From Natronogracilivirga saccharolytica (GTDB taxonomy: Bacteria; Bacteroidota; Rhodothermia; Balneolales; Natronogracilivirgulaceae), in assembly GCF_017921895.1 (NCBI RefSeq), contig NZ_JAFIDN010000005.1:186001-250000 (forward strand): a stretch of 64,000 bases of DNA. Direction: 5' to 3'. Positions 1 through 64,000 of this stretch are shown piece after piece. How positions within the stretch are numbered: the first letter of the stretch is position 1; each line of letters starts with the position of its first letter. The notes under the pieces were generated by a model. The model did not search any database and was not told the DNA's origin. It saw only the letters and a list, made by a program, of their open reading frames with translations. A program made the position numbers and the translations under genes.

Positions 1-219
1 ATAATCCGACAGAGCCCGTTCCACCGCAGTTTTGTCGGTAATATCCAGCTCCTTCCTTGTAAGCCCGAGATAATCAGCCCCGGATCGCTCCATCCATTCC
101 ACCCATTCGCTTCCCAGCTGTCCGCCTGCACCGAGAATCAGCCACCGCCTGTAGTGCTGCGGAGGCCTTGCAGGCTCCGGAACCTGCTGCGGTGACAGAT
201 CTTCATTGCGCCCTTTCAT
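1..219 (-). CDS. rmlD: dTDP-4-dehydrorhamnose reductase, N-terminal part (window edge)
   Basis: This gene runs off the left edge; only the first 73 codons are present. RmlD enzymes reduce dTDP-4-keto-L-rhamnose to dTDP-L-rhamnose with NAD(P)H in the cytoplasm. The visible part has a short polar lead of about 24 residues and then the Rossmann nucleotide site LILGAGGQLG at residues 27-36, followed by LTRKELDITDKTAVERAL, a pattern typical of RmlD (the strand ending in D-I-T-D). The ATG at 219-217 lies 4 bases after the rmlA stop, so the two genes are surely co-transcribed. The 24-residue lead is longer than usual for RmlD, so translation might begin further in, but no other ATG is near. The rest of the enzyme, including the YxxxK motif, is outside the window. 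Confidence 0.8.
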   Translation of the reverse strand, partial: MKGRNEDLSPQQVPEPARPPQHYRRWLILGAGGQLGSEWVEWMERSGADYLGLTRKELDITDKTAVERALSDY

Positions 220-223
220 CAGA

Positions 224-937
224 TCACCCACCATCAGTACGGTGCATCAATTCATTGGCGCGCCACAGTGACTGCGGGGTTCCGGCGTCGGTCCACCAGC
301 CTTTCATGACGCTGTAGTACATCTTTCCTTCCCGGATGTAGTGGTTGTTGACGTCGGTGATTTCAAGTTCTCCACGGCCCGACGGCTTAAGAGTCCGGAT
401 ATAGTCAAAAACCTTTGCATCGTACATGTATACTCCGGTGACGCAGAGGTTGGATTTCGGCTTTTCCGGCTTTTCCTCGATCCCGGCAATCCGGTCACCG
501 TCCAGTTCAACCACGCCGTAACGCGTGGGATCCTCCACCTCTTTGAGCATAATCCCGGCGCCGGAACCGGGATAGGCCGCCATGGCAGCCGAAAGATCAT
601 CCTCAAAAATATTGTCTCCCAGGATGACGGTCATGGTGTCACCTCCAGCAAAGTTTTCAGCCAGACCGAGCGCCTGGGCAATTCCGCCGGCTTCATCCTG
701 AACCTTGTATGTAAAACGGCATCCGAATTCACGGCCTGAACCCAGGAGGCTGACGACATCGCCCATGTGTTCCGTTCCAGTTACAATCAGAATTTCCTCA
801 ATCCCGGCGCCGGTGAGCTTCTCGATCGGATAATAGATCATGGGTTTGTTGCCGACCGGCAGCAGGTGCTTGTTTGTGACTTTGGTCAGCGGATACAAAC
901 GAGAACCTGTTCCGCCCGCAAGTACAATACCTTTCAT
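224..937 (-). CDS. rmlA: Glucose-1-phosphate thymidylyltransferase, short form
   Basis: Makes dTDP-glucose from dTTP and glucose-1-phosphate, the first step of dTDP-rhamnose synthesis for cell-surface glycans. The nucleotidyltransferase signature GGTGSRLYPLT starts at residue 8, followed by the sugar-phosphate loop NKHLLPVGNKPMIYYP (22-37), LGDNIF near 106, EEKPEKPKS near 154 and WWTDAGTP near 213. At 237 residues it lacks the C-terminal dimer extension of the roughly 290-residue enterobacterial RmlA and belongs with the shorter form seen in many bacteria and archaea. It sits directly before rmlD. Its upstream DNA is a repeated leader element that also precedes the DUF2237 gene at 40865. A related sugar-1-phosphate nucleotidylyltransferase specificity cannot be excluded from sequence alone, but the rmlD neighbour favours dTTP and glucose. 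Confidence 0.85.
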   Translation of the reverse strand: MKGIVLAGGTGSRLYPLTKVTNKHLLPVGNKPMIYYPIEKLTGAGIEEILIVTGTEHMGDVVSLLGSGREFGCRFTYKVQDEAGGIAQALGLAENFAGGDTMTVILGDNIFEDDLSAAMAAYPGSGAGIMLKEVEDPTRYGVVELDGDRIAGIEEKPEKPKSNLCVTGVYMYDAKVFDYIRTLKPSGRGELEITDVNNHYIREGKMYYSVMKGWWTDAGTPQSLWRANELMHRTDGG

Positions 938-1023
938 GTGTTTAAATGTTTGGATTTATGTCGTCACATGTAATGTCATGACCGTATGTAATCATGCGCC
1001 TGTGTGTCCGGGCGCCGACCCGG
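938..1023 (-). repeat. Leader element, copy proximal to rmlA
   Basis: Read toward rmlA, this block has a GC hairpin (arms at 1008-1012 and 1019-1023), then CACACAGGCGCATGATTA (1006-989), a spacer, CATGTGACG (970-962), an AT-rich stretch and AAACACATGAAA, which contains the rmlA start. The same order of parts lies before the DUF2237 gene (40765-40864), where the hairpin stem has a different sequence but still pairs. That points to a leader RNA or a shared promoter unit. The function is unknown. Confidence 0.6.
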
Positions 1024-1033
1024 TCATGTTCAT

Positions 1034-1136
1034 TTCATCTGTTTAAAATTTTTGGATTTATATCGTCACATGAACCGAAGGTCACCAAGTGAAATGCCAT
1101 GACTGTCATGACAGTTTCAATCACACGTTTGTGCAG
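1034..1136 (-). repeat. Leader element, distal decayed copy
   Basis: A second copy lies about 100 bases upstream of the first. The segment 1039-1072 closely matches 938-970 and ends at an ATG (1038-1036) that leads nowhere. The segment 1065-1095 matches 40810-40840 on the other strand at 30 of 31 positions. A small perfect palindrome CTGTCATGACAG lies at 1103-1114. The rest of the 938-1284 gap (1137-1284) shows no gene or clear signal. Confidence 0.55.
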
Positions 1137-1284
1137 CAGAGCCTATGCCCCGTCATGAGTTTTTCATAATACACTGTTCGTCAGATCTTAGATGTCGTCG
1201 TGATATTTCATGTCTGAAGTTATTCTGACGCACAATGGTTGTCCGCATAATAGGATATTCGCAGGAATACATAAAGCGGACGTG

Positions 1285-2568
1285 TCATATTTTTTCGGGC
1301 CGGGTCACCAGCAGCACAAGCCGGTCCTGATGGTCTGACAGGGCAAACAGGTGGGCATCATCGCCCATCTTCAGATTTAGTTTACGATAGAGCTGATCAA
1401 CAGTGTGCGGAAAACCACGCTGATGAATATGCACCCTCTCATAGCCCTGTTGTTTCAGCCGGGTTTTGACTTTGCGCGGTTTGAATTCCAGTATTTCTTC
1501 GATTTTGTACACCTTTCCGGGAAAGTCTGACGCAAGATGACTGCCGGTCAGGTAACCGGCATCGCGATGCAGCCTGCCGAGTCCGAACTGCACGGCAACC
1601 TGATCGATGAGTTTCATTTTATGCAGTGCAGGATCGGGATCGTAAAGCCACTCATCCGGCGGCATGATATCGGCGGCAGCCCGGTCGGCCTTGTCTGCGG
1701 GGCCGGTCACCCGGAATTTCTCATAACCCCGGCTGTCCAGCAGTACCACCTCCGGAACAGGACGGCTTAGTTCATGTTGATCATCCGGTTGCTCAGACTG
1801 ATCCTGATGCAGGCCCTGATGCTTTCCCTTCCGGACGCCATGATGCCCGATGCCCTCAACAAGCAACTCCTTGACCTCCCCTTCGACTGAAACGGCAACA
1901 ATCGTCCGGCATCCCTCAAACTCACGCCCGGCAAGGTTAGCATCCATCATCGGCGACAGTTTCACCAGATACCTGCTTCCCGCTGAGCGGATGAGATCCA
2001 GATGCTGCAATACAGGCGGTTCGCTGTCATCCGGCGTAACGACACGCCTGCCCCGGCTGCGACGCGACGGATCGATATAAACGATATCACAAAATGGTTC
2101 CCCGGGTTTTTCCCCGGACCTGGATGCCAGCCAGGACACAGCATCGTCATTCATGTGGAAAATCTTTCCTTCAAGTCCCAGCAACCGGTGATTGTGAGCG
2201 GCAATTTCAGCCAGTTCTGTATTCTTTTCACAATAGTACACCCCGGTACCTGCCCGTGCCCACGCAGCGCTATCGATCCCGAGTCCGCCGGTCAGATCAG
2301 CTGCTGAAGATGCGGACCAGCGCCTGGCACGATATGTTGCTGCGGCAAATCCGGACGACTGCTCCAGGGGTTCCCGAAGATAGATCATTCCCGGAGTGTG
2401 CAGATCGAGCAGCTTGCGTTCGGCGCGCGGATAGCAGTGCAGCTGTTCGGCAATCTCCCGGACCGGCCACTCCTTTTTCCCGGAGTAGTTCAGCGCAAAC
2501 GCAGCTGGTGACCAGTCGCGGTGCTGCTCAAGAATATCTGTCCAGCCGGTAGTGTGTATTAAAAGCAT
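1285..2568 (-). CDS. Class I SAM-dependent methyltransferase with THUMP-like domain
   Basis: A 427-residue protein with a central Rossmann-type methyltransferase core. Motif I DLTGGLGID is at 91-99, an acidic post-I residue follows in YYCEKN (111-116), and the catalytic-loop region reads VYIDPSRR (163-170), with LVKLSPMMD soon after. The last roughly 90 residues (KVYKIEEILEFKPRKVK onward) resemble the THUMP-like tail of a Bacteroidota family of uncharacterised methyltransferases that probably act on RNA. A low-complexity His/Gln-rich insert (about residues 240-265) interrupts the core. The substrate is unknown. It is monocistronic as far as can be seen, with 315 bases to the divergent gene at 2884. 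Confidence 0.7.
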   Translation of the reverse strand: MLLIHTTGWTDILEQHRDWSPAAFALNYSGKKEWPVREIAEQLHCYPRAERKLLDLHTPGMIYLREPLEQSSGFAAATYRARRWSASSAADLTGGLGIDSAAWARAGTGVYYCEKNTELAEIAAHNHRLLGLEGKIFHMNDDAVSWLASRSGEKPGEPFCDIVYIDPSRRSRGRRVVTPDDSEPPVLQHLDLIRSAGSRYLVKLSPMMDANLAGREFEGCRTIVAVSVEGEVKELLVEGIGHHGVRKGKHQGLHQDQSEQPDDQHELSRPVPEVVLLDSRGYEKFRVTGPADKADRAAADIMPPDEWLYDPDPALHKMKLIDQVAVQFGLGRLHRDAGYLTGSHLASDFPGKVYKIEEILEFKPRKVKTRLKQQGYERVHIHQRGFPHTVDQLYRKLNLKMGDDAHLFALSDHQDRLVLLVTRPEKI

Positions 2569-2883
2569 CAGTCAGGAAGCCACCTTTTTTGTTATCCACC
2601 ATTCCCTAAACGGAAACAGAAAAGTAGCCCTTTCCGCCATCATGCCCAAGTTCTGCTCGAAAATTCACCTGGCCGCCCTCATGCTCTGTAAAGCCCAACC
2701 CTATGATTTTTCAGCCCTTGCAATAAAATCATTAGATATTGGCTTATAATTTTTGTATTCTTCAATTTCTGTGTGGTTTATGAAAAAACGGACCAGAACG
2801 TTCGCTTTCCGGGATAGCATCACACTGACACATATGCCTCCCCGGTTGGTTTATTCAGAACATCTGTTTGGATACTATTACTT
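2569..2883. other. Intergenic region between divergent genes
   Basis: 315 bases with no convincing gene. The part from 2700 to 2770 is AT-rich and should hold the promoter of the gene at 2884, but I see no clean -33/-7 pair. No strong Shine-Dalgarno site precedes either start. Confidence 0.5.
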
Positions 2884-4686
2884 ATGACACTTGTACATTC
2901 GTTTCACATCCCGGTAATGGGGACGGGACACTCCATTGACACCCCCATTCGAGTAGCTCCTTTTGGTATTGATTCTGTCATTTCCGTTGTGGATGACCTG
3001 CTGGTTGAGAAAATCCGCAAATATTATGCTGCCCAATACGATTTGCCTTACGAAAACATTCCCCGGAATGCGGATGACGGACGGGCCAGAAGAATCACCG
3101 CCTATCTTGATACCGTTGAGGATGTCGTAAAAAAGAAATTTTACGAGATCCGCAACCAGCCCTTCTTCTCCGAGAACGACAAGGCAAAATTCTTTGAAAT
3201 GCTTCCCGATGCATCAACGCTGAAATCAGGCTGGGAACAGCTCAAAAGCATGGCCCCTTCTTTTGAACGGGAGAAAATGGAGGAAAAACTCACTGCCATG
3301 ATGAAACCCGGCGCTATTGATGTCAACATCATGGCCAAGGTCGACCGGCTGCTGAACGACGACAGCGGCACCCCGATGAGCAGTGAATTCAGTGACGCAA
3401 ATGCCGCATTCCGCGGATTCGCAAAAAGCAAACTCCGTTCTTCTGTCGTACTCTCAGCGGGCTTCAACCCCCGCCTGTACAACTACATGTCAGAATTCCG
3501 CGACTTCTACCGCGATGCGTCCGGTGATCTGAAGAAGAAGATCATTCTTAAAGTCAGCGATTTCCGCTCGGCCCTGATCCAGGGGAAATTCCTGGCTAAA
3601 AAAGGTCTGGAGATTGCCGAATTCCGCATTGAATCCGGACTGAATTGCGGCGGACACGCTTTCGCATCAGACGGACAGCTTCTGCCCGTGATACTGGATG
3701 AGTTTCGTGAAAAAAAGGAGCAGCTCAGCCGCACCTTCCAGCCCCTTATTACCTCCTTTTATGAAAGTATGGGCTGGGATTATCCCGAATCAGCTTACAC
3801 AGAGGAGCCGCTCATAACCGTTCAGGGCGGCATCGGCACAAGCGGTGAAAACCTCAGGCTGCTCGAAGAATACGAAATGGACAAAACCGGCTGGGGAACA
3901 CCATTTCTGCTTGTGCCGGAAGCGACACCGGTAGACGAACCCACCCGGGAATTGCTCCGGAATGCCGGTGAAGATGATCTGTATCTCAGCGGAGTTTCGC
4001 CGCTTGGGGTCCCCTTCAACAATGTCAGAAATACCGGTTCGGAAAACTGGACAGCCCGGCGCTCAAAAACCGAAAAGCCGGGTTCCCCTTGCCCGAAAGG
4101 GTTTCTACAGTTCAACACCGAGTTCACCAACAACCCGATCTGCACCGCATCAAGTCAGTACCAGATTCTCAAGATCGATGAGATCAATCGTTCGGAGCTG
4201 GATGAAACCGCCAAGCAAAAACGCAAGGCGGAAGTCCTCGAGAAAACATGTCTCTGTGACCATCTTGGCAACGGTGCACTGATCGCACTCGGGATTCAGG
4301 GAGAAAGCCGCTCGCCCCAGGCCGTCTGCCCCGGCCCCAACCTGGCCTGGTTTAACGGTATCTACTCTCTCCGTGAAATGATTGACCATATTTACGGGCG
4401 GGAAAAATCTCTGGTTCCGCGGGAACGTCCGCACATGTTTGCCAAAGAGATGGCCATGTACGTGGATTACCTTTCCCGCCAGCTGGAACTGGCTGATACA
4501 TCGGACGAAAAAGAGATGAAGCGCATTAACAAGCTTTTCAAAAATCTTCGGAGCAGTATCGACTACTGTGAGGAGATAGCCGGTGGCAAAGCATACGTAG
4601 ATGAAAATCTGGCTTCACTGCGGGATGCCGTCAGTGTACAGCGCGCCCGGCTTGAGGAGCTTTCTCCCGAAATGGTGGCAAACTGA
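2884..4686 (+). CDS. Conserved-looking protein of unknown function with six cysteines in motifs
   Basis: A 600-residue soluble protein with no signal peptide. I recall similar openings (PVMGTGHSIDTPIRVA, residues 10-25) in unassigned Bacteroidota proteins but know no function. All six cysteines lie in compact, conserved-looking motifs: LNCGGHAF (C255), SPCPKG (C403), NPICTASSQ (C420), TCLCDHLGNG (C456, C458) and VCPGPNL (C482), which suggests a metal or Fe-S site or thiol chemistry. CGGHAF together with VQGGIGTSGE (313-322) recalls the flavin TIM-barrel of nitronate monooxygenases, but this likeness is weak. The C-terminal 100 residues look helical. Its stop codon abuts the stop of the convergent lipoprotein gene, both lying in the palindrome TGATCA. 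Confidence 0.6.
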   Translation: MTLVHSFHIPVMGTGHSIDTPIRVAPFGIDSVISVVDDLLVEKIRKYYAAQYDLPYENIPRNADDGRARRITAYLDTVEDVVKKKFYEIRNQPFFSENDKAKFFEMLPDASTLKSGWEQLKSMAPSFEREKMEEKLTAMMKPGAIDVNIMAKVDRLLNDDSGTPMSSEFSDANAAFRGFAKSKLRSSVVLSAGFNPRLYNYMSEFRDFYRDASGDLKKKIILKVSDFRSALIQGKFLAKKGLEIAEFRIESGLNCGGHAFASDGQLLPVILDEFREKKEQLSRTFQPLITSFYESMGWDYPESAYTEEPLITVQGGIGTSGENLRLLEEYEMDKTGWGTPFLLVPEATPVDEPTRELLRNAGEDDLYLSGVSPLGVPFNNVRNTGSENWTARRSKTEKPGSPCPKGFLQFNTEFTNNPICTASSQYQILKIDEINRSELDETAKQKRKAEVLEKTCLCDHLGNGALIALGIQGESRSPQAVCPGPNLAWFNGIYSLREMIDHIYGREKSLVPRERPHMFAKEMAMYVDYLSRQLELADTSDEKEMKRINKLFKNLRSSIDYCEEIAGGKAYVDENLASLRDAVSVQRARLEELSPEMVAN

Positions 4687-5370
4687 TCAGAAACCCCATG
4701 GCGGAGGCGGCGCCTCGACCGGTGTGGTGAGATCAAAATCCACCCGGAACGTCCACTCGTTGCCTCTCATGGTGCCATAGGTAAATCGCTCGTGGGGATG
4801 AATCTCAACCCGCCAGCCCATGAACTTGCCGACTTCCTCGGTCCTGGGAGGATATATAAAGCGCTGCCAGTTCCCTTCACCTTCAACGGCATCACCGCCA
4901 TACCAGGTTTCTTCCTCTTCGGAGCCATCCTCATGGCGATGGTCATGACGCAGCTCCAGTTCGTCATCCCCGTGATTGAAAAACACCCATGTCCGCGAAC
5001 GGTCCCATTCCCCGGTTGCGGTTTCAATATGAAAAGGCAGCCGGGTTTCAAAATCGGTGCAGCTCCGGAAGTGCACGATGATGGTCTCACTGCCATCAAG
5101 CAAATCAACACCTTCGGCAGCTTCGGCGAGTTCCCCTTCAAAAGCGAGCCCGCAGTGTTCATGCAGTTTTGACCAGAAAATCTCTTCGGATGTGGGTTCA
5201 CCCATGCTTTCAAGCATTTCCTGCTCTTCCTGCGTCATATCTTCTGGGACGTCGGCGGACGCATCCTCATTATCCGGCTGCTCTTCGCCGCATCCGGCAA
5301 GCATCACAAATACAAGCATCAAGACAGTCAGGACAGAAGCATTCAGGTTAAACATTGCAGATGATTGCAT
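4687..5370 (-). CDS. Acidic lipoprotein of unknown function
   Basis: 227 residues. A signal peptide ends in the lipobox LAGC (C27), so the mature protein should be lipid-anchored. The mature N-terminus is strongly acidic (about residues 28-65), as is the middle (DDELELRHDHRHEDGSEEEE). The C-terminal half is likely beta-rich and ends in VEAPPPPWGF. I do not recognise a family. The gene starts one base after the stop of the LEA-domain lipoprotein gene, so the two are translationally coupled and may act together at the envelope. A second ATG at residue 6 is an equally good start. Confidence 0.65.
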   Translation of the reverse strand: MQSSAMFNLNASVLTVLMLVFVMLAGCGEEQPDNEDASADVPEDMTQEEQEMLESMGEPTSEEIFWSKLHEHCGLAFEGELAEAAEGVDLLDGSETIIVHFRSCTDFETRLPFHIETATGEWDRSRTWVFFNHGDDELELRHDHRHEDGSEEEETWYGGDAVEGEGNWQRFIYPPRTEEVGKFMGWRVEIHPHERFTYGTMRGNEWTFRVDFDLTTPVEAPPPPWGF

Positions 5371-5371
5371 A

Positions 5372-6223
5372 TCAGTCTCCTATCATATAGTCACCGGTAA
5401 GATGAAAAGGCAGTCGGGTTTTATCTTTAAAAGCGGGATGATCAATTTTGACATCGCCGTCTCCGCGGATGTCATACTCCAGCTTTCTGTTTCCCCTGAG
5501 CATATCTATCACCGTGCTCCCCAGATCACCAAGTCCGAAGCTGAAACGAACAGGCACTTCGGCATTTTCACCGGATTCAAAGGAGATATCACCGACATTG
5601 ATGTCGGCTAGTTCCGTTCCGCTTACCGTTGCTCCAAGATTCAGATCTGAAAGTGTCATTCCAAGCGGGTTCGGATTGGACACATCCAGATAAAGTGACA
5701 CATCTACTCCGGAAAATGAAAAATCGTGCACTTCAAAACGCGAAAAGGCGACTTCCGGCATTCTGAGCACGGGAAGATCTCCTTCCACCCTCACGGGGAT
5801 TTTTGCATTTCCATATACCGGGATATCCACACTGACTTCCGTGTCCAGTGCATAGGAAAAACTGTCGGACCGCACCACCGATGAAACCGACTCATAAAGG
5901 TCCTTGTAGGAAAGTGTCAGGGGAAGCGATACTGTTGCTTTGGAACGCGACTCCACCTCCAGCTTTTCCGTGTGTGTTCCTGACAGAAAATCGCTGTCAT
6001 TAATGGCAAGAGAGTAGATGTACTCTTCAAGCTTCACCCCTACCCTGTTGGGATTGTCAACTTCAAAATGAAACATCAGATCGATGCTTTCAAGGGATAT
6101 GCCCTCGACACTCACATCCTTGTAGGACACATCCGGAGACTCGTATCCGGCTAATCCCCTGATGGTGCTGCAGCCTGAAACGGTCAGCAAGACCACCAGC
6201 AACAGTATCCCCGCACGGTTCAT
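5372..6223 (-). CDS. LEA14-like lipoprotein with two WHy domains
   Basis: A 283-residue lipoprotein. I chose the ATG at 6223 because it gives a compact signal peptide ending in the lipobox VSGC (Cys18); an upstream in-frame ATG at 6253 would add ten residues. Two similar halves each carry the LEA type 2 (WHy) pattern: 'FHFEVDNPNRVGVKLEEYIY' near residues 51-70, and 'LYLDVSNPNPLGMTLSDLNL' near 176-195, both with the N-P-N/N-P-L turn. Such domains are linked to desiccation or osmotic stress in bacteria and plants. The gene is co-transcribed with the acidic lipoprotein just downstream. The exact role is unknown. Confidence 0.78.
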   Translation of the reverse strand: MNRAGILLLVVLLTVSGCSTIRGLAGYESPDVSYKDVSVEGISLESIDLMFHFEVDNPNRVGVKLEEYIYSLAINDSDFLSGTHTEKLEVESRSKATVSLPLTLSYKDLYESVSSVVRSDSFSYALDTEVSVDIPVYGNAKIPVRVEGDLPVLRMPEVAFSRFEVHDFSFSGVDVSLYLDVSNPNPLGMTLSDLNLGATVSGTELADINVGDISFESGENAEVPVRFSFGLGDLGSTVIDMLRGNRKLEYDIRGDGDVKIDHPAFKDKTRLPFHLTGDYMIGD

Positions 6224-6390
6224 ATTCACACTCCATTGTCGTATTGTCGTCAAATACCAATCCGGCTGAACCGGATGGCTGAAATTGTTACAGGTTCAAT
6301 AAAATACGACATTCAGCCTAAATAAACAGACAAGCAGCAATACGCAGGTGGATCACCGCCATAATAAGCCGGGAATGTTATTATCTGCCG

Positions 6391-6621
6391 CTACAAATTG
6401 CACATGCCGCCGGGGCAGCATCCGCCTCCGGTATCAGGCGGCAGGTCATTTCCACCGCTGCTTCCCTGAGTCAGGGCTATCCCTCCAAAAACCTGCGAGA
6501 AACTCCGGGATCCGCAGTCTTCACATATGAGAGATCCTGCCATTTCTGCTTTGTTATCCATGGATGACCGGAACTCTGTAACTTTTCCGCAATCTTTGCA
6601 TTTGTACTCGTAAAGTGGCAT
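6391..6621 (-). CDS. FmdB-family zinc-ribbon protein
   Basis: 76 residues. It starts with the family hallmark MPLYEYKCKDCG and has two CxxC knuckles (C8/C11 and C33/C36) that should bind one zinc ion. The tail is Gly-rich and ends GGGCCPGGMCNL with three more cysteines. The family (FmdB, 'CxxC_CxxC_SSSS') is widespread and named after a putative regulator of the methylotroph formamidase operon; its function is unclear. It stands alone, 219 bases after the aminotransferase gene and 167 before the LEA-protein start. I see no other gene in either gap. Confidence 0.85.
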   Translation of the reverse strand: MPLYEYKCKDCGKVTEFRSSMDNKAEMAGSLICEDCGSRSFSQVFGGIALTQGSSGGNDLPPDTGGGCCPGGMCNL

Positions 6622-6840
6622 GACTGTAATACGGTTAATAGTTTAGTAGTGTCCGGTTTGCTGTGGCAGCTGCCTCAGGGCTTTTTGACCTCCAGCTGAA
6701 CAGGCGCACCGGTATTTACATATATACTTATTTATATAATAACAAATAATTTCTGCCCCGTCAACCTGAATAACTGTTGCCCGTGTGCCGGTTTATGAAA
6801 TTTGAAAAACTTTTCCCGGTTTTACAGGCCAGACAGGAGT

Positions 6841-8034
6841 CTAACGCATTTTCAGCGCGCGGCAAATTTGCCGGGTTGCCTGACGGATGCGATGGGTGTT
6901 TTCGACCAGGCTCATGCGAACATATCCTTCGCCGGCACTGCCGAATCCGGTTCCGGGCGTGACCAGCACCTCGGCCTCATCAAGAAGCCATTCGGCAAAC
7001 CGGTACGATCCGGCTTCACGGAATGGTTCAGGCACAGGTGCCCAGACAAACATGGCCCCTCTTTTCCGTGGAATGTGCCACTCACCCCGGGATAATCCAT
7101 CGACAAGGGTGTCACGACGGGCCTCGTATTTTTGAGCGAGTTCCCTTACTTCGTCCTGATCTTTTCTGAGCGATACAATCGCGGCAACCTGTATAGGTGT
7201 GAACATTCCGTAGTCAAAAAACGCCTTGATCCGGCTGAGCAGGGCAATAATCTCCGGATTCCCGAGGCAAAATCCGCATCTCCATCCGGCCATATTGTAC
7301 GATTTGCTCATAGTGAAGAACTCCACCGCTACATCCCTGGCTCCCTCAACCTGCATGACACTCGGCGCCTGATAGTCACCGAATGTGATATCCTTGTAGG
7401 CAAAGTCGTGGATCAGAATAACCGAATGCTCACGACACCAGCTGACCATATCTTCGAAAAAAGAAAGATCAACCGTGGTTCCGGTGGGATTGTGGGGATA
7501 GTTGAGATACAGAACCTTCGGTGTTTCGGGAAGCGCCTCGATTGAGGCGATAAGCTCTGCCGCATCATCGGTAACCGGAATGTTCCGTACCTCGGCTCCG
7601 GCGATGACGGCACTCCACATGTGTACCGGAAAATAGGGCTCCGGTACGGCGCAGGTCTCGCCGGGTCCAAGCAGGGCAAGTGAAAGATGGGACAATCCTT
7701 CCTTGCTGCCGATCGTCGATATAATCTCCGACTCCGGATCGAGCGTTACGCCATACACATTTTTGTAATGATCAGCCACGGCATCCAGCAAATGAGGAAT
7801 GCCTGTTGCGCGTGAGTATCGGTGAACCTTGGTATCATCCAGAACCTCCCTGATCTTTTCCACAGCATCGCGCGATGCCGGCATATCGGGATTTCCCATT
7901 CCGAAATCGATGATATCGATCCCCCGGGAGCGGCGGTGCTGTTTCTCGGCATTAAGCCGTCCGAACACATATTCGGGCAGCTGCTGCATGCGCGAGGCCG
8001 GTTTGATAAATTGCTTTTGCTGTTGAGCACTCAT
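6841..8034 (-). CDS. PLP aminotransferase of the lysine/diaminopimelate operon
   Basis: A 397-residue fold-type I aminotransferase. It has the cofactor motif NYPHNPTG (178-185), D210 and Y213 in HDFAYKD, the Schiff-base lysine K244 in TMSKSYNMAGWR and the substrate arginine in YVRMSL near the end. By sequence it resembles the AlaC/LL-DAP-aminotransferase group. Because it is the last gene of dapB-dapA-dapD, I infer that it transfers the amino group to N-succinyl-2-amino-6-ketopimelate (the DapC step). Alanine-type transaminase activity is the main alternative. Transcription should be controlled by the tandem lysine riboswitches at the operon head. Confidence 0.8.
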   Translation of the reverse strand: MSAQQQKQFIKPASRMQQLPEYVFGRLNAEKQHRRSRGIDIIDFGMGNPDMPASRDAVEKIREVLDDTKVHRYSRATGIPHLLDAVADHYKNVYGVTLDPESEIISTIGSKEGLSHLSLALLGPGETCAVPEPYFPVHMWSAVIAGAEVRNIPVTDDAAELIASIEALPETPKVLYLNYPHNPTGTTVDLSFFEDMVSWCREHSVILIHDFAYKDITFGDYQAPSVMQVEGARDVAVEFFTMSKSYNMAGWRCGFCLGNPEIIALLSRIKAFFDYGMFTPIQVAAIVSLRKDQDEVRELAQKYEARRDTLVDGLSRGEWHIPRKRGAMFVWAPVPEPFREAGSYRFAEWLLDEAEVLVTPGTGFGSAGEGYVRMSLVENTHRIRQATRQICRALKMR

Positions 8035-8111
8035 GGTTTGATCATTTTGTAGATGTCGGTGTGTACAGATAACTGAATCGTATCCGGCAGGATGCTGGTA
8101 TAATAACCCAG

Positions 8112-8855
8112 TTATCGCAAAGAATCTTCCAGGGCCAGGGATGCATCGCTTTTTTCATCCCGGTATTTGATTATCAAAGCGCAGTTCATCTGGAATCCTG
8201 CCTGGCTCGCCCATGAGAACCGCCCGGAAACCGGACGTGTTCCGGAGACAACCACTGCCCGTTCCGGGACAGGTTCACCCCGGTCCAGCTGCCGCTCGTT
8301 AACACAATCAAAAACCGGCACACCCTGCGAAAGCACCACACCCGGGGCAATAACGGCATTTTGCAGCACCTGCACCCCTTCCACCAGTATCGCTCCGGCA
8401 CCGATAAAAGCACCGTCCTCGACAATAACGGGCGACTGATTTACCGGTTCCAGCACGCCTCCTATCTGTACACCTGCCGATAAGTGGACACTCCTGCCAA
8501 TCTGTGCGCATGATCCGACCAGCACATGCGAATCGATCATGGTTCCTTCATCTACATATGCTCCGATATTGATGTACGATGGCGGCATGACAATCACTCC
8601 GGGCGCCACATAGGATCCGGTCCGTACAGCGCTTCCGCCCGGCACAACCCGGACCTTCCGCTCAACCGTAAATTTCTGCGGCCTAAGATTGTGCTTGTCT
8701 ACAAATTCATCCATTTCGGTCAATTCACCGGCACGAAACGCATCCAGAATTGCCTGTTTCACTTCCGGATTGGCCTTCCATTCACCGTTTTCCTTCCGGG
8801 CACTCCGGACTCCCCCGGCCTGCAATCCTTCCAGAACCTGCTTCCAGTCACTCAT
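8112..8855 (-). CDS. dapD: Tetrahydrodipicolinate N-succinyltransferase
   Basis: Adds a succinyl (or acetyl) group to tetrahydrodipicolinate in lysine and diaminopimelate synthesis. The 247-residue protein has a short helical N-terminus and then left-handed beta-helix hexapeptide repeats from about residue 70 to 195, including PGVIVMPPSYINIGAYVDEG and GGVLEPVNQSPVIVEDGAFI; those two stretches are typical of DapD. It is a little shorter than the 274-residue E. coli enzyme. It lies between dapA and the aminotransferase gene. No dapE or lysA is seen in the window, so the pathway is completed elsewhere. Succinyl rather than acetyl use is inferred from the DapD likeness. Confidence 0.88.
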   Translation of the reverse strand: MSDWKQVLEGLQAGGVRSARKENGEWKANPEVKQAILDAFRAGELTEMDEFVDKHNLRPQKFTVERKVRVVPGGSAVRTGSYVAPGVIVMPPSYINIGAYVDEGTMIDSHVLVGSCAQIGRSVHLSAGVQIGGVLEPVNQSPVIVEDGAFIGAGAILVEGVQVLQNAVIAPGVVLSQGVPVFDCVNERQLDRGEPVPERAVVVSGTRPVSGRFSWASQAGFQMNCALIIKYRDEKSDASLALEDSLR

Positions 8856-8981
8856 TTCTAAAATCCTTCTTTATAATTATTTCGATTTTCATTTTTTGCT
8901 ATTTATGCTATTTATGCTGCCGTACCTGCCGGTTTATGATAGCCATTTCCGTTTTGCGATCATAAACTGGCGTCAACTGCT

Positions 8982-9899
8982 TTACCGGACTTCCGCCGGT
9001 TTTCTGCTTCTTTCTGCATGCCAGTCAGTTACCTGGTCTGAAACTGACCTCAGATATTCAAGACGAACCATATCGTCTCTGTGCAGTGGCAGCTTTACCT
9101 CATCCGTGCGGATACGCTCCCCTGCACAAAGCAGCGCCTTGGCCGGTACCGGGTTTGACGCAACAAAAAGTGCTTTTGAAGCCTCCTGCCAGAAAGAACG
9201 CTCAATTTCGGACAGCTGATTCTCCAGTGCCAGCTCACAAAACAGCCGGGTCGCTTCCGGCCAGACATTGCCGGCCACGGAAACTACACCCGCAGCGCCG
9301 TGCGGTGCAAATTCGGGCAGCATGGCATCATCGCCGCTGTAAACCAGTGCATCTCCGGCTGCCGAGCGGTACCGGCGGAACTCCTCCACGGACCCGCTTG
9401 CCTCCTTGATCGCCCAGAAATTGCGGTGATTTCTAAGCCTTTCAACAGTTTCAAGATGAAGAGAAGTGCCGGTCCTGCCGGGAACATTATACAGCATGAC
9501 TGGCCGGCTGACGAAATCCATCAGTGTTGTAAACCAGTTATACTGTCCTTCCGGACCCGGTTTCGCATAGATAGGTGTCACCATCAGATAGGCATCCACC
9601 GCTTTGGTTTCGAGGTAACAGAGCCATGAAATAATATCCGGAAGATGATGGCCTCCGACACCTGCCATAACAGGAACATCCAGGTTCAGCGACGTTGTGA
9701 AATCGATGATCAGTTTTCTTTCAGATTCACCGAGATTAAGCGCCTCACCGGTGCTTCCAAGAATCAGTACACCGTTGCCGGCATTTTCCTGTTCCCGGAG
9801 CAGCGATTCAAGACTACTCAGGTCCGGCTGGCCGGATGCGGTCAAAGGGGTTACAAGGGCCGTCCACAGGGGGTTTTGAAGGTCAGTTTGTGCTGTCAT
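8982..9899 (-). CDS. dapA: 4-hydroxy-tetrahydrodipicolinate synthase
   Basis: Condenses pyruvate with aspartate semialdehyde, the committed step to lysine. The 305-residue TIM barrel shows the pyruvate-binding GSTGEALNL (48-56), the proton-relay tyrosines Y111 and Y137 (YNVPGRTG, 137-144) and the Schiff-base lysine K165 in AIKEASG. The C-terminal half carries the usual helical bundle (NPVPAKALL). It starts 33 bases after dapB and is followed by dapD after a 126-base gap, so all belong to one operon. The gene should respond to lysine through the upstream riboswitches; allosteric inhibition of the enzyme cannot be judged from sequence. Confidence 0.93.
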   Translation of the reverse strand: MTAQTDLQNPLWTALVTPLTASGQPDLSSLESLLREQENAGNGVLILGSTGEALNLGESERKLIIDFTTSLNLDVPVMAGVGGHHLPDIISWLCYLETKAVDAYLMVTPIYAKPGPEGQYNWFTTLMDFVSRPVMLYNVPGRTGTSLHLETVERLRNHRNFWAIKEASGSVEEFRRYRSAAGDALVYSGDDAMLPEFAPHGAAGVVSVAGNVWPEATRLFCELALENQLSEIERSFWQEASKALFVASNPVPAKALLCAGERIRTDEVKLPLHRDDMVRLEYLRSVSDQVTDWHAERSRKPAEVR

Positions 9900-9932
9900 A
9901 ATATGATTTGTTGTTTTGGAAGTGACAGATTA

Positions 9933-10631
9933 TCAGTTTCGGGACTGGATATGACGCAGGACAAATTGCTGGATGTCATAAAGTCCGGGTTCAAGCCTGT
10001 TTTGATCTGACAGCAGGCGGGATGCTGTCCACAAGGCTCCGGATGCGAATATCTGCCGGTCTTTGGCCATGTGGTGGATACTGATTTTTTCAAAAGGTGT
10101 ATCCAGCGTAAGTGTATGCTGCCCGACTACATCGCCTGTTCGCTCCGATGTGATGGTGGCAGGCTGATCCAGCCAGCGCTTCCAGGCAAGGGCCGTTCCG
10201 CTCGGGGCATCCTTTTTTTGCGCATGATGGATGTCAAGAATCGAAAAGCGGTGTTCGTCGTACATGGTTGCCGCCATTCCCATGATCTGGATCATCTCGT
10301 GGATGAGATTCATTCCCAGGCTGAAGTTGCTGGCATGAATCCACACCAGCCCGGCACCGGCGATGCGCCTGGAGAAATCCTCGCGTCCATCCGGCCAGTC
10401 AAATCCGGTTGATCCCGAAACAACAGGTTTTCCGGATGCGATCAATTCCGGGATATATTCGGCAAAGGCATCTCCCGGAAGGAAACTGATAATGACATCG
10501 TGTTCAGCGAGCAAGTTGCGTTCGGGCGGACGGGATCGGTTAAAAACGGTAACGGAAATGCCGGACTGTCCGTCGGCCAGATCATTGACCCGGCTTCCGG
10601 TTTTTCCGTTTCCAAGCAGTGCAATATTCAT
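9933..10631 (-). CDS. dapB: 4-hydroxy-tetrahydrodipicolinate reductase
   Basis: Reduces the dapA product to tetrahydrodipicolinate with NAD(P)H. The 232-residue protein opens with the Rossmann loop LLGNGKTGSRV (5-15), has SGSTGFDWP (72-80), then the DapB signature with the catalytic pair HH (135-136) and K140 in HHAQKKDAPSGTAL. It is shorter than the 273-residue E. coli enzyme, and of the size seen in Bacteroidota. It is the first gene of the operon; its start is 167 bases from the nearer lysine aptamer. There is no clear Shine-Dalgarno site before the ATG. Confidence 0.92.
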   Translation of the reverse strand: MNIALLGNGKTGSRVNDLADGQSGISVTVFNRSRPPERNLLAEHDVIISFLPGDAFAEYIPELIASGKPVVSGSTGFDWPDGREDFSRRIAGAGLVWIHASNFSLGMNLIHEMIQIMGMAATMYDEHRFSILDIHHAQKKDAPSGTALAWKRWLDQPATITSERTGDVVGQHTLTLDTPFEKISIHHMAKDRQIFASGALWTASRLLSDQNRLEPGLYDIQQFVLRHIQSRN

Positions 10632-10688
10632 CAGGGTGATACTTTAGAGAAACCAGTGCCGCTGTAAAGGCAGCAAACAGGTTTCCGG

Positions 10689-10713
10689 TTCAGGTTTGTA
10701 ACATGCACCTGAA
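10689..10713 (-). promoter_or_regulatory. Hairpin in dapB leader
   Basis: Between the proximal lysine aptamer and dapB, TTCAGGT (10689-10695) pairs perfectly with ACCTGAA (10707-10713) around an 11-base loop. No T-tract follows, so it is not a plain intrinsic terminator. It may take part in the riboswitch expression platform. The remaining leader, 10632-10798, holds no gene. Confidence 0.35.
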
Positions 10714-10798
10714 AAGCATCACGACGGAATCATTCGCCGGGGCAGGATTAAGGAAGGCAGAAGGCGAATTACTGTGTCATGCACTGTTCATCACTCCT

Positions 10799-10994
10799 AA
10801 AGCACTCCACGACCTGCTCGCAAATGAGTCAGCGTGACAGTCCCAGGGATTCAACCACTGGACCCAACTTTTCAAATCACCGGCGGACTTGAAAAGCTTC
10901 GGCAACAACGCCCCCTGGCCATCGGTCACTGGCAGCTCCCGCAACGGGAGTCCGGCACCTCGCGATGGTTGCCTGACGGTTGCACCTCTTCAGG
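10799..10994 (-). promoter_or_regulatory. Lysine riboswitch (L box), proximal copy
   Basis: Read on the minus strand, this stretch has all the main conserved parts of the lysine aptamer in order: GAAGAGGTGCAA at the 5' side, TTGCCGAAGC, GTTGAATCCCTGGGACTGTC, and GTGGAGTGCTTTAGG at the 3' side. The outer P1 stem pairs CCTGAAG (10994-10988) with CTTTAGG (10802-10796, with one G-U). The E. coli lysC leader has nearly the same GAATCCCCTGGGTTGTCACC and GGTGGAGCACTTC blocks. It lies 167 bases upstream of dapB. Confidence 0.9.
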
Positions 10995-11097
10995 TAACAA
11001 TATTTAAGGAACAATAAAAAAGTGAGAGGGCGTCATTGTCACACTGCCTGTACGGATGGGCTTGTGCAGGTGTGATCAAACCCGAATGAGAAAGGGC
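10995..11097 (-). promoter_or_regulatory. Linker between the two lysine aptamers
   Basis: On the minus strand TCACACCTGC pairs with GCAGTGTGA (9 pairs and one bulge), followed about 17 bases later by a run of six T. It could be the expression platform of the distal aptamer, although the T-run is too far from the stem for a classic terminator. No coding region is seen. Confidence 0.35.
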
Positions 11098-11291
11098 CAG
11101 AAGCACTCCACAAGCTGTTTCGCACTGAAACAGTGTGACAGGAACCGGGATTCAGCCCGAAAACCCAACAAACCGGAAAGCCGTTTTCCCGGATTGCTTC
11201 GGCAAGTCATCCCCTCACCGTCGGTCGCAGGTTATGTCCGTTTCCGGACCGGCACCTTGCGACGGCTGCCTGATGCTTGCACCTCTTCAAT
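11098..11291 (-). promoter_or_regulatory. Lysine riboswitch (L box), distal copy
   Basis: A second full aptamer, about 103 bases upstream of the first. Conserved blocks in order on the minus strand are GAAGAGGTGCAAG, CTTGCCGAAGCAA, GGGCTGAATCCCGGTTCCTG plus TCACACTG, and TTGTGGAGTGCTTC. The copies agree in the conserved core but differ strongly in stem sequences that still pair (for example GGTCCGGAAACGGACA here against GGACTCCCGTTGCGGGAGC in the other), so this is an old or independently kept pair and not a fresh duplication. The aptamer begins within about ten bases of the promoter. Confidence 0.9.
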
Positions 11292-11298
11292 CAAGTCT

Positions 11299-11329
11299 CA
11301 ATTATAATGATCCCATTATTAAAATCAAA
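11299..11329 (-). promoter_or_regulatory. Bacteroides-type promoter of the dap operon
   Basis: On the minus strand TTTG (11329-11326) and TATAATTG (11306-11299) are separated by exactly 19 bases. This fits the Bacteroides consensus TTTG-N19..21-TAnnTTTG with one mismatch. The same bases also read as a sigma70-like TTGATT-N16-TATAAT. Transcription would start almost at the first base of the distal lysine aptamer. Confidence 0.65.
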
Positions 11330-11341
11330 ATAAAAAATGAG

Positions 11342-11872
11342 CTACGTTGAGAACCCCTCCAAATCCTTGCCCATGGTCAGCTCGTCCACATAACGGCCGT
11401 CAATGCGCATGGATTTCGGATGATGCCCCTCGATGCGGTATCCCATCTTTTTATACAGGGCAACCGCAGCTTTGTTTTCCTCGATCACGGTCAGACAGAT
11501 ACGGTTGATTCCGTGCTTTCTGCACCAGGTTTCCAGCTCACTCATTAAACGGGTTCCCACCCCCCTTCCTGCGAACTGCTGAAGAATTCCGATTACTATG
11601 TAGACTCGATGACGTACCTTTTGCCAAGGCATCCGCCGCACTTCCAGATAGCCGGCCATTCTCATTTCACCGTCATGACCGATGCCTTCAGCGGCAAATA
11701 CCGTCCCGTTTTCAGGTGGCTTCATGGACGTTAATTTTTTTTTCCACTCCCGGACATCTGCCGGACGTTCGCCCGGTTCATACAGCAAATACTTTGTCTC
11801 CCGGTCAAGCTGCAGCATCAGCTTAACCAGTGCTTCGGCGTCATCGCCGGTTATTTCCCTGATTTCTATCAT
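11342..11872 (-). CDS. GNAT-family N-acetyltransferase
   Basis: A 176-residue GNAT enzyme that should transfer an acetyl group from acetyl-CoA to an amine. The CoA-binding motif A reads QQFAGRGVGTRLM (98-110, pattern Q-x-x-G-x-G), and motif B reads ENKAAVALYKKMGY (132-145). The substrate cannot be told; the shape resembles ribosomal-protein or small-molecule acetylases. The gene lies directly upstream of the dap promoter on the same strand, its stop being only about 13 bases from the -33 box, so it is probably a separate transcription unit. Confidence 0.82.
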   Translation of the reverse strand: MIEIREITGDDAEALVKLMLQLDRETKYLLYEPGERPADVREWKKKLTSMKPPENGTVFAAEGIGHDGEMRMAGYLEVRRMPWQKVRHRVYIVIGILQQFAGRGVGTRLMSELETWCRKHGINRICLTVIEENKAAVALYKKMGYRIEGHHPKSMRIDGRYVDELTMGKDLEGFST

Positions 11873-11974
11873 TATTCCCCGTAATTTTGTTATTCTTGAT
11901 GCTCCGGCTCCTTCACAGCCGGGGTAATGCCATTATATTACCGCCGGTATCCTTTTTCAAGCAGCTTTTGATTC

Positions 11975-12643
11975 ATGATGCAATATTCCCGAAACGCACT
12001 GCTGATGCTCTCCCTCGCATCGGCTGCAGTTTATGTCTCACTGACACTGATCATCGTGCACTATGCACATGACGATGGTATTGCGTCACTGTTCGACCAT
12101 GGATTCCCGCTGGCCGGGCAGCTTGTTTCGGGATTTTTGTTCGGCATACTGGCTGCCGGATTCGTGGCATTCGTCATGTTCCGCACCCCAGTTTCGAGAA
12201 TTCTGCGTGACTATACCATCGTTGACATGCTTTCGGGCATGAAGTTCCGCCGGTTTGACCGCGCCCAGGTCTCCTTTTTTGCGGGCGTCGGCGAGGAGCT
12301 TTTGTTCCGCGGTGCGCTTCAGCCGGTTATCGGGCTCTGGCTGACCTCCCTGCTGTTTGTCGCACTCCACGGATATTTCAAGTTCACTTCGATACTGCAT
12401 GTGCTTTTCGGAGTGATGATGTTCGGGCTGAGTGTCGGCCTTGGTTTGCTGTTTGAATGGGCGGGACTGATTGCCGCAATGACCGCTCACGCTGTATATG
12501 ACTACATCATGCTCATCATCGGGGAAAAGTATGAGTTCGGTGGGAAGGAACAATCCGGGACATACGAACAGTCTGATTCACCTGAAAATTTCGAGTCACC
12601 TGGTCAGTCTGAATCAACCGGTCATTCTCAGAAACCGGATTGA
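11975..12643 (+). CDS. CPBP-family intramembrane metalloprotease
   Basis: 222 residues with about six membrane segments. The active-site motifs of the Abi/CPBP (Rce1-like) family are present: EELLFRG (E107, E108, R112), FVALHGY (H132) and AMTAHAVYDY (H173). Members cleave prenylated or other membrane-bound substrates, or act in bacteriocin immunity; the substrate here is unknown. The soluble tail from about residue 187 is made of degenerate six-residue units (QSDSPE, NFESPG, QSESTG, HSQKPD) encoded by an exact 18-bp register, which looks like a late repeat expansion added to the gene end. Confidence 0.85.
   Translation: MMQYSRNALLMLSLASAAVYVSLTLIIVHYAHDDGIASLFDHGFPLAGQLVSGFLFGILAAGFVAFVMFRTPVSRILRDYTIVDMLSGMKFRRFDRAQVSFFAGVGEELLFRGALQPVIGLWLTSLLFVALHGYFKFTSILHVLFGVMMFGLSVGLGLLFEWAGLIAAMTAHAVYDYIMLIIGEKYEFGGKEQSGTYEQSDSPENFESPGQSESTGHSQKPD
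12548..12640 (+). repeat. 18-bp degenerate tandem repeats in CPBP gene tail
   Basis: Units at 12548-12565, 12569-12586, 12587-12604, 12605-12622 and 12623-12640; the last four are in exact 18-bp register (for example CAGTCTGATTCACCTGAA and CAGTCTGAATCAACCGGT). The repeat stops at the stop codon. Confidence 0.7.
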
Positions 12644-12674
12644 CCGGAATTGCGGGTCAGCAGGTACCACATGA

Positions 12675-14522
12675 TCATTCATCCCGTTCCCTTTCGCCGG
12701 AACCGGGGGCAAAATCCGGCGGAATCTTCTCATGATAACCGGTTGCCATTTGCCAGGCCCGTGCCAGTGAAAGCACGGTTCCTTCATCATAAAGATGGCC
12801 GTTGAATGTAATGCTGACGGGAAGTCCTGATTCCACATCAAATCCGGTCGGAACGGAAACCGACGGATGTCCGGTCAGATTGGTAACCTGCAGATTCCCC
12901 CCCACAAATGAAGGCGATACATAGACATCGACATCACTGATGGCCTCGTCCATCTGCTTCATCAAAAGCGTGCGGATCCTGTTTGCCTGAATATATTCCA
13001 CGGCGGGCACAAAACGGGCAGCCCGGAACACATTTGGCCAGGCATCTCTCACCTGCCGCACCATCATGGTGTCTTTACCGCTTCGGGTCACCTCATCGAA
13101 AGCAGCGGCTGCCTCTACGTTCAGGATAATGCGCATTGGCGCTGCAGTAATTTCCGGTAATGAAACCGGCACCAGTTCCGCCCCCAGATCCCTGAGTTTT
13201 TCAAGCACTCGTTTGTCGAATTCATGATAGCCGTGTTCGGATTCAAATGCATCAGCGATGTATCCGATGCGTTTGTTCTCAAAATCAAACTCAGGGTCGT
13301 AATTAAACGGGATATCCCGTACCGACGGATCTTTTTCGTACCCGCTTCCGGTGGCATCGCCGCCATCGCCGGAGGCATCCGTTCTGTTCGCCGGACCATA
13401 AATGGCGTCAAAAACAATAGCGGCATCGTGAGCCGAGCGGGTAACCGGACCGATTTTGTCCATACTCCAGCTCAGAGCCATGACCCCCTGGCGGCTGACT
13501 CTTCCGAATGTGGGGCGGAACCCGGTCACTCCGTTTCTTGTGGCCGGCGAAATGATAGAGCCCAGGGTTTCGGAACCGATCGAAAATGGAATGAGTCCCG
13601 CGGCCACGGCGGATGCCGAACCGGCGCTTGATCCGCTGCTGCCGTACTGCGTATTCCAGGGAGTCCGGGTCATTCCACCGAACCAGACATCGCCCCAGGC
13701 AAGTTCGCCCAGTGACAACTTGGCGACATGTACTGCTCCGGCTGCTTCCAGCTTGCTGATGACCGCAGCCGTGTAATCGGGCTCCCGCCCGGCATATATC
13801 TTCGAGCCCCAGGATGCAGGATACCCTTTCAAGTCCAGCAGGTCTTTTGTTCCGTACGGGATGCCGTGAAGTAAACCGCGGTAATTGCCTTCAGCAATCT
13901 CCCGGTCAGCCCGGCGTGCCTGCGCAAGCGCAAGCGAATCCGTCAGTGTAACCACGGTTTTGAGTTCATCATCGTACCGGCGGATGCGCTCAAGGAACAT
14001 GCGGGTAAGTTCTTCGGAAGTCACAGCTCCGCTTTGAATGAGCACAGCCAGTTTTTCAACCGGATAAAACGCCAGTTCTTCGGGTTCATCAGGCAATTCA
14101 ACCTGCTCATCAAGCATCCAGTCGATGGAATGCTGCTCTTCTTCGGACTGATGCCACGGAAGCATCGGATCGAAGTGCATGGCTGGCATCACATCATTTC
14201 CGATATCATAGCCTCTGAGTTCTTCATAGTATCCAAGCTGTGTGATCACGTCTTTCATCATGGAGTCACGATGGGCATCACTGAATGACAATCCGTACAG
14301 CTTTTCCGCTTCCCTGATACTTTCTGCTGTAAACGACGGCAGTGTATCCTGCATATTCCGGTACCGTGCTGATTCACTCACGGAATCATAACCGCCTCCG
14401 ATGGAGGTAATACCGGCCAGAGGCCCCCGGTCCGCAATTCCGATGAACATCAGCGATGCGGCCATGACTCCGGCGAAAAAAAAGGAAGCTGCGGTTTTCC
14501 AGTGTCTGATAAGGTGTGTCAT
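12675..14522 (-). CDS. Amidase-signature hydrolase, exported or membrane-anchored
   Basis: An amidase of the GatA/AS family that hydrolyses amide bonds. I place the start at 14522 (ATG), giving 615 residues with an N-terminal hydrophobic segment (about residues 10-28) that acts as signal or anchor; an upstream ATG at 14585 would add 21 residues. The Ser-Ser-Lys triad is visible: K226 in PYGTKDLLD, the cis-serine in QYGSSGSSAGSA (S298) and the nucleophile S322 in GSETLGSIISPA. About 150 extra residues stand before the catalytic domain. The gene is 11 bases beyond the permease stop on the same strand, so it may share that operon. The substrate is unknown. Confidence 0.8.
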   Translation of the reverse strand: MTHLIRHWKTAASFFFAGVMAASLMFIGIADRGPLAGITSIGGGYDSVSESARYRNMQDTLPSFTAESIREAEKLYGLSFSDAHRDSMMKDVITQLGYYEELRGYDIGNDVMPAMHFDPMLPWHQSEEEQHSIDWMLDEQVELPDEPEELAFYPVEKLAVLIQSGAVTSEELTRMFLERIRRYDDELKTVVTLTDSLALAQARRADREIAEGNYRGLLHGIPYGTKDLLDLKGYPASWGSKIYAGREPDYTAAVISKLEAAGAVHVAKLSLGELAWGDVWFGGMTRTPWNTQYGSSGSSAGSASAVAAGLIPFSIGSETLGSIISPATRNGVTGFRPTFGRVSRQGVMALSWSMDKIGPVTRSAHDAAIVFDAIYGPANRTDASGDGGDATGSGYEKDPSVRDIPFNYDPEFDFENKRIGYIADAFESEHGYHEFDKRVLEKLRDLGAELVPVSLPEITAAPMRIILNVEAAAAFDEVTRSGKDTMMVRQVRDAWPNVFRAARFVPAVEYIQANRIRTLLMKQMDEAISDVDVYVSPSFVGGNLQVTNLTGHPSVSVPTGFDVESGLPVSITFNGHLYDEGTVLSLARAWQMATGYHEKIPPDFAPGSGERERDE

Positions 14523-14596
14523 ATATCGAATTTCGGAGTGATGCTTCAGGCGGGAAGCCGGACCGGAATGACCCCCTCTAAACATCCCGCCCGGTT

Positions 14597-17197
14597 TTAT
14601 CCTTCTGCCCTGAGAACTTCAAGCGGTTTGCTTTGCAATATACCACGGAAATTCAAAAATCCGACAATGAGTGTCAGAGCGATCACAACCACTGAAGCAG
14701 CCAGCAGTGCCCACAGGTCAGGCACAAAAATCAGATCGAAATACAGCAGCGCAAGCAGCCATCCGGCAATCAAGGCCAGCAGAAGGCCGGTCAGGCAGGA
14801 CAAGGCCCCAAGCCAGAGATATTCCACAAACTGAATCCCGAGAATCTGCCTGCGGGTAGCTCCGATAGTGCGAAGCAGAACGGATTCTTTCAGACGCTGA
14901 AACCGGCTTATGGCGATGGCACTTGCAAGCACGATCAGACCGGTCAGAATACTGAAGAGAGCCATAAACTGAACAGCCATGGCAACCTTGTCCAGAAATG
15001 TCTCGACACTTTGCAGCACGAGTCCGACATCAATGGCCGACACATTAGGATGGGATTGAACAACAGCCTGCTGGATTCGTGCCCCGGTCTGCTCATCCGG
15101 CGTCCTCAGGGTCAGTGCATGGAACTGAGGCGCCGATTCCAGCACACCGGCCGGAAAAAGCACAAAGAAATTGGGCTGGGGGCGCTGAAAATCGACTTCG
15201 CGTATCGAGGCCACGCGGGTGTCCACGGGCACGCCCTGTATATCAAATGTAAGTGTATCACCAAGCCCGGCAGCGAGATCATCCGCCAGCCGGTAATCCA
15301 GTGAAACCGGAACCGGTTTCCCCGAGCCGATGCCTTCCGACTGTCCGATCCATTCTCCCTCACGGATGGTTTCCGCCTCGTTCAACTCCTCACGGTAGGT
15401 AACCCGGTATTCTCTGGTCAGCGCCCAGGAGCTTGCCGTACTTGTGGTATCATCCCTGATCTCGCGGACCGGACGATGATTCCGGTGTGTTAGCCGCATG
15501 GAGACAATCGGGACCGTTTCAAGCACCCGTGCGCCTTCATCGCGGCTGATATCCGTGACATCGTCCAGCTGGTCTGACTGGATATCATAAAACACAAGGT
15601 TGGACTGGTCCTCACCGGTCCGGAAGTCAATGCGCTGCAGTATCATTTCCTGTGACAAATACATCGAGCCGATCAGAAGCATGCCCATACCCAGTGTCGT
15701 TACCAGTACAGAAGTCTGGTTGTTGGGCCGGAACATGTTGGCAATTCCCTGGCGCCAAACGTAGGACAGAGACCGCAGCCTGAGCGAGCGCACGGTACGG
15801 ATCAGCAGGGATGACATGGCAAGCAGTACAAGTATCGATGCGATAATACCTGCAATGAATAATGCGGCAGCCGTAATGCTCTGCAGAAGTGCGGCAAGAA
15901 TCAGTGTCAGGGCCAGAATCACTGTTGCACCAATGCCGGTCTTGACCCGCCGTGAAACGTGGGCAAGCGGGGAAAAATCGGTGATTCTGACGGCAAGAAG
16001 CGGCGGGATGCTGCTGATGCTCATCAGCGGCATGACCGCCAGTGCAATGCTTGTTGCCATGCCCGTCAGGAGTCCCAGCCCGACTGCCGGAAGGGATACC
16101 TGCTGAACCAGCTCAAAAGGCAGAAAATCGGTGAACAGAAGCGGCAAAAACCGCTGGACAAGCAATCCGAGCAAGGCACCGGCAACAGCTCCGGCAAATC
16201 CGAGTCCGACCACCTGAATGCCGAATATGTACAGCACCTGCCGTGAGGAAGCCCCAAGGCAGCGGAGAGTTGCCACTGTTGCACTTTTCCGCTTGATGTA
16301 GACGTAAACGGCGCTTGCCACACCGAGGGCTCCCAGCATCAGAGCTATGAATCCGACCATACCCAGAAAGCGGGTCAGGTTGTCTATGATCTGCGCGAAA
16401 TCCTGTTTTCTGGATGCCACCGTTGTAACATTGATCCTGCTGTCCCCGGCAATCTCACGCACTTCTGACGCCATCTGCCCGATCTCATCTTCATCCGGAA
16501 TATGCTCCCGGCGGACCTCCTGTCCGTCACGGGTCACTCCCGGTTGTGAATGGCTTCCGAACCGGAACCATGTCTTGTACTGCACCCTGCTGCCACGATC
16601 CAGCAGCCGCGAACCGGCTACTGCATCCTTCGGTACAATTATGCGGGGACCGATGAGTGAAAAAGCAGCCGATTCACCGGGCACTTCCAGTATTTTTCCT
16701 GAAATCCGGATCCATTCCGTGCCAAGGCGGATGGAGTCTCCGACCTGCAGATCAAGCTGCTCCATAATCGGCCGGTCAACAAGCGCCTTCCGCTCCTGCT
16801 GATAGGTTTGCGCGGCTGTTTCCGGACTGGTTTTGATTTCACCATAAAACGGAAATGGACCTTCGATTGCACGTATTTGCGACAGCCGCGTCACATCCCC
16901 GTACATCACCATTGACGAAAATTCAATCGATCGGGCCTGGTCACCTCCCACCGAATCAATCCAGGCAACCAGTTCATTGCTGTAGGGCCGGCCTTGCGAA
17001 ATCTCGAGATCGGCCCCGAGCAGCTCGCGGGACTGCTCATCGACGGTCATAAGCACATCACTCCGGAAGGAAAGGATGGCTACGAGCGCCGCCACGCCGG
17101 CCACAATACCGCCGCAATAGACCAGCAGGCTTTTGTACTGGGAGCGGGCATCACGCCAGGCCGTTTTAATGCTGAAAATATCGGGCATCAGAGTCAT
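14597..17197 (-). CDS. ABC transporter permease, YbbP type (FtsX family)
   Basis: An 866-residue membrane protein with one N-terminal membrane segment (about 24-44), a first FtsX block of three or four segments (about 278-395), a middle pair (about 415-465), one near 500 and a C-terminal FtsX block (about 745-860). Large periplasmic domains lie between. This is the layout of YbbP/COG3127 exporters of the MacB-like mechanotransmission type. It overlaps the ATPase gene by 4 bases (ATGA). In E. coli ybbA-ybbP is divergent from tesA, and the same arrangement is found here. The substrate of these exporters is not firmly known; lipids or lipoproteins are suggested. Confidence 0.85.
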   Translation of the reverse strand: MTLMPDIFSIKTAWRDARSQYKSLLVYCGGIVAGVAALVAILSFRSDVLMTVDEQSRELLGADLEISQGRPYSNELVAWIDSVGGDQARSIEFSSMVMYGDVTRLSQIRAIEGPFPFYGEIKTSPETAAQTYQQERKALVDRPIMEQLDLQVGDSIRLGTEWIRISGKILEVPGESAAFSLIGPRIIVPKDAVAGSRLLDRGSRVQYKTWFRFGSHSQPGVTRDGQEVRREHIPDEDEIGQMASEVREIAGDSRINVTTVASRKQDFAQIIDNLTRFLGMVGFIALMLGALGVASAVYVYIKRKSATVATLRCLGASSRQVLYIFGIQVVGLGFAGAVAGALLGLLVQRFLPLLFTDFLPFELVQQVSLPAVGLGLLTGMATSIALAVMPLMSISSIPPLLAVRITDFSPLAHVSRRVKTGIGATVILALTLILAALLQSITAAALFIAGIIASILVLLAMSSLLIRTVRSLRLRSLSYVWRQGIANMFRPNNQTSVLVTTLGMGMLLIGSMYLSQEMILQRIDFRTGEDQSNLVFYDIQSDQLDDVTDISRDEGARVLETVPIVSMRLTHRNHRPVREIRDDTTSTASSWALTREYRVTYREELNEAETIREGEWIGQSEGIGSGKPVPVSLDYRLADDLAAGLGDTLTFDIQGVPVDTRVASIREVDFQRPQPNFFVLFPAGVLESAPQFHALTLRTPDEQTGARIQQAVVQSHPNVSAIDVGLVLQSVETFLDKVAMAVQFMALFSILTGLIVLASAIAISRFQRLKESVLLRTIGATRRQILGIQFVEYLWLGALSCLTGLLLALIAGWLLALLYFDLIFVPDLWALLAASVVVIALTLIVGFLNFRGILQSKPLEVLRAEG

Positions 17198-17919
17198 GTG
17201 GAGACTCCCTGTTTCAGATCTGTTTGTTCCGGAATACTGTCAGTCTGCAGGCTGTCGTTCGCAATACGCCCGCCCTTCAGCCGGATGGTCCGGTCACATT
17301 TATCTGCCAGTTCGGAATCATGAGTTACGATAACCAGTGTGGTACCTTCTTTTCTGTTCAGCTCAAACAGGATCTCCTCCACTTGTGCTCCAGTTTCTGC
17401 ATCGAGGTTCCCGGTCGGTTCGTCGGCAAAAAGAATATCGGGCTTGTGGATAAATGCCCTGGCAATACCCACACGCTGCTGCTCACCACCGGACAGCTGC
17501 GAGGGATAGTGATGGAGACGTCCTGCGAGTCCGACCTCGCCAAGAAGCCGGCGTGCCCTTTCCGCCACATCCTCATAGCGGTCGCCCCGCAGCTCCAGCG
17601 GGACCATTACATTTTCCAGCGCTGTCAGTGTGGGGATGAGCTGAAATGACTGAAAGATAAACCCGATGTGCTGATTGCGGATGGCTGCGAGCCGGTCTTC
17701 ATCCATCCGGCCCAATTCATGCTCTCTGAGATGCACCTGTCCGGATGTCGCCTTGTCCAGGCCGGCACAAAGGCCCAGGAGTGTGGTTTTCCCGCTTCCG
17801 GATGGTCCCACAACAGCGCAGATCGTTCCGGCTTCAATTGTGAAAGTTACATGATCAAGCACGGTGAGCGAGCCTGTTCCGCTGCGATAGGTTTTTGTGA
17901 GGTCGGTTACTCGGAGCAT
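17194..17919 (-). CDS. ABC transporter ATP-binding protein, YbbA type
   Basis: The 241-residue ATPase of the exporter. Walker A is GPSGSGKTT (38-46), the Q-loop is FIFQSFQLIP (87-96), the signature is LSGGEQQ (142-148), Walker B is ILFADEP (162-168) and the H-loop is VTHDSE near 200. The length and the VxLxxN-poor C-terminus fit the LolD/MacB/YbbA class. The last codons overlap the permease start, so the two are translated together. The intergenic region 17920-18055 must hold promoters for this operon and for the divergent esterase. Confidence 0.92.
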   Translation of the reverse strand: MLRVTDLTKTYRSGTGSLTVLDHVTFTIEAGTICAVVGPSGSGKTTLLGLCAGLDKATSGQVHLREHELGRMDEDRLAAIRNQHIGFIFQSFQLIPTLTALENVMVPLELRGDRYEDVAERARRLLGEVGLAGRLHHYPSQLSGGEQQRVGIARAFIHKPDILFADEPTGNLDAETGAQVEEILFELNRKEGTTLVIVTHDSELADKCDRTIRLKGGRIANDSLQTDSIPEQTDLKQGVST

Positions 17920-18055
17920 AGCTTTTCCGGATCAAAAATATTGCTGAAAAAAAATCTTGTTACAGGTAGATCCCGCACACTAAATGATAAAACTTAATCC
18001 GTCGAAAAATCGTTGACTGAATAACAGATATGCTCAAAATAATTACCATGCTTCC

Positions 18056-18730
18056 ATGATCACTGCATTGCGAATATTATACGCCGGATGTCTGCTGACA
18101 GTTGCGCTGCCTCTTATGGTTGCTGCGGTACCACGGACAACAGACGTCGATGCCAGCAATAACTCCGGTTCTGACGAAACCACTACCATCCTTTTTTTTG
18201 GTGACAGTATAACTGCAGGCTACGGACTTGACATGGATCAGGCATTTCCGGCCGTAATCCGGGAAATTGCAGACTCGCTTGGATATAAGATTGAGCCGGT
18301 CAACTCGGGGGTCAGCGGCGAAACATCAGCCGGAGGTTTGCGGCGCATTGACTGGGTTCTTCAGCGGCCGTTCGATATATTTGTGCTGGAACTGGGCGGC
18401 AATGACGGACTCAGGGGAATTGATCCCGGACACACCATGGAAAATCTCCAGCAAATCATGGACAAGGTCAGGGCGGAGCGGCCCGACGCACAGATTGTGC
18501 TGACCGGCATGGAGGCCCCGCCCAATATGGGAGATTCGTACACCAGCGCTTTCCGGAATATTTTCAACGAACTTGCCGAAAATAATGACGTGGTTTTCAT
18601 GCCATTCATACTTGAAGATGTGGCAGGAGAACCGGATTATAATCAGGAGGACGGGATTCATCCCACTGCGGAGGGGCATCGCATTATTGCAAATAATCTC
18701 TGGGATGTACTCGAACCGCTGTTGAGATAG
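18056..18730 (+). CDS. TesA-like GDSL esterase / lysophospholipase L1
   Basis: A 224-residue SGNH hydrolase exported by an N-terminal signal peptide (about residues 1-24). The four blocks are seen: FFGDSITAGYG with nucleophile S51, the glycine block around NSGVSGET (83-90), GGND (114-117) and DGIHPT with D199 and H202. It belongs with E. coli TesA, a periplasmic thioesterase/lysophospholipase/arylesterase. Its divergent placement next to ybbA-ybbP, as in E. coli, supports the assignment and suggests a shared task in lipid turnover or transport. A short acidic linker (DASNNSGSDE) separates the signal from the catalytic domain. Confidence 0.88.
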   Translation: MITALRILYAGCLLTVALPLMVAAVPRTTDVDASNNSGSDETTTILFFGDSITAGYGLDMDQAFPAVIREIADSLGYKIEPVNSGVSGETSAGGLRRIDWVLQRPFDIFVLELGGNDGLRGIDPGHTMENLQQIMDKVRAERPDAQIVLTGMEAPPNMGDSYTSAFRNIFNELAENNDVVFMPFILEDVAGEPDYNQEDGIHPTAEGHRIIANNLWDVLEPLLR

Positions 18731-18802
18731 CAGAATCAACTGCACCGGTCAGAAACAAATGGCAGACACAGGAAACCTGAATCATAACACTAGTGTGAAA
18801 TA

Positions 18803-19015
18803 ATGGCGCGATTTCTGATTCTTGCCGGCATTATCTTTTTGATTGTGGGGATTATCCTGCAAATGTATCCGGGATTGATGAACTGGCTTGGCCGGCTGCC
18901 CGGAGATTTGCGATTTGAATCCGGAAACACCCGGATATATTTCCCCATTACTACCATGATACTTGTGAGTATCATCCTTACCATCTTGCTAAATCTGCTC
19001 CGGCGCATATTTTGA
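18803..19015 (+). CDS. DUF2905 small membrane protein
   Basis: 70 residues with two membrane segments (about 3-22 and 47-66) joined by the conserved loop NWLGRLPGDLRFESGNTRIY, the hallmark of DUF2905. Function unknown. It lies 72 bases after the esterase gene and 45 before the next CPBP gene, all on the plus strand, so the three may share a transcript. Confidence 0.88.
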   Translation: MARFLILAGIIFLIVGIILQMYPGLMNWLGRLPGDLRFESGNTRIYFPITTMILVSIILTILLNLLRRIF

Positions 19016-19060
19016 ACCCAGCGCACCATTAATTGTCACTTTTAACATCGGAGAAACACT

Positions 19061-19783
19061 ATGTCAGACCGCCATCGACTGCTTGAGCCCGAGTTTCGTT
19101 ATATCGGCTGGTCTCCGGGTTACTCTCTGTTTCACAAACTGTACCTGAGCCTGGAGTTTATTTTCCTTTTTCTGGCAATTCCGGCTCTGATTTTCTATGA
19201 CTTGGTTCCGTTCTCAAAAATCGGATTGCTGCTTGGATTCACGCTGCTTTGTGCCTTCATTCTCTGGCGGGACGGTCGGTTCAACAGGAAGAAACTCTGG
19301 AACACGAAGGGTGTGCGTAAATCGGCCCGGGGCATTTTCATGCGGTTCATTCCTGCGGCGGTTTTCCTGGCCATAATCATACTGATGCTCGAGCCGGACC
19401 AGCTTTTCAATATGGTCAGGAATGACTTCGGGTCCTGGTTGTTTGTGGTGATCGCCTATCCGCTTTTTTCAGTGTACCCCCAGGAGGTTATTTATCGCGG
19501 TTTTGTATTTCACCGCTACGAACCGATCTTCCCAAAGCAGCGGTTTATGATCCACGTAAATGCCCTTAGCTTCGGTTATCTTCACATTATTTTCGGTAAC
19601 TACCCGGCTGTTTTTCTCACCTACGGAGCAGGGTACCTCTTCGCCAGGACCTACGCAGAAACCAAATCATTACTTGCCGTATCGCTGGAGCACGCTCTGT
19701 ACGGCATACTCATATTCACGATCGGGTTCAACGACTACTTCCTGAACTCGGTGGTCCTGGATCTGGATATCTTTTTCCGTTGA
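19061..19783 (+). CDS. CPBP-family membrane protein with altered EExxxR motif
   Basis: 240 residues with about six to seven membrane segments. It has the CPBP motifs in order: YPQEVIYRG (Q141, E142, R146), FGYLHIIFGN (H175) and SLEHALYG (H211). The first of the usual two glutamates is replaced by glutamine. I recall related Bacteroidota proteins with PQE, so this may be a natural variant and not a dead enzyme. Its relation to the other CPBP protein of the window is distant. The gene ends 71 bases from the convergent GH3 gene. Confidence 0.8.
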   Translation: MSDRHRLLEPEFRYIGWSPGYSLFHKLYLSLEFIFLFLAIPALIFYDLVPFSKIGLLLGFTLLCAFILWRDGRFNRKKLWNTKGVRKSARGIFMRFIPAAVFLAIIILMLEPDQLFNMVRNDFGSWLFVVIAYPLFSVYPQEVIYRGFVFHRYEPIFPKQRFMIHVNALSFGYLHIIFGNYPAVFLTYGAGYLFARTYAETKSLLAVSLEHALYGILIFTIGFNDYFLNSVVLDLDIFFR

Positions 19784-19854
19784 ACCCGATGCTGCAATTT
19801 GTGAACAAGTGTACCTGCTCACATTGAATTATTTAGCGTAATTCCCTGCCGGAT

Positions 19855-22260
19855 TCAGAACACTACCTGAGTTTCCGTAACAGTAAAGGGAGCTTCCAGT
19901 CCGTCAACACGCAGAACGAATCCGCCCTCCTCTACAATCCACTCATTATTGTCATTGACAAATGCCAGCTTGCTGACCGGCACCCGGAATGTCACTTCTT
20001 CAGTCGCGCCGGCTGCAATTTCGATCTTCTCAAAATCACGAAGGCGTTTTACCGGAGGTGTGATAGATGCATAATCCTGGGAGGAAAACAGCATGACGGT
20101 TTCTTTCCCGTCACGATCAGATACATTCTGAACTTCCACAGTCACCTCAATGATGTCATCCACTCCGTAAGAAGAAGCATCTGTTGACAGAGAGACATAC
20201 TCAAATTCGGAATAGCTCAGGCCGAACCCGAATTCATACTGAGGATAAAACTGAGTGCCGGTGGGGGTGCCTTCAAGCTCCAGGTTTTCCGTGTGCTTGT
20301 GGTAGTAGGGAATCAGCTTGTTCGGATAGCGCGGATAGGTGTACGGCAGCCTTCCGGAGAAGTTGGATTCACCGAAAAGCAGAGACACAAGTGCTTCACC
20401 GCCATAATTGCTGGGCAAATAGGCATTGACGATGGCAGGCACCAGCGGTTCTACTTTGCTGATAATGCGCGGGCGGCCCTGGGCAAGCACCATGACCACC
20501 GGTTTGCCGGTTTCCGCAGCTACACGAACCAGCTTTTGCTGATAGTCCGACAGATAAAGGTCGTCCAGGTCTCCCTCACCCTCGCAATAGGAGTTTTCTC
20601 CGACAGCCAGTACGATGACATCCTTGTCTTCGGCTTTTTGCCTGAAAGCATCAAAATCATCCACAAATTCATCATCAAACGCACCGTCATGATCGAAGCG
20701 GACGGTTTCGTACAGGGTTACATTTCCTTCGCCCAGTTTCTCCGAAAAAGCGTCGTAAATCGTCAGGTAATCTTCGGTAAACTCATCCACCAGATCTCCC
20801 TGCCAGGAGTAGCTCCAGCCGCCGTTGAGCGGCCGCATGGTGTTTGCGGCGGGACCGGCAATCAGTGCGGAAATATCCGGATCAAGAGGCAGAACATTGT
20901 CTTCGTTTTTGAGCAGCGTGATGGATTCCAGTGCGGTCTGACGCGAGGCATCGGCAAAAGCTTCGGATGCAAATTCCGGATAATCATCCAAAACCGTATA
21001 GGGAGTTTCAAACAGTCCCATTTTCACCTTTACCGTCAGTATCCGGCGCACAGCATCATCGATCCGGTCCATCGGGACCTCTCCCTCATTGACCAGTTCC
21101 ACAAGATATCTGGAAAAGTCAAAATCGTAGGGAACCATGGACATATCCACACCGGCATTGATGGCCATTCGTACAGCGTCTTTATAATCGGCGGCGACGC
21201 GGTGGCGGGTATAGAGGTAAATGATATCCTGCCAGTCGGTCAGAACAAAACCTTCAAAGCCCATCTCCTCTTTCAGCAGGCCGGTAATCAGTTCTTTGCT
21301 GGAGTGAAACGGAATCCCGTTGATCTCTCCGGAGTTGAGCATGACGGTGAGCGCACCGGCATCGATACCTCCGCCTTCGAAGGGAGGCACATGGTACTCG
21401 CGAAGCTGTGACTCGGGTATCCATGCTGGTGAACGGTCGCGCCCGCTGAGTGTATGGGAATATCCCAGAAAATGTTTGGGGCAGGATGCAATCTGATAGG
21501 GGTTGCCAATGTCATTGTCTTCACCTTCATATCCTTTCACCAGTTCGTACCCCAAAACTTCAGACAGATAGGGATCTTCGCCGAAGGTTTCCCAGTGCCG
21601 GGGCCATCGCGGATCGACACCAAGGTCGAGTACGGGAGAAAACGTCCATGCCACACCGGTAGCCCTTGTTTCATAGGCTGTTATTTCACCGGCCCGGCGC
21701 ACGAGTTCCGGATTCCAGGTAGCGGCCATGCCGATTTGCTGGGGAAAAAGCGTGGCGCCGTCGACATAGGAAGCACCGTGGATCATGTCCAGTCCGTATA
21801 TGACAGGAATATCCTGTCCGGACTCTTCAATGGCATATCCCTGAATTTCAGACAGCAGTTCATTCCAGAACTCCGGAGTGCGGGCGCGGTTGTTGGCGGT
21901 GTTCAGTACCGATCCCACCTGGTAGGTACGGAACGCCTTTTCCATCATTTCCGGATCCAGCTCAAACGGTTCATAGCTGCTGTATACATCCTCTCCCTTG
22001 CCAAGTACATCGAGGGTGATCTGGGTCATCTGTCCCACTTTCTCCTCAAGTGTCATTTCGGCGATCAGCCCGTCCACCTTCTCGCGAGTTTCGGCTGATA
22101 TGACGGATTCTGTTTCCGCCTGATCGTGTGCCGCCTGTTCCGTTCCGGCTGCGGCATCCTCCCCGTTTCCGTCATCTGCGGCCGTCTGATTCATCGCGGA
22201 ACCGCAGGATGCGATCAGGAACAGCGCCAGAACAAGCATGGTTTTGTTTAGAAATTGCAT
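19855..22260 (-). CDS. GH3 beta-glucosidase, lipoprotein
   Basis: An 801-residue exo-acting beta-glucosidase. I chose the ATG at 22260, because it gives a signal peptide with lipobox IASC (Cys19); an open frame continues 44 codons upstream without a leader-like sequence. The GH3 N-domain follows an acidic linker, with KHFLGY (substrate-binding K-H) and the catalytic nucleophile D342 in GFVLTDWQD. Then come the alpha/beta sandwich domain and a C-terminal Fn3-like domain (YEFGFGLSYSEF onward). It is the last gene of the polysaccharide locus and would release glucose from oligosaccharides made by the two GH30 enzymes. Confidence 0.9.
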   Translation of the reverse strand: MQFLNKTMLVLALFLIASCGSAMNQTAADDGNGEDAAAGTEQAAHDQAETESVISAETREKVDGLIAEMTLEEKVGQMTQITLDVLGKGEDVYSSYEPFELDPEMMEKAFRTYQVGSVLNTANNRARTPEFWNELLSEIQGYAIEESGQDIPVIYGLDMIHGASYVDGATLFPQQIGMAATWNPELVRRAGEITAYETRATGVAWTFSPVLDLGVDPRWPRHWETFGEDPYLSEVLGYELVKGYEGEDNDIGNPYQIASCPKHFLGYSHTLSGRDRSPAWIPESQLREYHVPPFEGGGIDAGALTVMLNSGEINGIPFHSSKELITGLLKEEMGFEGFVLTDWQDIIYLYTRHRVAADYKDAVRMAINAGVDMSMVPYDFDFSRYLVELVNEGEVPMDRIDDAVRRILTVKVKMGLFETPYTVLDDYPEFASEAFADASRQTALESITLLKNEDNVLPLDPDISALIAGPAANTMRPLNGGWSYSWQGDLVDEFTEDYLTIYDAFSEKLGEGNVTLYETVRFDHDGAFDDEFVDDFDAFRQKAEDKDVIVLAVGENSYCEGEGDLDDLYLSDYQQKLVRVAAETGKPVVMVLAQGRPRIISKVEPLVPAIVNAYLPSNYGGEALVSLLFGESNFSGRLPYTYPRYPNKLIPYYHKHTENLELEGTPTGTQFYPQYEFGFGLSYSEFEYVSLSTDASSYGVDDIIEVTVEVQNVSDRDGKETVMLFSSQDYASITPPVKRLRDFEKIEIAAGATEEVTFRVPVSKLAFVNDNNEWIVEEGGFVLRVDGLEAPFTVTETQVVF

Positions 22261-22385
22261 GGACCGGCTTAATAAGGTATGGATGATATCAATCCGCCCT
22301 GATGACACAACCGACTGATTCTCTACTGTTTTGAAAGTTTTCATATAATTATTTTTAAAGTTTTTAAACTGGCAGGAATAATTCT

Positions 22386-23846
22386 TTACCACAGGAATGT
22401 ACCAAGAGTCCGGCCGGCTAAAGAATACCGGAATTTACCACTATTTGACCGAACCTGAAAAGTTTGTGCCTGCTGCGACCGGTTTATTATCACCAGTTTG
22501 TGCTCTCCTTCTTCATTGATAAAAGCCAGATAGTTCAAATCTTGCTGAGGCGCGGTAGACTGAATCCTGTAATCTCCCGGTCTCACATGCCTGGCCATGT
22601 GCGCCAGTATGTAATACTCTTCATTGCGTGACAGGAACTCCTCATTTTCCGGAATGGTAACAACACCGCGGCAGTTCGGACATCCCCCGTTCTGGGGCCC
22701 GTCCTGCTCGTCCAGTGCCAGGTTCCAAAAAATTGCATTTCTGGAATAGTTTCGCACGGAGCCCAGAAAGATGTGATCCATATTCCAGGTTATATTCTCC
22801 CAGAAATCAGTAGCCCAGCCTCCTCCGGAAATTTCCGTAAAATAGAGATGCTTGTCGGGGTGTGCCTCGGCCACGTGTGACATTTGTCCGACGTCACCTC
22901 CATAACCGTGAAATGCAGAACCTTTCACATACTGCCGTGTGTCTTCATCATCAAGTATGTTAATGGGATATTGAAAATTGTCCCAGTTGTGATCATAAAT
23001 AATAATATCTGTCTGAATGTTTTCCTTTTCAAACAGGGGACCCAGATAATCACGGATCAGCTTGCTCTGATCCTGCCAGGGCATGTACATGGTCGGATAC
23101 CCGGAAGTTTCATGAAGCGGCTCGTTTTGAACCGTAATTGCATGGATCGGAATACCTTTGTCTTCATATGCCTGAATAAACATTTTCAGGTATCGTGAAA
23201 AGTTTTCGAAATGCTGTTCCTCCAGACGCCCGCCTCTCATACTGTTGTTGTTTTTCATCCAGCCCGGGGCGCTCCAGGGACTTGCCATAATCCACAGATC
23301 AGGATTGATCTCAAGAACTTCCTGCATGACAGGTATTACATCCCTGAGATCGACTTCGGGAATCCGAAAATTTTCCAGCCCGGGTTCATCGCAGTAAGAG
23401 TACGTTCCCAGTGAAAAATCGGATGAACCGATTGTAAGACGGATATTGGATATACCTATTCCCTCTTCCGGATCAAAAAGTTCTGTGAGAAGCTCCCTGC
23501 GATCCTCGTTATCCATCTTTTTCAGCAGGTAAGCCGACGAACCGGTCATGGCCGCACCAAAACCCGTGATTGACTGCATACGCTGATCTGCATCAACTTC
23601 GATCACAATACTTGCGGAATCATCCGAAAATGCAATGGGATTTTGCCGGTCATTGAGTGCCAGTCTGTTGCCGGATGTCAGATAAACGGTTACGTCACCC
23701 GTTACCTCCGAATTGTCATTCCCGTTCTCACCCGGTTCGCCGCCATTGTTTGACGACGTAGGGGAGTCATCGCTGCAGGACAGCAGGACAAATACGGCAA
23801 GAATCATCACAAGTGGCCGGATCCGGTTCAGATATGCTGCGGTCAT
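22386..23846 (-). CDS. GH30 endo-glucanase, lipoprotein (first of two)
   Basis: 486 residues. The signal peptide ends in the lipobox LLSC (C24), followed by a Ser/Gly/Asn-rich linker. The (beta/alpha)8 domain has the GH30 start QSITGFGAAMTGSSAYLL (91-108), SPWSAPGWMK (189-198), the acid/base E242 in TVQNEPLH and the nucleophile E338 in YFTEISGG. The C-terminal beta domain ends in a GH30-type sandwich. Family members with this architecture (subfamily 3) cleave beta-1,6-glucan, and BT3312 in the pustulan locus of B. thetaiotaomicron is the known case. Here it follows susD after 16 bases. The exact specificity is inferred. Confidence 0.88.
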   Translation of the reverse strand: MTAAYLNRIRPLVMILAVFVLLSCSDDSPTSSNNGGEPGENGNDNSEVTGDVTVYLTSGNRLALNDRQNPIAFSDDSASIVIEVDADQRMQSITGFGAAMTGSSAYLLKKMDNEDRRELLTELFDPEEGIGISNIRLTIGSSDFSLGTYSYCDEPGLENFRIPEVDLRDVIPVMQEVLEINPDLWIMASPWSAPGWMKNNNSMRGGRLEEQHFENFSRYLKMFIQAYEDKGIPIHAITVQNEPLHETSGYPTMYMPWQDQSKLIRDYLGPLFEKENIQTDIIIYDHNWDNFQYPINILDDEDTRQYVKGSAFHGYGGDVGQMSHVAEAHPDKHLYFTEISGGGWATDFWENITWNMDHIFLGSVRNYSRNAIFWNLALDEQDGPQNGGCPNCRGVVTIPENEEFLSRNEEYYILAHMARHVRPGDYRIQSTAPQQDLNYLAFINEEGEHKLVIINRSQQAQTFQVRSNSGKFRYSLAGRTLGTFLW

Positions 23847-23862
23847 TTCATTACTCCTTATT

Positions 23863-25323
23863 TCAAAAGCCTACATTTTGTTCAAGTTGCGGATTTCTGT
23901 CCAGTTCTGTCTGAGGTATTGGCCAGACCAGTTTAAATTCAGCAACATCATAATCAAGAAGACTGCCGTCTGCACCGCGCAAATTGCTCATGATCTCCAG
24001 TGCCCGGCCTGAACGCTTCAGGTCGAAGTACCTGTGACCTTCAAATGCCAGTTCCAGCCGGCGTTCATGAAGCACCAGGTCCAGTGCCTCTTCCGATCCG
24101 GATGCCGACACTTGCGGCAGGTCAACGCGGGCACGAACTTCATTCACAAGATCCATGGCCGGACCAACCTGATCCATTCTGGCGTATGCTTCGGCTTTCA
24201 GCAGCATAATATCTGCAAGGCGCATCAGAATAAAATTTTGTGAGCCGGTTGTATTACGATATTTGTTGACGAAAGGATAATTGCTCACATCCCAGTGCCG
24301 GTCTGTCCAGAGCCCGCTGACATCCCGGAACCGGACCGATGAGTTCAGGCGAATGTCATCTCCTTCAACTTCAAACGCCTGAACCAGATCCCAGGTCGGT
24401 GTATTGAACTTTTTCCAGTCGGTACCCTGGAACATGAATACACCCCAGTTACCTCCGGTATCAGATCCGTAGTAGTTAACCTCAAAAATTGCTTCATTTG
24501 AGTTCTCTGCGGACCCGTCCCAAAGCGCATCATAATCCGGCAGCAGCGAGTAATTGCCGTTCATTACCTGACCGGCGGCTGTCACCACTTCCGACCAGTT
24601 GCCCAACTCGGCATGGACTCTCGCTGTTAACCCCTGTACCGCTCCGGTAGTTGCATACCCTTTGTCAGGAGCCGTTGAGCTCACCCGGGGCAAGGCGGTT
24701 TCCAGGTCGCTCAAGATCAATTCGTAAGCCTCTTCAGGTGTGCTGGGCGACGGGTACATCACTTCATACACTTCTTCGATGTTACCAGCATGAATTCCTG
24801 AGACATCCCTGGTAATAATCGGAATGTTTTCCCATAACCTGGCAACATCAAAGTAGGCCCAGGCTCTGATGAAAGAAGCCTCTCCAAGGATTCTGTCGCG
24901 CTGATTATCAGTAAGCCCTGATACTTTGTCGATATGCTCGATTACCGTGTTGGTTTTGGATATCATGCCATAGAGGTATCCCCAGTCGCGCTCGACAACT
25001 TCATTCGTAGCCGATACACGCCACTCTTCCATCTCAAACATGGCAGGGTTATCAGCTCCGGCGTGAGCATTATCTGACTGGGCATCACCAATGAGATAGT
25101 AATCCAGCTGAAAGTATTCTGATTTAAAATCGTTATATGCTCCGCCAAGAAGACTTTCGATTTCACCAGCAGAATAGCTCCTTTCATCAATATCGGTTTC
25201 GTCTACACCGAGATCTTCATTGGAAAAATTTGAAAGTGGCTCTCTGGTCAGAAAATCATCGCAGGATGTCACCAGCGGCACACACAGTAAAAAGGCAAGT
25301 ATGGTTGCAATTACATTTTTCAT
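23863..25323 (-). CDS. SusD/RagB-family glycan-binding lipoprotein
   Basis: 486 residues. The lipobox VTSC (C21) anchors it at the outer surface, where SusD proteins close over the SusC channel and capture glycans. The N-terminus DDFLTREPLSNF is the usual SusD opening. TPR-like helices occupy the first third (ASFIRAWAYFDVARLW near residues 145-160), and the C-terminal RagB/SusD end has ERRLELAFEGHRYFDLKRSG, an almost diagnostic stretch. The gene follows susC by 15 bases. Confidence 0.95.
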   Translation of the reverse strand: MKNVIATILAFLLCVPLVTSCDDFLTREPLSNFSNEDLGVDETDIDERSYSAGEIESLLGGAYNDFKSEYFQLDYYLIGDAQSDNAHAGADNPAMFEMEEWRVSATNEVVERDWGYLYGMISKTNTVIEHIDKVSGLTDNQRDRILGEASFIRAWAYFDVARLWENIPIITRDVSGIHAGNIEEVYEVMYPSPSTPEEAYELILSDLETALPRVSSTAPDKGYATTGAVQGLTARVHAELGNWSEVVTAAGQVMNGNYSLLPDYDALWDGSAENSNEAIFEVNYYGSDTGGNWGVFMFQGTDWKKFNTPTWDLVQAFEVEGDDIRLNSSVRFRDVSGLWTDRHWDVSNYPFVNKYRNTTGSQNFILMRLADIMLLKAEAYARMDQVGPAMDLVNEVRARVDLPQVSASGSEEALDLVLHERRLELAFEGHRYFDLKRSGRALEIMSNLRGADGSLLDYDVAEFKLVWPIPQTELDRNPQLEQNVGF

Positions 25324-25338
25324 GGCTGACTCACGTTA

Positions 25339-28300
25339 TTATAAATCAATATTAAATCCGAATATGATGGTTCGGGACTGGGGATAGGTACCGTAATCAA
25401 CGCCCAGCTCGACACCGCTGGTCCCGTAGGCATTTACTTCCGGATCAAAACCGCTGTAGCCTGTGAATGTGTATAGATTCTGGCCTGTCCCGAAGACCGT
25501 GAGGTTGCTCATCCTCAGCGGGCTTATCCAGCGGTAGGGAAGCGAATAAGAAAGCGTCAGTGTTTTAATACGCAGGTAGGACCCGTCCTCAACAAACCGG
25601 GTGGAATTTCTCACATTTTCCATGCTTGAAGTTGCCCTTGGAATATCGGTAACATCACCCGGCTCCCTCCAGCGGTCGAGCACCTCCGTCGACTGATTTC
25701 TGTGATCGAACATTCCCTCAGTATCAATCCGGGATGCATTATAAATATCGTTGCCCTGCACTCCCTGCAGAAATACCATCAGCTCGAATCCGCGGTAACG
25801 GAACGTATTTGTCATTCCATAGATAAAATCAGGCTGCGCATTTCCGATTACCGTTCGGTCTGCAGCAGTTATTGTACCCGTTCCGGTCAGGTCACGATAC
25901 TCAATCATTCCGGTTTCCGGATTGACCCCGTCCGAAATATAGCCGTAGAATGTTCCCAAACTCATACCCGGCTCCATGCGGATCACATTTTCATTGTTGG
26001 AATAAATCTGTGCGTAATCATATACCTGATTCAAACCAAGCTCAGTAACCTCATTCCGGTTGAATGAAATGTTAAACCCGGTATCCCACTGAAACCTGTT
26101 GCCGGTGATGTTTCTTGTTTCGACAACAAATTCGAGGCCGCGATTTTCCATTTTTCCGTCATTTCGGGTAATATAGTCTGCGGACCCGATGCGTGGAACC
26201 ACCACATTGAGCAGGAGATCATCGGTTTTCTTCAGATAGGCATCGGCTGAAAAGGTAATCCGGCCGTCAAATGCCATGATGTCCAGACCAACATTGGTTT
26301 GCGTTGTTGTTTCCCATTTCAGATCCCGGTTTTCAAAACTGGTCCGGAACATGGAAGGTCCTGACAGCGGCTGGGTCGGAGGGCGCCTGCTGGTGCCGAA
26401 CAAGCCATACGAAGCATAATTGCCAATTCCTTCCTGATTCCCGGTCACACCCCAGCCGGCACGAATTTTCAGGTCGTCAAGAAAATCCACTCCATTCATG
26501 AAAGACTCCCCGGTGACACGCCAGGCAGCGGAAACCGAAGGAAAGACTCCCCAACGGTTGCCCTCGGCAAGCTTCGAAGACCCGTCATACCTGATCGTCG
26601 AAGATATGATATAGCGGCTCTGGTAGTTATAACTCACCCGGCCGAGGAATGATATCAGCGCCCAGTCAGCGGCCACTGTACCGGCGTTGATAATCTGATT
26701 GGCGACATTCAGTGTCTGAACTGACGTGTTGGACGGGAAGTCATTGACGCTTATGTAATTCTGATCCCATCGGTTATGCTGCATGGTAAACCCGCCAAGG
26801 GTTCCGAAGCTGTGATTGCCAAGTTCAAAATCGTAGGCCAGTGTGTTTTCAAGCAGCCAGTTGTACTCCCGGTTTTCGTTATCGGTAGCCTGTCCGTTCT
26901 CCTGGCGGCCGAAGGAGGTCTGAATCGGATCAATGAACTGATACCAGTTCCATCGGTTATGGTCGACTCCGAAATTGGTTCTCCAAAGCACATTTTCGTG
27001 CAGATTCACATTGAATATGACGTTTCCTGACAACCGGTCACTTCTGTCCCAGCCGGCCCGTGACATATAGGCGAGCGGATTTTCCCACGATGGCTGATAG
27101 GGGTTGGGCATAAACTGGCCGCTCCTTTCAGGATCCGTGCTCCAGACTTCAAGGAACGGTGGGGTGTTGATGGAGCTGAGAATGGTACCTCCTCTCGCGA
27201 CACTCTGACTGTCCTCGGTGTCTCTTCTCTCCCTTCTTGAGTACGACAAATTGGTGGATACCTTGAACCAGCTGCGAATTTGATTATCCAGGTTCACCCT
27301 GAAATTGTAACGTTCATTTGAGGCCGGACTGACGATACCCTCTTCACTCAGATATCCCAAAGAAAGGTAATACTGCATGAAGTCGGTTCCGCCGGATGTT
27401 GAAAGCTGATAATCCTGGTAGGCTCCGGTTCCGAAGGTCTTGTCCATCCAGTCCGTATCCGTTGTTATGGATTCCGGTACGGTGCCCGGCCCGGATATTT
27501 CGGTCATCAGTTCACGATACTGGGCGGTATTCAGTGCATCCATCTGTATGGGCAGGTCGGAAAAACCAAAGTTGGTCTGAAAATTGACTGTGGACTCGCC
27601 TTCCCGTCCCCGCTTGGTTGTTATCAAAACTACCCCGTTTGCGCCTCTTGACCCGTAAATGGCGGCAGAAGATGCATCTTTCAGGATTTGAAGGGAAGCA
27701 ATATCGTTGGGATTGAGATTCTGAATGTTATTTGTCGGCACTCCGTCCACAACATACAGAGGCTCATTGCCGGCCTGCACGGAAGTAGACCCCCTGACCC
27801 TTACCGTCAGGCCGGTTCCCGGTTTGCCTGAAGGCTGGCTTACCTGTACCCCGGCCGCACGGCCCTGAATGGCCTGACTTACATCGGTGATCGGCGTTCT
27901 GCCCACCTCATCCATACGAACAACAGAAACAGCGGTACTCAGATCCCGAATTCGCTCTGTCCCGTATCCGACGACTACAACATCATCCATCCACAGAACA
28001 TCTTCACTCAGTTCAATCGTGATCTCCGACTGTCCGTCTACCGGTACGGCCATCGATACAAATCCGACATAGGTTATTTCCAGAACGGCATCGGCGCCCG
28101 GAACGGTCAGACTGAACTCACCCTGCTGGTTGGTGACGGTTCCGATGGTTTCATCCCTTACCGCTATGGTAGCTCCAACGAGCGGCTCACCGGTGGCAGC
28201 ATCTGTGACTTGTCCGGTTACGCGGTGATTCTGGCTTTCCTGATTCGGAGCAGGTGCCTCTGCGGCATTGGCAGCCCCGTTTATCACGATCATGTTACCA

Positions 28301-28575
28301 TTAATCGCGTAACTGACATCCAGATCGGTGAAAAGCTGCTGGAGCAGTTCTTCTACCGAACCATCTTCAACATGCACTGAAACCGATGGAGCGGATTCAA
28401 GATCAACGTTCCGGTAAAAGAAACTGTAATCTGTTTCTTCTTCGATTATTTTCATGGCATCAAGCGGACTGATCTGATCCGTTATGATCGTAACCTGATG
28501 CTCCTGAGCTGCCGCGTCAGCAAAAACAGGAGTGATTGCATGCATAAAAAATGCAGCAATGAGCAACCTCTTCAT
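25339..28575 (-). CDS. SusC/RagA-family TonB-dependent transporter with STN domain
   Basis: 1078 residues from the ATG at 28575, chosen because MKRLLIAAFFMHAITPVFADA is a signal peptide; the frame is open for 40 more codons with two other ATGs. Order of domains: STN signalling domain (about 27-100), carboxypeptidase-like regulatory domain (about 117-192), TonB-box-like DDVVVVGYG (197-205), plug (205-320, with YVVDGVP and GSRGANGVVLITTKRG) and a 22-strand barrel to the C-terminus. An STN domain is expected when the receptor signals to a FecR anti-sigma factor, which is encoded just upstream. It imports oligosaccharides together with SusD. Confidence 0.93.
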   Translation of the reverse strand: MKRLLIAAFFMHAITPVFADAAAQEHQVTIITDQISPLDAMKIIEEETDYSFFYRNVDLESAPSVSVHVEDGSVEELLQQLFTDLDVSYAINGNMIVINGAANAAEAPAPNQESQNHRVTGQVTDAATGEPLVGATIAVRDETIGTVTNQQGEFSLTVPGADAVLEITYVGFVSMAVPVDGQSEITIELSEDVLWMDDVVVVGYGTERIRDLSTAVSVVRMDEVGRTPITDVSQAIQGRAAGVQVSQPSGKPGTGLTVRVRGSTSVQAGNEPLYVVDGVPTNNIQNLNPNDIASLQILKDASSAAIYGSRGANGVVLITTKRGREGESTVNFQTNFGFSDLPIQMDALNTAQYRELMTEISGPGTVPESITTDTDWMDKTFGTGAYQDYQLSTSGGTDFMQYYLSLGYLSEEGIVSPASNERYNFRVNLDNQIRSWFKVSTNLSYSRRERRDTEDSQSVARGGTILSSINTPPFLEVWSTDPERSGQFMPNPYQPSWENPLAYMSRAGWDRSDRLSGNVIFNVNLHENVLWRTNFGVDHNRWNWYQFIDPIQTSFGRQENGQATDNENREYNWLLENTLAYDFELGNHSFGTLGGFTMQHNRWDQNYISVNDFPSNTSVQTLNVANQIINAGTVAADWALISFLGRVSYNYQSRYIISSTIRYDGSSKLAEGNRWGVFPSVSAAWRVTGESFMNGVDFLDDLKIRAGWGVTGNQEGIGNYASYGLFGTSRRPPTQPLSGPSMFRTSFENRDLKWETTTQTNVGLDIMAFDGRITFSADAYLKKTDDLLLNVVVPRIGSADYITRNDGKMENRGLEFVVETRNITGNRFQWDTGFNISFNRNEVTELGLNQVYDYAQIYSNNENVIRMEPGMSLGTFYGYISDGVNPETGMIEYRDLTGTGTITAADRTVIGNAQPDFIYGMTNTFRYRGFELMVFLQGVQGNDIYNASRIDTEGMFDHRNQSTEVLDRWREPGDVTDIPRATSSMENVRNSTRFVEDGSYLRIKTLTLSYSLPYRWISPLRMSNLTVFGTGQNLYTFTGYSGFDPEVNAYGTSGVELGVDYGTYPQSRTIIFGFNIDL

Positions 28576-28839
28576 GTACTTCCAGAGCGTCAAATTGTCT
28601 GAAATGATGCGGAAGGCCCGGTAAAAGTAACTTGCATCCATGCGTACACCTGTGTTTTTAAGTAATGAGTTTACATTGTATGAAAGGGCTTCCACATCGG
28701 GACACAGTTGTGCTGCATGAGGAAACCGGTAAACAGATATTTTTGCCGTGCAGAAACCGCCAGGAACTGCAGAAATATCACTTACAATAATTTATGGATC
28801 CGAGGATTCCATTCGTCGTGCTTTGCTTCGATCGTTCTG

Positions 28840-29874
28840 CTACTTAATAATTACTTTGTTGTTTTCAGTCCTGTATTCAAAAGGAGTAGTACTTTTTATG
28901 GCTTCCAGTACCTGGTCAATGTTTTCACGATTCCGGAAAGTGCCGCTGTATTCGGTATCGTTAAACTTGTCGATGTCATAAGAAATCTCAACATCAAACC
29001 ACATTTCAAGGCGATTGGCCAGCTCATCAAAAGTAGCGTTCCGGAAGACCAGGACACCATTTCTCCAGGCTGTGTACTCCATGGTATTGATATCTGAAAT
29101 TTCCAGCATATCATTTGACTTGTCGTAAACAGCCCGCTGGCCTGGTGACAGTGCGGCAAGCTTTTCCGCCGAACCATTCAGGTTTGAATTCAGGAGTTTC
29201 ACACCCCCTCTTTCGAGCACGGTTTCAATGCTGTTCTCATCGGGATAAGCCCTCACATTAAACGCTGTACCCGTAACCTGCACATCCATGTGTGACGTGG
29301 ACACCACCAGATTTCCGGCCCTGCTTTCCGGAGACTCGAAATAAGCCTCACCCTCGAGTTGTAATCTGGTTTCTCCTTTATAATCGCCGGCGGCATGAGT
29401 GAGTCGTGAATCGGAGTTCAGCCAGACCCGGGTACTGTCTGCCAGCATAAACTGTGAGCGTTGTCCCATTTCTGTCTGTACCGATACAATAGCTGATTCC
29501 ATTGTATCTCCGTATCGCACAAACAGAACCGCTGTGGTAATGACCAGCGGGAGAAACAGTATGGCTGCCGCATTGCGAATAAAAAAGAGTACGCTGGTCT
29601 TTCTGGCGTTCGCGTTTGCTTTCTCCTTATTCTGAAACTCTTTCAGATCTGTGCTGCTGACAATGCGATCCCATGCTGCCTGCTCATCGGGATTGAATTT
29701 ATTGGAAAGATCCGAGCTGGCTACATTCCAGGCCAGACTGATCTTTTTAAATGCTTTCCGGTTGGATTCTGATTCAGCAAGCCACTCATCAAGCAGCTTC
29801 TGTTCACGATCATCTAATGAATCTTTCAAGGCTTTATGAATCAGACTCCAGGGTATGTGCTCACTTTTTTTCAT
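28840..29874 (-). CDS. FecR-family anti-sigma factor
   Basis: 344 residues from the ATG at 29874 (the frame is open 18 codons further up). A cytoplasmic part (1-93) would bind the ECF sigma factor, one membrane segment crosses at about 94-120, the FecR domain (about 129-227, with TEMGQRSQFMLADSTRVWLN) and a C-terminal DUF4974/STN-like domain (about 270-344, FDELANRLEMWFDVEISY) are periplasmic and meet the STN domain of SusC. The gene is separated from its presumed sigma gene by the second GH30 gene, which is unusual. It lies 57 bases after that gene. Confidence 0.92.
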   Translation of the reverse strand: MKKSEHIPWSLIHKALKDSLDDREQKLLDEWLAESESNRKAFKKISLAWNVASSDLSNKFNPDEQAAWDRIVSSTDLKEFQNKEKANANARKTSVLFFIRNAAAILFLPLVITTAVLFVRYGDTMESAIVSVQTEMGQRSQFMLADSTRVWLNSDSRLTHAAGDYKGETRLQLEGEAYFESPESRAGNLVVSTSHMDVQVTGTAFNVRAYPDENSIETVLERGGVKLLNSNLNGSAEKLAALSPGQRAVYDKSNDMLEISDINTMEYTAWRNGVLVFRNATFDELANRLEMWFDVEISYDIDKFNDTEYSGTFRNRENIDQVLEAIKSTTPFEYRTENNKVIIK

Positions 29875-29931
29875 TCTATTGCTTCGTTCCGTTTCCGGGA
29901 AGACACGGAATTGCCGTAATCCCCCCAAAAA

Positions 29932-31386
29932 TTATTTAATTCCCCACACGATGGTAGCTGCGCTCTGCGGCGGGATTTCAGCCAGGGCGCTTTTTCCTTC
30001 ACTGGTCAACCGGAACTCTGAAACAGTTTCAGCCGGATTGTACATAATTAAAACTGTGCCGCCGTCTGGCCGCCTGAATGCTACATTGGGCAGTTCCTCA
30101 GTATCAGTGGAGTAAATCCGCACCGATCCCGGATGCACGAATTTTGAGGCATGTGCTATGAAATAATAGGCGTCATTACGGGTCACCTCATCGCCGTCGA
30201 TCGTGATGGCCCCGAGACATAGTGTGCAGCCACCGTCGGTATGCGGCTCAAGATCCGGATTCGAAACCATATTCCATTGCAGGACATTCCTGCTCCAGTT
30301 ACGGGGAGCGCCTATCATGAGATTTTGCATATGCCAGGGCAGGTTCTCTGAAAACTCACTGTTGGCACCAACCCATTGCTCTGTAAAATAGAGCTTTTTC
30401 TCAGGGTATTGTTCGTGCACCTTGCTCATTGATTCAATTTCCCCGCCATACAAATGAAAGGCCGTTCCGTCTACATATTGAGCCGCCTCAGCATCACCAA
30501 GGACATCCAGAGGGTAGTCGATACGGTCAAGGTTGTGATCGTAAATAATAATTTTTGTATCAATGTCATGTTCTTCAAAAGCCGGACCAAGATGATTCTT
30601 TATAAATTCAGCCTGTTCATCCGCTTTCATCAGCAGGCTCGGGTTGTTTCCCGGATGGAGCGGCTCGTTCTGTACGGTGATGGCATCTATGCGGATCCCC
30701 TCCTTTTTCATTTTCTGAACATACCTCACGAAATAAAGCGCATAGGCATCATAAAATTCCGGGAGCAGGCTTCCGCCAATTGAATGCTGATTGCTTTTCA
30801 TCCACACCGGCGGCGACCAGGGTGAGCCCAAAATGGGGATGTCAGGTGCCAGCTCCAGAATTTCTTTCAGCATTGGAATCAGGTACTTGCGGTCGGGGTC
30901 CAGGGTAAAGTGCTCCATTTCCGTATCCGTTTCTCCCTTCTCAAGATCGCTGTAGGAAAAAACATGCGGATCGAGATCAGAAGCACCGATACTCACCCGC
31001 AAATAACTGACACCAATTCCCTGCTCATCAGTAGTAAATAATTCTCTCAGCAGCTCAGACCGGGCCTGATCACTCATTTCAGAGAGCCATAATGCACTTC
31101 CACCAGTTAAGGTATAACCGAAACCATCCATTTCCTGATAGGTCTGCTCCGGATTCAAGGCAATTTCGGTGATATCACCATCCCCCCTCTGCGTATTAAT
31201 TTCCGAAAACGAGATCTTTTGTTCCTGCTCCTCAAATAAAAAAGACTTGTCAGCACTTGTTATCCAAACAGATGCGTCCATGGACGGACTTTCATTCTGG
31301 CAGGAAACGGTCAGCCAGCTTGCTGCTGCAAGCAGCGCCGCCGGAAACAAAAGCAGTCTTGTAAATACGTTATTTTCAGCCTTCAT
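29932..31386 (-). CDS. GH30 endo-glucanase, lipoprotein (second of two)
   Basis: 484 residues with signal peptide and lipobox TVSC (C29). It shares the overall fold and motifs with the other GH30: EMDGFGYTLTGGSALWL (85-101), SPWSPPVWMK (188-197), acid/base E241 in TVQNEPLH and nucleophile E336 in YFTEQWVG. Identity between the two is only moderate by eye, so they are old paralogues or have different tasks, for example endo against side-chain-removing action. It lies between the sigma gene (150 bases upstream) and fecR (57 bases downstream), on the same strand. Confidence 0.88.
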   Translation of the reverse strand: MKAENNVFTRLLLFPAALLAAASWLTVSCQNESPSMDASVWITSADKSFLFEEQEQKISFSEINTQRGDGDITEIALNPEQTYQEMDGFGYTLTGGSALWLSEMSDQARSELLRELFTTDEQGIGVSYLRVSIGASDLDPHVFSYSDLEKGETDTEMEHFTLDPDRKYLIPMLKEILELAPDIPILGSPWSPPVWMKSNQHSIGGSLLPEFYDAYALYFVRYVQKMKKEGIRIDAITVQNEPLHPGNNPSLLMKADEQAEFIKNHLGPAFEEHDIDTKIIIYDHNLDRIDYPLDVLGDAEAAQYVDGTAFHLYGGEIESMSKVHEQYPEKKLYFTEQWVGANSEFSENLPWHMQNLMIGAPRNWSRNVLQWNMVSNPDLEPHTDGGCTLCLGAITIDGDEVTRNDAYYFIAHASKFVHPGSVRIYSTDTEELPNVAFRRPDGGTVLIMYNPAETVSEFRLTSEGKSALAEIPPQSAATIVWGIK

Positions 31387-31536
31387 AAGTAATAAATTAG
31401 GTTTGGAAGGTAGTTAATTTGAACTGATCGCTGCAACTGCAGGTGAAATAATGTAATAGCTGCTCAGCGATTTTGTCAGGTTAACACACCATCAGGACAC
31501 GGCCGGACGGACTTACCCCCAATCACAGATGCAGGT

Positions 31537-32151
31537 TCATACAAACTGAAACAGATGCAGCAGCACACTGCATGTTATTATTAAAATTTTGTCCAGGTGC
31601 GGACCAAGGTTCATCCGAAGCTTCTTCAATGCTATCGTTATTTGGTTTTCAACGGTTTTTTCAGACAGGCCGAGCTTTTGAGCAATTTCTTTATTCGTCA
31701 GTTCGGTATTCCGGCTCATATTGAATATCAAGCGGCATCGTTCCGGCAATTCCCTGATCGCCTGCAACGCCAGACCGTGAAGGCTGCGCATTGCCTGATC
31801 GTGTTCGTCGGCTTCAAGTTCCGGTTCCGTTTCATCTCCCGGCATGTCATCCTCCAAATCAAGGCGATCCAGATTAAACCGCCGGTTGTCTCTTAAATAA
31901 TTAAGGCTTCGGTTGCGCGTGGAGCGAAATAGATAACTCCTGACAGAAACAGTTATGGATATGCTTTTCCGGTTATTCCAGAGTGTGATAAAAAGATCCT
32001 GAACTATATCCTCGGCACATTGCTTATCCCGGACAAAGGTAATGGCATGCTGGCAAAGCGAAGCATACCACTGGTCAAACAGCATCCGGAATGCCTCAGC
32101 GTCATCATTTCGTATACGGGTAAAGAGCTTATCTGAGTCTCCGCGAGCCAT
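31537..32151 (-). CDS. ECF RNA polymerase sigma factor of the polysaccharide locus
   Basis: 204 residues. Sigma-2 covers about 15-85 (EDIVQDLFITLW at 47-58 is the core-binding, promoter-melting part), and sigma-4 about 125-180 with the helix-turn-helix LTNKEIAQKLGLSEKTVENQ (151-170). This is the Bacteroidota SusC-linked ECF group. The last 16 residues (ILIITCSVLLHLFQFV, 189-204) are hydrophobic and might hold the protein at the membrane near FecR until signalling. It should activate the transporter genes when SusC-SusD senses substrate. Confidence 0.92.
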   Translation of the reverse strand: MARGDSDKLFTRIRNDDAEAFRMLFDQWYASLCQHAITFVRDKQCAEDIVQDLFITLWNNRKSISITVSVRSYLFRSTRNRSLNYLRDNRRFNLDRLDLEDDMPGDETEPELEADEHDQAMRSLHGLALQAIRELPERCRLIFNMSRNTELTNKEIAQKLGLSEKTVENQITIALKKLRMNLGPHLDKILIITCSVLLHLFQFV

Positions 32152-32477
32152 GGCTGCTATCTGGAAATTTTACTTTTGGACACAAACCTGAACAAACCTC
32201 TGACATGTTGTCATATCGACACGCCCCTGGCAGCGCGCAATCAGTTTAAATAATATCGCAAAACCGATACCAACTGAAACAACAAGTTAAAACTTTTTCA
32301 CAAACCGGCAATTATAATCAAAACGCCCGCCCCGCAAATTACAAAAATCACTGTCATACAAACCCCTGTTTCGCATCTCCCAGGTTATGTAAAATCTTGT
32401 TTGGGGGTATGCTTTATCAATCGTGTCATCCTAAAAAGGATGCTTCATCCTTATTTAATAACTACAAATCCATCACT
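32152..32477. other. Divergent control region of the polysaccharide locus
   Basis: 326 bases between the ECF sigma gene and the divergent secreted glycan-binding protein. It is AT-rich in the centre and has a short hairpin ATCCTAAAAAGGAT near 32428. Promoters for both directions should lie here, but I cannot assign one with confidence. The frame open from 32397 is not taken as the gene start, because the signal peptide begins at 32478. Confidence 0.5.
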
Positions 32478-33707
32478 ATGAAAAATGTATACAAGTTCAC
32501 GCTTCTTGTTTCCTTTTCGCTTTTCCTGACAGGAGCGGCACTGGGACAGGATAATGTTCTCCAGGGAGCAGATATGGAGAATGAAGATTATTGGAATGTT
32601 ACGCTTGTGGGAGGATCCGAGGCAGATCATCCCGAGTATGAGTTCAATTACACGGATGCCACACCCGCTCACGGTGATGGCGGCGCCCTGCGTGTCGCCT
32701 CGGTTACTCCTCACGGCAGCATCCTGTTCTGGCAGGAGGTAACTCTGGAAGGCGGTAAAACCTATTCCTTCGATGGCGCTTTCAAAGATCATGGGGGACT
32801 GGATAATTTCTGGGGTGAAATCGCCATATCTGACCGGGTTCCTGAAGCCGGGGAAGACTGGGGAGAAGGTATTGCCTTTTCCGGATTCAATACCTGGGAT
32901 GGCTGCGGCCCCGGAGTTGACGGTACTTTCACAGAAGACGGATGCGTTGGTGACGGCATATTTACTGTTGAAGGTGAAGGAGAACAAAATCTCATTTTTG
33001 GCATGAAGTTTGGCATATGGGATGGTGAAATGGATTTTTTGGTTGACAATGTCTTACTTGTTGTCACCGACGATGCCGTGTACCATGATGTGACCTTTAA
33101 TGTGGATATGTCCGGTGCCGACGGCTTCAATCCCGATAATCATGTCGTTTACGTATCCGGCAGCATGGCAGGCTGGGCAGAGCCCGGTTCAGTTGAAGAT
33201 TACAGAATGGAAATAGTAGAAGATGGTTCTGACTATCACACATTGACCATTCCGATTCTCGAGGGAGAAATTGAATACAAATACTTCTGGGTTGCAGAAG
33301 GCGAAACCGGCTGGAGCGGTGAAGAATGGGCGGGTGACCCTAACCGCCAGCTCATGGTTACTGGGGATACCGAAACCAATGACGTTTTCGGAGATCAGCC
33401 GCCTCAGGATACCGGTGCTGATCAGATCTCAGAAAGGCCTGTGGCAGTCAGCCTGAATCAAAATTATCCGAACCCCTTCAATCCGACTACCACCATCTCA
33501 TTTGACATTCCTGAAGAATCCGGTATCGTCAGTCTGAAGGTTTACAATGCACTCGGTCAGAAGGTTGCCACACTGGTGAACGAGTCACTCAGCTCCGGTT
33601 CACATACGGTGACCTTTGATGCCGGCTCGCTTTCAAGCGGTATCTATATTTACCAACTTCATACCGGAAACGGTGTCGTATCACGAACCATGACACTGTT
33701 GAAGTAG
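32478..33707 (+). CDS. Secreted glycan-binding protein with type IX sorting domain
   Basis: 409 residues from the ATG at 32478, which opens a signal peptide (about 1-24, ending GAALGQ). Residues 25-195 look like a CBM4/9-type beta sandwich (WQEVTLEGGKTYSFDGAFKD, FLVDNVLLV). Residues 200-315 resemble a starch-binding/CBM20-like fold (VTFNVDMS, VYVSGSMAGW, YKYFWVAE). The last 80 residues form a type IX secretion sorting domain (NQNYPNPFNPTTTISF ... KVYNALGQKVATLV). It has no catalytic motif that I see. As it is divergent from the sigma gene, it probably serves as the surface glycan-binding partner of the locus, a role filled by lipoproteins in typical Bacteroides loci. Confidence 0.75.
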   Translation: MKNVYKFTLLVSFSLFLTGAALGQDNVLQGADMENEDYWNVTLVGGSEADHPEYEFNYTDATPAHGDGGALRVASVTPHGSILFWQEVTLEGGKTYSFDGAFKDHGGLDNFWGEIAISDRVPEAGEDWGEGIAFSGFNTWDGCGPGVDGTFTEDGCVGDGIFTVEGEGEQNLIFGMKFGIWDGEMDFLVDNVLLVVTDDAVYHDVTFNVDMSGADGFNPDNHVVYVSGSMAGWAEPGSVEDYRMEIVEDGSDYHTLTIPILEGEIEYKYFWVAEGETGWSGEEWAGDPNRQLMVTGDTETNDVFGDQPPQDTGADQISERPVAVSLNQNYPNPFNPTTTISFDIPEESGIVSLKVYNALGQKVATLVNESLSSGSHTVTFDAGSLSSGIYIYQLHTGNGVVSRTMTLLK

Positions 33708-33750
33708 CACCCGGATTGAGAACAGAGGTGATAAACCTCTGAATTATTGC

Positions 33751-33786
33751 AAAAAGGGTATTCCTTCTTACGGGGATACCCTTTTT
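33751..33786 (+). terminator. Intrinsic terminator after the glycan-binding protein gene
   Basis: AAAAAGGGTATTCC (33751-33764) pairs with GGGGATACCCTTTTT (33772-33786) over about 14 pairs with a short loop, and the second arm runs into a T-tract. It may work in both directions. The rest of the gap to 34010 holds nothing clear. Confidence 0.85.
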
Positions 33787-34010
33787 TTATATCCGCCTGT
33801 CTTTCAGTTACCTGAAAAATCCTTTCCTGAAATGATGAAATGCTGTCCAGGCTGCCGGGGTTTTATTCTACACTGATGCTTTTCACTGGCTGCAAATTCA
33901 CGCCGTCAGGTTTGCAAATAACATGAAGCATTGTTACAATTTGAGTTACTGCTTGATATATTCTACAGCTGCGATAGACGTAACTGCTTTCTGTAACCCG
34001 ACACCCTGCC

Positions 34011-34265
34011 ATGGCCAAACTCAAACTTGACCTGCACGATATTTACAACAAGGGGCACCTGATCGATCAGGAACTGAATAATATTATTGAAGAGGCTGTT
34101 GAGAAGAAGATCAAGACAGTGGAAATCATCCCCGGCAAAGGCAGCGGCCAGCTGAAAAAACGTGTGCTTAAATTTCTGGAGCAGCCGGAAATCAAATCTC
34201 AGTACCACCGGATCGACAAAGACAGCAAAAATCACGGACGGATTTTTGTCTATTTCAAAAAATAG
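34011..34265 (+). CDS. Small stand-alone Smr-domain protein
   Basis: 84 residues, almost only an Smr (small MutS-related) domain. It has the LDLH motif (6-9) and PGKGSGQLKKRVLKFL (41-56), the counterpart of HGxGxGxLR, with the usual histidine replaced by proline. Smr domains nick or cleave nucleic acids, and stand-alone forms are linked to ribosome rescue or DNA repair. The loss of the first histidine may affect activity. It lies in front of the convergent TrpB-like gene, 56 bases away. Confidence 0.82.
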   Translation: MAKLKLDLHDIYNKGHLIDQELNNIIEEAVEKKIKTVEIIPGKGSGQLKKRVLKFLEQPEIKSQYHRIDKDSKNHGRIFVYFKK

Positions 34266-34321
34266 AGGTTTCCGTTTGCCTTACCTTTAGGCCGGATGTC
34301 CGCTCCACAACCGGCCGGCTG

Positions 34322-35683
34322 CTAAGGCTGCAATCCGCGAATTTCTTCAAGCCCGGTCTTCAGCTCATTGTCACTGAATGTGTGGTCGGAAAGAACGCCC
34401 TCAAAATAATCCTCGTACGCTTTCATGTCGACAAATCCGTGTCCGCACATGTTGAACAGGATGGTCTTCTGCGTTCCTTCTTTTTTGGCCTGTTCCGCTT
34501 CGCGGATGACCTGGGCTACGGCGTGAGTCGCTTCCGGTGCCGCAATGATTCCCTCTGACTGTGCGAATGTAATGCCGGCCCGGAAACACTCAAGCTGCTG
34601 CAGAGCAACGGCTTCGATCAAATTATCCTTTAGCAGCTGGCTGCAGAGGACACTTGCGCCATGATAACGCAAACCTCCGGCATGGATGGCAGCCGGACGA
34701 AAATTATGACCGAGAGTGTACATGGGCAGCAAGGGGGTGTACCCGGCAGAGTCGCCATGATCATAGAGAAATTCGCCCTGCGTAAGCTTGGGGCAGGATG
34801 CCGGTTCTACGGCGATGCACCTTGTATTTTTACCTTCGGTGATGTTTTTGCCAATAAAGGGAAATGAGATTCCGGCAAAATTCGACCCGCCTCCAAGCGG
34901 TGCGATGATGACATCCGGATAGTCACCGGCGATTTCAAGCTGCTTTTCCGCTTCCTGCCCGATGACCGTCTGATGGAGAAGTACATGGTTCAGCACCGAA
35001 CCCAGTGCATATTTGTTGGTTTCATCCTTCAGAGCCATTTCGATGGCCTCCGAAATGGCAATTCCAAGACTACCGGATGACCCGGGATCTTCAGCCAGCA
35101 CGTTGCGGCCCGCCTGAGTACGGTTGCTCGGCGACGGAAATACATCCGCCCCGAAGGTATTCATCATAATCTTGCGGTACGGCTTCTGATCATAGCTGAT
35201 CCGTACCATGTACACTTCACAATCCAGTCCGAGTTGTGTGCAGGCAAAGGCGAGAGCCGTGCCCCATTGTCCGGCGCCGGTCTCTGTGATCACTTTTTTG
35301 ACGCCCTCCTGCTTGTTGTAATAGGCCTGGGCAACAGCGGTGTTCGGTTTGTGAGATCCGCTCGGGCTGACACCTTCGTACTTGTAGTAAATTTTTACGG
35401 GTGCATCGAGTGCCTTCTCGAGTCCGCGTGCACGATACAGAGGCGACGGACGCCAGATATTGTAGATATCCTGCACCTCATCCGGAATTTCAATCATTTT
35501 TTCGGTTGAGACCTCCTGCTGGATGAGTCCCATTGGAAAAATGGGAGAAAGGTCATCGGGTCCCGCCGGCTTTCTGGTGGCAGGATTCAGCGGTGGCTGC
35601 GGCTTGTTTGGCATGTCTGCCGCGATGTTATACCAGTGTGTCGGTTTTTCTGATTCGTTCAGAAATATCTTTCTGCTTTCCAT
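34322..35683 (-). CDS. TrpB-like PLP enzyme (TrpB2)
   Basis: 453 residues, like the tryptophan synthase beta chain of the second type. The PLP lysine is K112 in SGSHKPNTAVAQ, the glutamate motif is ITETGAGQWG (132-141) and the phosphate loop is PLGGGSNFAG (about 247-256). The long N-terminus with PNKPQPPLNPATRKP is typical of TrpB2, which does not pair with TrpA; no trpA is nearby. TrpB2 can join serine with free indole and may salvage indole. Its 5' flank has an 8-bp inverted repeat at 35730-35759. Confidence 0.9.
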   Translation of the reverse strand: MESRKIFLNESEKPTHWYNIAADMPNKPQPPLNPATRKPAGPDDLSPIFPMGLIQQEVSTEKMIEIPDEVQDIYNIWRPSPLYRARGLEKALDAPVKIYYKYEGVSPSGSHKPNTAVAQAYYNKQEGVKKVITETGAGQWGTALAFACTQLGLDCEVYMVRISYDQKPYRKIMMNTFGADVFPSPSNRTQAGRNVLAEDPGSSGSLGIAISEAIEMALKDETNKYALGSVLNHVLLHQTVIGQEAEKQLEIAGDYPDVIIAPLGGGSNFAGISFPFIGKNITEGKNTRCIAVEPASCPKLTQGEFLYDHGDSAGYTPLLPMYTLGHNFRPAAIHAGGLRYHGASVLCSQLLKDNLIEAVALQQLECFRAGITFAQSEGIIAAPEATHAVAQVIREAEQAKKEGTQKTILFNMCGHGFVDMKAYEDYFEGVLSDHTFSDNELKTGLEEIRGLQP

Positions 35684-35729
35684 AAGGTTATCTGCGTTTG
35701 AATCCGTTGTGATTCTGTGATCAAAATTC

Positions 35730-35759
35730 CTGCAAAAAATCCTGCAACAAGTTTTGCAG
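35730..35759. promoter_or_regulatory. Inverted repeat upstream of the TrpB2 gene
   Basis: CTGCAAAA (35730-35737) and TTTTGCAG (35752-35759) form a perfect 8-bp inverted repeat with 14 bases between, 47 bases from the gene start. It could be an operator or a leader hairpin. The remainder of 35684-36055 is AT-rich and holds no gene that I can support. Confidence 0.35.
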
Positions 35760-36055
35760 TCCCGGAGCAGGTGTTATTGCGGACAAATCCGGCCCCTTTT
35801 ATCCGTACTAACGGCGAAACAGAATAACACATAATCCGAAAAAATTCCTGAAAAAAATGATAAAGAGGATTTACACAGGCACAACAACTTTCTCTAAGCG
35901 TATATAATTCCATACGTTCCCGTTAACATTCCACTTATTTGTATGATGCAGAAAAAATACCGCCAAAGTGTGCTTATGCACGGCACATGAATACTCTTTT
36001 GGTCTCATATTCGTTTGCAGACAAAATCAATCACCTGTATAACTAAACATAACAT

Positions 36056-36508
36056 ATGAACTGGACCATCTATCTCGCCGGTGAAATTCATTCTGACTGG
36101 CGCACGCAACTCATTGAAATGATCAACGAGCGCAACATGCCTGTACTGTGCACGGGTCCTGCTATTGACCATGAAGCCAGCGACAATTGCGGTGTGGCCA
36201 TTCTGGGCGAAGAGGAATCTTCCTTCTGGAAAGACCGCAAGGGTGCCGGCATCAACGCCATCCGCAACCGGACGCTCATAAAGCAGGCCGATGTTGTTGT
36301 TGTCAAGTTCGGCGAAACGTACCGCCAATGGAATGCTGCTTTTGATGCCGGTTATGCAGCCGCACTGGGCAAACCGGTAATAACTGTTCATCCCGAGGAA
36401 CTCGATCACGCATTGAAAGAGGTCGATGAAGCGGCCAACGCGGTGGCCCGCGAACCCGGGCAGGTTGTGGAAATCATGCAGTATGTACTCACCGGAAAAC
36501 TTCCTTGA
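36056..36508 (+). CDS. YtoQ-family protein
   Basis: 150 residues. It starts NWTIYLAGEIHSDWR, the hallmark of the YtoQ family (nucleoside 2-deoxyribosyltransferase-like fold). KQADVVVVKFGETYRQWNAA (about 78-97) and ALGKPVITVHPEELDHALKE follow in the expected order. The biochemical role of YtoQ is not known. It is alone between the TrpB2 gene and the M13 peptidase gene, which begins 193 bases later. Confidence 0.9.
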   Translation: MNWTIYLAGEIHSDWRTQLIEMINERNMPVLCTGPAIDHEASDNCGVAILGEEESSFWKDRKGAGINAIRNRTLIKQADVVVVKFGETYRQWNAAFDAGYAAALGKPVITVHPEELDHALKEVDEAANAVAREPGQVVEIMQYVLTGKLP

Positions 36509-36701
36509 TGCCTGAAGCACAAAGCGTTTCCCGAACGGCTTGACGACACAACCTCAATTCCGGCATCCGGCAATCACCACCAGCGCAGAAATTGCTGCTT
36601 TTGATTACCCTGCCCGGATATTCACATATTCTAACACATCCGTATGCCCACAATCATTATCTTTAGCGGATTTACAAACCCTTTTCATCAAAATCATTAC
36701 T

Positions 36702-38816
36702 ATGGTAACAGATATTAGAAGTATAGCACTGATCACATCTGTTTTTATCCTGCTCAGCGGATGCAGCCCTGAAACGGCTGATTCTATCGAGTCAGAGTCC
36801 CGGGAAGATACCGAAGAGCAGCCGGAAGAAAACCGGCCGGAGGACCTGATTCCCGATGCATCCGAGCTTGGCTCCGGCATCAACCGGGAAAACATGGATC
36901 CGGAGGTTCCGCCCCATGATAATTTCTACCGCTTTGTCAATGGCCGTTGGCTCGAAGAAACCGAAATCCCGTCAGACAGATCCCGCTGGGGCAGTTTTGA
37001 CGAACTCCGGGAAACGGCGGAGCAGCAGGTTCTGGAAATCATAACCGAACTTGCAGAAGAAGAGGCTGAATTCGGATCCGACAATCAGAAAATCGGTGAC
37101 ATGTTCCGCTCATTCAAAGATACCGTCAGAATTGAAGAAGCCGGTTTGTCACCGCTTGAAGAGGAGTTTCAAAATATTGATACCCTCTCCTCACATCAGG
37201 GCTTGCTCGCATTCTGGGGACACTATCAGCCCTACCGTTTTGGCGCACCCTTTTCGGTTTCGGTCGCACAGGACCTGAAGAAATCCGATCAGTACATAAC
37301 CTATTCCGGACAGTCGGGCCTCGGTCTGCCTGATCGCGATTTTTACCTTAACGATGACGAGCGGTCGCAGCAGTTGCTGCAGCAGTACAAAAACTATATT
37401 TCCAGAATCTGGGATGCTGCCCGATGGGAAGGCGGAGAAGAAGCGGCTGAACGCATTCTTGACCTGGAGACGAGCATTGCCGAAATTCACTGGACCAGAG
37501 TGGAAAACCGGGACCGGCAGGCCACCTACAACAAGAAGAGCCTGGATGAACTAACCGAACTGGCCCCTGCGATTGACTGGAAGCTGTTCCTCGATCAGGC
37601 TCAGCTGGATGAAATCGACGAAATTGTGGTTCGCCAGCCCAGCTATCTCGAAAACCTTTCCGAACTGTGGCAGGAAATCGATCTCGAAGACTGGAAAACC
37701 TATCTCAGGTTCCATCTCATCCGGCAAGCTGCCTCCAATCTGAGCAGTGAGTTTGCAGATGCCCATTTCGATTTCTACGGCCGTGTTCTGAGTGGTCAGC
37801 CTGAGCAGCGAAGCAGGGAGCGCCGGGCAGTATCGGCAACGGAAAGCGCCCTTGGCTTTCTTGTCGGTAAAAAGTACATCGACCGTCACTTTCCTGAAGA
37901 GGCCAGTGCGCGGATGGATGAAATGATCGATAACCTGACGGTGGCTTTTGAAGAGTCGATCAAAGAGCTTGAATGGATGACCGACGAAACCAAAGAAGAG
38001 GCCCTCAACAAACTGGATAACTTCAATGCCAAAATCGGCTATCCGGAAGTCTGGCGGGATTATGATTGTGTCGAGATTCAGCCCGATGATCTGATGGGCA
38101 ATATGCGTCGTGCAGCGGTTTGTGAATACGAGCGTAACATCGGCCGTCTCGGCGAGGAAGTGGATCCCGAAGAGTGGGGTATGACACCTCAGACGGTCAA
38201 TGCCTATTATAGTGTATCACTCAACGAAATTGTCTTCCCGGCTGGAATTCTGCAGCCACCGTTTTTCGATGTGGAAGCGGAAGATGCAGTCAATTATGGC
38301 GGCATCGGAGCTGTCATCGGACACGAAATTACTCATGGGTTTGACGATCAGGGCCGGCGGTCTGACGGCGACGGCAACCTGCGTGACTGGTGGACCGACG
38401 AGGATGAAGAGCAGTTTGAAAAACGAGCCCAGTTGATGATCGATCAGTACAATGAATATAATCCGGTCGATGACATGAATATCAATGGTGCGCTTGCCCT
38501 TGGAGAGAACATTGCCGATCTGGGCGGTGTCAATGTCGCCTATCGTGCCTACATGAATTCTCTGGATGGTGAAGAATCGCCCGTCATTGACGGTTTCACC
38601 GGTGAACAGCGGTTCTTCATGGGCTGGGGACAAGTCTGGCGGATCAAGTTCCGGGACGAAGCCCTTCGCCAGCAGCTTATGACCGGCCCCCATTCCCCCG
38701 GCAAATACCGGGTCATCGGGGTACTGTCCAACATGCCGGAGTTCTATGAAGCCTTTGATGTCTCCCCGGGCGATGAAATGTACCGTGAAGAGGAAAAGCG
38801 GGTCCGGATCTGGTAA
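36702..38816 (+). CDS. M13-family zinc metallopeptidase (neprilysin-like), lipoprotein
   Basis: 704 residues from the ATG at 36702, which gives a signal peptide with lipobox LSGC (Cys21); a longer open frame from 36540 lacks a leader. After an acidic linker, PHDNFYRFVNGRWLEETEIP is the usual M13 N-terminal signature. The zinc site is HEITH (H541, E542, H545) in VIGHEITHGFDDQGR, the third ligand lies in GENIADLGG some 55 residues later, and the substrate motif NAYYS precedes HEITH by about 40 residues. It ends in the family-typical VRIW. It degrades oligopeptides in the periplasm or at the cell surface. Confidence 0.93.
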   Translation: MVTDIRSIALITSVFILLSGCSPETADSIESESREDTEEQPEENRPEDLIPDASELGSGINRENMDPEVPPHDNFYRFVNGRWLEETEIPSDRSRWGSFDELRETAEQQVLEIITELAEEEAEFGSDNQKIGDMFRSFKDTVRIEEAGLSPLEEEFQNIDTLSSHQGLLAFWGHYQPYRFGAPFSVSVAQDLKKSDQYITYSGQSGLGLPDRDFYLNDDERSQQLLQQYKNYISRIWDAARWEGGEEAAERILDLETSIAEIHWTRVENRDRQATYNKKSLDELTELAPAIDWKLFLDQAQLDEIDEIVVRQPSYLENLSELWQEIDLEDWKTYLRFHLIRQAASNLSSEFADAHFDFYGRVLSGQPEQRSRERRAVSATESALGFLVGKKYIDRHFPEEASARMDEMIDNLTVAFEESIKELEWMTDETKEEALNKLDNFNAKIGYPEVWRDYDCVEIQPDDLMGNMRRAAVCEYERNIGRLGEEVDPEEWGMTPQTVNAYYSVSLNEIVFPAGILQPPFFDVEAEDAVNYGGIGAVIGHEITHGFDDQGRRSDGDGNLRDWWTDEDEEQFEKRAQLMIDQYNEYNPVDDMNINGALALGENIADLGGVNVAYRAYMNSLDGEESPVIDGFTGEQRFFMGWGQVWRIKFRDEALRQQLMTGPHSPGKYRVIGVLSNMPEFYEAFDVSPGDEMYREEEKRVRIW

Positions 38817-38898
38817 ACCCGGACCGGGCTCTTCCTGACGGGTCAGGCTTTTGCCGGATGACAATTTTCACCAAATCACGTTTAGCAGATCGGGTATT

Positions 38899-40497
38899 TC
38901 ACCAGAACCAGATTACGATAGCAAACGTAACTGCAAGAAGCAGAATCGACTGGATGCGGTAATTCTGGTACCATGGTTTGTTTTTCAGTTCGATGGTTTC
39001 CTGCCGGTATGTTTCCGGAGTCCATATGTATGATGCAATGGACGATCTTTCGGGTGCAGTTCCGGCAAGACTCCATCCTGCTGTGACCGCAAGCGAGCTG
39101 ATCAGAATGATGGGAGCCACATATAAAAAGTGGATGTCAATCACTTCAAAGACCATGATCATCAGGAATAGCGCCAGCGATACCAGATGTCCGGCTATGA
39201 GTCCGGCAAACGCACCGTGCCTGTTCATCCGGACGGAAAATATGCCCAGAAGGAGCACCGCAACAAACGGGGGACTCTGATAGGCAAGCACGGATTGCAG
39301 GTACTCCCAAAGTGTCGGGAATTGCGTAATGACAGGAGCCCAGGCAGCCGCAATGACCATGAAGATGAACGTGGTAACGCGGCCGGCGACAAGAAGCTGC
39401 CTCTGATTCCATTCCGGCCTGATTTTTTTGGAAAAATCCATGGTGACGAGTGTCGAGGCGGAGTTGAGCGTTGAATCAATGCTCGACATGATTGCGGCAA
39501 TGAGGGCAATGAGTATGATGCCGCGCAACCCGACCGGAAGCAGATCAAAAAGCAGCACCGGGAATACCATATCCGGCGAAAAGTCTTCCATGGCCGTCAG
39601 TTCGGGGTACAGATGCAGTGCAAATATCCCGGGCAGCACCATGATGAACAGCGCCGGCACTTTTAACAGGCCCGCGAAGATGGCTCCCCAACGGCCGTGG
39701 TCAACCGAACGGGCTCCCAGCACCCGCTGCACCATGAACTGGTTGGTACACCAGAAATAGAAACCAAGCAGCGGAACCCCGACGATAATACCGGGCCAGG
39801 GCAGGAAATCATCATCCGCAGGCTGAATAAGACTGAGCATCTGCGGATCGGTCTGTTCCCTGACCGTTTGCCAGGAACCGATTTCGCCGAGGGCAAGGAT
39901 ACTGACAGCTGTGCATCCGGCCAGGAGCAAAACCGCCTGCAGCAAATCGGTATAAATTACCGCACGGAGTCCGCCGGCAATTGTGTACAGACCGGCAAGC
40001 ACGGCCAGAATGACCACTGAGTAGATGAAAGGGATTTCCGGATAGAGCAGCGAGACTACCAGCGCTCCGGCATACAGGGCTCCTGCCGTGTCGATAAAAA
40101 TGTTGCCGAATATGGTGAATGCAGAAAAATAATAGCGAGAGCGGTGATCAAAACGGCGCTCCAGGAATTCCGGCATTGTGAAAATCCTGTTGCGCAGATA
40201 AATCGGCAGGATGAACACTGCAAACAGCACCATCAGCACCGCCGCCATCCATTCATAATTATAGACCGAAATGCCCGTGTTGAAGGCACTGCCTGCCATG
40301 CCAATAATGCTGGTGCTGGACATGTTCGATGCCAGCAGGGAAAAGCCGATCAGCGACCATGTCAGTGACCGTCCGGCCAGAAAATAGTCGGTGGAATCCT
40401 TGACCCGACGGGACACATAGAACCCGATGGCAATAATAATCAGCAGGTAGATCCCGATACTGACCAGATCGAGTGTGTGCAGGGAAAAGTCAGGCAT
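38899..40497 (-). CDS. SSS-family sodium/solute symporter
   Basis: 532 residues from the ATG at 40497 (an upstream in-frame start at 40563 would add 22 polar residues). About 13 or 14 membrane segments of the LeuT fold are seen. Family motifs are STDYFLAGRSLTWSLIGFSL, GLYTIAGGLRAVIYTDLLQA and IAAIMSSIDSTLNSASTL, the last of which holds the sodium-2 site serines. This is the SGLT-like branch, so a sugar, myo-inositol or N-acylsugar is the likely substrate, but this cannot be fixed by sequence. The gene is far from the sugar-degrading locus and stands alone. Confidence 0.9.
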   Translation of the reverse strand: MPDFSLHTLDLVSIGIYLLIIIAIGFYVSRRVKDSTDYFLAGRSLTWSLIGFSLLASNMSSTSIIGMAGSAFNTGISVYNYEWMAAVLMVLFAVFILPIYLRNRIFTMPEFLERRFDHRSRYYFSAFTIFGNIFIDTAGALYAGALVVSLLYPEIPFIYSVVILAVLAGLYTIAGGLRAVIYTDLLQAVLLLAGCTAVSILALGEIGSWQTVREQTDPQMLSLIQPADDDFLPWPGIIVGVPLLGFYFWCTNQFMVQRVLGARSVDHGRWGAIFAGLLKVPALFIMVLPGIFALHLYPELTAMEDFSPDMVFPVLLFDLLPVGLRGIILIALIAAIMSSIDSTLNSASTLVTMDFSKKIRPEWNQRQLLVAGRVTTFIFMVIAAAWAPVITQFPTLWEYLQSVLAYQSPPFVAVLLLGIFSVRMNRHGAFAGLIAGHLVSLALFLMIMVFEVIDIHFLYVAPIILISSLAVTAGWSLAGTAPERSSIASYIWTPETYRQETIELKNKPWYQNYRIQSILLLAVTFAIVIWFW

Positions 40498-40752
40498 GCG
40501 GCTTTTTTTTCTGACGCTTGTATCACAGAAAACCGGGCAATCGGTTTCTGCAAATATGCACAAATTGTCTCTCTATCTCAAAATGGAGTCCTGTGGCTTG
40601 TTTCAGGTGGAAACACGGACGGATTATCAGACTGACGAATATGGATTTATCCGGATTTCCCGATGCAACGGCTGTCCTTTTCTTTTTGTTTTGAAGGTAG
40701 ATATTGGCAAGCAGCTATCAGTTATTTACTGTGTCATGAAGTGATCAACACA

Positions 40753-40815
40753 TGAAATACCCATGGCGGCTTACCGCCACACAGGAGCATGATTATAGCC
40801 AACATGGGTATTTCA
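40753..40815. repeat. 13-bp inverted repeat with inner hairpin
   Basis: TGAAATACCCATG (40753-40765) and CATGGGTATTTCA (40803-40815) are perfect reverse complements. Inside the left half lies a small hairpin GGCGG-CTTA-CCGCC (40765-40778). It forms the front part of the leader element of the DUF2237 gene. Confidence 0.65.
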
Positions 40816-40864
40816 CTTCGTGACCTTCGGTTCATGTGACGTCAGAATCATAAATTATAAACAC
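40765..40864 (+). repeat. Leader element upstream of the DUF2237 gene
   Basis: Order of parts: hairpin (40765-40778), CACACAGGAGCATGATTA (40778-40795), spacer, TTCACTTCGTGACCTTCGG (40812-40830), CATGTGACG (40834-40842), an AT-rich stretch, then AAACACATGAAA with the gene start. The same order and several identical blocks stand before rmlA (938-1136, minus strand). The rest of the gap 40498-40752 shows nothing that I can name. Confidence 0.6.
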
Positions 40865-41242
40865 ATGAAAACAGGCATCAACATATTCGGAGAACCGCTG
40901 AAACCGTGCAGTAATGATCCCAAAACCGGATTTTACCGGGACGGTTGCTGCAATACGGGCGATGATGATTTCGGAATGCATACGGTATGCGCCGTCGTTA
41001 CCGATGAGTTTCTGGAGTTCAGCAAAAAGGTCGGCAATGATTTGTCAACACCGCAGCCCCAGTGGAAATTTCCCGGACTCAAGTCCGGAGACCATTGGTG
41101 CCTGTGCGCCAGACGCTGGCTCGAAGCCTACAGCGCCGGCGTTGCTCCGAAAGTGGACCTTGAAGCCACCCACGAAAAAACATTGAAAGTGGTGCCGATG
41201 AATGTGCTGCTGAAGCATGCATACAAGCCCCGGACTGATTAA
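40865..41242 (+). CDS. DUF2237-family protein
   Basis: 125 residues from the ATG at 40865. The family pattern is clear: NIFGEPLKPCSNDPKTGFYRDG near the start, CCNTGDDDFGMHTVCA, then LKSGDHWCLCARRWLEA and APKVDLEATHEKTL. The cysteines (C15, C28, C29, the C of HTVC, and the CLC pair) are conserved-looking, which hints at metal binding. Function unknown. The start lies directly at the end of a leader element shared with rmlA. Confidence 0.9.
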   Translation: MKTGINIFGEPLKPCSNDPKTGFYRDGCCNTGDDDFGMHTVCAVVTDEFLEFSKKVGNDLSTPQPQWKFPGLKSGDHWCLCARRWLEAYSAGVAPKVDLEATHEKTLKVVPMNVLLKHAYKPRTD

Positions 41243-41375
41243 GTGGAGCTGAAAAATATCTTAATTCACGGATGCCGGAGTCCGGGGATTTTTTATTTTA
41301 CGCTTGAGCACTGCAAATGAATGATAGTAACAGAACGATCATCCATGATTACCAAACAACCAGCCTCCGCCGCCT

Positions 41376-42566
41376 ATGTATGGTTCCTTGAAAGACGATC
41401 TTCAGAAAGAGCTTGACACCATCAAAAAAGATGGACTTTACAAAACAGAGAGAGTCATCACATCCCCGCAGGGTGCGGTTATCTCCACCGATGACGGCAG
41501 GGAAGTTATCAACTTCTGCGCCAACAATTACCTGGGGCTCTCCTCCCATCCCGATATCATTGCGGCAGCCAAAAAAACCATCGATGAACGCGGCTACGGC
41601 ATGTCATCCGTCCGTTTCATATGCGGCACCCAGGACATCCACCGCGAACTGGAGAAAAAAATCGCAGACTTTGTAGGGATGGAAGATGCGATTCTCTATG
41701 CGGCGGCCTTTGACGCCAACGGAGGTGTTTTTGAGCCCTTGTTCGGACCCGATGACGCTATCATTTCCGATCAGCTCAACCACGCCTCCATAATCGACGG
41801 GGTCAGACTCACCAAATCGCGACGGATGGTCTACCGCCATAACGACATGGCAGATCTGGAAGACAAGCTCAAGGAAGCATCCGATGCGCGTCACCGCATC
41901 ATTGTCACCGACGGTGTATTCTCCATGGACGGCACCATCGCACCGCTGGACAAGATTTGCGACCTCGCAGATCAATACGATGCCCTGGTTATGACGGATG
42001 AATGCCATGCCACCGGTTTTGTCGGTAAATCGGGACGCGGTGTCCATGAACTGCTTGGCGTGATGGACCGGGTCGATATTGTCACCGGAACATTCGGGAA
42101 AGCCCTTGGCGGTGCATCCGGCGGTTTTACCGCTGCCCACAAAGAAATTATTGATCTGCTTCGGCAGCGATCGCGTCCCTATCTGTTTTCAAATACCCTC
42201 GCCCCTTCCATTGCCGGCGCCTCCATCAAAGCGCTGGAACTGATCGGCGAAACCAGCGAGCTTCGCGACAGGCTGGATGAAAACACGCGTTTTTTCCGCT
42301 CGGAGCTCACAGCGGCCGGGTTCGATATCAAGAAAGGTCGTCACCCCATCGTACCGGTCATGCTGTACGATGCCAAAGTGGCTCAAACCTTTGCCGGTGA
42401 ACTGTTGGATGAAGGCATCTATGTGATCGGTTTCTATTACCCGGTGGTCCCCAAAGGCCAGGCCCGGATCAGGGTTCAGCTTTCAGCCGTTCATGAGCGT
42501 GAACATCTGGAGCGCGCCATCAGCGCATTTAAAAAAATCGGTAAAAAACTTGGAGTCATATCGTGA
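41376..42566 (+). CDS. kbl: 2-amino-3-ketobutyrate coenzyme A ligase (glycine C-acetyltransferase)
   Basis: 396 residues, a fold-type I PLP enzyme. It splits 2-amino-3-ketobutyrate with CoA into glycine and acetyl-CoA, the second step of threonine degradation. Family features are [16 protein letters not shown] (about 45-60), [16 protein letters not shown] (about 75-90), [13 protein letters not shown] and the cofactor lysine K242 in [12 protein letters not shown]. It overlaps the next gene, threonine dehydrogenase, by 4 bases (GTGA), which confirms the pathway. Confidence 0.95.
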
Positions 42567-43543
42567 GTAAAGGAAACATATTGATCACCGGATCGGCCGG
42601 ACAACTGGGAGTGGAACTGGCAGCTCGTCTTCGTGAGATACACGGGACGGAGCGGGTGATCGCAACCGATATCCGGGAAAGAAACCGTATCGAAGAGGCG
42701 GGTCCGTTTGAAATCCTGGATGTGCTGGACCGCGAACAGCTTGCCGGTGCCGTCTCAAAACACAACATCGGCACCATTTACCACCTGGCCGCCATACTCT
42801 CGGCAAACGGAGAAAAGCAGATCGGGAAAACATGGCAGCTCAACATGGACGGACTGCTGAATGTGCTTGATCTCGGCCGCAATGATGAAAACAATCCTGC
42901 AGGATCCCAAAATGCGGTTTCTCACATCTTCTGGCCGAGCTCCATTGCCGTGTTCGGTCCCGATGCCGACCGGGAAATGACGCCGCAAAACAGTCCGCTC
43001 AATCCAACCACCGTTTACGGCATCAGCAAAGTTGCCGGCGAACAGTGGTGCGCCTATTATCATCGCCGGTTTGGTGTGGATGTTCGCAGTCTGCGCTATC
43101 CCGGCCTTATCGGATACAAATCAGAGCCGGGCGGCGGTACAACCGACTATGCAGTGGATATGCTGCAGGCCGCTGCCGGAGGAAACGCATACACCTGTCC
43201 GCTCGGATCCCATACGCGCCTGCCGATGATGTATATGGATGACGCGGTCAAAGCAGCACTTGATCTTATGGCAGCACCTGAAGAGCTGGTGGATGTGCGC
43301 ACCAGCTATAACGTCAGTGCGATGAGTTTTACGCCTGATGACATGGCCGGTGTGATTCGCCGGCATGTCCCGGATTTTGATGTTGATTATGCCCCGGATT
43401 CGCGCGACGCCATTGCCGCAAGCTGGCCGGACAGTATCGACGACGGCAAAGCCAGACAGGACTGGAACTGGAAACCGGATTTTGATCTCGGCGCGATGGT
43501 GAAACATATACTGGATCAACAGGCTTTGTCTTCTGAAGCCTGA
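42563..43543 (+). CDS. tdh: L-threonine 3-dehydrogenase, epimerase-like (SDR) type
   Basis: 326 residues, started by GTG inside the kbl stop region. It oxidises threonine to 2-amino-3-ketobutyrate with NAD+. This is the UDP-galactose-epimerase-like form, not the zinc alcohol-dehydrogenase form. The Rossmann loop is ITGSAGQLG (8-16), the catalytic pair is Y152 and K156 in [11 protein letters not shown], and [20 protein letters not shown] is typical of this enzyme group. The product passes straight to Kbl. Six 18-bp tandem repeats start within its stop codon region. Confidence 0.93.
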
Positions 43544-43649
43544 ATTCTGACTGCACTGTCGATATCATCTGAAGTGCGAATTCTGGCTGAACTGTGAATT
43601 TTGGCTGAACTGTCATTCCTATCTGAACTGTGATTTCCGGATGAGCCGG
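43542..43649. repeat. Six 18-bp degenerate tandem repeats after tdh
   Basis: Units lie at 43542-43559, 43560-43577, 43578-43595, 43596-43613, 43614-43631 and 43632-43649, in exact register. The clearest are GAATTCTGGCTGAACTGT and GAATTTTGGCTGAACTGT. The first unit overlaps the tdh stop codon. Between 43650 and 43827 I see only a possible leader for the next gene. Confidence 0.8.
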
Positions 43650-43827
43650 GCAGCCACTGATCTTGATTGTCAGAAAAAAACAACTAAATTTATTATCAAT
43701 GTGGTGACCGGGACTATGGTCTCCGGATATCACAAAAAGTCATCCAAATTATTTTCAGGAGGGATGGAGTGCATCAGTTACTATTGGCCAATTTCACCAA
43801 ACGTATTTACTGTCAACGGGAAGCCTT

Positions 43828-44823
43828 ATGAAAAAATCATTTATTTCCGGCGTCGGACACCACCTCCCCGATCGCGTGGTCACAAATCAGGAACTTGAAA
43901 AGCTGCTTGAAATCGATGACGCTTCCATTGTGAAGCTGAGCGGGATTCACACTCGCCGCTGGGCGGAAAAAGGTGATACGGTCAGTGGAATGGCCGTTGA
44001 GGCATCCCGCATGGCACTCGGCAGGGCCGGCCTGACACCGGCCGATATCGGAATGATCGTTTTTTCATCCATGGGTTCCGATCATCAGTTTCCGGGCGGC
44101 GGAGGTGATTTGCAGCGCAAACTCGATATGCCGGGCATTCCGGCGCTGGATATCCGCAATGCCTGCAACGGGTTTGTTTACGGGCTTTCCATTGCCGATC
44201 AGTATATACGGACCGGAATGTACAAACATATTCTGCTTGTCGGATCGGAAATACAGAGCACCTCGCTCGACCTGACACCGAATGGCAAAAATGTATCCAT
44301 TCTGTTTGGCGACGGAGCTGGTGCTGCGGTCATCAGTCAGTGCAGTGACAACAGCCGGGGTATTTTGAATACCCAGATGTATTCTGACGGACAGCATTAC
44401 AGAAAACTCATCATGGAAGCACCGTCACCCAATGACCATCCGCGTATTTCGGATGAAATGGTTGCTTCCGACCGCATCTACCCCTACATGGACGGCAGGG
44501 CTGTGTTCAAGCATGCGGTCACCCGGTTTCCGGAAGTCATCCTCGAAGCCGTGGAAAATGAGGACATGGACATATCCGACCTTGATCTGATCATTCCGCA
44601 TCAGGCGAATTTGCGGATCAGTGAAATGGTAGCAAAAAAGCTGAAGATTGACAGAAAAATGGTCTACAGCAACATCCAGCATTACGGCAATACGACATCC
44701 GCATCCATCCCGATTGCCATGAGTGAAGCCGTCGAAAAAGGCATGCTGAATGAGGGCGATCTGGTTTGCGCCGCCGCATTTGGAGCCGGATTCGCCTGGA
44801 GCTCGGCTCTTATTCGCTGGTAA
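43828..44823 (+). CDS. 3-oxoacyl-ACP synthase III-like enzyme (FabH family)
   Basis: 331 residues of the thiolase fold. The triad of KAS III is complete: C113 in IRNACNGFVYGL, H258 in IPHQANLRI and N288 in HYGNTTSASIP. GDGAGAAVI (about 172-180) is the usual glycine stretch. FabH condenses acetyl-CoA with malonyl-ACP at the start of fatty-acid synthesis; related enzymes make other beta-keto products. As it stands alone next to threonine genes and not in a fab cluster, it may be a second, special copy. It converges on the RND operon with a gap of 14 bases. Confidence 0.85.
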   Translation: MKKSFISGVGHHLPDRVVTNQELEKLLEIDDASIVKLSGIHTRRWAEKGDTVSGMAVEASRMALGRAGLTPADIGMIVFSSMGSDHQFPGGGGDLQRKLDMPGIPALDIRNACNGFVYGLSIADQYIRTGMYKHILLVGSEIQSTSLDLTPNGKNVSILFGDGAGAAVISQCSDNSRGILNTQMYSDGQHYRKLIMEAPSPNDHPRISDEMVASDRIYPYMDGRAVFKHAVTRFPEVILEAVENEDMDISDLDLIIPHQANLRISEMVAKKLKIDRKMVYSNIQHYGNTTSASIPIAMSEAVEKGMLNEGDLVCAAAFGAGFAWSSALIRW

Positions 44824-44837
44824 CCATCGGGAGCCGG

Positions 44838-47800
44838 TCAGTCCTGCCTGCCTCCGGGCATGGGAACTGCCAGGCCTTTGCGGAACAGCTCCCTGCGGTT
44901 TTTCGATATGCCGATGACAATGGCCGGAACAACGAATAATGTAAGTATGGTGGCAAAAGCGAGTCCGCCGATCACTGATTTTGCGAGCGGGCTCCAGGTT
45001 TCTGATCCCACCCCTACCTCAAGTGCCAGCGGAATCATGGAAAAAATCGTGGTCATGGCTGTAAGCAGAATTGGCCTCATTCTGCGTTTGCACGCCTGAA
45101 GAAAAGCTACGAGATACACCCGGTCCGCATTGAGTACCGCTTTGGATGACGCGCCGGACTCTGATTCTTCATCAGTCAGTTTTCCTCTGTGATCCAGACC
45201 ACGCGCGGTTTTCTGGTGAATGAAATCCACCAGTACAATACCGTTGTTGACCACAATGCCTACAAGGATGACAATACCAATATAGGCCGGCACGCTCAGG
45301 GCGGTATTTGTCATAAACAGGAACACCAGTGATCCGAAAAAGGCAAGCGGCACGGTGAACATGATGATAAACGGATCCCGGAAGTTTTCAAACAGCGAGG
45401 CCATGACCATATAGGTCAGAAGCAGGGCAAACAGGAATGCGATCCCCATCTCCCTGGCACTGTCATCCTGCATTCTCATCCTTCCACTGAAATCGTAACG
45501 GTATCCGTCGGGAAGTACGATATCATCGGAGATGATGTCAGCAATGACGCTGCGATAGGCCTCCGGATTTTCCCTGGTCATGATATTCAGGTCAAGCACC
45601 ACTTCGCGGTCACGACGGCTCAGCCGCTGCATGCTTTCCGTAAGTTCGAAGTTGCCCAGGGATGTGATTGGCATGCGGACGTCATCCACCTGAAGCAACT
45701 CCAGGCTGAACATGTCGCTCCGGTTCTGAAACGTTTTGCGGTCATTCCGGACTTCGATCGGAATTTCACGTCCGTCTTCCCTGAAATATCCGGCACGGCT
45801 GCCCCTTGACTGGGTACCAAAGGCACTGGCAATCTGACTGGTCGGCACATCAAGACGCGCGATACGCTCCCGGTCGGGATGGAACTCAAACTCGGGGCCG
45901 GGGCGTGTTCTGGGGTTGGAAACAGACATGACTTCCGGTTCCTGGAGCATCCGGTCCTCGATACGATAGGAAATATCGCGCAGCACCTGCATATCGGAGC
46001 CATAGAGGGTCAGCTGAACACCACGGCCTTCCCCCCATCTGCCGCCACGCATCCCTCCCGGACCCGAACCGGCGATAGAAAATTCAAGATCAACCCCCGG
46101 ATCATCAAAACGCGACTCCACTTCCTCCATTACCTCGTCGGTTGAACGGCTTCGCTCACGCTGATCGACCAGAAGGACATTCAACTGTCCGACATTGCTT
46201 TGCCTTGACCACCGCTGCCTGCCGATGCTGGTGATAACGGTACGTATTTCCGGCATTTCGAGCAGTTCGTCGGTATAGCCTCTCAGAAGTTCCGCAGTAG
46301 CCGGCAGTTGTGTACCGGCAGGCAGGTCCACCCTGACATCAAATTCGCCGGTATCGCTTTCGGGGAAGAATTCTCCCGGAATGGTCCGGAAAAAATAAAA
46401 TGAGCCGAAAATTATGGCAACGACAAACAGCATCACTACGTATTTCCGGCGGAGGATCCAGAAGAGAATTTTTCCGTAGTTTTTTTCAACCTTTCCGATC
46501 AGCCGGAACATGAAGTTCCTGTTGTCAAATTGTCCCGGTTTCATGACGATTGATGCCAGCACGGGTATCAGAATGATGGAAGCCAGAAAAGAGCTGGTGA
46601 TAGCAATCGAGATGGTCAGAGCCAGATCCCGTGTAACGGTGCCTGTTACTCCGGTCACTCCGAGAATTGGGATAAATACGGCGAGCGTGGTAAGTGTTGA
46701 GCCCAGCAAAGCGCCTCCGACTTCATTGGTTCCATCCAGCGCTGCCCGGAAACGGCCGTGACCCTGCACCATTTTGTAGGCGATGCTTTCGGTGACAACA
46801 ATAGAGTTATCAACCAGCAGGCCGATTGCCAGGGCCAGACCTGTGATGGATATAATATTCAGTGTGATTCCGGCAAAGTACATCGCTGCAAATGTGGCTG
46901 TTAGCGAAACGGGGATACTCATGGCCACGACAAAGGCAATCCGCCATCCGCCCATGAAGATCAGGAGAATAATAACAACCACGGTCAGGGCGATGAGGGC
47001 TGACTGTGCCAGGTTGTTGATAGAATTGGCTATGAAATCACCTTCGTTGCTGAGCACCTGCATCGTCACGCTTGATGGCAGCAGGCTGGCCATGCGATTC
47101 ATTTCGGCCACGGCACTTTGCGCAACGTCAAGAGTGTTGGCATCAGATTGTTTCTGAACCTGGACGGTAACACTGTTTTTGCCGTTGACCTCTTCCACCG
47201 AGCTGATGTCGGCAAAGGTGTTTTCCACATTCGCCACATCAGATACGCGAACCGGAATACCCTCATCATTCTGTCGGATTACCGTTTGCTCTATTTCTTC
47301 GAGTGATTTGAAAATAGCTTCGGCACGGACACTGTAGCTGATGCGGTCGGTCGTCAGATTTCCTATGGGTTGATTGACGTTGTTGTTTCTGAGCGCTGAG
47401 AGAACTTCTGAGGGCATTACCCGGTGACGGCTCAATGCATAGGGATCCAGACTGACAAAAAAGTTGCGTTCAAGTCCGCCCTGGGTTTCTGCGGATGCCA
47501 CTCCGGGCAGCCGTTCAAATCTGGGCTCAATAAATTCAACGGATAACTGGCGCAAATCATCCAGCCCCAGCACAGATGATTCGACACTGAACTGCACAAT
47601 GGGAGCACTGTCGGGATCAAACTGAAATATGACCGGTTCGTTGGCTTCCGAAGGCAGCTGGGCCCGGATCCTGTCCATCGCTTCCCGCACCTTCATTTCC
47701 GTTGACTGGATGTGGACTCCGGGCTTGAGCCTCAGAATGATAAATGCTCCGCCTCTGCGTACGTTCGACTCCAGCTCGTCGATGCCTTCGACACCCATAA

Positions 47801-48020
47801 TCGCCCCTTCGATGGGTTCTACGACCAGCCGGGACATATCTTCCGGTGCCACGTTTGAATAATTTACCGATACCGCCAGTACCGGGATGTTGAATTCCGG
47901 CATAAGGGTCACACGCAGGTTGGTCAGCGAAAACAGACCAAATCCCACCACCATCAATGACAGCATAAATACCGTCACCGGGCGCTTCAGGATTTTCTCT
48001 GTTATCGTAATCTTTCTCAT
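44838..48020 (-). CDS. RND efflux permease (second of operon)
   Basis: 1060 residues, the HAE1/AcrB-like inner-membrane pump with 12 membrane segments and two large periplasmic loops. The N-terminus VFMLSLMVVGFGLFSL is the first segment; the proton-relay helix reads GLALAIGLLVDNSIVVTES, so the first of the two usual aspartates is kept and the second is asparagine. GGMRGGRWGEGRGVQLTLYG is a glycine-rich periplasmic stretch. It overlaps the upstream permease gene by 4 bases. Two permeases with one adaptor suggest a hetero-trimeric pump, as in MdtBC, but this is inference. Confidence 0.9.
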   Translation of the reverse strand: MRKITITEKILKRPVTVFMLSLMVVGFGLFSLTNLRVTLMPEFNIPVLAVSVNYSNVAPEDMSRLVVEPIEGAIMGVEGIDELESNVRRGGAFIILRLKPGVHIQSTEMKVREAMDRIRAQLPSEANEPVIFQFDPDSAPIVQFSVESSVLGLDDLRQLSVEFIEPRFERLPGVASAETQGGLERNFFVSLDPYALSRHRVMPSEVLSALRNNNVNQPIGNLTTDRISYSVRAEAIFKSLEEIEQTVIRQNDEGIPVRVSDVANVENTFADISSVEEVNGKNSVTVQVQKQSDANTLDVAQSAVAEMNRMASLLPSSVTMQVLSNEGDFIANSINNLAQSALIALTVVVIILLIFMGGWRIAFVVAMSIPVSLTATFAAMYFAGITLNIISITGLALAIGLLVDNSIVVTESIAYKMVQGHGRFRAALDGTNEVGGALLGSTLTTLAVFIPILGVTGVTGTVTRDLALTISIAITSSFLASIILIPVLASIVMKPGQFDNRNFMFRLIGKVEKNYGKILFWILRRKYVVMLFVVAIIFGSFYFFRTIPGEFFPESDTGEFDVRVDLPAGTQLPATAELLRGYTDELLEMPEIRTVITSIGRQRWSRQSNVGQLNVLLVDQRERSRSTDEVMEEVESRFDDPGVDLEFSIAGSGPGGMRGGRWGEGRGVQLTLYGSDMQVLRDISYRIEDRMLQEPEVMSVSNPRTRPGPEFEFHPDRERIARLDVPTSQIASAFGTQSRGSRAGYFREDGREIPIEVRNDRKTFQNRSDMFSLELLQVDDVRMPITSLGNFELTESMQRLSRRDREVVLDLNIMTRENPEAYRSVIADIISDDIVLPDGYRYDFSGRMRMQDDSAREMGIAFLFALLLTYMVMASLFENFRDPFIIMFTVPLAFFGSLVFLFMTNTALSVPAYIGIVILVGIVVNNGIVLVDFIHQKTARGLDHRGKLTDEESESGASSKAVLNADRVYLVAFLQACKRRMRPILLTAMTTIFSMIPLALEVGVGSETWSPLAKSVIGGLAFATILTLFVVPAIVIGISKNRRELFRKGLAVPMPGGRQD

Positions 48021-51000
48021 GCTTCCTGCGTCAGCGGATCGTCTTTGCTTACAGTGTCAAAACCGGCTTTTTCGACTAATTTGGTAACAAGATTGTACAT
48101 GGACGGGACGGCGAAAAGCATCAGGATAGTGGACATGGCCAGTCCGCCGATAACCGTGCGTGCCATCGGACTCCAGGTTTCAGCCCCGGCCCCAAGCTGC
48201 AGGGCAAGCGGGGTCATGGCAAGAATGGTCGTCAGAGCTGTCATCAAAATAGGACGCAGACGACGGGTGGCGCCGTTGACGATGGCCTGATGGCGCTCCT
48301 GTCCGCGGGCCCTGAGAATTTTGATGTAGTCGATCATCACAATTCCGTTGTTCACCACAATACCGGTCAGAAGGACAAGACCGACCATCGCCGTTACACT
48401 GACCGGAGTTCCGGTGAACCACAGCATAAGCAGCACGCCGGTCAACGCCAGCGGTATGGTGACAATAATGATAAACGGTTCGAGCAGGCTTTCAAACTGC
48501 GATGCCATGACCATGTAGGTCAGCAGTCCGGCCACCATGAATGCGATCATCAGGTAAAAGAACGAACTTTGCTGATCTTCGGCGGCCCCTCCTACTTCAT
48601 AGCGGTATCCTTCAGGCCAGTTCATCTGATTCAGGGCACTTCGTGTCTGCTCTGTGGCCGTCCGCAGATCCAGACCGCCGAGCTCTGCATTGATTTCAAC
48701 CATGCGTTCCTGATTGATTCGGTGGATGCTGGCGGGGCCGGTCACCCGCTCGATTTGCGCGAGGTTTTTGAGCGGCATCCAGTCACCGGCCGGCGACCGT
48801 AGCTGGATATCGTCGAGCATTCCCGAGTGAGCGCGGTCGAACGGATCCAGCTGTACCATCACTTCGAACTCCACGCCCTGATCCACAAACGTGGTGGCAA
48901 CATTTCCTCTTACAGCATCACTGACGGCGCTGGTTACCTGTGCCGTGCTCATCCCGACCCTGGCGATGCGTTCACGATCCATATTGATCCGCAGCTCCGG
49001 CCGGCCCTGATCAACCGAACTGAACAGTCCGGCAATGCCGTCAATGTTACGCATCTGCTGCATTGCGGAAAAAGCAAGATCTTCGCGCACTTCCGGGTCA
49101 AACCCGTAGATCTGAACAATAAGCCCGGTCTCACCGTCCGGACTCAGCGGGTCTTCGCGAAGCTCGCGGATTTCTGCAGCGGGGACATCCTGCATGGCCC
49201 GGAGCAATGATGCGGTGATTTCCTGCTGACTCCGCGAGCGCTCTCCCACAGGAACCAGCTCCAGCCTCACGACACCCTGGTTTCCTCCCGGATTTTCAGC
49301 ACCTTCGATTCCCGTTTTGTCACCGTAATCAGATACCACTAGCCGGGCTTCGGGAACGTCACGTTCAATGATTTCCTCCATCTGAAGAATCGTGCGTTCC
49401 AGCTCAAAAAGGTTTACTCCCGGCTCACGCTGCACCTCAAGAACGATGTTGTTTTCATCCACCGTCGGGAAAAACTCACCGCCAAGCCGGTAGAAAATGG
49501 GGATGGACGCGGCAAGCAGGGCAAACGCAAGGAAGACGGTGAAACCGCTGTAAGACAGCACCTTGTCGATACTTCTGCGGTAGCGGTTTTCGACACTGTC
49601 GAATGCACGACCGAGAACCGGTGCGATTTTTTCAGAAAAGAATCTCCCGATGATGCCGAACAGCAGCGCCAGCATCATGTAAAATGGATAAAGCGGAAGC
49701 AGGACCAGAAAAGCGGGAATACTGATGATTCTTTTGATGACGGATGTCCGGCGCCACGCCATCAGCCGCTGCAGCGGAGTCAATGCGCGGCTCTCCCCTT
49801 CAGAGCCGGCACCTTCTGCCTTCTTTTTGCTTTCGGCTTCACGCTGCGTTTCCCTGCTGAAAAACCGGGATGCCATCACGGGGATGAGTGTCAGAGCTAC
49901 CAATACCGAAACAATCAGGGCAAATGAGACCGTGAGCGCCAGATCCCGGAACAGGAGTCCGGCAATGCCGGGAACAAACAGCACCGGCAGAAAAACGACA
50001 AGCGTAGTGAGTGTCGACATAACCACCGGCGCGGACACCTCCTGCGCACCAAGAACAGCAGACCTGGCACCGTCCTCCCCGTCCTCACGGAACCGGAATA
50101 TGTTCTCGAGCACCACCACGGCATTGTCAACGACCAGACCAACGGCGAGGGTCAGTCCCGAAAGCGAAATGATATTCATGCTCACATCCGCCCAGTGCAT
50201 GATGCTGAAGGTGGCTATGATCGAGACCGGAATGGATATCGCCACAATCAGTGATGACCGCCCGCTTCGCAGGAAGAGCAGCAACATCAGCATGACAAGA
50301 AATACTGCCTGAAAGGCTGTCAGGATAAGGTTCCGGATGGACATCTCGATGAAATCAGCCTGATTTGTCAGGACATCCAGCTGCACGCCGGCCGGCAGGA
50401 TCCGTTGGAGATCCTCTATCGATTCCATCACTCCCCCGGCAGCCATGACCACATTGCTGTCGCTTTGCCGGTATACGTTGATGATCACACCGTCATTACC
50501 CTGTACGCGGACATTACCGATCGGCTGGGCGATTCCGTCCTCCACCCGGGCGACATCCTTCAGATAGACCGGACTACCCTCATTGTTTCCGACAACGGTC
50601 TGACGAATCTGATCAATATTCCGGAAGTCACCAACCGTACGCAGTGAGTAGGTGGTCTCTCCCTCCTCAAGCTCACCCGCAGGCACCTGAATATTCTCAT
50701 CACGCAGCGTGCCGGCGATATCGGATATACTCAGGTTGTACGCGCGCATGTCGGCGCTGCGAATCCGGATATTGATCTGGCGGTCGTAACCACCTGCGGT
50801 AGCGGCCGATGCCACGCCGCTGATGCGTTCAATGCGTTGTTCCAGCTGCTGGGTGGCGATGGTGCGCAGTTCGCGGGGACTCCGGTTGTTGCTGGTCAAA
50901 GTAAGCACGACAACAGGCTCGTCATTCGGATCATACGAAAAGACGATGGGCTGCTCGGCATCATCCGGCAGACTCCGCCGGATCATATCAAGACGTTTGC

Positions 51001-51328
51001 GAACCTCGGTCTCTGCAAAAAACAGATCCGTGCCCCAGTTGAAGTTCAGCCGCACTACCGACGCCCCCTGGCTGGACTGTGACCGGACCCGCTCGATGCC
51101 CGACACGCTGCCCACGGATTCTTCGATGGGCCTGGTGATGAGCGTTTCCATATCTTCCGGAGCCACACCTTCGTATGTGGTATAAATGGTGACGGTCGGA
51201 AACGAAACATCCGGATAGAGGTTCAGCCTGAGATTCATCAGGCCGAAAATTCCGAAACCGATCAGGATCAGGCTTGCCATCAAAAAAGTGACCGGCCTTT
51301 TAACTGCAAGTCGGGATAAGTTCTTCAT
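48017..51328 (-). CDS. RND efflux permease (first of operon)
   Basis: 1103 residues from the ATG at 51328 (a TTG two codons upstream is less likely). It is an AcrB-like pump with 12 membrane segments. SGLTLAVGLVVDNAVVVLEN carries the proton-relay aspartate, again D-N and not D-D. Between segments 6 and 7 there is a long extra cytoplasmic/amphipathic stretch (about residues 500-590, ETQREAESKKKAEGAG and following), longer than in AcrB. The gene is 9 bases after the adaptor gene. Confidence 0.9.
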   Translation of the reverse strand: MKNLSRLAVKRPVTFLMASLILIGFGIFGLMNLRLNLYPDVSFPTVTIYTTYEGVAPEDMETLITRPIEESVGSVSGIERVRSQSSQGASVVRLNFNWGTDLFFAETEVRKRLDMIRRSLPDDAEQPIVFSYDPNDEPVVVLTLTSNNRSPRELRTIATQQLEQRIERISGVASAATAGGYDRQINIRIRSADMRAYNLSISDIAGTLRDENIQVPAGELEEGETTYSLRTVGDFRNIDQIRQTVVGNNEGSPVYLKDVARVEDGIAQPIGNVRVQGNDGVIINVYRQSDSNVVMAAGGVMESIEDLQRILPAGVQLDVLTNQADFIEMSIRNLILTAFQAVFLVMLMLLLFLRSGRSSLIVAISIPVSIIATFSIMHWADVSMNIISLSGLTLAVGLVVDNAVVVLENIFRFREDGEDGARSAVLGAQEVSAPVVMSTLTTLVVFLPVLFVPGIAGLLFRDLALTVSFALIVSVLVALTLIPVMASRFFSRETQREAESKKKAEGAGSEGESRALTPLQRLMAWRRTSVIKRIISIPAFLVLLPLYPFYMMLALLFGIIGRFFSEKIAPVLGRAFDSVENRYRRSIDKVLSYSGFTVFLAFALLAASIPIFYRLGGEFFPTVDENNIVLEVQREPGVNLFELERTILQMEEIIERDVPEARLVVSDYGDKTGIEGAENPGGNQGVVRLELVPVGERSRSQQEITASLLRAMQDVPAAEIRELREDPLSPDGETGLIVQIYGFDPEVREDLAFSAMQQMRNIDGIAGLFSSVDQGRPELRINMDRERIARVGMSTAQVTSAVSDAVRGNVATTFVDQGVEFEVMVQLDPFDRAHSGMLDDIQLRSPAGDWMPLKNLAQIERVTGPASIHRINQERMVEINAELGGLDLRTATEQTRSALNQMNWPEGYRYEVGGAAEDQQSSFFYLMIAFMVAGLLTYMVMASQFESLLEPFIIIVTIPLALTGVLLMLWFTGTPVSVTAMVGLVLLTGIVVNNGIVMIDYIKILRARGQERHQAIVNGATRRLRPILMTALTTILAMTPLALQLGAGAETWSPMARTVIGGLAMSTILMLFAVPSMYNLVTKLVEKAGFDTVSKDDPLTQEA

Positions 51329-51337
51329 ATGCAACTA

Positions 51338-52552
51338 TTACCGGTTACTTCCCGCTGTTTCTGACGGCGGTTCGCCCTCAAGGTGTTGTTCCTGCCCGGG
51401 CCGGCGATCCTGTCCGGCGACGCGTATCCGGTCCCCGTCGCTGATGTTCCGCTGACCGGTGATAATCAGCTTTTCATCCGGCTCAAGTCCGGACAGCACC
51501 TCAACACGTTCGCCTTGCTCAAGCCCGATTTCAATCTGGCGCTGCTCGGCAACGGTGTCGCCAACAGCAACGAATGCGGCATAGTTACGCCGGATTTCCA
51601 CCGTATTTGTTTCCGGCTCGATATAGGTTTCGATTTGCTCGATGGTTGCTGAACGCGGGATGACGACGGAGTTTTCGTTGGTCCTGAGCGTTACGCGTGA
51701 CTCCATAAGTGATCCCTGGCGGACGCGCGGAGAGATATCAGTAAGACTGACCACTACCTCACCAAGGCCGGTTGCTTCGTTCAACTGCGGACTGATTCTG
51801 GATACAACCCCTTCGGCGGCAATTCCGTCCCGATTGGAAAACCGCAGTTCAACAGGCAGCCCCACCGTAATCTCTTCCCAGTCCTGCGTCGGCAGGAAGA
51901 GCCTGGTTTCATAACCGACGATATTGGCTATCTCAAATGCCGGCTCTCCGGTGCGGGCAAGATCACCCTGGGCCACCATCCGGTTTGTCACAACGCCATC
52001 GACCGGAGACCGGATTTCGGTATTTTCCAGATCTTCACGGCTTTGCGTGAGCGCGGCTCTGGCGGATTCATACTGGGCTCTGCTGCTTTCGTATGCCGAC
52101 CGGGCATCATCCAGTTCGCTCCGGCTTGCGGCATTGCGCTCATACAGCTGCTGCTGCCGCTCATAACTCGTGCTGTCCCGCTGGTAAGCCGACCGGCTTT
52201 GGCGAAGCTGCGCTTGTGCCTGCTCGAGGGCATCCCGGTAGGGAACGTCATAAATTTTTGCAAGAACATCACCCTGGCTTACGGAATCGCCGAGATCGGC
52301 ATCAATGCGGACAATCCGGTTACTGACTTGCGGGATAACGGTAACCACATCCTGAGCCTTGATAGATCCGAAAGCTCTGATCTGTTCGGAAATGGAAGAA
52401 GTGGAAACAGATGCCACTTCAACGCTGACAGCTTCCCGTTCCTGCTGCCATCCGCCGCCGCCACGTCCCTGGCCGCCGGAATCGCTTCCGCATGATGTCA
52501 TCAAAAATAGTGAAGCTAAAAAAATTGCGGTACAAGTAAATCGTGTAATCAA
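51338..52552 (-). CDS. RND periplasmic adaptor (membrane fusion) lipoprotein
   Basis: 404 residues. It seems to start at a TTG (52552): no in-frame ATG precedes the signal peptide, and the lipobox MTSC (C21) fits this start. Domain order is the usual one: barrel-sandwich hybrid around RIDADLGDSVSQGDVLAKIY and ENTEIRSPVDGVVTNRMV, alpha-helical hairpin coiled coil (about residues 115-180), beta barrel and membrane-proximal domain (EVLSGLEPDEKLIITGQ). It links the permeases to an outer-membrane TolC-like channel, which is not encoded here. It is the first gene of the operon. Confidence 0.9.
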   Translation of the reverse strand: MITRFTCTAIFLASLFLMTSCGSDSGGQGRGGGGWQQEREAVSVEVASVSTSSISEQIRAFGSIKAQDVVTVIPQVSNRIVRIDADLGDSVSQGDVLAKIYDVPYRDALEQAQAQLRQSRSAYQRDSTSYERQQQLYERNAASRSELDDARSAYESSRAQYESARAALTQSREDLENTEIRSPVDGVVTNRMVAQGDLARTGEPAFEIANIVGYETRLFLPTQDWEEITVGLPVELRFSNRDGIAAEGVVSRISPQLNEATGLGEVVVSLTDISPRVRQGSLMESRVTLRTNENSVVIPRSATIEQIETYIEPETNTVEIRRNYAAFVAVGDTVAEQRQIEIGLEQGERVEVLSGLEPDEKLIITGQRNISDGDRIRVAGQDRRPGQEQHLEGEPPSETAGSNR

Positions 52553-52933
52553 GACATCCGGATTAAGCTATGAAAGGTTACAGATAACGGTCAATGTTAC
52601 GGGTACTGGATTAAACTATGACAGCAAACTACTTATCATCTCATTAGACGAACAGAACAGCAAATTGTTGGAAAAAATTTGCCGCCCGGATTTTTTTTGG
52701 GGGAGACGGCTGCACTTTAAGAAAGAGACTGTTTTCACAGGAAACAGCTGCACTTTCAGAAAGCAGCTGCATTCTCAAGATTTGGCTGCAATTTGAGGAA
52801 GTTGCTGAAAAGCCGCCCGGGCATGGCATCTGCCTGATGAAATCCTGTCCTGCATCGCAACAGGTAAACGGGCGATGAGATGGAGTACAGACCGGATGCT
52901 GTCTCCACTTTCTCATCGCATCATTCAATCCGT
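52553..52933. other. Intergenic region upstream of the RND operon
   Basis: 381 bases. The first 100 bases are AT-rich and should hold the promoter of the efflux operon. From 52708 to about 52810 there are five degenerate units of 18-20 bp with the core GCTGCACTTT. No gene is supported. Confidence 0.55.
52708..52810. repeat. Degenerate tandem repeat, unit about 19 bp
   Basis: Core GCTGCA(C/T)TTTNAGAAAG recurs at about 52709, 52747, 52766 and 52785, with a weaker unit near 52727. Spacing is 18-20 bases, less exact than the 18-bp arrays elsewhere in the window. Confidence 0.6.
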
Positions 52934-54559
52934 TCATCCCATATACGGATACTCCCACTCCTTCGGCGGTTCGTGGGTTTCCTTGATGGCACGTGCCGAG
53001 AGCCAGCGAAGCATGTTCTGCTTGCTTCCGGCCTTATCATTGGTACCGGATTTGCGTGCGCCTCCAAACGGCTGCTGGTTGACTACGGCTGCGGTCGGCT
53101 TGTCATTGATATAGAAATTGCCGGCCGCATCCTGAAGGGCATCTGACATCTGATTGATGACATACCGGTTTTTGGCAAAAATCGCTCCGGTAAGACCGTA
53201 TGGTGATGTCTTGTTGCAAAGATCGAGGGTCGCTTCGAAATCATCATCCTTGTAGACATAGATCGTGAGCACCGGTCCGAATATTTCCTCCTGCATGGTT
53301 TTGAAATGCGGGTTACCGGTAAGGATGACGGTCGGTTCCACAAAGTAGCCGGTGCTGTCATCGTATGAGCCTCCGGCGATTATCTCCGCGTCATCGGCTT
53401 CACTTGCAAAATCGATATACCCGGTAATGCTGTCGAAGGCTTTTTTATCTATTACCGCTCCCATGAAAGTGGAAAAGTCCGATATGTCGCCGGTCTTGAT
53501 TTTTGCCACTTCGGCCAGAAATGTCTCTTTGAATTCCGGCCAGATCGACTCCGGAACATACATCCGTGATGCAGCGGAGCATTTTTGACCCTGGTATTCA
53601 TATGCTCCCCGGAGTGCAGCAACGGCAAGTTCCTTGACATCTGCTGAGTTGTGGGCAAAAATAAAGTCCTTCCCGCCGGTTTCTCCGACAATCCGCGGGT
53701 AAGAGTGGTACTTGTCCAGGTTTTCAGCTGTCTTCTTCCAAAGATGATTGAATGTGCCTTCGGATCCGGTAAACTGGAGTCCGGCAAATTGGGGGCTTTC
53801 CATGACCGGATCACCGACATCCGGACCGGAACCCGGAACAAAGTTGATGACACCATCGGGCAGACCCGCTTCCTGAAGCAGTTTCATCATGAAAAAATTC
53901 GAGTAAATGGAACTGGTTGCCGGTTTCCAGACCACCACATTGCCGCACATCGCCATGGAAGTGGGCAGGTTAACGGCAATGGCCGTGAAATTAAACGGCG
54001 TTACTGCGAACAGGAATCCTTCGAGCGGACGGTATTCTACTCTGTTCCACATACCATCAGGCGAGTAAGGCTGATCGGACATTACGCCTGTAAGATAGTG
54101 GGCGTTGAAACGAAGAAAATCGGCCAGTTCGCCGACAGCCTCGATTTCGGCCTGCTGCGGTGTTTTTGATTGACCGAGCATGGTGGCGGCATTGATCGTA
54201 TACCGCCAGTTGCCGGTCAGCATATCTGCTGCTTTGAGAAATACGGCGACGCGGTCCTGCCATGGTGTTGCTGCCCACTCTTTGCGCGCTTCGAGTGCTG
54301 CCTCGATGGCCATATTGACCTCTTTATTATTTGCAAGGTGCAATGTACCGAGTTTGTGACCGTGATTATGAGGCATCACGACAGGCTTGGTGCTGTTTGT
54401 CCGTACTTCCTTCCCTCCGATAATCAGTGGAATTTCAACTTCTTCGGAGCTTAACCGTTTCAGTTCGGCCTGCAGCCCTGATCTGCCGGGAGTGCCCGGG
54501 GCGTACGACAGATACGGTTCGTTTTTCGGTTCCGGGACGTTAAAATATGCCTGTGTCAT
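52934..54559 (-). CDS. pruA: L-glutamate gamma-semialdehyde (P5C) dehydrogenase
   Basis: 541 residues, a single-domain aldehyde dehydrogenase that oxidises glutamate semialdehyde from proline or ornithine to glutamate with NAD+. Visible parts are TPFNFTAIAVNLPTSMAMCG (187-206), FTGSEGTF (263-270), the general base E293 in VGETGGKD, the nucleophile C327 in YQGQKCSAASR and EIFGPVLTIYVYKD. GQKCSA and the N-terminal PKNEPYLSYAPGT fit the eukaryote-like/Bacteroidota P5CDH type. No proline dehydrogenase is next to it. Confidence 0.93.
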   Translation of the reverse strand: MTQAYFNVPEPKNEPYLSYAPGTPGRSGLQAELKRLSSEEVEIPLIIGGKEVRTNSTKPVVMPHNHGHKLGTLHLANNKEVNMAIEAALEARKEWAATPWQDRVAVFLKAADMLTGNWRYTINAATMLGQSKTPQQAEIEAVGELADFLRFNAHYLTGVMSDQPYSPDGMWNRVEYRPLEGFLFAVTPFNFTAIAVNLPTSMAMCGNVVVWKPATSSIYSNFFMMKLLQEAGLPDGVINFVPGSGPDVGDPVMESPQFAGLQFTGSEGTFNHLWKKTAENLDKYHSYPRIVGETGGKDFIFAHNSADVKELAVAALRGAYEYQGQKCSAASRMYVPESIWPEFKETFLAEVAKIKTGDISDFSTFMGAVIDKKAFDSITGYIDFASEADDAEIIAGGSYDDSTGYFVEPTVILTGNPHFKTMQEEIFGPVLTIYVYKDDDFEATLDLCNKTSPYGLTGAIFAKNRYVINQMSDALQDAAGNFYINDKPTAAVVNQQPFGGARKSGTNDKAGSKQNMLRWLSARAIKETHEPPKEWEYPYMG

Positions 54560-55310
54560 GCTTTCTCCTGTTTTTTAAAGTTCAAAATCCGCAATTACCG
54601 GGTGTTGTTTCTTATAATACGGTTGTTTTTCACTACAATATCTGACAAGGGTAACAATATGCGCCTCTTCATGATTTCATAAAGCGCTTTTTCAGATTGA
54701 GAGCGTTGGTTTTCACAGGCAAAATAAGGGATAGTCAATTTAAGATTCCAGTAATTAAAAAAACTTCTTTCAGGTCATTTCGCGCTGGTTCCTGATTATT
54801 CCACTCCGTGCGTTCCCGTGCTGATTTTAAATGCAGCATCCTGTCTTTGCTCCTTTTCCATATTAATTACTTGTCACGATACATAAAAAAAGTGTTCGTT
54901 ATTCCATTTTATATTAAAATAAAAGCGTTTCCAAAAAGGGCTTTCATACATTTTTGTGTCATTATTCTATTGAAAGCGTTTTTACATGGCTGCTATACTA
55001 CAAAAAACCGCTTTCACATTTTTGTAAATTTTTAGTCCATTATTCCATACCCCTTATATATACATGGAAAAGCCCTTCCACTACACGGTAAATTATTGCA
55101 CCAAAACATTTTACAGCAACAAAGAGAACCTTTTGAACGCAATTTTGGTTATATTATCACGTATCAAAAACAGAGTAAAATCCTGTGTACGGATAACAAA
55201 AAGAATAGCACCATTTGCACAAATGCAGGAATCTGCCTGCTTTTAAAAATTGAGAGAAAATATCTCTTCCTATTCTTTTTAAATGTGAACAAAAACCAGA
55301 CAATATCATT
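54560..55310. other. AT-rich, repeat-bearing gap
   Basis: 751 bases, clearly richer in A+T than the flanks from about 54700 onward. Short frames here have no gene-like content. GCTTTCA...CATTTTTGT followed by CATTATTC(C/T)AT occurs twice (from about 54940 and 55010), with a third partial copy near 54895. The inverted repeat at 54971-55016 is listed separately. It may be decayed foreign DNA. Confidence 0.5.
54971..55016. repeat. Imperfect inverted repeat in AT-rich gap
   Basis: TGAAAGCGTTTTT (54971-54983) and AAAAAACCGCTTTCA (55002-55016) form about 13 pairs with one bulge around an 18-base loop. It may be a terminator-like or cruciform structure. No gene is directly linked to it. Confidence 0.5.
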
Positions 55311-55766
55311 ATGAGATATCCAAACACAAAAAACACAACAGCAATATTTGCAGCTTTTATTCCGCTGCTTATCATAACACTCTTCTTTATAACTCAGGGT
55401 GAGTCAACGACTAATAATATGGACGGCAATCAGGAAACTGTTCAGAATCAGTCAATGAACTGGGCCTTTGACGCTGATAATGTTGTTTTCACATCAAGTG
55501 AAATGAGCCGTCTCGCCAGAGAGCTGCATGAAGAATCAGAGGGCTATCAGCGTGCTGCAGTACTTGATTCGTTGCTTTTGCAGATCACAGCCAGGCTGAC
55601 AACCAATGAACAGCCTGTACCAATGGCACTCACCGACTTGCTCCGCGATGTATCTGTAGCACATCCGGAAAGTGAAACCAGGCTGTTTGCATACACGGCA
55701 ATGATGAAGGCGCTCGAAAACGAAGAGCTCAGCTATGAAACCCATGAAGAGTTCGCTTCAAACTAA
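55311..55766 (+). CDS. Small membrane-anchored protein of unknown function
   Basis: 151 residues. One hydrophobic segment (about 10-29) near the N-terminus makes an anchor or signal; the rest is acidic, helical and without cysteine (SSEMSRLARELHEESEGYQRA and following). I do not recognise a family. It may be a poorly conserved local gene, as its upstream DNA is AT-rich and repeat-bearing. Codon use looks normal for the window. No partner gene is evident. Confidence 0.5.
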   Translation: MRYPNTKNTTAIFAAFIPLLIITLFFITQGESTTNNMDGNQETVQNQSMNWAFDADNVVFTSSEMSRLARELHEESEGYQRAAVLDSLLLQITARLTTNEQPVPMALTDLLRDVSVAHPESETRLFAYTAMMKALENEELSYETHEEFASN

Positions 55767-55784
55767 ACAGACGTCCATACCAGC

Positions 55785-55802
55785 GCACATGACATCATGT
55801 GC
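55785..55802. repeat. Palindrome GCACATGA-CA-TCATGTGC
   Basis: Two perfect 8-bp arms around two bases, 19 bases after the preceding stop codon. It could be an operator or a small terminator stem. Confidence 0.4.
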
Positions 55803-55859
55803 TCCTTCATACCGTTTAAATAAACGAAGCACCCATATCAAACCATCATAACTTTCCGT

Positions 55860-55897
55860 ATCGGGATAAACTGTACCAATACAGTATTATTCCCGAT
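55860..55897. repeat. Long hairpin
   Basis: ATCGGGA..ACTGTA pairs with TACAGT..TCCCGAT around a CCAA loop, about 15 pairs with small internal bulges. No T-run follows, so it is not a standard terminator. It lies in the 487-base gap 55767-56253, which otherwise holds a pyrimidine-rich tract at about 55970-56110. Confidence 0.55.
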
Positions 55898-55990
55898 GAA
55901 CAGCGGAAACGGGCAGTAAAAACATCCCTCAAAACACGGGATCCCGTTTCCCTCCCGGCGGAAGCCCTTTCCTCCCCGGATCACTTTTCA

Positions 55991-56076
55991 CCGCTTTTTT
56001 CCCGCACTTCCCCGCTTCTTTTCACCTTTCTTCCTCACTCTCCCCCATTCGGTTCCGCTTTTTTCGGCACTTTCCC
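55991..56076. repeat. Pyrimidine-rich tract with a 64-bp tandem duplication
   Basis: CCGCTTTTTTCCCGCACTTC (from 55991) recurs as CCGCTTTTTTCGGCACTTTC (from 56055). The stretch between is nearly all C and T. It also makes a spurious basic frame on the other strand. Confidence 0.45.
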
Positions 56077-56253
56077 AGATTCCATTTCTCTTTTTCCTTT
56101 TTACACTTTTCTCTCCGTTGCGGATGTATTCTGTCAGGCTCATTAACGAATCATTTCTTATTATTGAGCAAATCCTTTTGACAGTTTCCTTTTTTGACAT
56201 TCCCGGCATTTTTAATATCCAACCCAGATGTCATCATGTGACATAGCGTAACA

Positions 56254-57795
56254 ATGCACCGCAGCTTCACATCCCGGCCTGCACAACATTCCGGATTCAG
56301 ATCATACCCGCTTGCTTTTGTATCCGCTCTTGCGGTTATACTCATTGTGACAACCACATCCTGCAATGACAAGCAGGCTTACGATGATCACGACGGAACA
56401 GATGACCCCTCCACCGAAAACCACTCCACGGAGAGTCATACACCGGCGCTGGCATCCGGCGAACCGCTCTATGCCGATCTTGAACGAAATGTGTATATCC
56501 CGGCAATGGAAGATCTGGTCCGGCCACTTGATGTGGCATTCACCTACAATGAAGACTCGGTACGTGTACATTTTCGATTCGAAACGGACAGACCTTCATG
56601 GTACCACCAATATCTGGTGTATGAGGATGGAGAATGGAATCGCTATGGCAGCGGCGGTCAGGGTCCTGACAAGCATGGTTTATATGAGGACCGTGTTTCC
56701 ATGATGCTTGACGACGGATCGGTTGAGGGTTTTGCTGAAATCGGTGGTTTTGTGACCGTGCATCCCGGCATGCGGTCCCTCACAAATGCTGCTCCGCCAT
56801 CTTCCGTAGAAGTTCACCCTCATCTTGGCGGGAATCTGGGACGTTCTGATGTGAGAAAATTCATCAGGGAATCAAGGGAGGAAGTGCAGGATGAATATCA
56901 CTGGTCACAAACGCGGTCCACCGAAGAGTTGGATCAGCTGCGTGAAGAAGGCGCTTTTCTTGATTTATGGCAGTGGCGGGCGCACCGGTCAAACCCGCTC
57001 GGATATGCTGACAATGGTTATGTTCTCGAATACCGGCACGGGTCTGAAGGTACAGGAATGTTTACGGATAACAACGATGACTCCGGTCAGCCCAAATTTA
57101 TGTTCGATCCTCAGGTAGTCGGTCGGTATGCGCTTCGCAAGGACAGCCTTCTGGATCGTCAATACGGCCAGGAAGACCCTTACTACATCTATGTGGGTAA
57201 TTCTGTTCCGTTTGATCCGGATCACGACTGGCTGGACGGTGACGCTCTGCCTCAGCGCTTCCTTCAGGAACCGGAGGGCAGCCGTGGAGCTCTGAAGGCA
57301 GATGGTTACTGGAGCGACGGGTTCTGGGATATCACAATTACGCGTACCCTTGATGCACCCGGTCCCAAGGACAGCAAGACCATCGCAGAAGGCAACACAT
57401 ATAATGTCGCATTTGCCGCACATACTGATGGGGCCGGCGCGAGGTGGCATTACGTATCCGTGCCTTACGGAGTTGCCTTCGGAGACTCTGACAACACAAA
57501 CTCAAGCGACCATCCGGACGGCCTGACGGTCATCCATGCCAAATTCACCGATGGTCCACTGGATAAAGCAGAGCCGGACTGGTTCGAAACATCTCTTTTC
57601 TACCCGGGACAAGTGGATCTTAGCTGGCTCGAAAATATAGATCATCCCGGGCATCAGTTTGTTCGTGACGGCTCGATGCATATGCTGGAAATACATGACC
57701 TGGAAGTTTTGAGTCAGTTTATCGTACGCCATGAGCTTGAAATGCTTGGACTGGATCCCGAAGAATTCGGCGTCAGTCCGGAGCTTTCGTACTGA
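56254..57795 (+). CDS. Ethylbenzene-dehydrogenase-related (NapB/gamma-subunit-like) lipoprotein
   Basis: 513 residues with an N-terminal signal and a possible lipobox TTSC (C37). The body resembles the haem-binding gamma-subunit domain of ethylbenzene dehydrogenase and its relatives: WYHQYLVYEDGEW, the EDRVSMMLDDGSVEGF stretch, FLDLWQWRAHRSNPLGYADN (about 236-255) and a late 'SDGFWDITITRTL ... AHTDGAGARWHYVSVPYGV' part. I see no CxxCH haem motif. In known systems the domain carries a b-type haem and passes electrons; here no molybdopterin or cytochrome partner is nearby. The convergent neighbour is a TonB receptor, 21 bases away. Confidence 0.68.
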   Translation: MHRSFTSRPAQHSGFRSYPLAFVSALAVILIVTTTSCNDKQAYDDHDGTDDPSTENHSTESHTPALASGEPLYADLERNVYIPAMEDLVRPLDVAFTYNEDSVRVHFRFETDRPSWYHQYLVYEDGEWNRYGSGGQGPDKHGLYEDRVSMMLDDGSVEGFAEIGGFVTVHPGMRSLTNAAPPSSVEVHPHLGGNLGRSDVRKFIRESREEVQDEYHWSQTRSTEELDQLREEGAFLDLWQWRAHRSNPLGYADNGYVLEYRHGSEGTGMFTDNNDDSGQPKFMFDPQVVGRYALRKDSLLDRQYGQEDPYYIYVGNSVPFDPDHDWLDGDALPQRFLQEPEGSRGALKADGYWSDGFWDITITRTLDAPGPKDSKTIAEGNTYNVAFAAHTDGAGARWHYVSVPYGVAFGDSDNTNSSDHPDGLTVIHAKFTDGPLDKAEPDWFETSLFYPGQVDLSWLENIDHPGHQFVRDGSMHMLEIHDLEVLSQFIVRHELEMLGLDPEEFGVSPELSY

Positions 57796-57816
57796 CAGCA
57801 GTTTTCCCCGGGGCGT

Positions 57817-60168
57817 TTACAGCTCAAAATCGAATCCGGCAGAGACCCAGCGTCCGGGTTGCGGAACGTTGGCGATATCCACGTAACGGGTATCGAACAC
57901 ATTGGTGACATTTCCAAAGAGCCGGAACCGGCCTATGTGCTGATAAGCGCTCAGATCCGTCAGCCAAAACGAATCGAACGGTTGGGTTCCGGTGAAATCC
58001 CCGTCCTCATAGAGCAGGTATCCGCCGGCCCGGTCCTGCCAGGAAATTTTTGCGGTAAAGCCATTGCTGCCGGTAAAGGGCACATTCAGGCGAATATCCA
58101 GTTTGTGACTGAGGTGATCCAGGGCGTAGTTGGAAATAACATCTCCGCTGTGCTTGTCCGCGTGAAGATAGGTATACTGAACGCGCAGGCGTCGATTCGG
58201 GCCAGAATTTTCACCGCCTAGCAACCTTGTAACGGGAACACTGATACCCGCTTCAAATCCGGTAATGGTGACATCCGTAAGATTGTCGCTGCGCCATATG
58301 TTCTCATCAGCGATTATATGCACATTGTTATTGTGACCACGCATTTGCTCATCAGCCGATGCAAAAACATAGCGCTCATTGACTTCCGGACGAACCCAGT
58401 CGATGATATCCCTTCCCCATCGCCGAAAAACAGCAATGTCGGCCTTCATCCCTCCAAAACTGCTGTTCAGGCCGGTCTCCACGGTAACCGCCTTTTCCGG
58501 TTCAAGATCGGGATTGCCGATATTATCCGGCCCGCTGTAAAACAGATCTGTGAATGTCGGGAGCCGCAACGTGCGATTGGCGGATGCATACCACCTCAGG
58601 TTATCGTGTAACTGCCAGCCCAGGTCCAGTCCCGGGAACAGGGTAAGAGCAGCATCCAGATCCGAGTTAGTGTGAATTAACGTACCTCCGGACACCGAAA
58701 ACGGTCCCGAAGCATAACTTTGCTCAACCATCAGGCTAAGCCCCGAGCGGCTGTAAGCATGTGTATACCAGGCATGGTCGTCATCGGTTGGATCGCCGGC
58801 CTGAAGGTACCCCGGCACACGCACGGGCTGCGACATTTCCTCTCCGAGGACATTGCTGTAAATGTGCTCATAGCGATAGTCCAGTCCGGCCGATGTGGTC
58901 CCCAGCCTGTTTACATGCACCCAGTTCAAAGCCGCGCCGATGACATCCGTGCGGTGATAATTGTGGCCTTCGTACCAATCCGGACTGTCGTGGCGAAACA
59001 GTTCGAAGCGGTCATGATGACGACGCCAGTAGACCGAAGGCGTCAGTCGCAAAGCTCCGTCAGGAAGCCATCGGAGCGACAAAAACCCCGCCCGGGTATG
59101 TTCGTACTGATCCGGGAATTGCGGAGTGTAAAAGCTGTTGGCGCCAAATGCTTTTTCGTTATATCCGGCCTGCAAGTCGAAGCGGCCGGACTCTGCGGCA
59201 AATTGTGAGCGATAAAAAACATTGCCTGATGTAAAATCGGTGTTATCCGTAAATCCGTCGCTTCTCATGCCGCTCAGTGAGAGATGATGGGAGACGGGGC
59301 CGGTCTGAAAGCCTGTCCGGATATTTCCATGACCAAGCCCCTTCTGGCCTCCTGTAAAAGATCCGCCGGTTTGTGACTCACCGGGCTCTTTTGTGATAAT
59401 GTTGACAGCTCCGTTGAACGCATCCGGACCGAAGATACGCGCGCCCGGTCCATGCAGAACTTCTATGCGCTCAATGCTCTGCAAATCGACCGGCACGTTG
59501 AGATTGTGGTGTCCGGTCTGCGGATCGGTGACATTCACACCATTCAGAAGTACCAATGTCTGATCGAACGTGCCACCCCGGATGCTGATATCCGACTGCA
59601 TTCCGAAAGTCCCGCGATGACGGATATCGACACTTTGCACACCGGAAAGAAGATTGGTCAGATCCTGCGAAGAAGAAACAGCAATTTCGCTGCGCTCAAT
59701 GACCCTAACGGATCGCCGCAGATCCGAATGGCGTACCGGAGTGCGCTGAGCGCTGATAATCACCTCATCCAGATCCTTGTGAAGGATCGAATCGGGTGAA
59801 ACAAAAATTCGATTGCGGTCCTGGTTGCTCTCGCTCGTTTCCGCAGAGGCGTATTCGGGATTTGAACTGGCTGTTTCTTGAATATCAAAGGCGAATGCCG
59901 GAGAAATTGAAGTAAATTCAGGATTAGAAGTAAAAGCATCAGGAGCATCAGGAGCATCAGGAACATCTGGAGCAATTTCAGTGATAGAGGCGGAAATTAC
60001 AGGAGTAACTAAAGCTATTTCAGAAATAGCTGAAAAAATCTCGGAAGTATCAGAATTAAACTCCGGAGTTTTATGGGGCACAGCCTCCATAGTCCCGGAT
60101 CCGGCTGGAAGGATGACGTTTCCGTATATAAAAACGATTAAATACAGCAAAGCATAGAATGGCACCAT
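57817..60168 (-). CDS. TonB-dependent outer-membrane receptor
   Basis: 783 residues. A hydrophobic N-terminus (about 3-22) is followed by a low-complexity stretch (25-120) with near repeats such as APDVPDAPDAPDAF. Then come a TonB-box-like LDEVIISAQRTP (133-144), the plug (about 145-265, SDISIRGGTFDQTLVLLNGV, GPGARIFGPDAFNGAVNIIT) and a barrel that ends in the aromatic signal WVSAGFDFEL. It is of the BtuB/CirA-like single type and not SusC. No cobalamin riboswitch is seen upstream. The substrate is unknown; metal chelates or cofactors are candidates. No TonB-linked ABC genes are adjacent. Confidence 0.88.
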   Translation of the reverse strand: MVPFYALLYLIVFIYGNVILPAGSGTMEAVPHKTPEFNSDTSEIFSAISEIALVTPVISASITEIAPDVPDAPDAPDAFTSNPEFTSISPAFAFDIQETASSNPEYASAETSESNQDRNRIFVSPDSILHKDLDEVIISAQRTPVRHSDLRRSVRVIERSEIAVSSSQDLTNLLSGVQSVDIRHRGTFGMQSDISIRGGTFDQTLVLLNGVNVTDPQTGHHNLNVPVDLQSIERIEVLHGPGARIFGPDAFNGAVNIITKEPGESQTGGSFTGGQKGLGHGNIRTGFQTGPVSHHLSLSGMRSDGFTDNTDFTSGNVFYRSQFAAESGRFDLQAGYNEKAFGANSFYTPQFPDQYEHTRAGFLSLRWLPDGALRLTPSVYWRRHHDRFELFRHDSPDWYEGHNYHRTDVIGAALNWVHVNRLGTTSAGLDYRYEHIYSNVLGEEMSQPVRVPGYLQAGDPTDDDHAWYTHAYSRSGLSLMVEQSYASGPFSVSGGTLIHTNSDLDAALTLFPGLDLGWQLHDNLRWYASANRTLRLPTFTDLFYSGPDNIGNPDLEPEKAVTVETGLNSSFGGMKADIAVFRRWGRDIIDWVRPEVNERYVFASADEQMRGHNNNVHIIADENIWRSDNLTDVTITGFEAGISVPVTRLLGGENSGPNRRLRVQYTYLHADKHSGDVISNYALDHLSHKLDIRLNVPFTGSNGFTAKISWQDRAGGYLLYEDGDFTGTQPFDSFWLTDLSAYQHIGRFRLFGNVTNVFDTRYVDIANVPQPGRWVSAGFDFEL

Positions 60169-60355
60169 TGTCTGGCAATATTATATTTTCCAAGTCCTGT
60201 TATAACAGCAAGATGGTACTCGCCGAAGGGTTCAAAGATAACACAGGCAGGGGAAAAATGAGACCTGAATCTGCATAATCCCGTTGCTTTCCGATTGCAA
60301 ACGTGCTAATATGAACCTGGAACCGCTTTTCTGTCAATTATTTCGAACTCAAGTG

Positions 60356-60361
60356 AGGAGG
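60356..60361 (+). promoter_or_regulatory. Strong Shine-Dalgarno site of serA
   Basis: AGGAGG with 5 bases to the ATG at 60367. It is worth noting, since most starts in this window have no such site. Confidence 0.75.
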
Positions 60362-60366
60362 ATCCC

Positions 60367-61572
60367 ATGATCGTTTATCTGGCTGACAAACTGCCGGAAG
60401 CGGCGCTGAAAGAACTTGGAAGTCTGGGCTGCGAAGTAGAAAACCATCCTGATGCCACTTCATCCGATATCGCAAACGGCATCGGTAAAGCGATGGTCCT
60501 GGTTGTCCGGTCCACGGTTGTTACCAAAGAATGCATAAATAACAGTCCCAATCTGACCCTGATCATCCGGGCGGGCGCTGGTGTAAACAATATCGACCTT
60601 GATGCCGCCAGCAAATCAGGGATATTTGTTGCCAACTGTCCGGGGCAGAATTCCATCGCTGTGGCCGAGCTGACTATGGGGCTGATACTCTCACTTGACC
60701 GGTTCTTACCGGACAATGTCATTGACTTCCGAAGCGGAAACTGGAAAAAAGCTGTGTACAGCAAGGCGGACGGACTCTATGGAAAAACCCTCGGAATCAT
60801 CGGAACCGGACAAATCGGAACCGAGGTCATCCGTCGTGCCCGGGCTTTCGGGATGCCGGTGGTTGCCTGGTCCCGGTCGCTGACACCTGAAAAAGCAGAA
60901 CAGCTGGATGTCACCTGCGCTGCAAGCGTGAAGGAAGTCGCCTCTCAGTGCGATATTCTGAGTATTCACCTTGCAATGAGTCCCGAAACCAAAAGCCTTA
61001 TTTCATCCGATGTGCTGTCCGGACTCAAAGACGGTGCGTTTTTCATTAATACGGCGCGGGCCGAAGTGGTCGATGAGGAGGCGCTGTACAGGGAGCTGAA
61101 TTCGGGCCGGATCAGGGCGGGACTGGATGTCTTTTCGGACGAGCCGGAATTCAAAAAGGGAGAATTCACAAGCCGCTTTCAGAAGCTGGACAATGTGTAT
61201 ATCACCCACCATATCGGGGCCAGCACAAAACAGGCCCAGATGGCTGTGGCAATGGATGCCGTCGACATCGTCAGGGGGTATCTGCAGGAAGGCACCGTTC
61301 GCAACTGGCTGAACCGCTGCGAGAAAACCCAGGCACCGTGGCAGCTTATCGTCCGGCATTTCGACAAACCGGGAGTGCTGGCCAATGTCCTTGCCGAGCT
61401 GAAAGATGCCGGAATCAATGCCCAGGAGATGGAAAACGTGATTTTCGACGGTATGAAGACGGCCTGTTGCAGCATCCAGCTGGACGTAAAGCCTGATGAC
61501 GGCGTCATCGATGCGATCAACGAGCGTCATGACGAGGTGATCACCGCGGTACTGCTTCCGACCCGCACATAA
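60367..61572 (+). CDS. serA: D-3-phosphoglycerate dehydrogenase with ACT domain
   Basis: 401 residues. It oxidises 3-phosphoglycerate to phosphohydroxypyruvate in serine synthesis. The NAD site GTGQIGTEV is at 147-155, and the catalytic triad is R231 (NTARAEVVDEE), E260 (SDEPEF) and H281 (THHIGAS). A C-terminal ACT domain (about 325-399) should sense serine. The N-terminal 90 residues form the substrate domain. The gene is divergent from the TonB receptor gene, with 198 bases between, and has an unusually good ribosome site. Confidence 0.93.
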   Translation: MIVYLADKLPEAALKELGSLGCEVENHPDATSSDIANGIGKAMVLVVRSTVVTKECINNSPNLTLIIRAGAGVNNIDLDAASKSGIFVANCPGQNSIAVAELTMGLILSLDRFLPDNVIDFRSGNWKKAVYSKADGLYGKTLGIIGTGQIGTEVIRRARAFGMPVVAWSRSLTPEKAEQLDVTCAASVKEVASQCDILSIHLAMSPETKSLISSDVLSGLKDGAFFINTARAEVVDEEALYRELNSGRIRAGLDVFSDEPEFKKGEFTSRFQKLDNVYITHHIGASTKQAQMAVAMDAVDIVRGYLQEGTVRNWLNRCEKTQAPWQLIVRHFDKPGVLANVLAELKDAGINAQEMENVIFDGMKTACCSIQLDVKPDDGVIDAINERHDEVITAVLLPTRT

Positions 61573-61585
61573 CAGCAGGGTACTG

Positions 61586-61765
61586 GCTGAGATTACTTTG
61601 TCAGAGATTACTGGTTTGGATTTCTATCAGAGACCACTTCCCGGGTTTACTGACTGAAGATATTGCACGGGATTACTGCCCAGGAGTTACTCGCTGAGAT
61701 CACTCTGGCTGGGACTAATACCCTGGTTCACTCGATGGAACTACCGGCAGGGATCACCGCCCGGC
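61586..61765. repeat. Degenerate repeats between serA and glnS
   Basis: The core G(A/G)GATTACT or GAGATCACT recurs about a dozen times at steps of 11-15 bases across the gap between the two converging genes. Clear units start near 61588, 61603, 61668 and 61697. The sequence is too decayed to set a strict unit. Confidence 0.55.
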
Positions 61766-61804
61766 AGTCTTGACTGCCAGCGCCATGCAAGCCTGATTGT
61801 CCGT

Positions 61805-63781
61805 CTACTTCTTTTTTTGCTTTTTTGCCCAGGTATCGCGCAGGGTGACAGTCCGGTTGAAGATCTGCTTCTCCTTTGTTGAGTACTTGTCGGGGACATA
61901 ATACCCTTTGCGCATGAACTGGTAATACTCCTTCGGTCCGTTCTCTGCGACGGACGGCTCATCAGCCATTGCCGGTTCTGCATAGGCTTCACTGATGATA
62001 TTCAGGCTGTTTTTGTTGATGTAATCGGTGAAATCGTGCTTTTGTAAGCTTTCTGCCGAATTTGAAGCATCTTCAGGCGATGTCGCATCTTGTGAACTAC
62101 CGGCTGCTCCCGGATTTGAGGGTTTACCAGCATGTGTGTCCTCTGCCGCCTTACCGGAATTTTTCGATTTACCGGCATTTTCCGCTTTAACGGCATTTTC
62201 CGCTTTACCGGCTTCCTTCGCTTTACCGGCTTCCTTCGCTTTACCGGCTTCCTTCGCTTTACCGGACTCTTCCGCCTTAGCTGCTTTGGCCGCTTCGTCA
62301 ACAGGATTTTCGGCATCAAACAGGCGGTCATATTCCCGGACTTCGATTTTGTGCGCATGCGGAATACTTACCCAGTGCAGTGTTCCTTTGGCCTTGATTC
62401 CGGATGTATCGCTGCCACTGCGGCTGTCCGGATGATACCGGCAATGCACCTCGGTCACATTTCCATCCTCATCCTTCACAAAATCATCACATGTGACGAT
62501 AAAAGCACTCTTCAGACGCACACTTCGTCCGGGTCCCAGCCGGAAAAACTTGCGCGGCGGATCCTCCATAAAATCACCGCGCTCGATGTACAGTTCACCG
62601 CTGAACGGGATCATCCGGTTACCGGCCGCATCATCCTCGGGATTGTTCTCACTTACCAGCTGCTCGACCTGTCCCTCCGGCCAGTTGGTGATCACCAGTT
62701 TGATCGGATCAAAAACCACCATCCGCCTGAGCGATATTTTGTTGAGATGCTCCCTGGCGCAGAATTCCAGAAGTGACACATCGATCAGATTGTCGCGTTT
62801 GGCCACACCGATTCGGGTGCAGAAATTCCGGATAGCTTCGGGGGTGTATCCGCGCCGGCGCAGGCCGGATATGGTCGGCATCCGGGGGTCATCCCATCCG
62901 TCGACATAATTTTCCTCGACCAGTCTGAGCAGTCTTCGCTTGCTCATGATGGTGTACGACATGTTGAGGCGGGCAAATTCATACTGGCGGGATGGAAACA
63001 GTTCCAGCTTTTCGATGAACCAGTCGTAAAGCTCACGATGCGGCATGAATTCCAGGGTACAGATGGAATGGGTGATCTTTTCGATGGCGTCGGATTGTCC
63101 GTGGGCCATGTCGTAGGTTGGGTAGATGCACCATTTGTCGCCGGTTCGATGGTGCGGAGCGTGTTTGATGCGGTAAATGACCGGATCGCGCATCAGCATA
63201 TTTGGCGATGCCATATCGATTTTTGCGCGCAGAGTGCGGGTTCCTTCCGGAAACTCGCCGTCCCGCATCCGCCGGAAAAGGTCTTCATTTTCTTCCGGAC
63301 TGCGGTCGCGATACGGGCTGTTTGTCCCGGGGCGGGTCGGGGTGCCCTTGGCGGCGGCAATTTCTTCGGAACTCGAGTCGTCAACATAGGCCAGGCCCTT
63401 GCGGATCAGCGTGATGGCGAACCCGAACAGATCCTCGAAATAATTGCTGGCATACAGTTCGCGTGCCCATTCATAGCCCAGCCAGCGCACATCGTGTTTG
63501 ATGTTTTCGACATACTCGATGGTTTCGGTGACCGGATTGGTGTCATCAAAGCGAAGGTTCGTTTCCCCGCCGTATTGATCAGCCAGACCGAAATTCACAG
63601 AGATCGACTTGGCATGGCCGATGTGAAGATAGCCGTTGGGTTCGGGTGGAAAGCGTGTGAGTACCGATTCTTGGCGTCCCTCCTTCAGATCCTTTTCAAT
63701 AATCTCCTCAAGGAAATTCTTCGGGGTGCGTTCTTCACTGCTTCCGTTATCCTGACTTTTATGCTCACTCATTTCTTTCAT
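61805..63781 (-). CDS. glnS: Glutaminyl-tRNA synthetase with repeat insertion
   Basis: 658 residues. It charges tRNA-Gln. The class I motifs are [12 protein letters not shown] (45-56) and MSKRR (279-283, the KMSKS counterpart); the catalytic domain and two anticodon-binding barrels are complete. About 100 residues longer than E. coli GlnRS (554), owing mostly to an Ala/Lys/Glu/Gly stretch at about 496-580 that splits the distal barrel between [11 protein letters not shown] and [12 protein letters not shown]. The stretch includes three exact KAKEAG-type units. The chain resumes normally ([30 protein letters not shown]), so the enzyme should work. Confidence 0.93.
62153..62296 (-). repeat. Eight 18-bp tandem repeats inside glnS
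   Basis: Eight units in exact register from 62153 to 62296. Three are identical (ACCGGCTTCCTTCGCTTT on the plus strand, at 62207, 62225 and 62243); the outer ones are progressively degenerate. They encode the KAKEAG-like units of the insertion. Confidence 0.88.
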
Positions 63782-64000
63782 TGCCTGCGTTAATCAAATG
63801 TTTCTGTCGGACCGGCCATTTATTTCAATGGGTATTCCGGCCTTTTATTTAAATCCGTGTTTCGACGAATCCGGTGTTTCGACCATTTATTCCAATGGAT
63901 TTTTCAGCTGGTACTTCATCAGGTCTTTCATCTGGTACTTCATCAGATGTTTCGGCTGGCAAGATATGACAAGTTGCCGGATTATGACAGTTTCAATGCA
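63782..64000. other. Right-edge region with short repeats
   Basis: No gene is supported. A 24-bp unit starting CTGGTACTTCATCAG lies at 63908-63931 and 63932-63955. CCATTTATT(T/C)CAATGG occurs near 63818 and 63883, and GTGTTTCGAC twice near 63858. A minus-strand frame is open from the edge to a stop at 63887, and might be the end of a gene beyond the window. Confidence 0.5.

What the first reader, a model, noticed from the sequence alone, without database searches (positions are those of the whole stretch)
938..1136. A structured leader element shared by rmlA and a DUF2237 gene
Seen: before two unrelated genes 40 kb apart (rmlA on minus, DUF2237 gene at 40865 on plus) the same parts stand in the same order and the same orientation to the start codon: a hairpin, CACACAGG(C/A)GCATGATTA, a spacer, CATGTGACG, an AT-rich stretch, then AAACACATGAAA. 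The hairpin stems differ in sequence yet both pair (CCGGG/CCCGG against GGCGG/CCGCC), which looks like covariation. A third decayed copy (1034-1136) keeps a 31-base block that matches 40810-40840 at 30 positions. This may be an undescribed leader RNA, a mobile promoter, or a repeat family that carries translation signals.
Basis: seen in the sequence. Interest (0 to 1): 0.68.

Follow-up and report, generated by a model that had tools for sequence, protein, structure and literature searches.

The report
Mini-transposons inserted at gene start codons
The shared 'leader' is one of over 100 copies of a ~100-base jumping DNA element, related to a bacterial transposon of the IS110 family, that lands on the start codon (ATGAA) of unrelated genes and leaves a working start codon behind it.

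Summary
The element before rmlA (two units, window 933-1038 and 1034-1167, minus) and before the DUF2237 gene (one unit, 40752-40869, plus) belongs to a dispersed family: 120 units in 81 arrays in this 3.75-Mb genome, present in 17 of 20 genomes of its family (Balneolales) and, with a longer interior, in some Bacteroidales, Chlorobiota and Cloacimonadota MAGs. Each unit runs from ATGAA to ATGAA, and the last ATGAA is usually the start codon of an unrelated gene (rmlA, purQ, rpmJ, a flagellar gene). Four orthologous loci elsewhere carry a single ATGAA and no unit, which shows insertion. A complete IS110-family insertion sequence, in this genome and in a different family of the phylum, has the same left end (ACACACAGGNGNATGATTA) and the same right end (AATTATAAACAS|ATGAA). 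The units are therefore best read as non-autonomous, MITE-like relatives of an IS110 element with target ATGAA. Their stems do covary, pairing both ends of a unit with an internal segment; this fits a guide RNA or an end-pairing structure, but neither is shown. The 'leader RNA' reading is not supported; the 'mobile' reading is.

The parts
933..1038 (-). unit 1 (short form), from ATGAA (1034-1038) to ATGAA (933-937, rmlA start codon)
   Evidence: CM hit G000:C5:186933-187038 at 127 bits; sequence
1034..1167 (-). unit 2 (long form, partly decayed), tandem and upstream of unit 1; its first ATGAA is 1163-1167
   Evidence: CM hit at 34.9 bits; unit alignment
40752..40869 (+). unit 3 (long form, subfamily with CCCATGG/CATGGG stem), from ATGAA 40752-40756 to ATGAA 40865-40869 (DUF2237 start codon)
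977..1028 (-). stem P1 of unit 1: CATGACC (1022-1028) with GGTCATG (977-983); P2 hairpin inside (1010-1021)
   Evidence: pair counts; within/between complementarity test
989..1007 (-). conserved core ACACACAGGCGCATGATTA of unit 1, shared with the IS110 left end
935..970 (-). P3 of unit 1: CATGTG (965-970) complementary to CACATG at the right end (935-940)
40753..40815 (+). stem P1 of unit 3: 40753-40765 with 40803-40815 (13 bp)
   Evidence: fold
40778..40795 (+). conserved core CACACAGGAGCATGATTA of unit 3
40832..40868 (+). P3 of unit 3: 40832-40838 with 40862-40868
   Evidence: fold
224..937 (-). rmlA-like nucleotidyltransferase gene at whose start codon units 1 and 2 sit
   Evidence: PF00483, 211 bits
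40865..41242 (+). DUF2237 gene at whose start codon unit 3 sits
   Evidence: PF09996, 189 bits

Best explanation
The units are short non-autonomous (MITE-like) relatives of an IS110-family insertion sequence. An IS110-type DEDD recombinase, supplied in trans, joins the unit's two ends and inserts it at the 5-base site ATGAA. Insertion leaves ATGAA on both sides, so when ATGAA is a start codon (ATG AAA = Met-Lys) the gene keeps its coding sequence and is now read from the second ATGAA behind the unit's AT-rich right end; the old start codon upstream becomes a very short reading frame. Insertions inside genes are presumably lost, insertions at start codons tolerated, and each insertion recreates ATGAA, so tandem arrays grow. 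Shown here: repeat family, ATGAA at both sides, empty sites, shared ends with a full IS110 element, enrichment at gene starts, covarying pairing of both ends with one internal segment. Inferred: mobilisation in trans by IS110, RNA guidance, tolerance or benefit of the new 5' context.
For: Genome-wide family: 103 CM hits, 120 units in 81 arrays; 17 of 20 family genomes, 5 to 142 copies each. Target: 86 native left flanks share nothing beyond ATGAA; second codons after the array are K 71, N 8, Q 2. Empty sites: aroQ-like L231 (101-bp insert) vs L190; purQ L188 (310 bp, three units) vs L141; helicase L213 vs L216; L138 vs L143. Gene starts: 43 of 61 intact arrays (42 with ORF >= 60 codons, plus rpmJ) against 32% of ATGAA sites outside gene interiors in the window, p = 9e-10. 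Partner: IS110 element, own genome C16:19893-21421, left end of the same kind as the units, transposase with PF01548 (95.6 bits) and PF02371 (85.6 bits), related in sequence to IS621 of known structure (6e-12). Same architecture with a 70%-identical transposase in another family, directly downstream of three units (L368); further copies in G027 and G019. The IS right end abuts an ATGAA that opens a reading frame in own C16, own C4, G224, G016 and G011.
Against: Most genomes rich in units show no IS110 transposase of this type, including G017 (98% complete, 20 contigs); contigs of G016 and G011 that begin inside the IS explain some absences as assembly breaks, not all. The internal segment that pairs with both unit ends is missing from the IS itself, so the units are not simple internal deletions of the IS copies seen. 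Not every array is at a start codon: about 30% of intact own arrays end at an ATGAA with no long ORF. The start-codon background (32%) comes from a rough gene call of one 64-kb window.
Confidence: 0.87

Rival explanations
1. A cis-regulatory leader RNA (riboswitch-like or protein-binding) shared by a regulon, spread by duplication and kept for regulation.
For: Covarying stems and a strongly conserved single strand; strong bias to the 5' side of genes in sense orientation; six downstream genes shared between own genome and G018 (rmlA, purQ and others), more than the 2-3 I would expect from a rough estimate.
Against: Downstream genes are unrelated in function (rmlA, DUF2237, purQ, rpmJ, succinyl-CoA synthetase-like, flagellar). 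Units end exactly at ATGAA, stand in tandem, have precise empty sites and share both ends with an IS110 element. Rfam: no match above threshold. Shared genes can be old insertions or repeated hits at the same ATGAA start.
Confidence: 0.05
2. The units move by another enzyme, and the IS110 element has captured a unit's left end or merely uses units as its target.
For: Unit-specific internal arm absent from the IS; IS copies usually sit directly behind a unit; many unit-rich genomes have no detected IS110 of this kind.
Against: Left and right ends agree between IS and units, in two distant genera, and IS copies occur with ATGAA on both sides. If units were only a target, the unit's right half would remain behind the IS; it does not.
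Confidence: 0.07
3. REP-like repeats mobilised by a Y1 (HUH) transposase of the IS200/IS605/RAYT type.
For: Hairpin ends, no long terminal inverted repeats, short fixed target.
Against: The genome has one Y1 transposase, in an ordinary IS200 with unrelated ends.
Confidence: 0.01

Closest known systems
IS110 family insertion sequences with seekRNA/bridge RNA (IS621, ISEc21, ISEc11; PMC11208160, PMC11187229)
   Same: Transposase domains PF01548 + PF02371; no long terminal inverted repeats; sequence-specific target; non-coding region next to the transposase gene; an end-complementary segment that covaries with the left end, as a right-donor guide would.
   Different: The units lack the transposase gene and are only ~95-130 nt; the target is only 5 bp (ATGAA); [quoted passage not shown]
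IS900 of Mycobacterium avium paratuberculosis (IS110 family)
   Same: An IS110-family element reported to target translation initiation signals (title of Doran et al. 1997, cited in PMC8141618).
   Different: IS900 is a full IS, not a miniature; target sequence and host phylum differ; I read only the citation, not the 1997 paper.
Bacterial MITEs and REP/RAYT repeats
   Same: Short, non-coding, high copy, intergenic, thought to be mobilised in trans.
   Different: No terminal inverted repeats; precise placement at start codons; DEDD/IS110 partner instead of a DDE or Y1 transposase.

Membership tests
IS110 family (the partner IS at G000:C16:19893-21421) | DEDD_Tnp_IS110 and Transposase_20 domains in one protein | tested here: met
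   PF01548 95.6 bits (cut-off 29), PF02371 85.6 bits (cut-off 21.3)
IS110 family (the partner IS) | C-terminal G--P----SG motif | tested here: inconclusive
   G224 copy GVSPGSNESGG fits; own copy GMSPGSNESAG has SA in place of SG (sequences; motif from PMC11187229)
IS110 family (the partner IS) | conserved non-coding region beside tnp that yields a guide RNA | tested here: inconclusive
   ~190-nt 3' region conserved between families, 98-100% over ~60 nt between genera, holds two ATGAA stretches; RNA not shown
IS110-mobilised non-autonomous element (the units) | same left and right ends and same target as a transposase-bearing IS | tested here: met
IS110-mobilised non-autonomous element (the units) | circular intermediate and movement by the transposase in trans | not testable with these tools
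   needs an experiment
Bridge RNA donor-binding loop (the units' internal segment) | RDG pairs with top strand of the left end, LDG with bottom strand of the right end | tested here: not met
   P1 fits the RDG rule; [quoted passage not shown]
MITE (classical) | terminal inverted repeats | tested here: not met
   the ends ATGAAATG.. and ..AAACASATGAA are not inverted repeats
MITE (classical) | short, non-coding, high copy, target sequence on both sides | tested here: met
Cis-regulatory leader RNA / Rfam family | match to a described family, or association with a functional class of genes | tested here: not met
   no Rfam match over gathering score; unrelated genes
REP/RAYT or IS200/IS605 | Y1 transposase associated with the repeat ends | tested here: not met
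   single Y1_Tnp with unrelated ends

The most novel reading that the evidence does not exclude
Each ~100-nt unit encodes its own minimal guide: one internal segment is complementary to the unit's own left end (P1) and, next to it, to its own right end (P3), so that the unit is in effect a guide-RNA gene with two ends that borrows an IS110 recombinase and is aimed at start codons.
Probability: 0.25. Interest if true: 0.86.

Novelty: new variant of a known kind. Interest (0 to 1): 0.7.

Why it matters
It shows a bacterial mobile element that multiplies by landing on the one place in a gene where a fixed 5-base insertion site can be recreated without damage, including at genes of core functions (purQ and rpmJ in this genome, rpmH in G018). 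It extends the IS110/bridge-RNA world, now used for genome engineering, to ~100-nt non-autonomous elements with a 5-bp target, and offers a natural set of a few hundred sequence variants in which end and internal segment covary, which makes the question 'what does the internal segment guide?' directly testable. It also warns that conserved, covarying 5' leaders can be transposons.

Tried and rejected
Rfam search of the window and, permissively, of 900-1200: only lysine riboswitches elsewhere and a weak sub-threshold hit. Y1/RAYT partner: rejected. RNAalifold on the mixed alignment missed P1/P2 because subfamilies shift by one column but found P3; a subfamily alignment and a permutation test were used instead. 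'Gene-distal units are older': 30 arrays for, 19 against, p = 0.15, not supported. My first reading of the IS right end (at CCCCGTAG|ATGAA, C16:21292) was wrong; comparison with G224 put it at 21417-21421. Phage, plasmid and viral collections: no unit found and no close transposase in viral contigs. No paper on miniature IS110 elements or on this repeat was found in the held library; subscription papers are not held, so absence is weak.

Full report
WHAT IS THERE. Read toward the gene, each unit has the form ATGAA - 5' arm - small hairpin P2 - ACACACAGGNGNATGATTA - complementary arm - CATSTGAC - AT-rich stretch - AAACAS - ATGAA. Before rmlA there are two units in tandem (933-1038 and 1034-1167, minus); before the DUF2237 gene there is one (40752-40869, plus). 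Pfam confirms both genes.

IT IS A LARGE FAMILY. The rmlA copy has 65 BLAST matches in the genome and the DUF2237 copy 82. A covariance model built from 25 short units finds 103 copies in this genome and copies in 17 of 20 genomes of the family. A pattern scan of GTDB genomes names the hosts: many Balneolales/Balneolaceae MAGs, most of them from one series (CSSed16), and also Bacteroidales (Tobar18m-G2, Saccharicrinis aurantiacus, Prolixibacteraceae), a Chlorobiota and a Cloacimonadota MAG. In these last groups the left end is the same and the interior often differs and is longer; the Cloacimonadota copy lies between an AGGAG-type ribosome site followed by ATGAA and a gene I read as selA (name from my own reading of the translation). 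With the fetched loci I count 120 units in 81 arrays of one to four units, nearly all arrays with every unit pointing toward the gene.

IT INSERTS AT ATGAA. The native left flanks of 86 intact arrays share no bases beyond ATGAA; behind the array the gene begins ATG-AA(A/G) (K, 71), ATG-AA(T/C) (N, 8) or ATG-CAA (Q, 2). Four orthologous loci show the state before insertion, with no unit: an aroQ-like gene (insert 101 bp), purQ (three units, 310 bp), a helicase gene and one more. In this genome purQ also carries three units and in G018 one, so the same start codon has been hit or kept repeatedly.

IT PREFERS GENE STARTS. In this genome 43 of 61 arrays with a well-conserved unit end at the start codon of a gene (42 with ORF >= 60 codons, plus the 38-codon rpmJ); in G018 36 of 55, counting the 51-codon rpmH. 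Among ATGAA sites of the window that do not lie inside genes, 32% are gene starts, giving p = 9e-10 and 6e-7. Loss of insertions inside genes alone would not give this; either start codons are favoured by selection or the target needs more than ATGAA. I cannot tell which. Many of the remaining arrays end a short way before a gene or are decayed. From the first ATGAA of a unit the reading frame stops within five codons in 161 of 210 units (MK*, MKCP* and the like), so the old start codon becomes a minute upstream frame.

WHO MOVES IT. In this genome one array is followed at ATGAA by an element of 1524 bp (C16:19893-21421) whose left end is a unit left end (ATATTCATGCC-hairpin-CGACACACAGGGGTATGATTA) and whose gene encodes a 416-aa IS110-family transposase. 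A genome of another family of the phylum (G224) has the same arrangement: three units, then an IS with the same left end and a 70%-identical transposase gene, apparently frameshifted. Comparing the two places the right end at AATTATAAACAC|ATGAA and AATTATAATCAG|ATGAA, the right end of the units. Two more left ends with the same transposase start lie in G027 and a 76%-identical copy in G019. The 3' non-coding region is 79% identical to G224 and 98-100% identical over ~60 nt in G016 and G011, whose contigs begin inside it, an assembly break expected for a repeated element; a transposase-less copy (that region plus right end) stands in own C4 between two ATGAA before a deacetylase-like gene. All five right ends seen abut an ATGAA that opens a reading frame (in G224 only 43 codons). 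IS110 transposases are known to work with a guide RNA from a non-coding region that can act in trans (PMC11187229; PMC11208160).

THE STRUCTURE. P1 joins the left end to an internal arm; complementarity within units exceeds that of shuffled pairings by about ten standard deviations. P2 varies in sequence yet mostly pairs. P3 joins CATnTG, directly behind the P1 arm, to CAnATGAA at the right end; the variable position pairs in 62 of 94 units where about 38 would be expected from the base frequencies (expectation worked out by hand from that table). So one internal stretch of about 22 bases is complementary to the left end and then to the right end: it is nearly the reverse complement of the junction that a circular form would have. 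Either it holds the two ends together in one folded strand, or it is a guide. The full IS lacks this stretch, which argues that it serves the units specifically. In IS621 the two donor guides pair with opposite strands; here both pair with the same strand, so I do not call it a bridge-RNA loop.

VERDICT. The finding is a new variant of a known kind: miniature, tandem-forming relatives of an IS110 element whose 5-bp target makes start codons a safe landing place. IS900, another IS110-family element, has been reported to target translation initiation signals (title cited in PMC8141618). Movement in trans, RNA guidance and any effect on gene expression are inferred, not shown.

Noticed in passing
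window 10792-10998 and 11093-11295, minus: Two lysine riboswitches in tandem (70 and 63 bits, Rfam RF00168).
   Followed up: no
L377 (G000:C4:287044-287182): A derivative of the IS110 element that consists of its 3' non-coding region and right end only, with ATGAA on both sides, before a PIG-L-like deacetylase gene; it lacks the left-end core, so another route to a non-autonomous copy.
   Followed up: partly
long-form units, e.g. window 40815-40833; G017 loci L314, L320: A 19-base block (ACCGAAGGTCACGAAGTG or its reverse complement) is present or absent in units, occurs in both orientations, and in G017 is amplified in tandem with CCCAGTGAAACGCGTAAGCGAA. It looks like a separate micro-repeat.
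   Followed up: no
L111-L126, L131 and others (Bacteroidales MAG Tobar18m-G2): Unit left ends followed by roughly 300 bases rich in GTCATT repeats before the next ATGAA; the same genome carries many copies.
   Followed up: no
L262 (G000:C8:86630-86770): Two units in opposite orientation overlap before a purE-like gene, the only inverted arrangement seen in this genome.
   Followed up: no
L051 (G000:C14:6911-7273): A single ordinary IS200-type element next to an NtrC-like regulator gene, unrelated to the units.
   Followed up: partly

Follow-up and report, generated by a model that had tools for sequence, protein, structure and literature searches.

A divergent FabX-like flavoprotein family of Bacteroidota with a proposed iron-sulfur site and a genomic link to nitrous-oxide and nitric-oxide genes

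A 600-residue protein of Natronogracilivirga saccharolytica belongs to a family, lacking prior annotation, that looks like a relative of the flavin- and iron-sulfur-containing enzyme FabX. The family itself, its fold, a set of invariant residues and a genomic link to nitrous-oxide and nitric-oxide genes were computed, and on this basis we propose that the enzyme would bind FMN and an Fe-S cluster, would act on an acyl-ACP and would deliver its electrons to an acceptor other than O2, thereby providing unsaturated lipids under anoxic conditions in place of an O2-dependent desaturase. This overall reading is held tentatively, at somewhat less than an even chance. The gene is located in the window (by which we mean the whole stretch of 64,000 nucleotides analysed, positions 186,001 to 250,000 of contig NZ_JAFIDN010000005.1), as follows:

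2884..4686, + strand: gene, stop codon included, for a putative 600-residue FabX-like flavo-iron-sulfur protein of the nitronate monooxygenase (NMO) superfamily (open reading frame and homologues)

The gene family and its predicted fold

The open reading frame starts with ATG, has a codon-position composition normal for coding DNA and is a genuine gene, present in single copy in the genome; its product is taken to be cytoplasmic, since inspection by eye shows no obvious signal peptide. A homologue is present in 48 of 59 close relatives (those that carry a name are all Balneolales/Balneolaceae) and, in a phylum-wide sample, in 112 of 296 genomes and 67 of 140 genera, a count of carriers that includes one fragment (genome G020, a 130-residue match with 34% identity at a contig end). 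The full-length set, from which seven matches with alignments shorter than 500 residues were excluded, consists of 97 loci, yielding 84 non-redundant sequences (identical ones removed, the window protein included), and thinning at 85% identity left the 74 sequences used for the later conservation counts and alignments. Identity to the window protein across the aligned homologues is 42-78%. In a tree of 39 sequences (three further chosen ones dropped out, being absent from the de-duplicated set) there are two deep clades, and membership of the window's order changes twice along the tree: three sequences from this order are nested within the rest of the phylum, while four from other orders group with its remaining nine, a pattern that would fit horizontal transfer as well as old paralogues. 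The plasmid and viral contig searches found no member of the family on either type of element.

Two genomes hold additional copies. In one (G140), a second copy (contig C1:4371176-4372871; L082 4162-6022) is broken into several pieces with in-frame stops, besides an intact copy elsewhere in the genome; in the other (G187), two intact and closely related copies (L083 4596-6422 and L084 3027-4844) are found on separate contigs.

In sequence searches at E values up to 10, the window protein matched no family in Pfam (including PF03060, nitronate monooxygenase) or in NCBIfam (including the FabK and PfaD models TIGR03151 and TIGR02814), and against PDB sequences it gave chance matches only. For the 74 members, the scattered Pfam matches, most of them weak and most involving helical families, were taken as chance; NMO is not among the 25 families listed out of 49. 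The AlphaFold2 model (from the 74-row alignment; pLDDT 93.3, pTM 0.93) indicates with near certainty an FMN-type TIM barrel of the NMO superfamily. Foldseek against the PDB placed PfaD (4yx6, E 1.8e-9) at the top, followed by FabX (7e1q, 2.7e-8), FabK (2z6i, 1e-6) and 2-nitropropane dioxygenase (2gjl, 5.6e-6). With VIA-align on the full model, the five FabX entries listed rank first (Z 24.1-23.0), the best of them with Z 24.1, rmsd 3.1 and 332 residues aligned to a 363-residue chain at 20% identity, and FabK (21.3), PfaD (20.6) and the solved nitronate monooxygenases (Z 16-20) rank lower. A reading of the sequence alone had noted, in the motifs LNCGGHAF and VQGGIGTSGE, a weak likeness to flavin TIM-barrel enzymes, and had named structure prediction with Foldseek as one check; both motifs are present in the protein, and the check returned flavin TIM barrels, the closest structures being FabX, FabK, PfaD and nitronate monooxygenase.

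The part of the model that aligns with FabX comprises residues 1-506. The match covers FabX residues 6-363, and since residues 6-266 number 261, the FabX Fe-S subdomain (267-363, 97 residues) must contribute at least 71 of the aligned positions. When residues 362-512 (the corresponding subdomain) were folded alone (pLDDT 82), Foldseek returned no row at E <=0.001 and the best VIA Z was 3.7, with FabX absent from the listed matches; this result from an isolated model neither favours nor excludes FabX kinship of that part. The window protein differs from FabX in length (600 against 363 residues), with two helical regions outside the match:

3079..3300, + strand: residues 66-139, helical in the model (AlphaFold2 secondary structure) and outside the profile alignments
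4402..4683, + strand: residues 507-600, C-terminal helical extension past the FabX-aligned part (model and VIA-align)

Active-site residues and cysteines in comparison with FabX

FabX of H. pylori, according to the available parts of its description (PMC8626469), is an acyl-ACP dehydrogenase/isomerase with FMN and a [4Fe-4S] cluster. The FMN is held by N99, E175, Q240, T243, G221 and others, the catalytic H182 is hydrogen-bonded by S273, the cluster is bound by C300, C304, C308 and C320 (PMC8626469), and the ACP-binding residues include K152, I156, R160 and R164, with helix alpha7 as the binding helix. The window protein shares with it the TIM barrel, the catalytic histidine with its serine partner, most of the FMN contacts, a cysteine-bearing C-terminal subdomain and a basic helix at the place of ACP binding. 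The corresponding features are:

2908..2928, + strand: residues 9-15 (IPVMGTG), first barrel strand and loop, conserved and placed by analogy where FabX has its FMN loop GGMG
3325..3327, + strand: N148, counterpart of FabX N99, a candidate FMN side-chain contact (74/74)
3565..3603, + strand: residues 228-240 (RSALIQGKFLAKK), conserved basic helix in place of the FabX ACP-binding helix alpha7 (ungapped reading)
3631..3657, + strand: residues 250-258 (ESGLNCGGH), with E250, C255 and H258, all invariant, as counterparts of E175, S179 and H182
3823..3837, + strand: residues 314-318 (QGGIG), in which G315-G316 correspond to the FMN-touching G220-G221 of FabX (alignment and conservation)
3889..3906, + strand: residues 336-341 (GWGTPF), corresponding to QMATRF (240-245) of FabX, with T/S339 kept for T243 and Q240 lost (alignment)
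3997..3999, + strand: S372, counterpart of S273, the serine partner of the catalytic histidine (74/74)

Invariant in all 74 sequences are N254, C255, G256, G257, H258, F260, Q314, G315, G316 and G318. The catalytic pair is kept throughout (H258 for H182 and S372 for S273, each 74/74, by hhalign and conservation), and so are four FMN contacts (N148 for N99, E250 for E175, T/S339 for T243 and G316 for G221), with N148, E250, H258, G316 and S372 strictly invariant, whereas Q240 of FabX is replaced by G336. The glutamate precedes the histidine by eight residues, against seven in FabX. In the basic helix, with an ungapped reading that starts at the preceding strand, K152 becomes R228 (74/74), I156 becomes I232 (68/74) and R164 becomes K240 (70/74), and R160 is replaced by F236, with loss of the basic residue; because hhalign puts a gap inside this helix, the correspondence with the ACP helix is suggestive only.

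The protein contains seven cysteines (255, 403, 420, 456, 458, 482 and 562), and not the six first counted, and C562 lies outside the motifs to which all cysteines had been assigned. The other six, which had been judged to look conserved, are indeed invariant in 84 of 84 sequences, while position 562 is occupied by Cys in 50 sequences, by Tyr in 33 and by Leu in the remaining one. In the C-terminal half they are placed as follows:

4090..4092, + strand: C403, proposed Fe-S ligand, invariant, aligned with C319 of the Bacteroidaceae-type FabX-like proteins
4141..4143, + strand: C420, proposed Fe-S ligand, invariant, aligned with C332 of the same proteins
4249..4257, + strand: C456-L457-C458, proposed Fe-S ligands, invariant, aligned with C358-L-C360 of the same proteins, EKTCLC being common to both
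4327..4341, + strand: residues 482-486 (CPGPN), invariant, by eye in place of the FMN-touching F339-T340-G341 of FabX (over F339-T340-G341-A-N)
4567..4569, + strand: C562, the seventh cysteine (Cys in 50/84)

The spacing of the proposed ligands is CX16CX35CXC, and the cluster motif of FabX (CX3CX3CX11C) is absent; a further difference is that C255 and C482 are invariant in the family. Given this spacing, we regard the family as a sister of FabX and do not claim it as FabX proper.

The link to FabX is closer through an intermediate group, 19 Bacteroidaceae-type FabX-like proteins of about 420 residues (from f24 and families resembling it), among them one with a direct phmmer match to FabX (8.7e-26). 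In profile comparison with hhalign, the 600-residue family scores 52-53 against this group (probability 86, E 5e-6 to 7e-6) and 31-32 against FabX (E 0.003-0.004, weak although above the controls), the controls (31 ordinary NMOs, 9 IMPDHs, 2 desaturases and two reversed alignments) scoring 16-21. The alignment places C403, C420, C456 and C458 onto C319, C332, C358 and C360. The C..C..CLC quartet, with its EKTCLC stretch, is common to the two groups, as are the N, GGH and GGI motifs; they differ in that the FabX-like proteins are about 180 residues shorter, add a CWTCG pair to the spacing CX12CX25CXC, retain a match to the Pfam NMO family (E 1.7e-30), which the window protein lacks, and occur in genomes without the 600-residue family. 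These proteins (L133, L140 1111-2370 and others) are found in nearly all sampled f24 genomes, with no specific NCBIfam name.

As the quartet is aligned in two lineages, the four-cysteine set seems older than their split, and we propose it as the cluster site. The presence of an Fe-S cluster in the 600-residue protein is quite likely, and from the alignment C403, C420, C456 and C458 would be its ligands. The sequence-only reading, which had thought a new redox or Fe-S enzyme plausible, fits with this picture on two counts: the best structural match carries a [4Fe-4S] cluster in the corresponding C-terminal region, and four invariant cysteines align with the quartet of FabX-like proteins.

Genomic context

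Within the window, the neighbours of the family gene are unrelated by eye, in keeping with an earlier statement that the gene has no pathway neighbours; this does not extend to its relatives, in which it is often beside genes of nitrous-oxide respiration. Elsewhere in the window, the minus strand carries at 19855-31386 a SusC/SusD-like pair, an anti-sigma-type gene, two related glycosidase-like genes and a large beta-glucosidase-like gene, which by eye probably form a polysaccharide-use locus, and at 61805-63781 a gene for a glutaminyl-tRNA-synthetase-like protein (by eye) with internal low-complexity repeats of the GKAKEA type.

The genes near the family gene in relatives include those for an Rrf2 regulator, a ScdA_N/hemerythrin protein (RIC), COX15, a CcoI-type copper ATPase, NosZ (887 bits, TIGR04246), NosD and the cbb3 oxidase components CcoNO and CcoP; the names RIC, Rrf2 and NsrR follow in part the usage of PMC1274295. 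In one locus (L201) the order is RIC (divergent), family gene, Rrf2, cytochrome c and NosZ, the last four being co-directional, and in another (L202) the family gene lies between nosY-side genes and ccoI-ccoNO-ccoP (assigned by similarity to scanned proteins). The RIC gene corresponds to dnrN in PMC1274295, the available parts of which do not mention the 600-residue protein.

This linkage to nosZ and RIC, together with the non-overlap with FabX-like genes described below, is newly found here. With an expectation that assumes uniform placement in 3.8 Mb and independent genomes, nosZ lies within 15 kb of the family gene in 16 of the 56 genomes with both (0.4 expected; 11 of the 16 from one family, f3), RIC does so in 18 of 76 (0.7 expected), and one or the other in 22 of 112 carriers, from families f3, f4, f19, f22 and f27 (about 1 expected). 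As a yardstick, the distance between nosZ and RIC themselves is at most 15 kb in 44 of 74. Both genes are also more frequent in carriers than in the other genomes: nosZ in 56/112 against 43/184 (odds ratio 2.9, p 0.008, stratified by taxonomic family) and RIC in 76/112 against 41/184 (odds ratio 5.2, p 9e-5, stratified likewise). A role in low-oxygen nitrogen-oxide physiology is likely. In Natronogracilivirga saccharolytica itself, a nos cluster with RIC is on a different contig from the family gene. The gene is not required for that lifestyle, since both nosZ and RIC are missing from 28 of 112 carriers, and at least one of them is present in 58 of the 120 genomes that lack the family gene as well as a FabX-like gene.

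No FNR-type box (TTGAN6TCAA) was found in any of 82 upstream stretches, and the neighbour tallies of the relatives hold no conserved fatty-acid gene. Outside the window's order, the commonest neighbour families (COX1, FAD_binding_2) occur in only 4 of 113 scanned neighbours, so there is no universal partner; this tally covers 113 of the 116 listed (three of locus L087 being near copies of those of L086) and omits neighbours shorter than 110 or longer than 999 residues and the loci L080, L081 and L097-L099. Genes resembling nadA and nadB (quinolinate synthesis) recur near the family gene (L066, L068, L071, L203), and a conserved 518-residue reading frame with no Pfam match lies directly upstream on the same strand in one locus (L069 5243-6796), with a counterpart in L067.

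FabX-like genes (E <= 1e-20 with a 276-residue query, a threshold that misses weaker copies) occur in 64 of 296 genomes, and in none of the 64 together with the 600-residue family; nearly all of these genomes belong to one family, so that the avoidance, confounded by taxonomy, is weak evidence. Of the 112 carriers, 88 have an O2-dependent desaturase (PF00487), as against a single one of the 64 genomes with FabX-like genes. Natronogracilivirga saccharolytica has two PF00487 desaturases and one FabA/FabZ-type gene, and no further NMO was found in its genome, the sole PF03060 match being an IMPDH by sequence.

Proposed function and alternatives

Desaturation that depends on O2 fails at low oxygen, and FabX-type chemistry puts a double bond into a short acyl-ACP. 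A family gene that is often beside nitrous-oxide genes may thus permit unsaturated lipids to be made without oxygen, and the genomic pattern fits an enzyme useful at low oxygen. In the mechanism we propose, FMN would be seated in the N-terminal TIM barrel, and C403, C420, C456 and C458 in the C-terminal subdomain would bind an Fe-S cluster, probably of the [4Fe-4S] type. H258, held by S372, would abstract a proton from the saturated acyl chain on ACP while FMN would accept a hydride from it; the product would be the 2-enoyl and then the cis-3-enoyl form, feeding unsaturated fatty acids, and the electrons would leave FMN through the cluster. The enzyme would in this way serve low-oxygen, denitrifying growth and substitute for the O2-dependent desaturase. 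For the acyl-ACP as substrate, drawn by analogy with FabX, the odds are roughly even. As FabX itself uses O2 as acceptor, according to the available parts of its description, an anaerobic role would require a different acceptor. UfaA (NGO1024) of Neisseria gonorrhoeae offers a precedent: this FabX homologue is reportedly essential for anaerobic unsaturated acyl synthesis, with an electron acceptor stated as unknown in the parts of PMC11300592 available, and the parallel with the window protein is drawn on its reported role.

The alternative that survives best, although we consider it unlikely, is an Fe-S flavoenzyme of NO/N2O respiration acting on a non-acyl substrate (such as a quinone, or a compound with a nitro or nitroso group), or working beside RIC in electron transfer or repair. 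It would account for a genomic link that is to NO/N2O and respiratory genes and not to fatty-acid genes, and the helical regions past the FabX-like part leave space for another partner; nevertheless, the catalytic residues conserved here are those of the acyl-ACP branch (with the histidine common to FabX and FabK), a conserved basic helix lies where FabX binds ACP, and the family avoids genomes with FabX-like genes. A zinc-binding or structural role of the cysteines, with no Fe-S cluster, is improbable: their spacing is unlike that of FabX, the AlphaFold2 model displays no metal and the isolated subdomain matched no Fe-S fold, but they are invariant in 84/84, the quartet is aligned in the FabX-like relatives and the full-model match covers most of the FabX Fe-S subdomain.

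FabK (2z6i, 5gvj) and PfaD (4yx6, 6lkc) share the flavin barrel, and FabK the catalytic histidine, according to the available parts of PMC8626469; FabK differs in being an NAD(P)H-dependent reductase. It is quite improbable that the window protein is an enoyl reductase of this type, working in the reducing direction, despite the top Foldseek E-value of PfaD and the Z of FabK: invariant cysteines stand where FabX has its cluster and FabK binds NAD(P)H, the FabK and PfaD models go unmatched in NCBIfam, and VIA-align puts FabX above both. A true nitronate monooxygenase, detoxifying nitroalkanes with O2, is very improbable, since the common superfamily, the GGH motif and the structural Z values are set against an unmatched Pfam NMO family, ordinary NMOs at the hhalign control level (20.8), three ordinary NMO-type proteins (L103, L138, L145) without the CxC quartet and the oddity of an O2-using enzyme adjoining N2O-respiration genes.

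The motif LNCGGHAF matches no paper, and the available parts of the literature found on NMO, FabX, UfaA and nosZ themes contain nothing on the 600-residue family, which on these searches alone is apparently absent from print. FabX was the sole characterised member of the superfamily with an Fe-S cluster as of 2021, according to the available text of PMC8626469, and a second, divergent Fe-S lineage is proposed here. In its most specific form, which is possible but doubtful, our preferred reading is that of an undescribed Bacteroidota family in which acyl-ACP would be desaturated in the absence of oxygen, the electrons moving from FMN by way of a rewired Fe-S site into an anaerobic respiratory chain, and whose genes would accompany those of nitrous-oxide respiration as the anoxic counterpart of the O2-dependent desaturase. 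A second Fe-S lineage travelling with N2O-respiration genes would make testable the way in which denitrifying Bacteroidota, with their O2-dependent desaturase, produce unsaturated lipids under anoxia, and also which acceptor takes the electrons.
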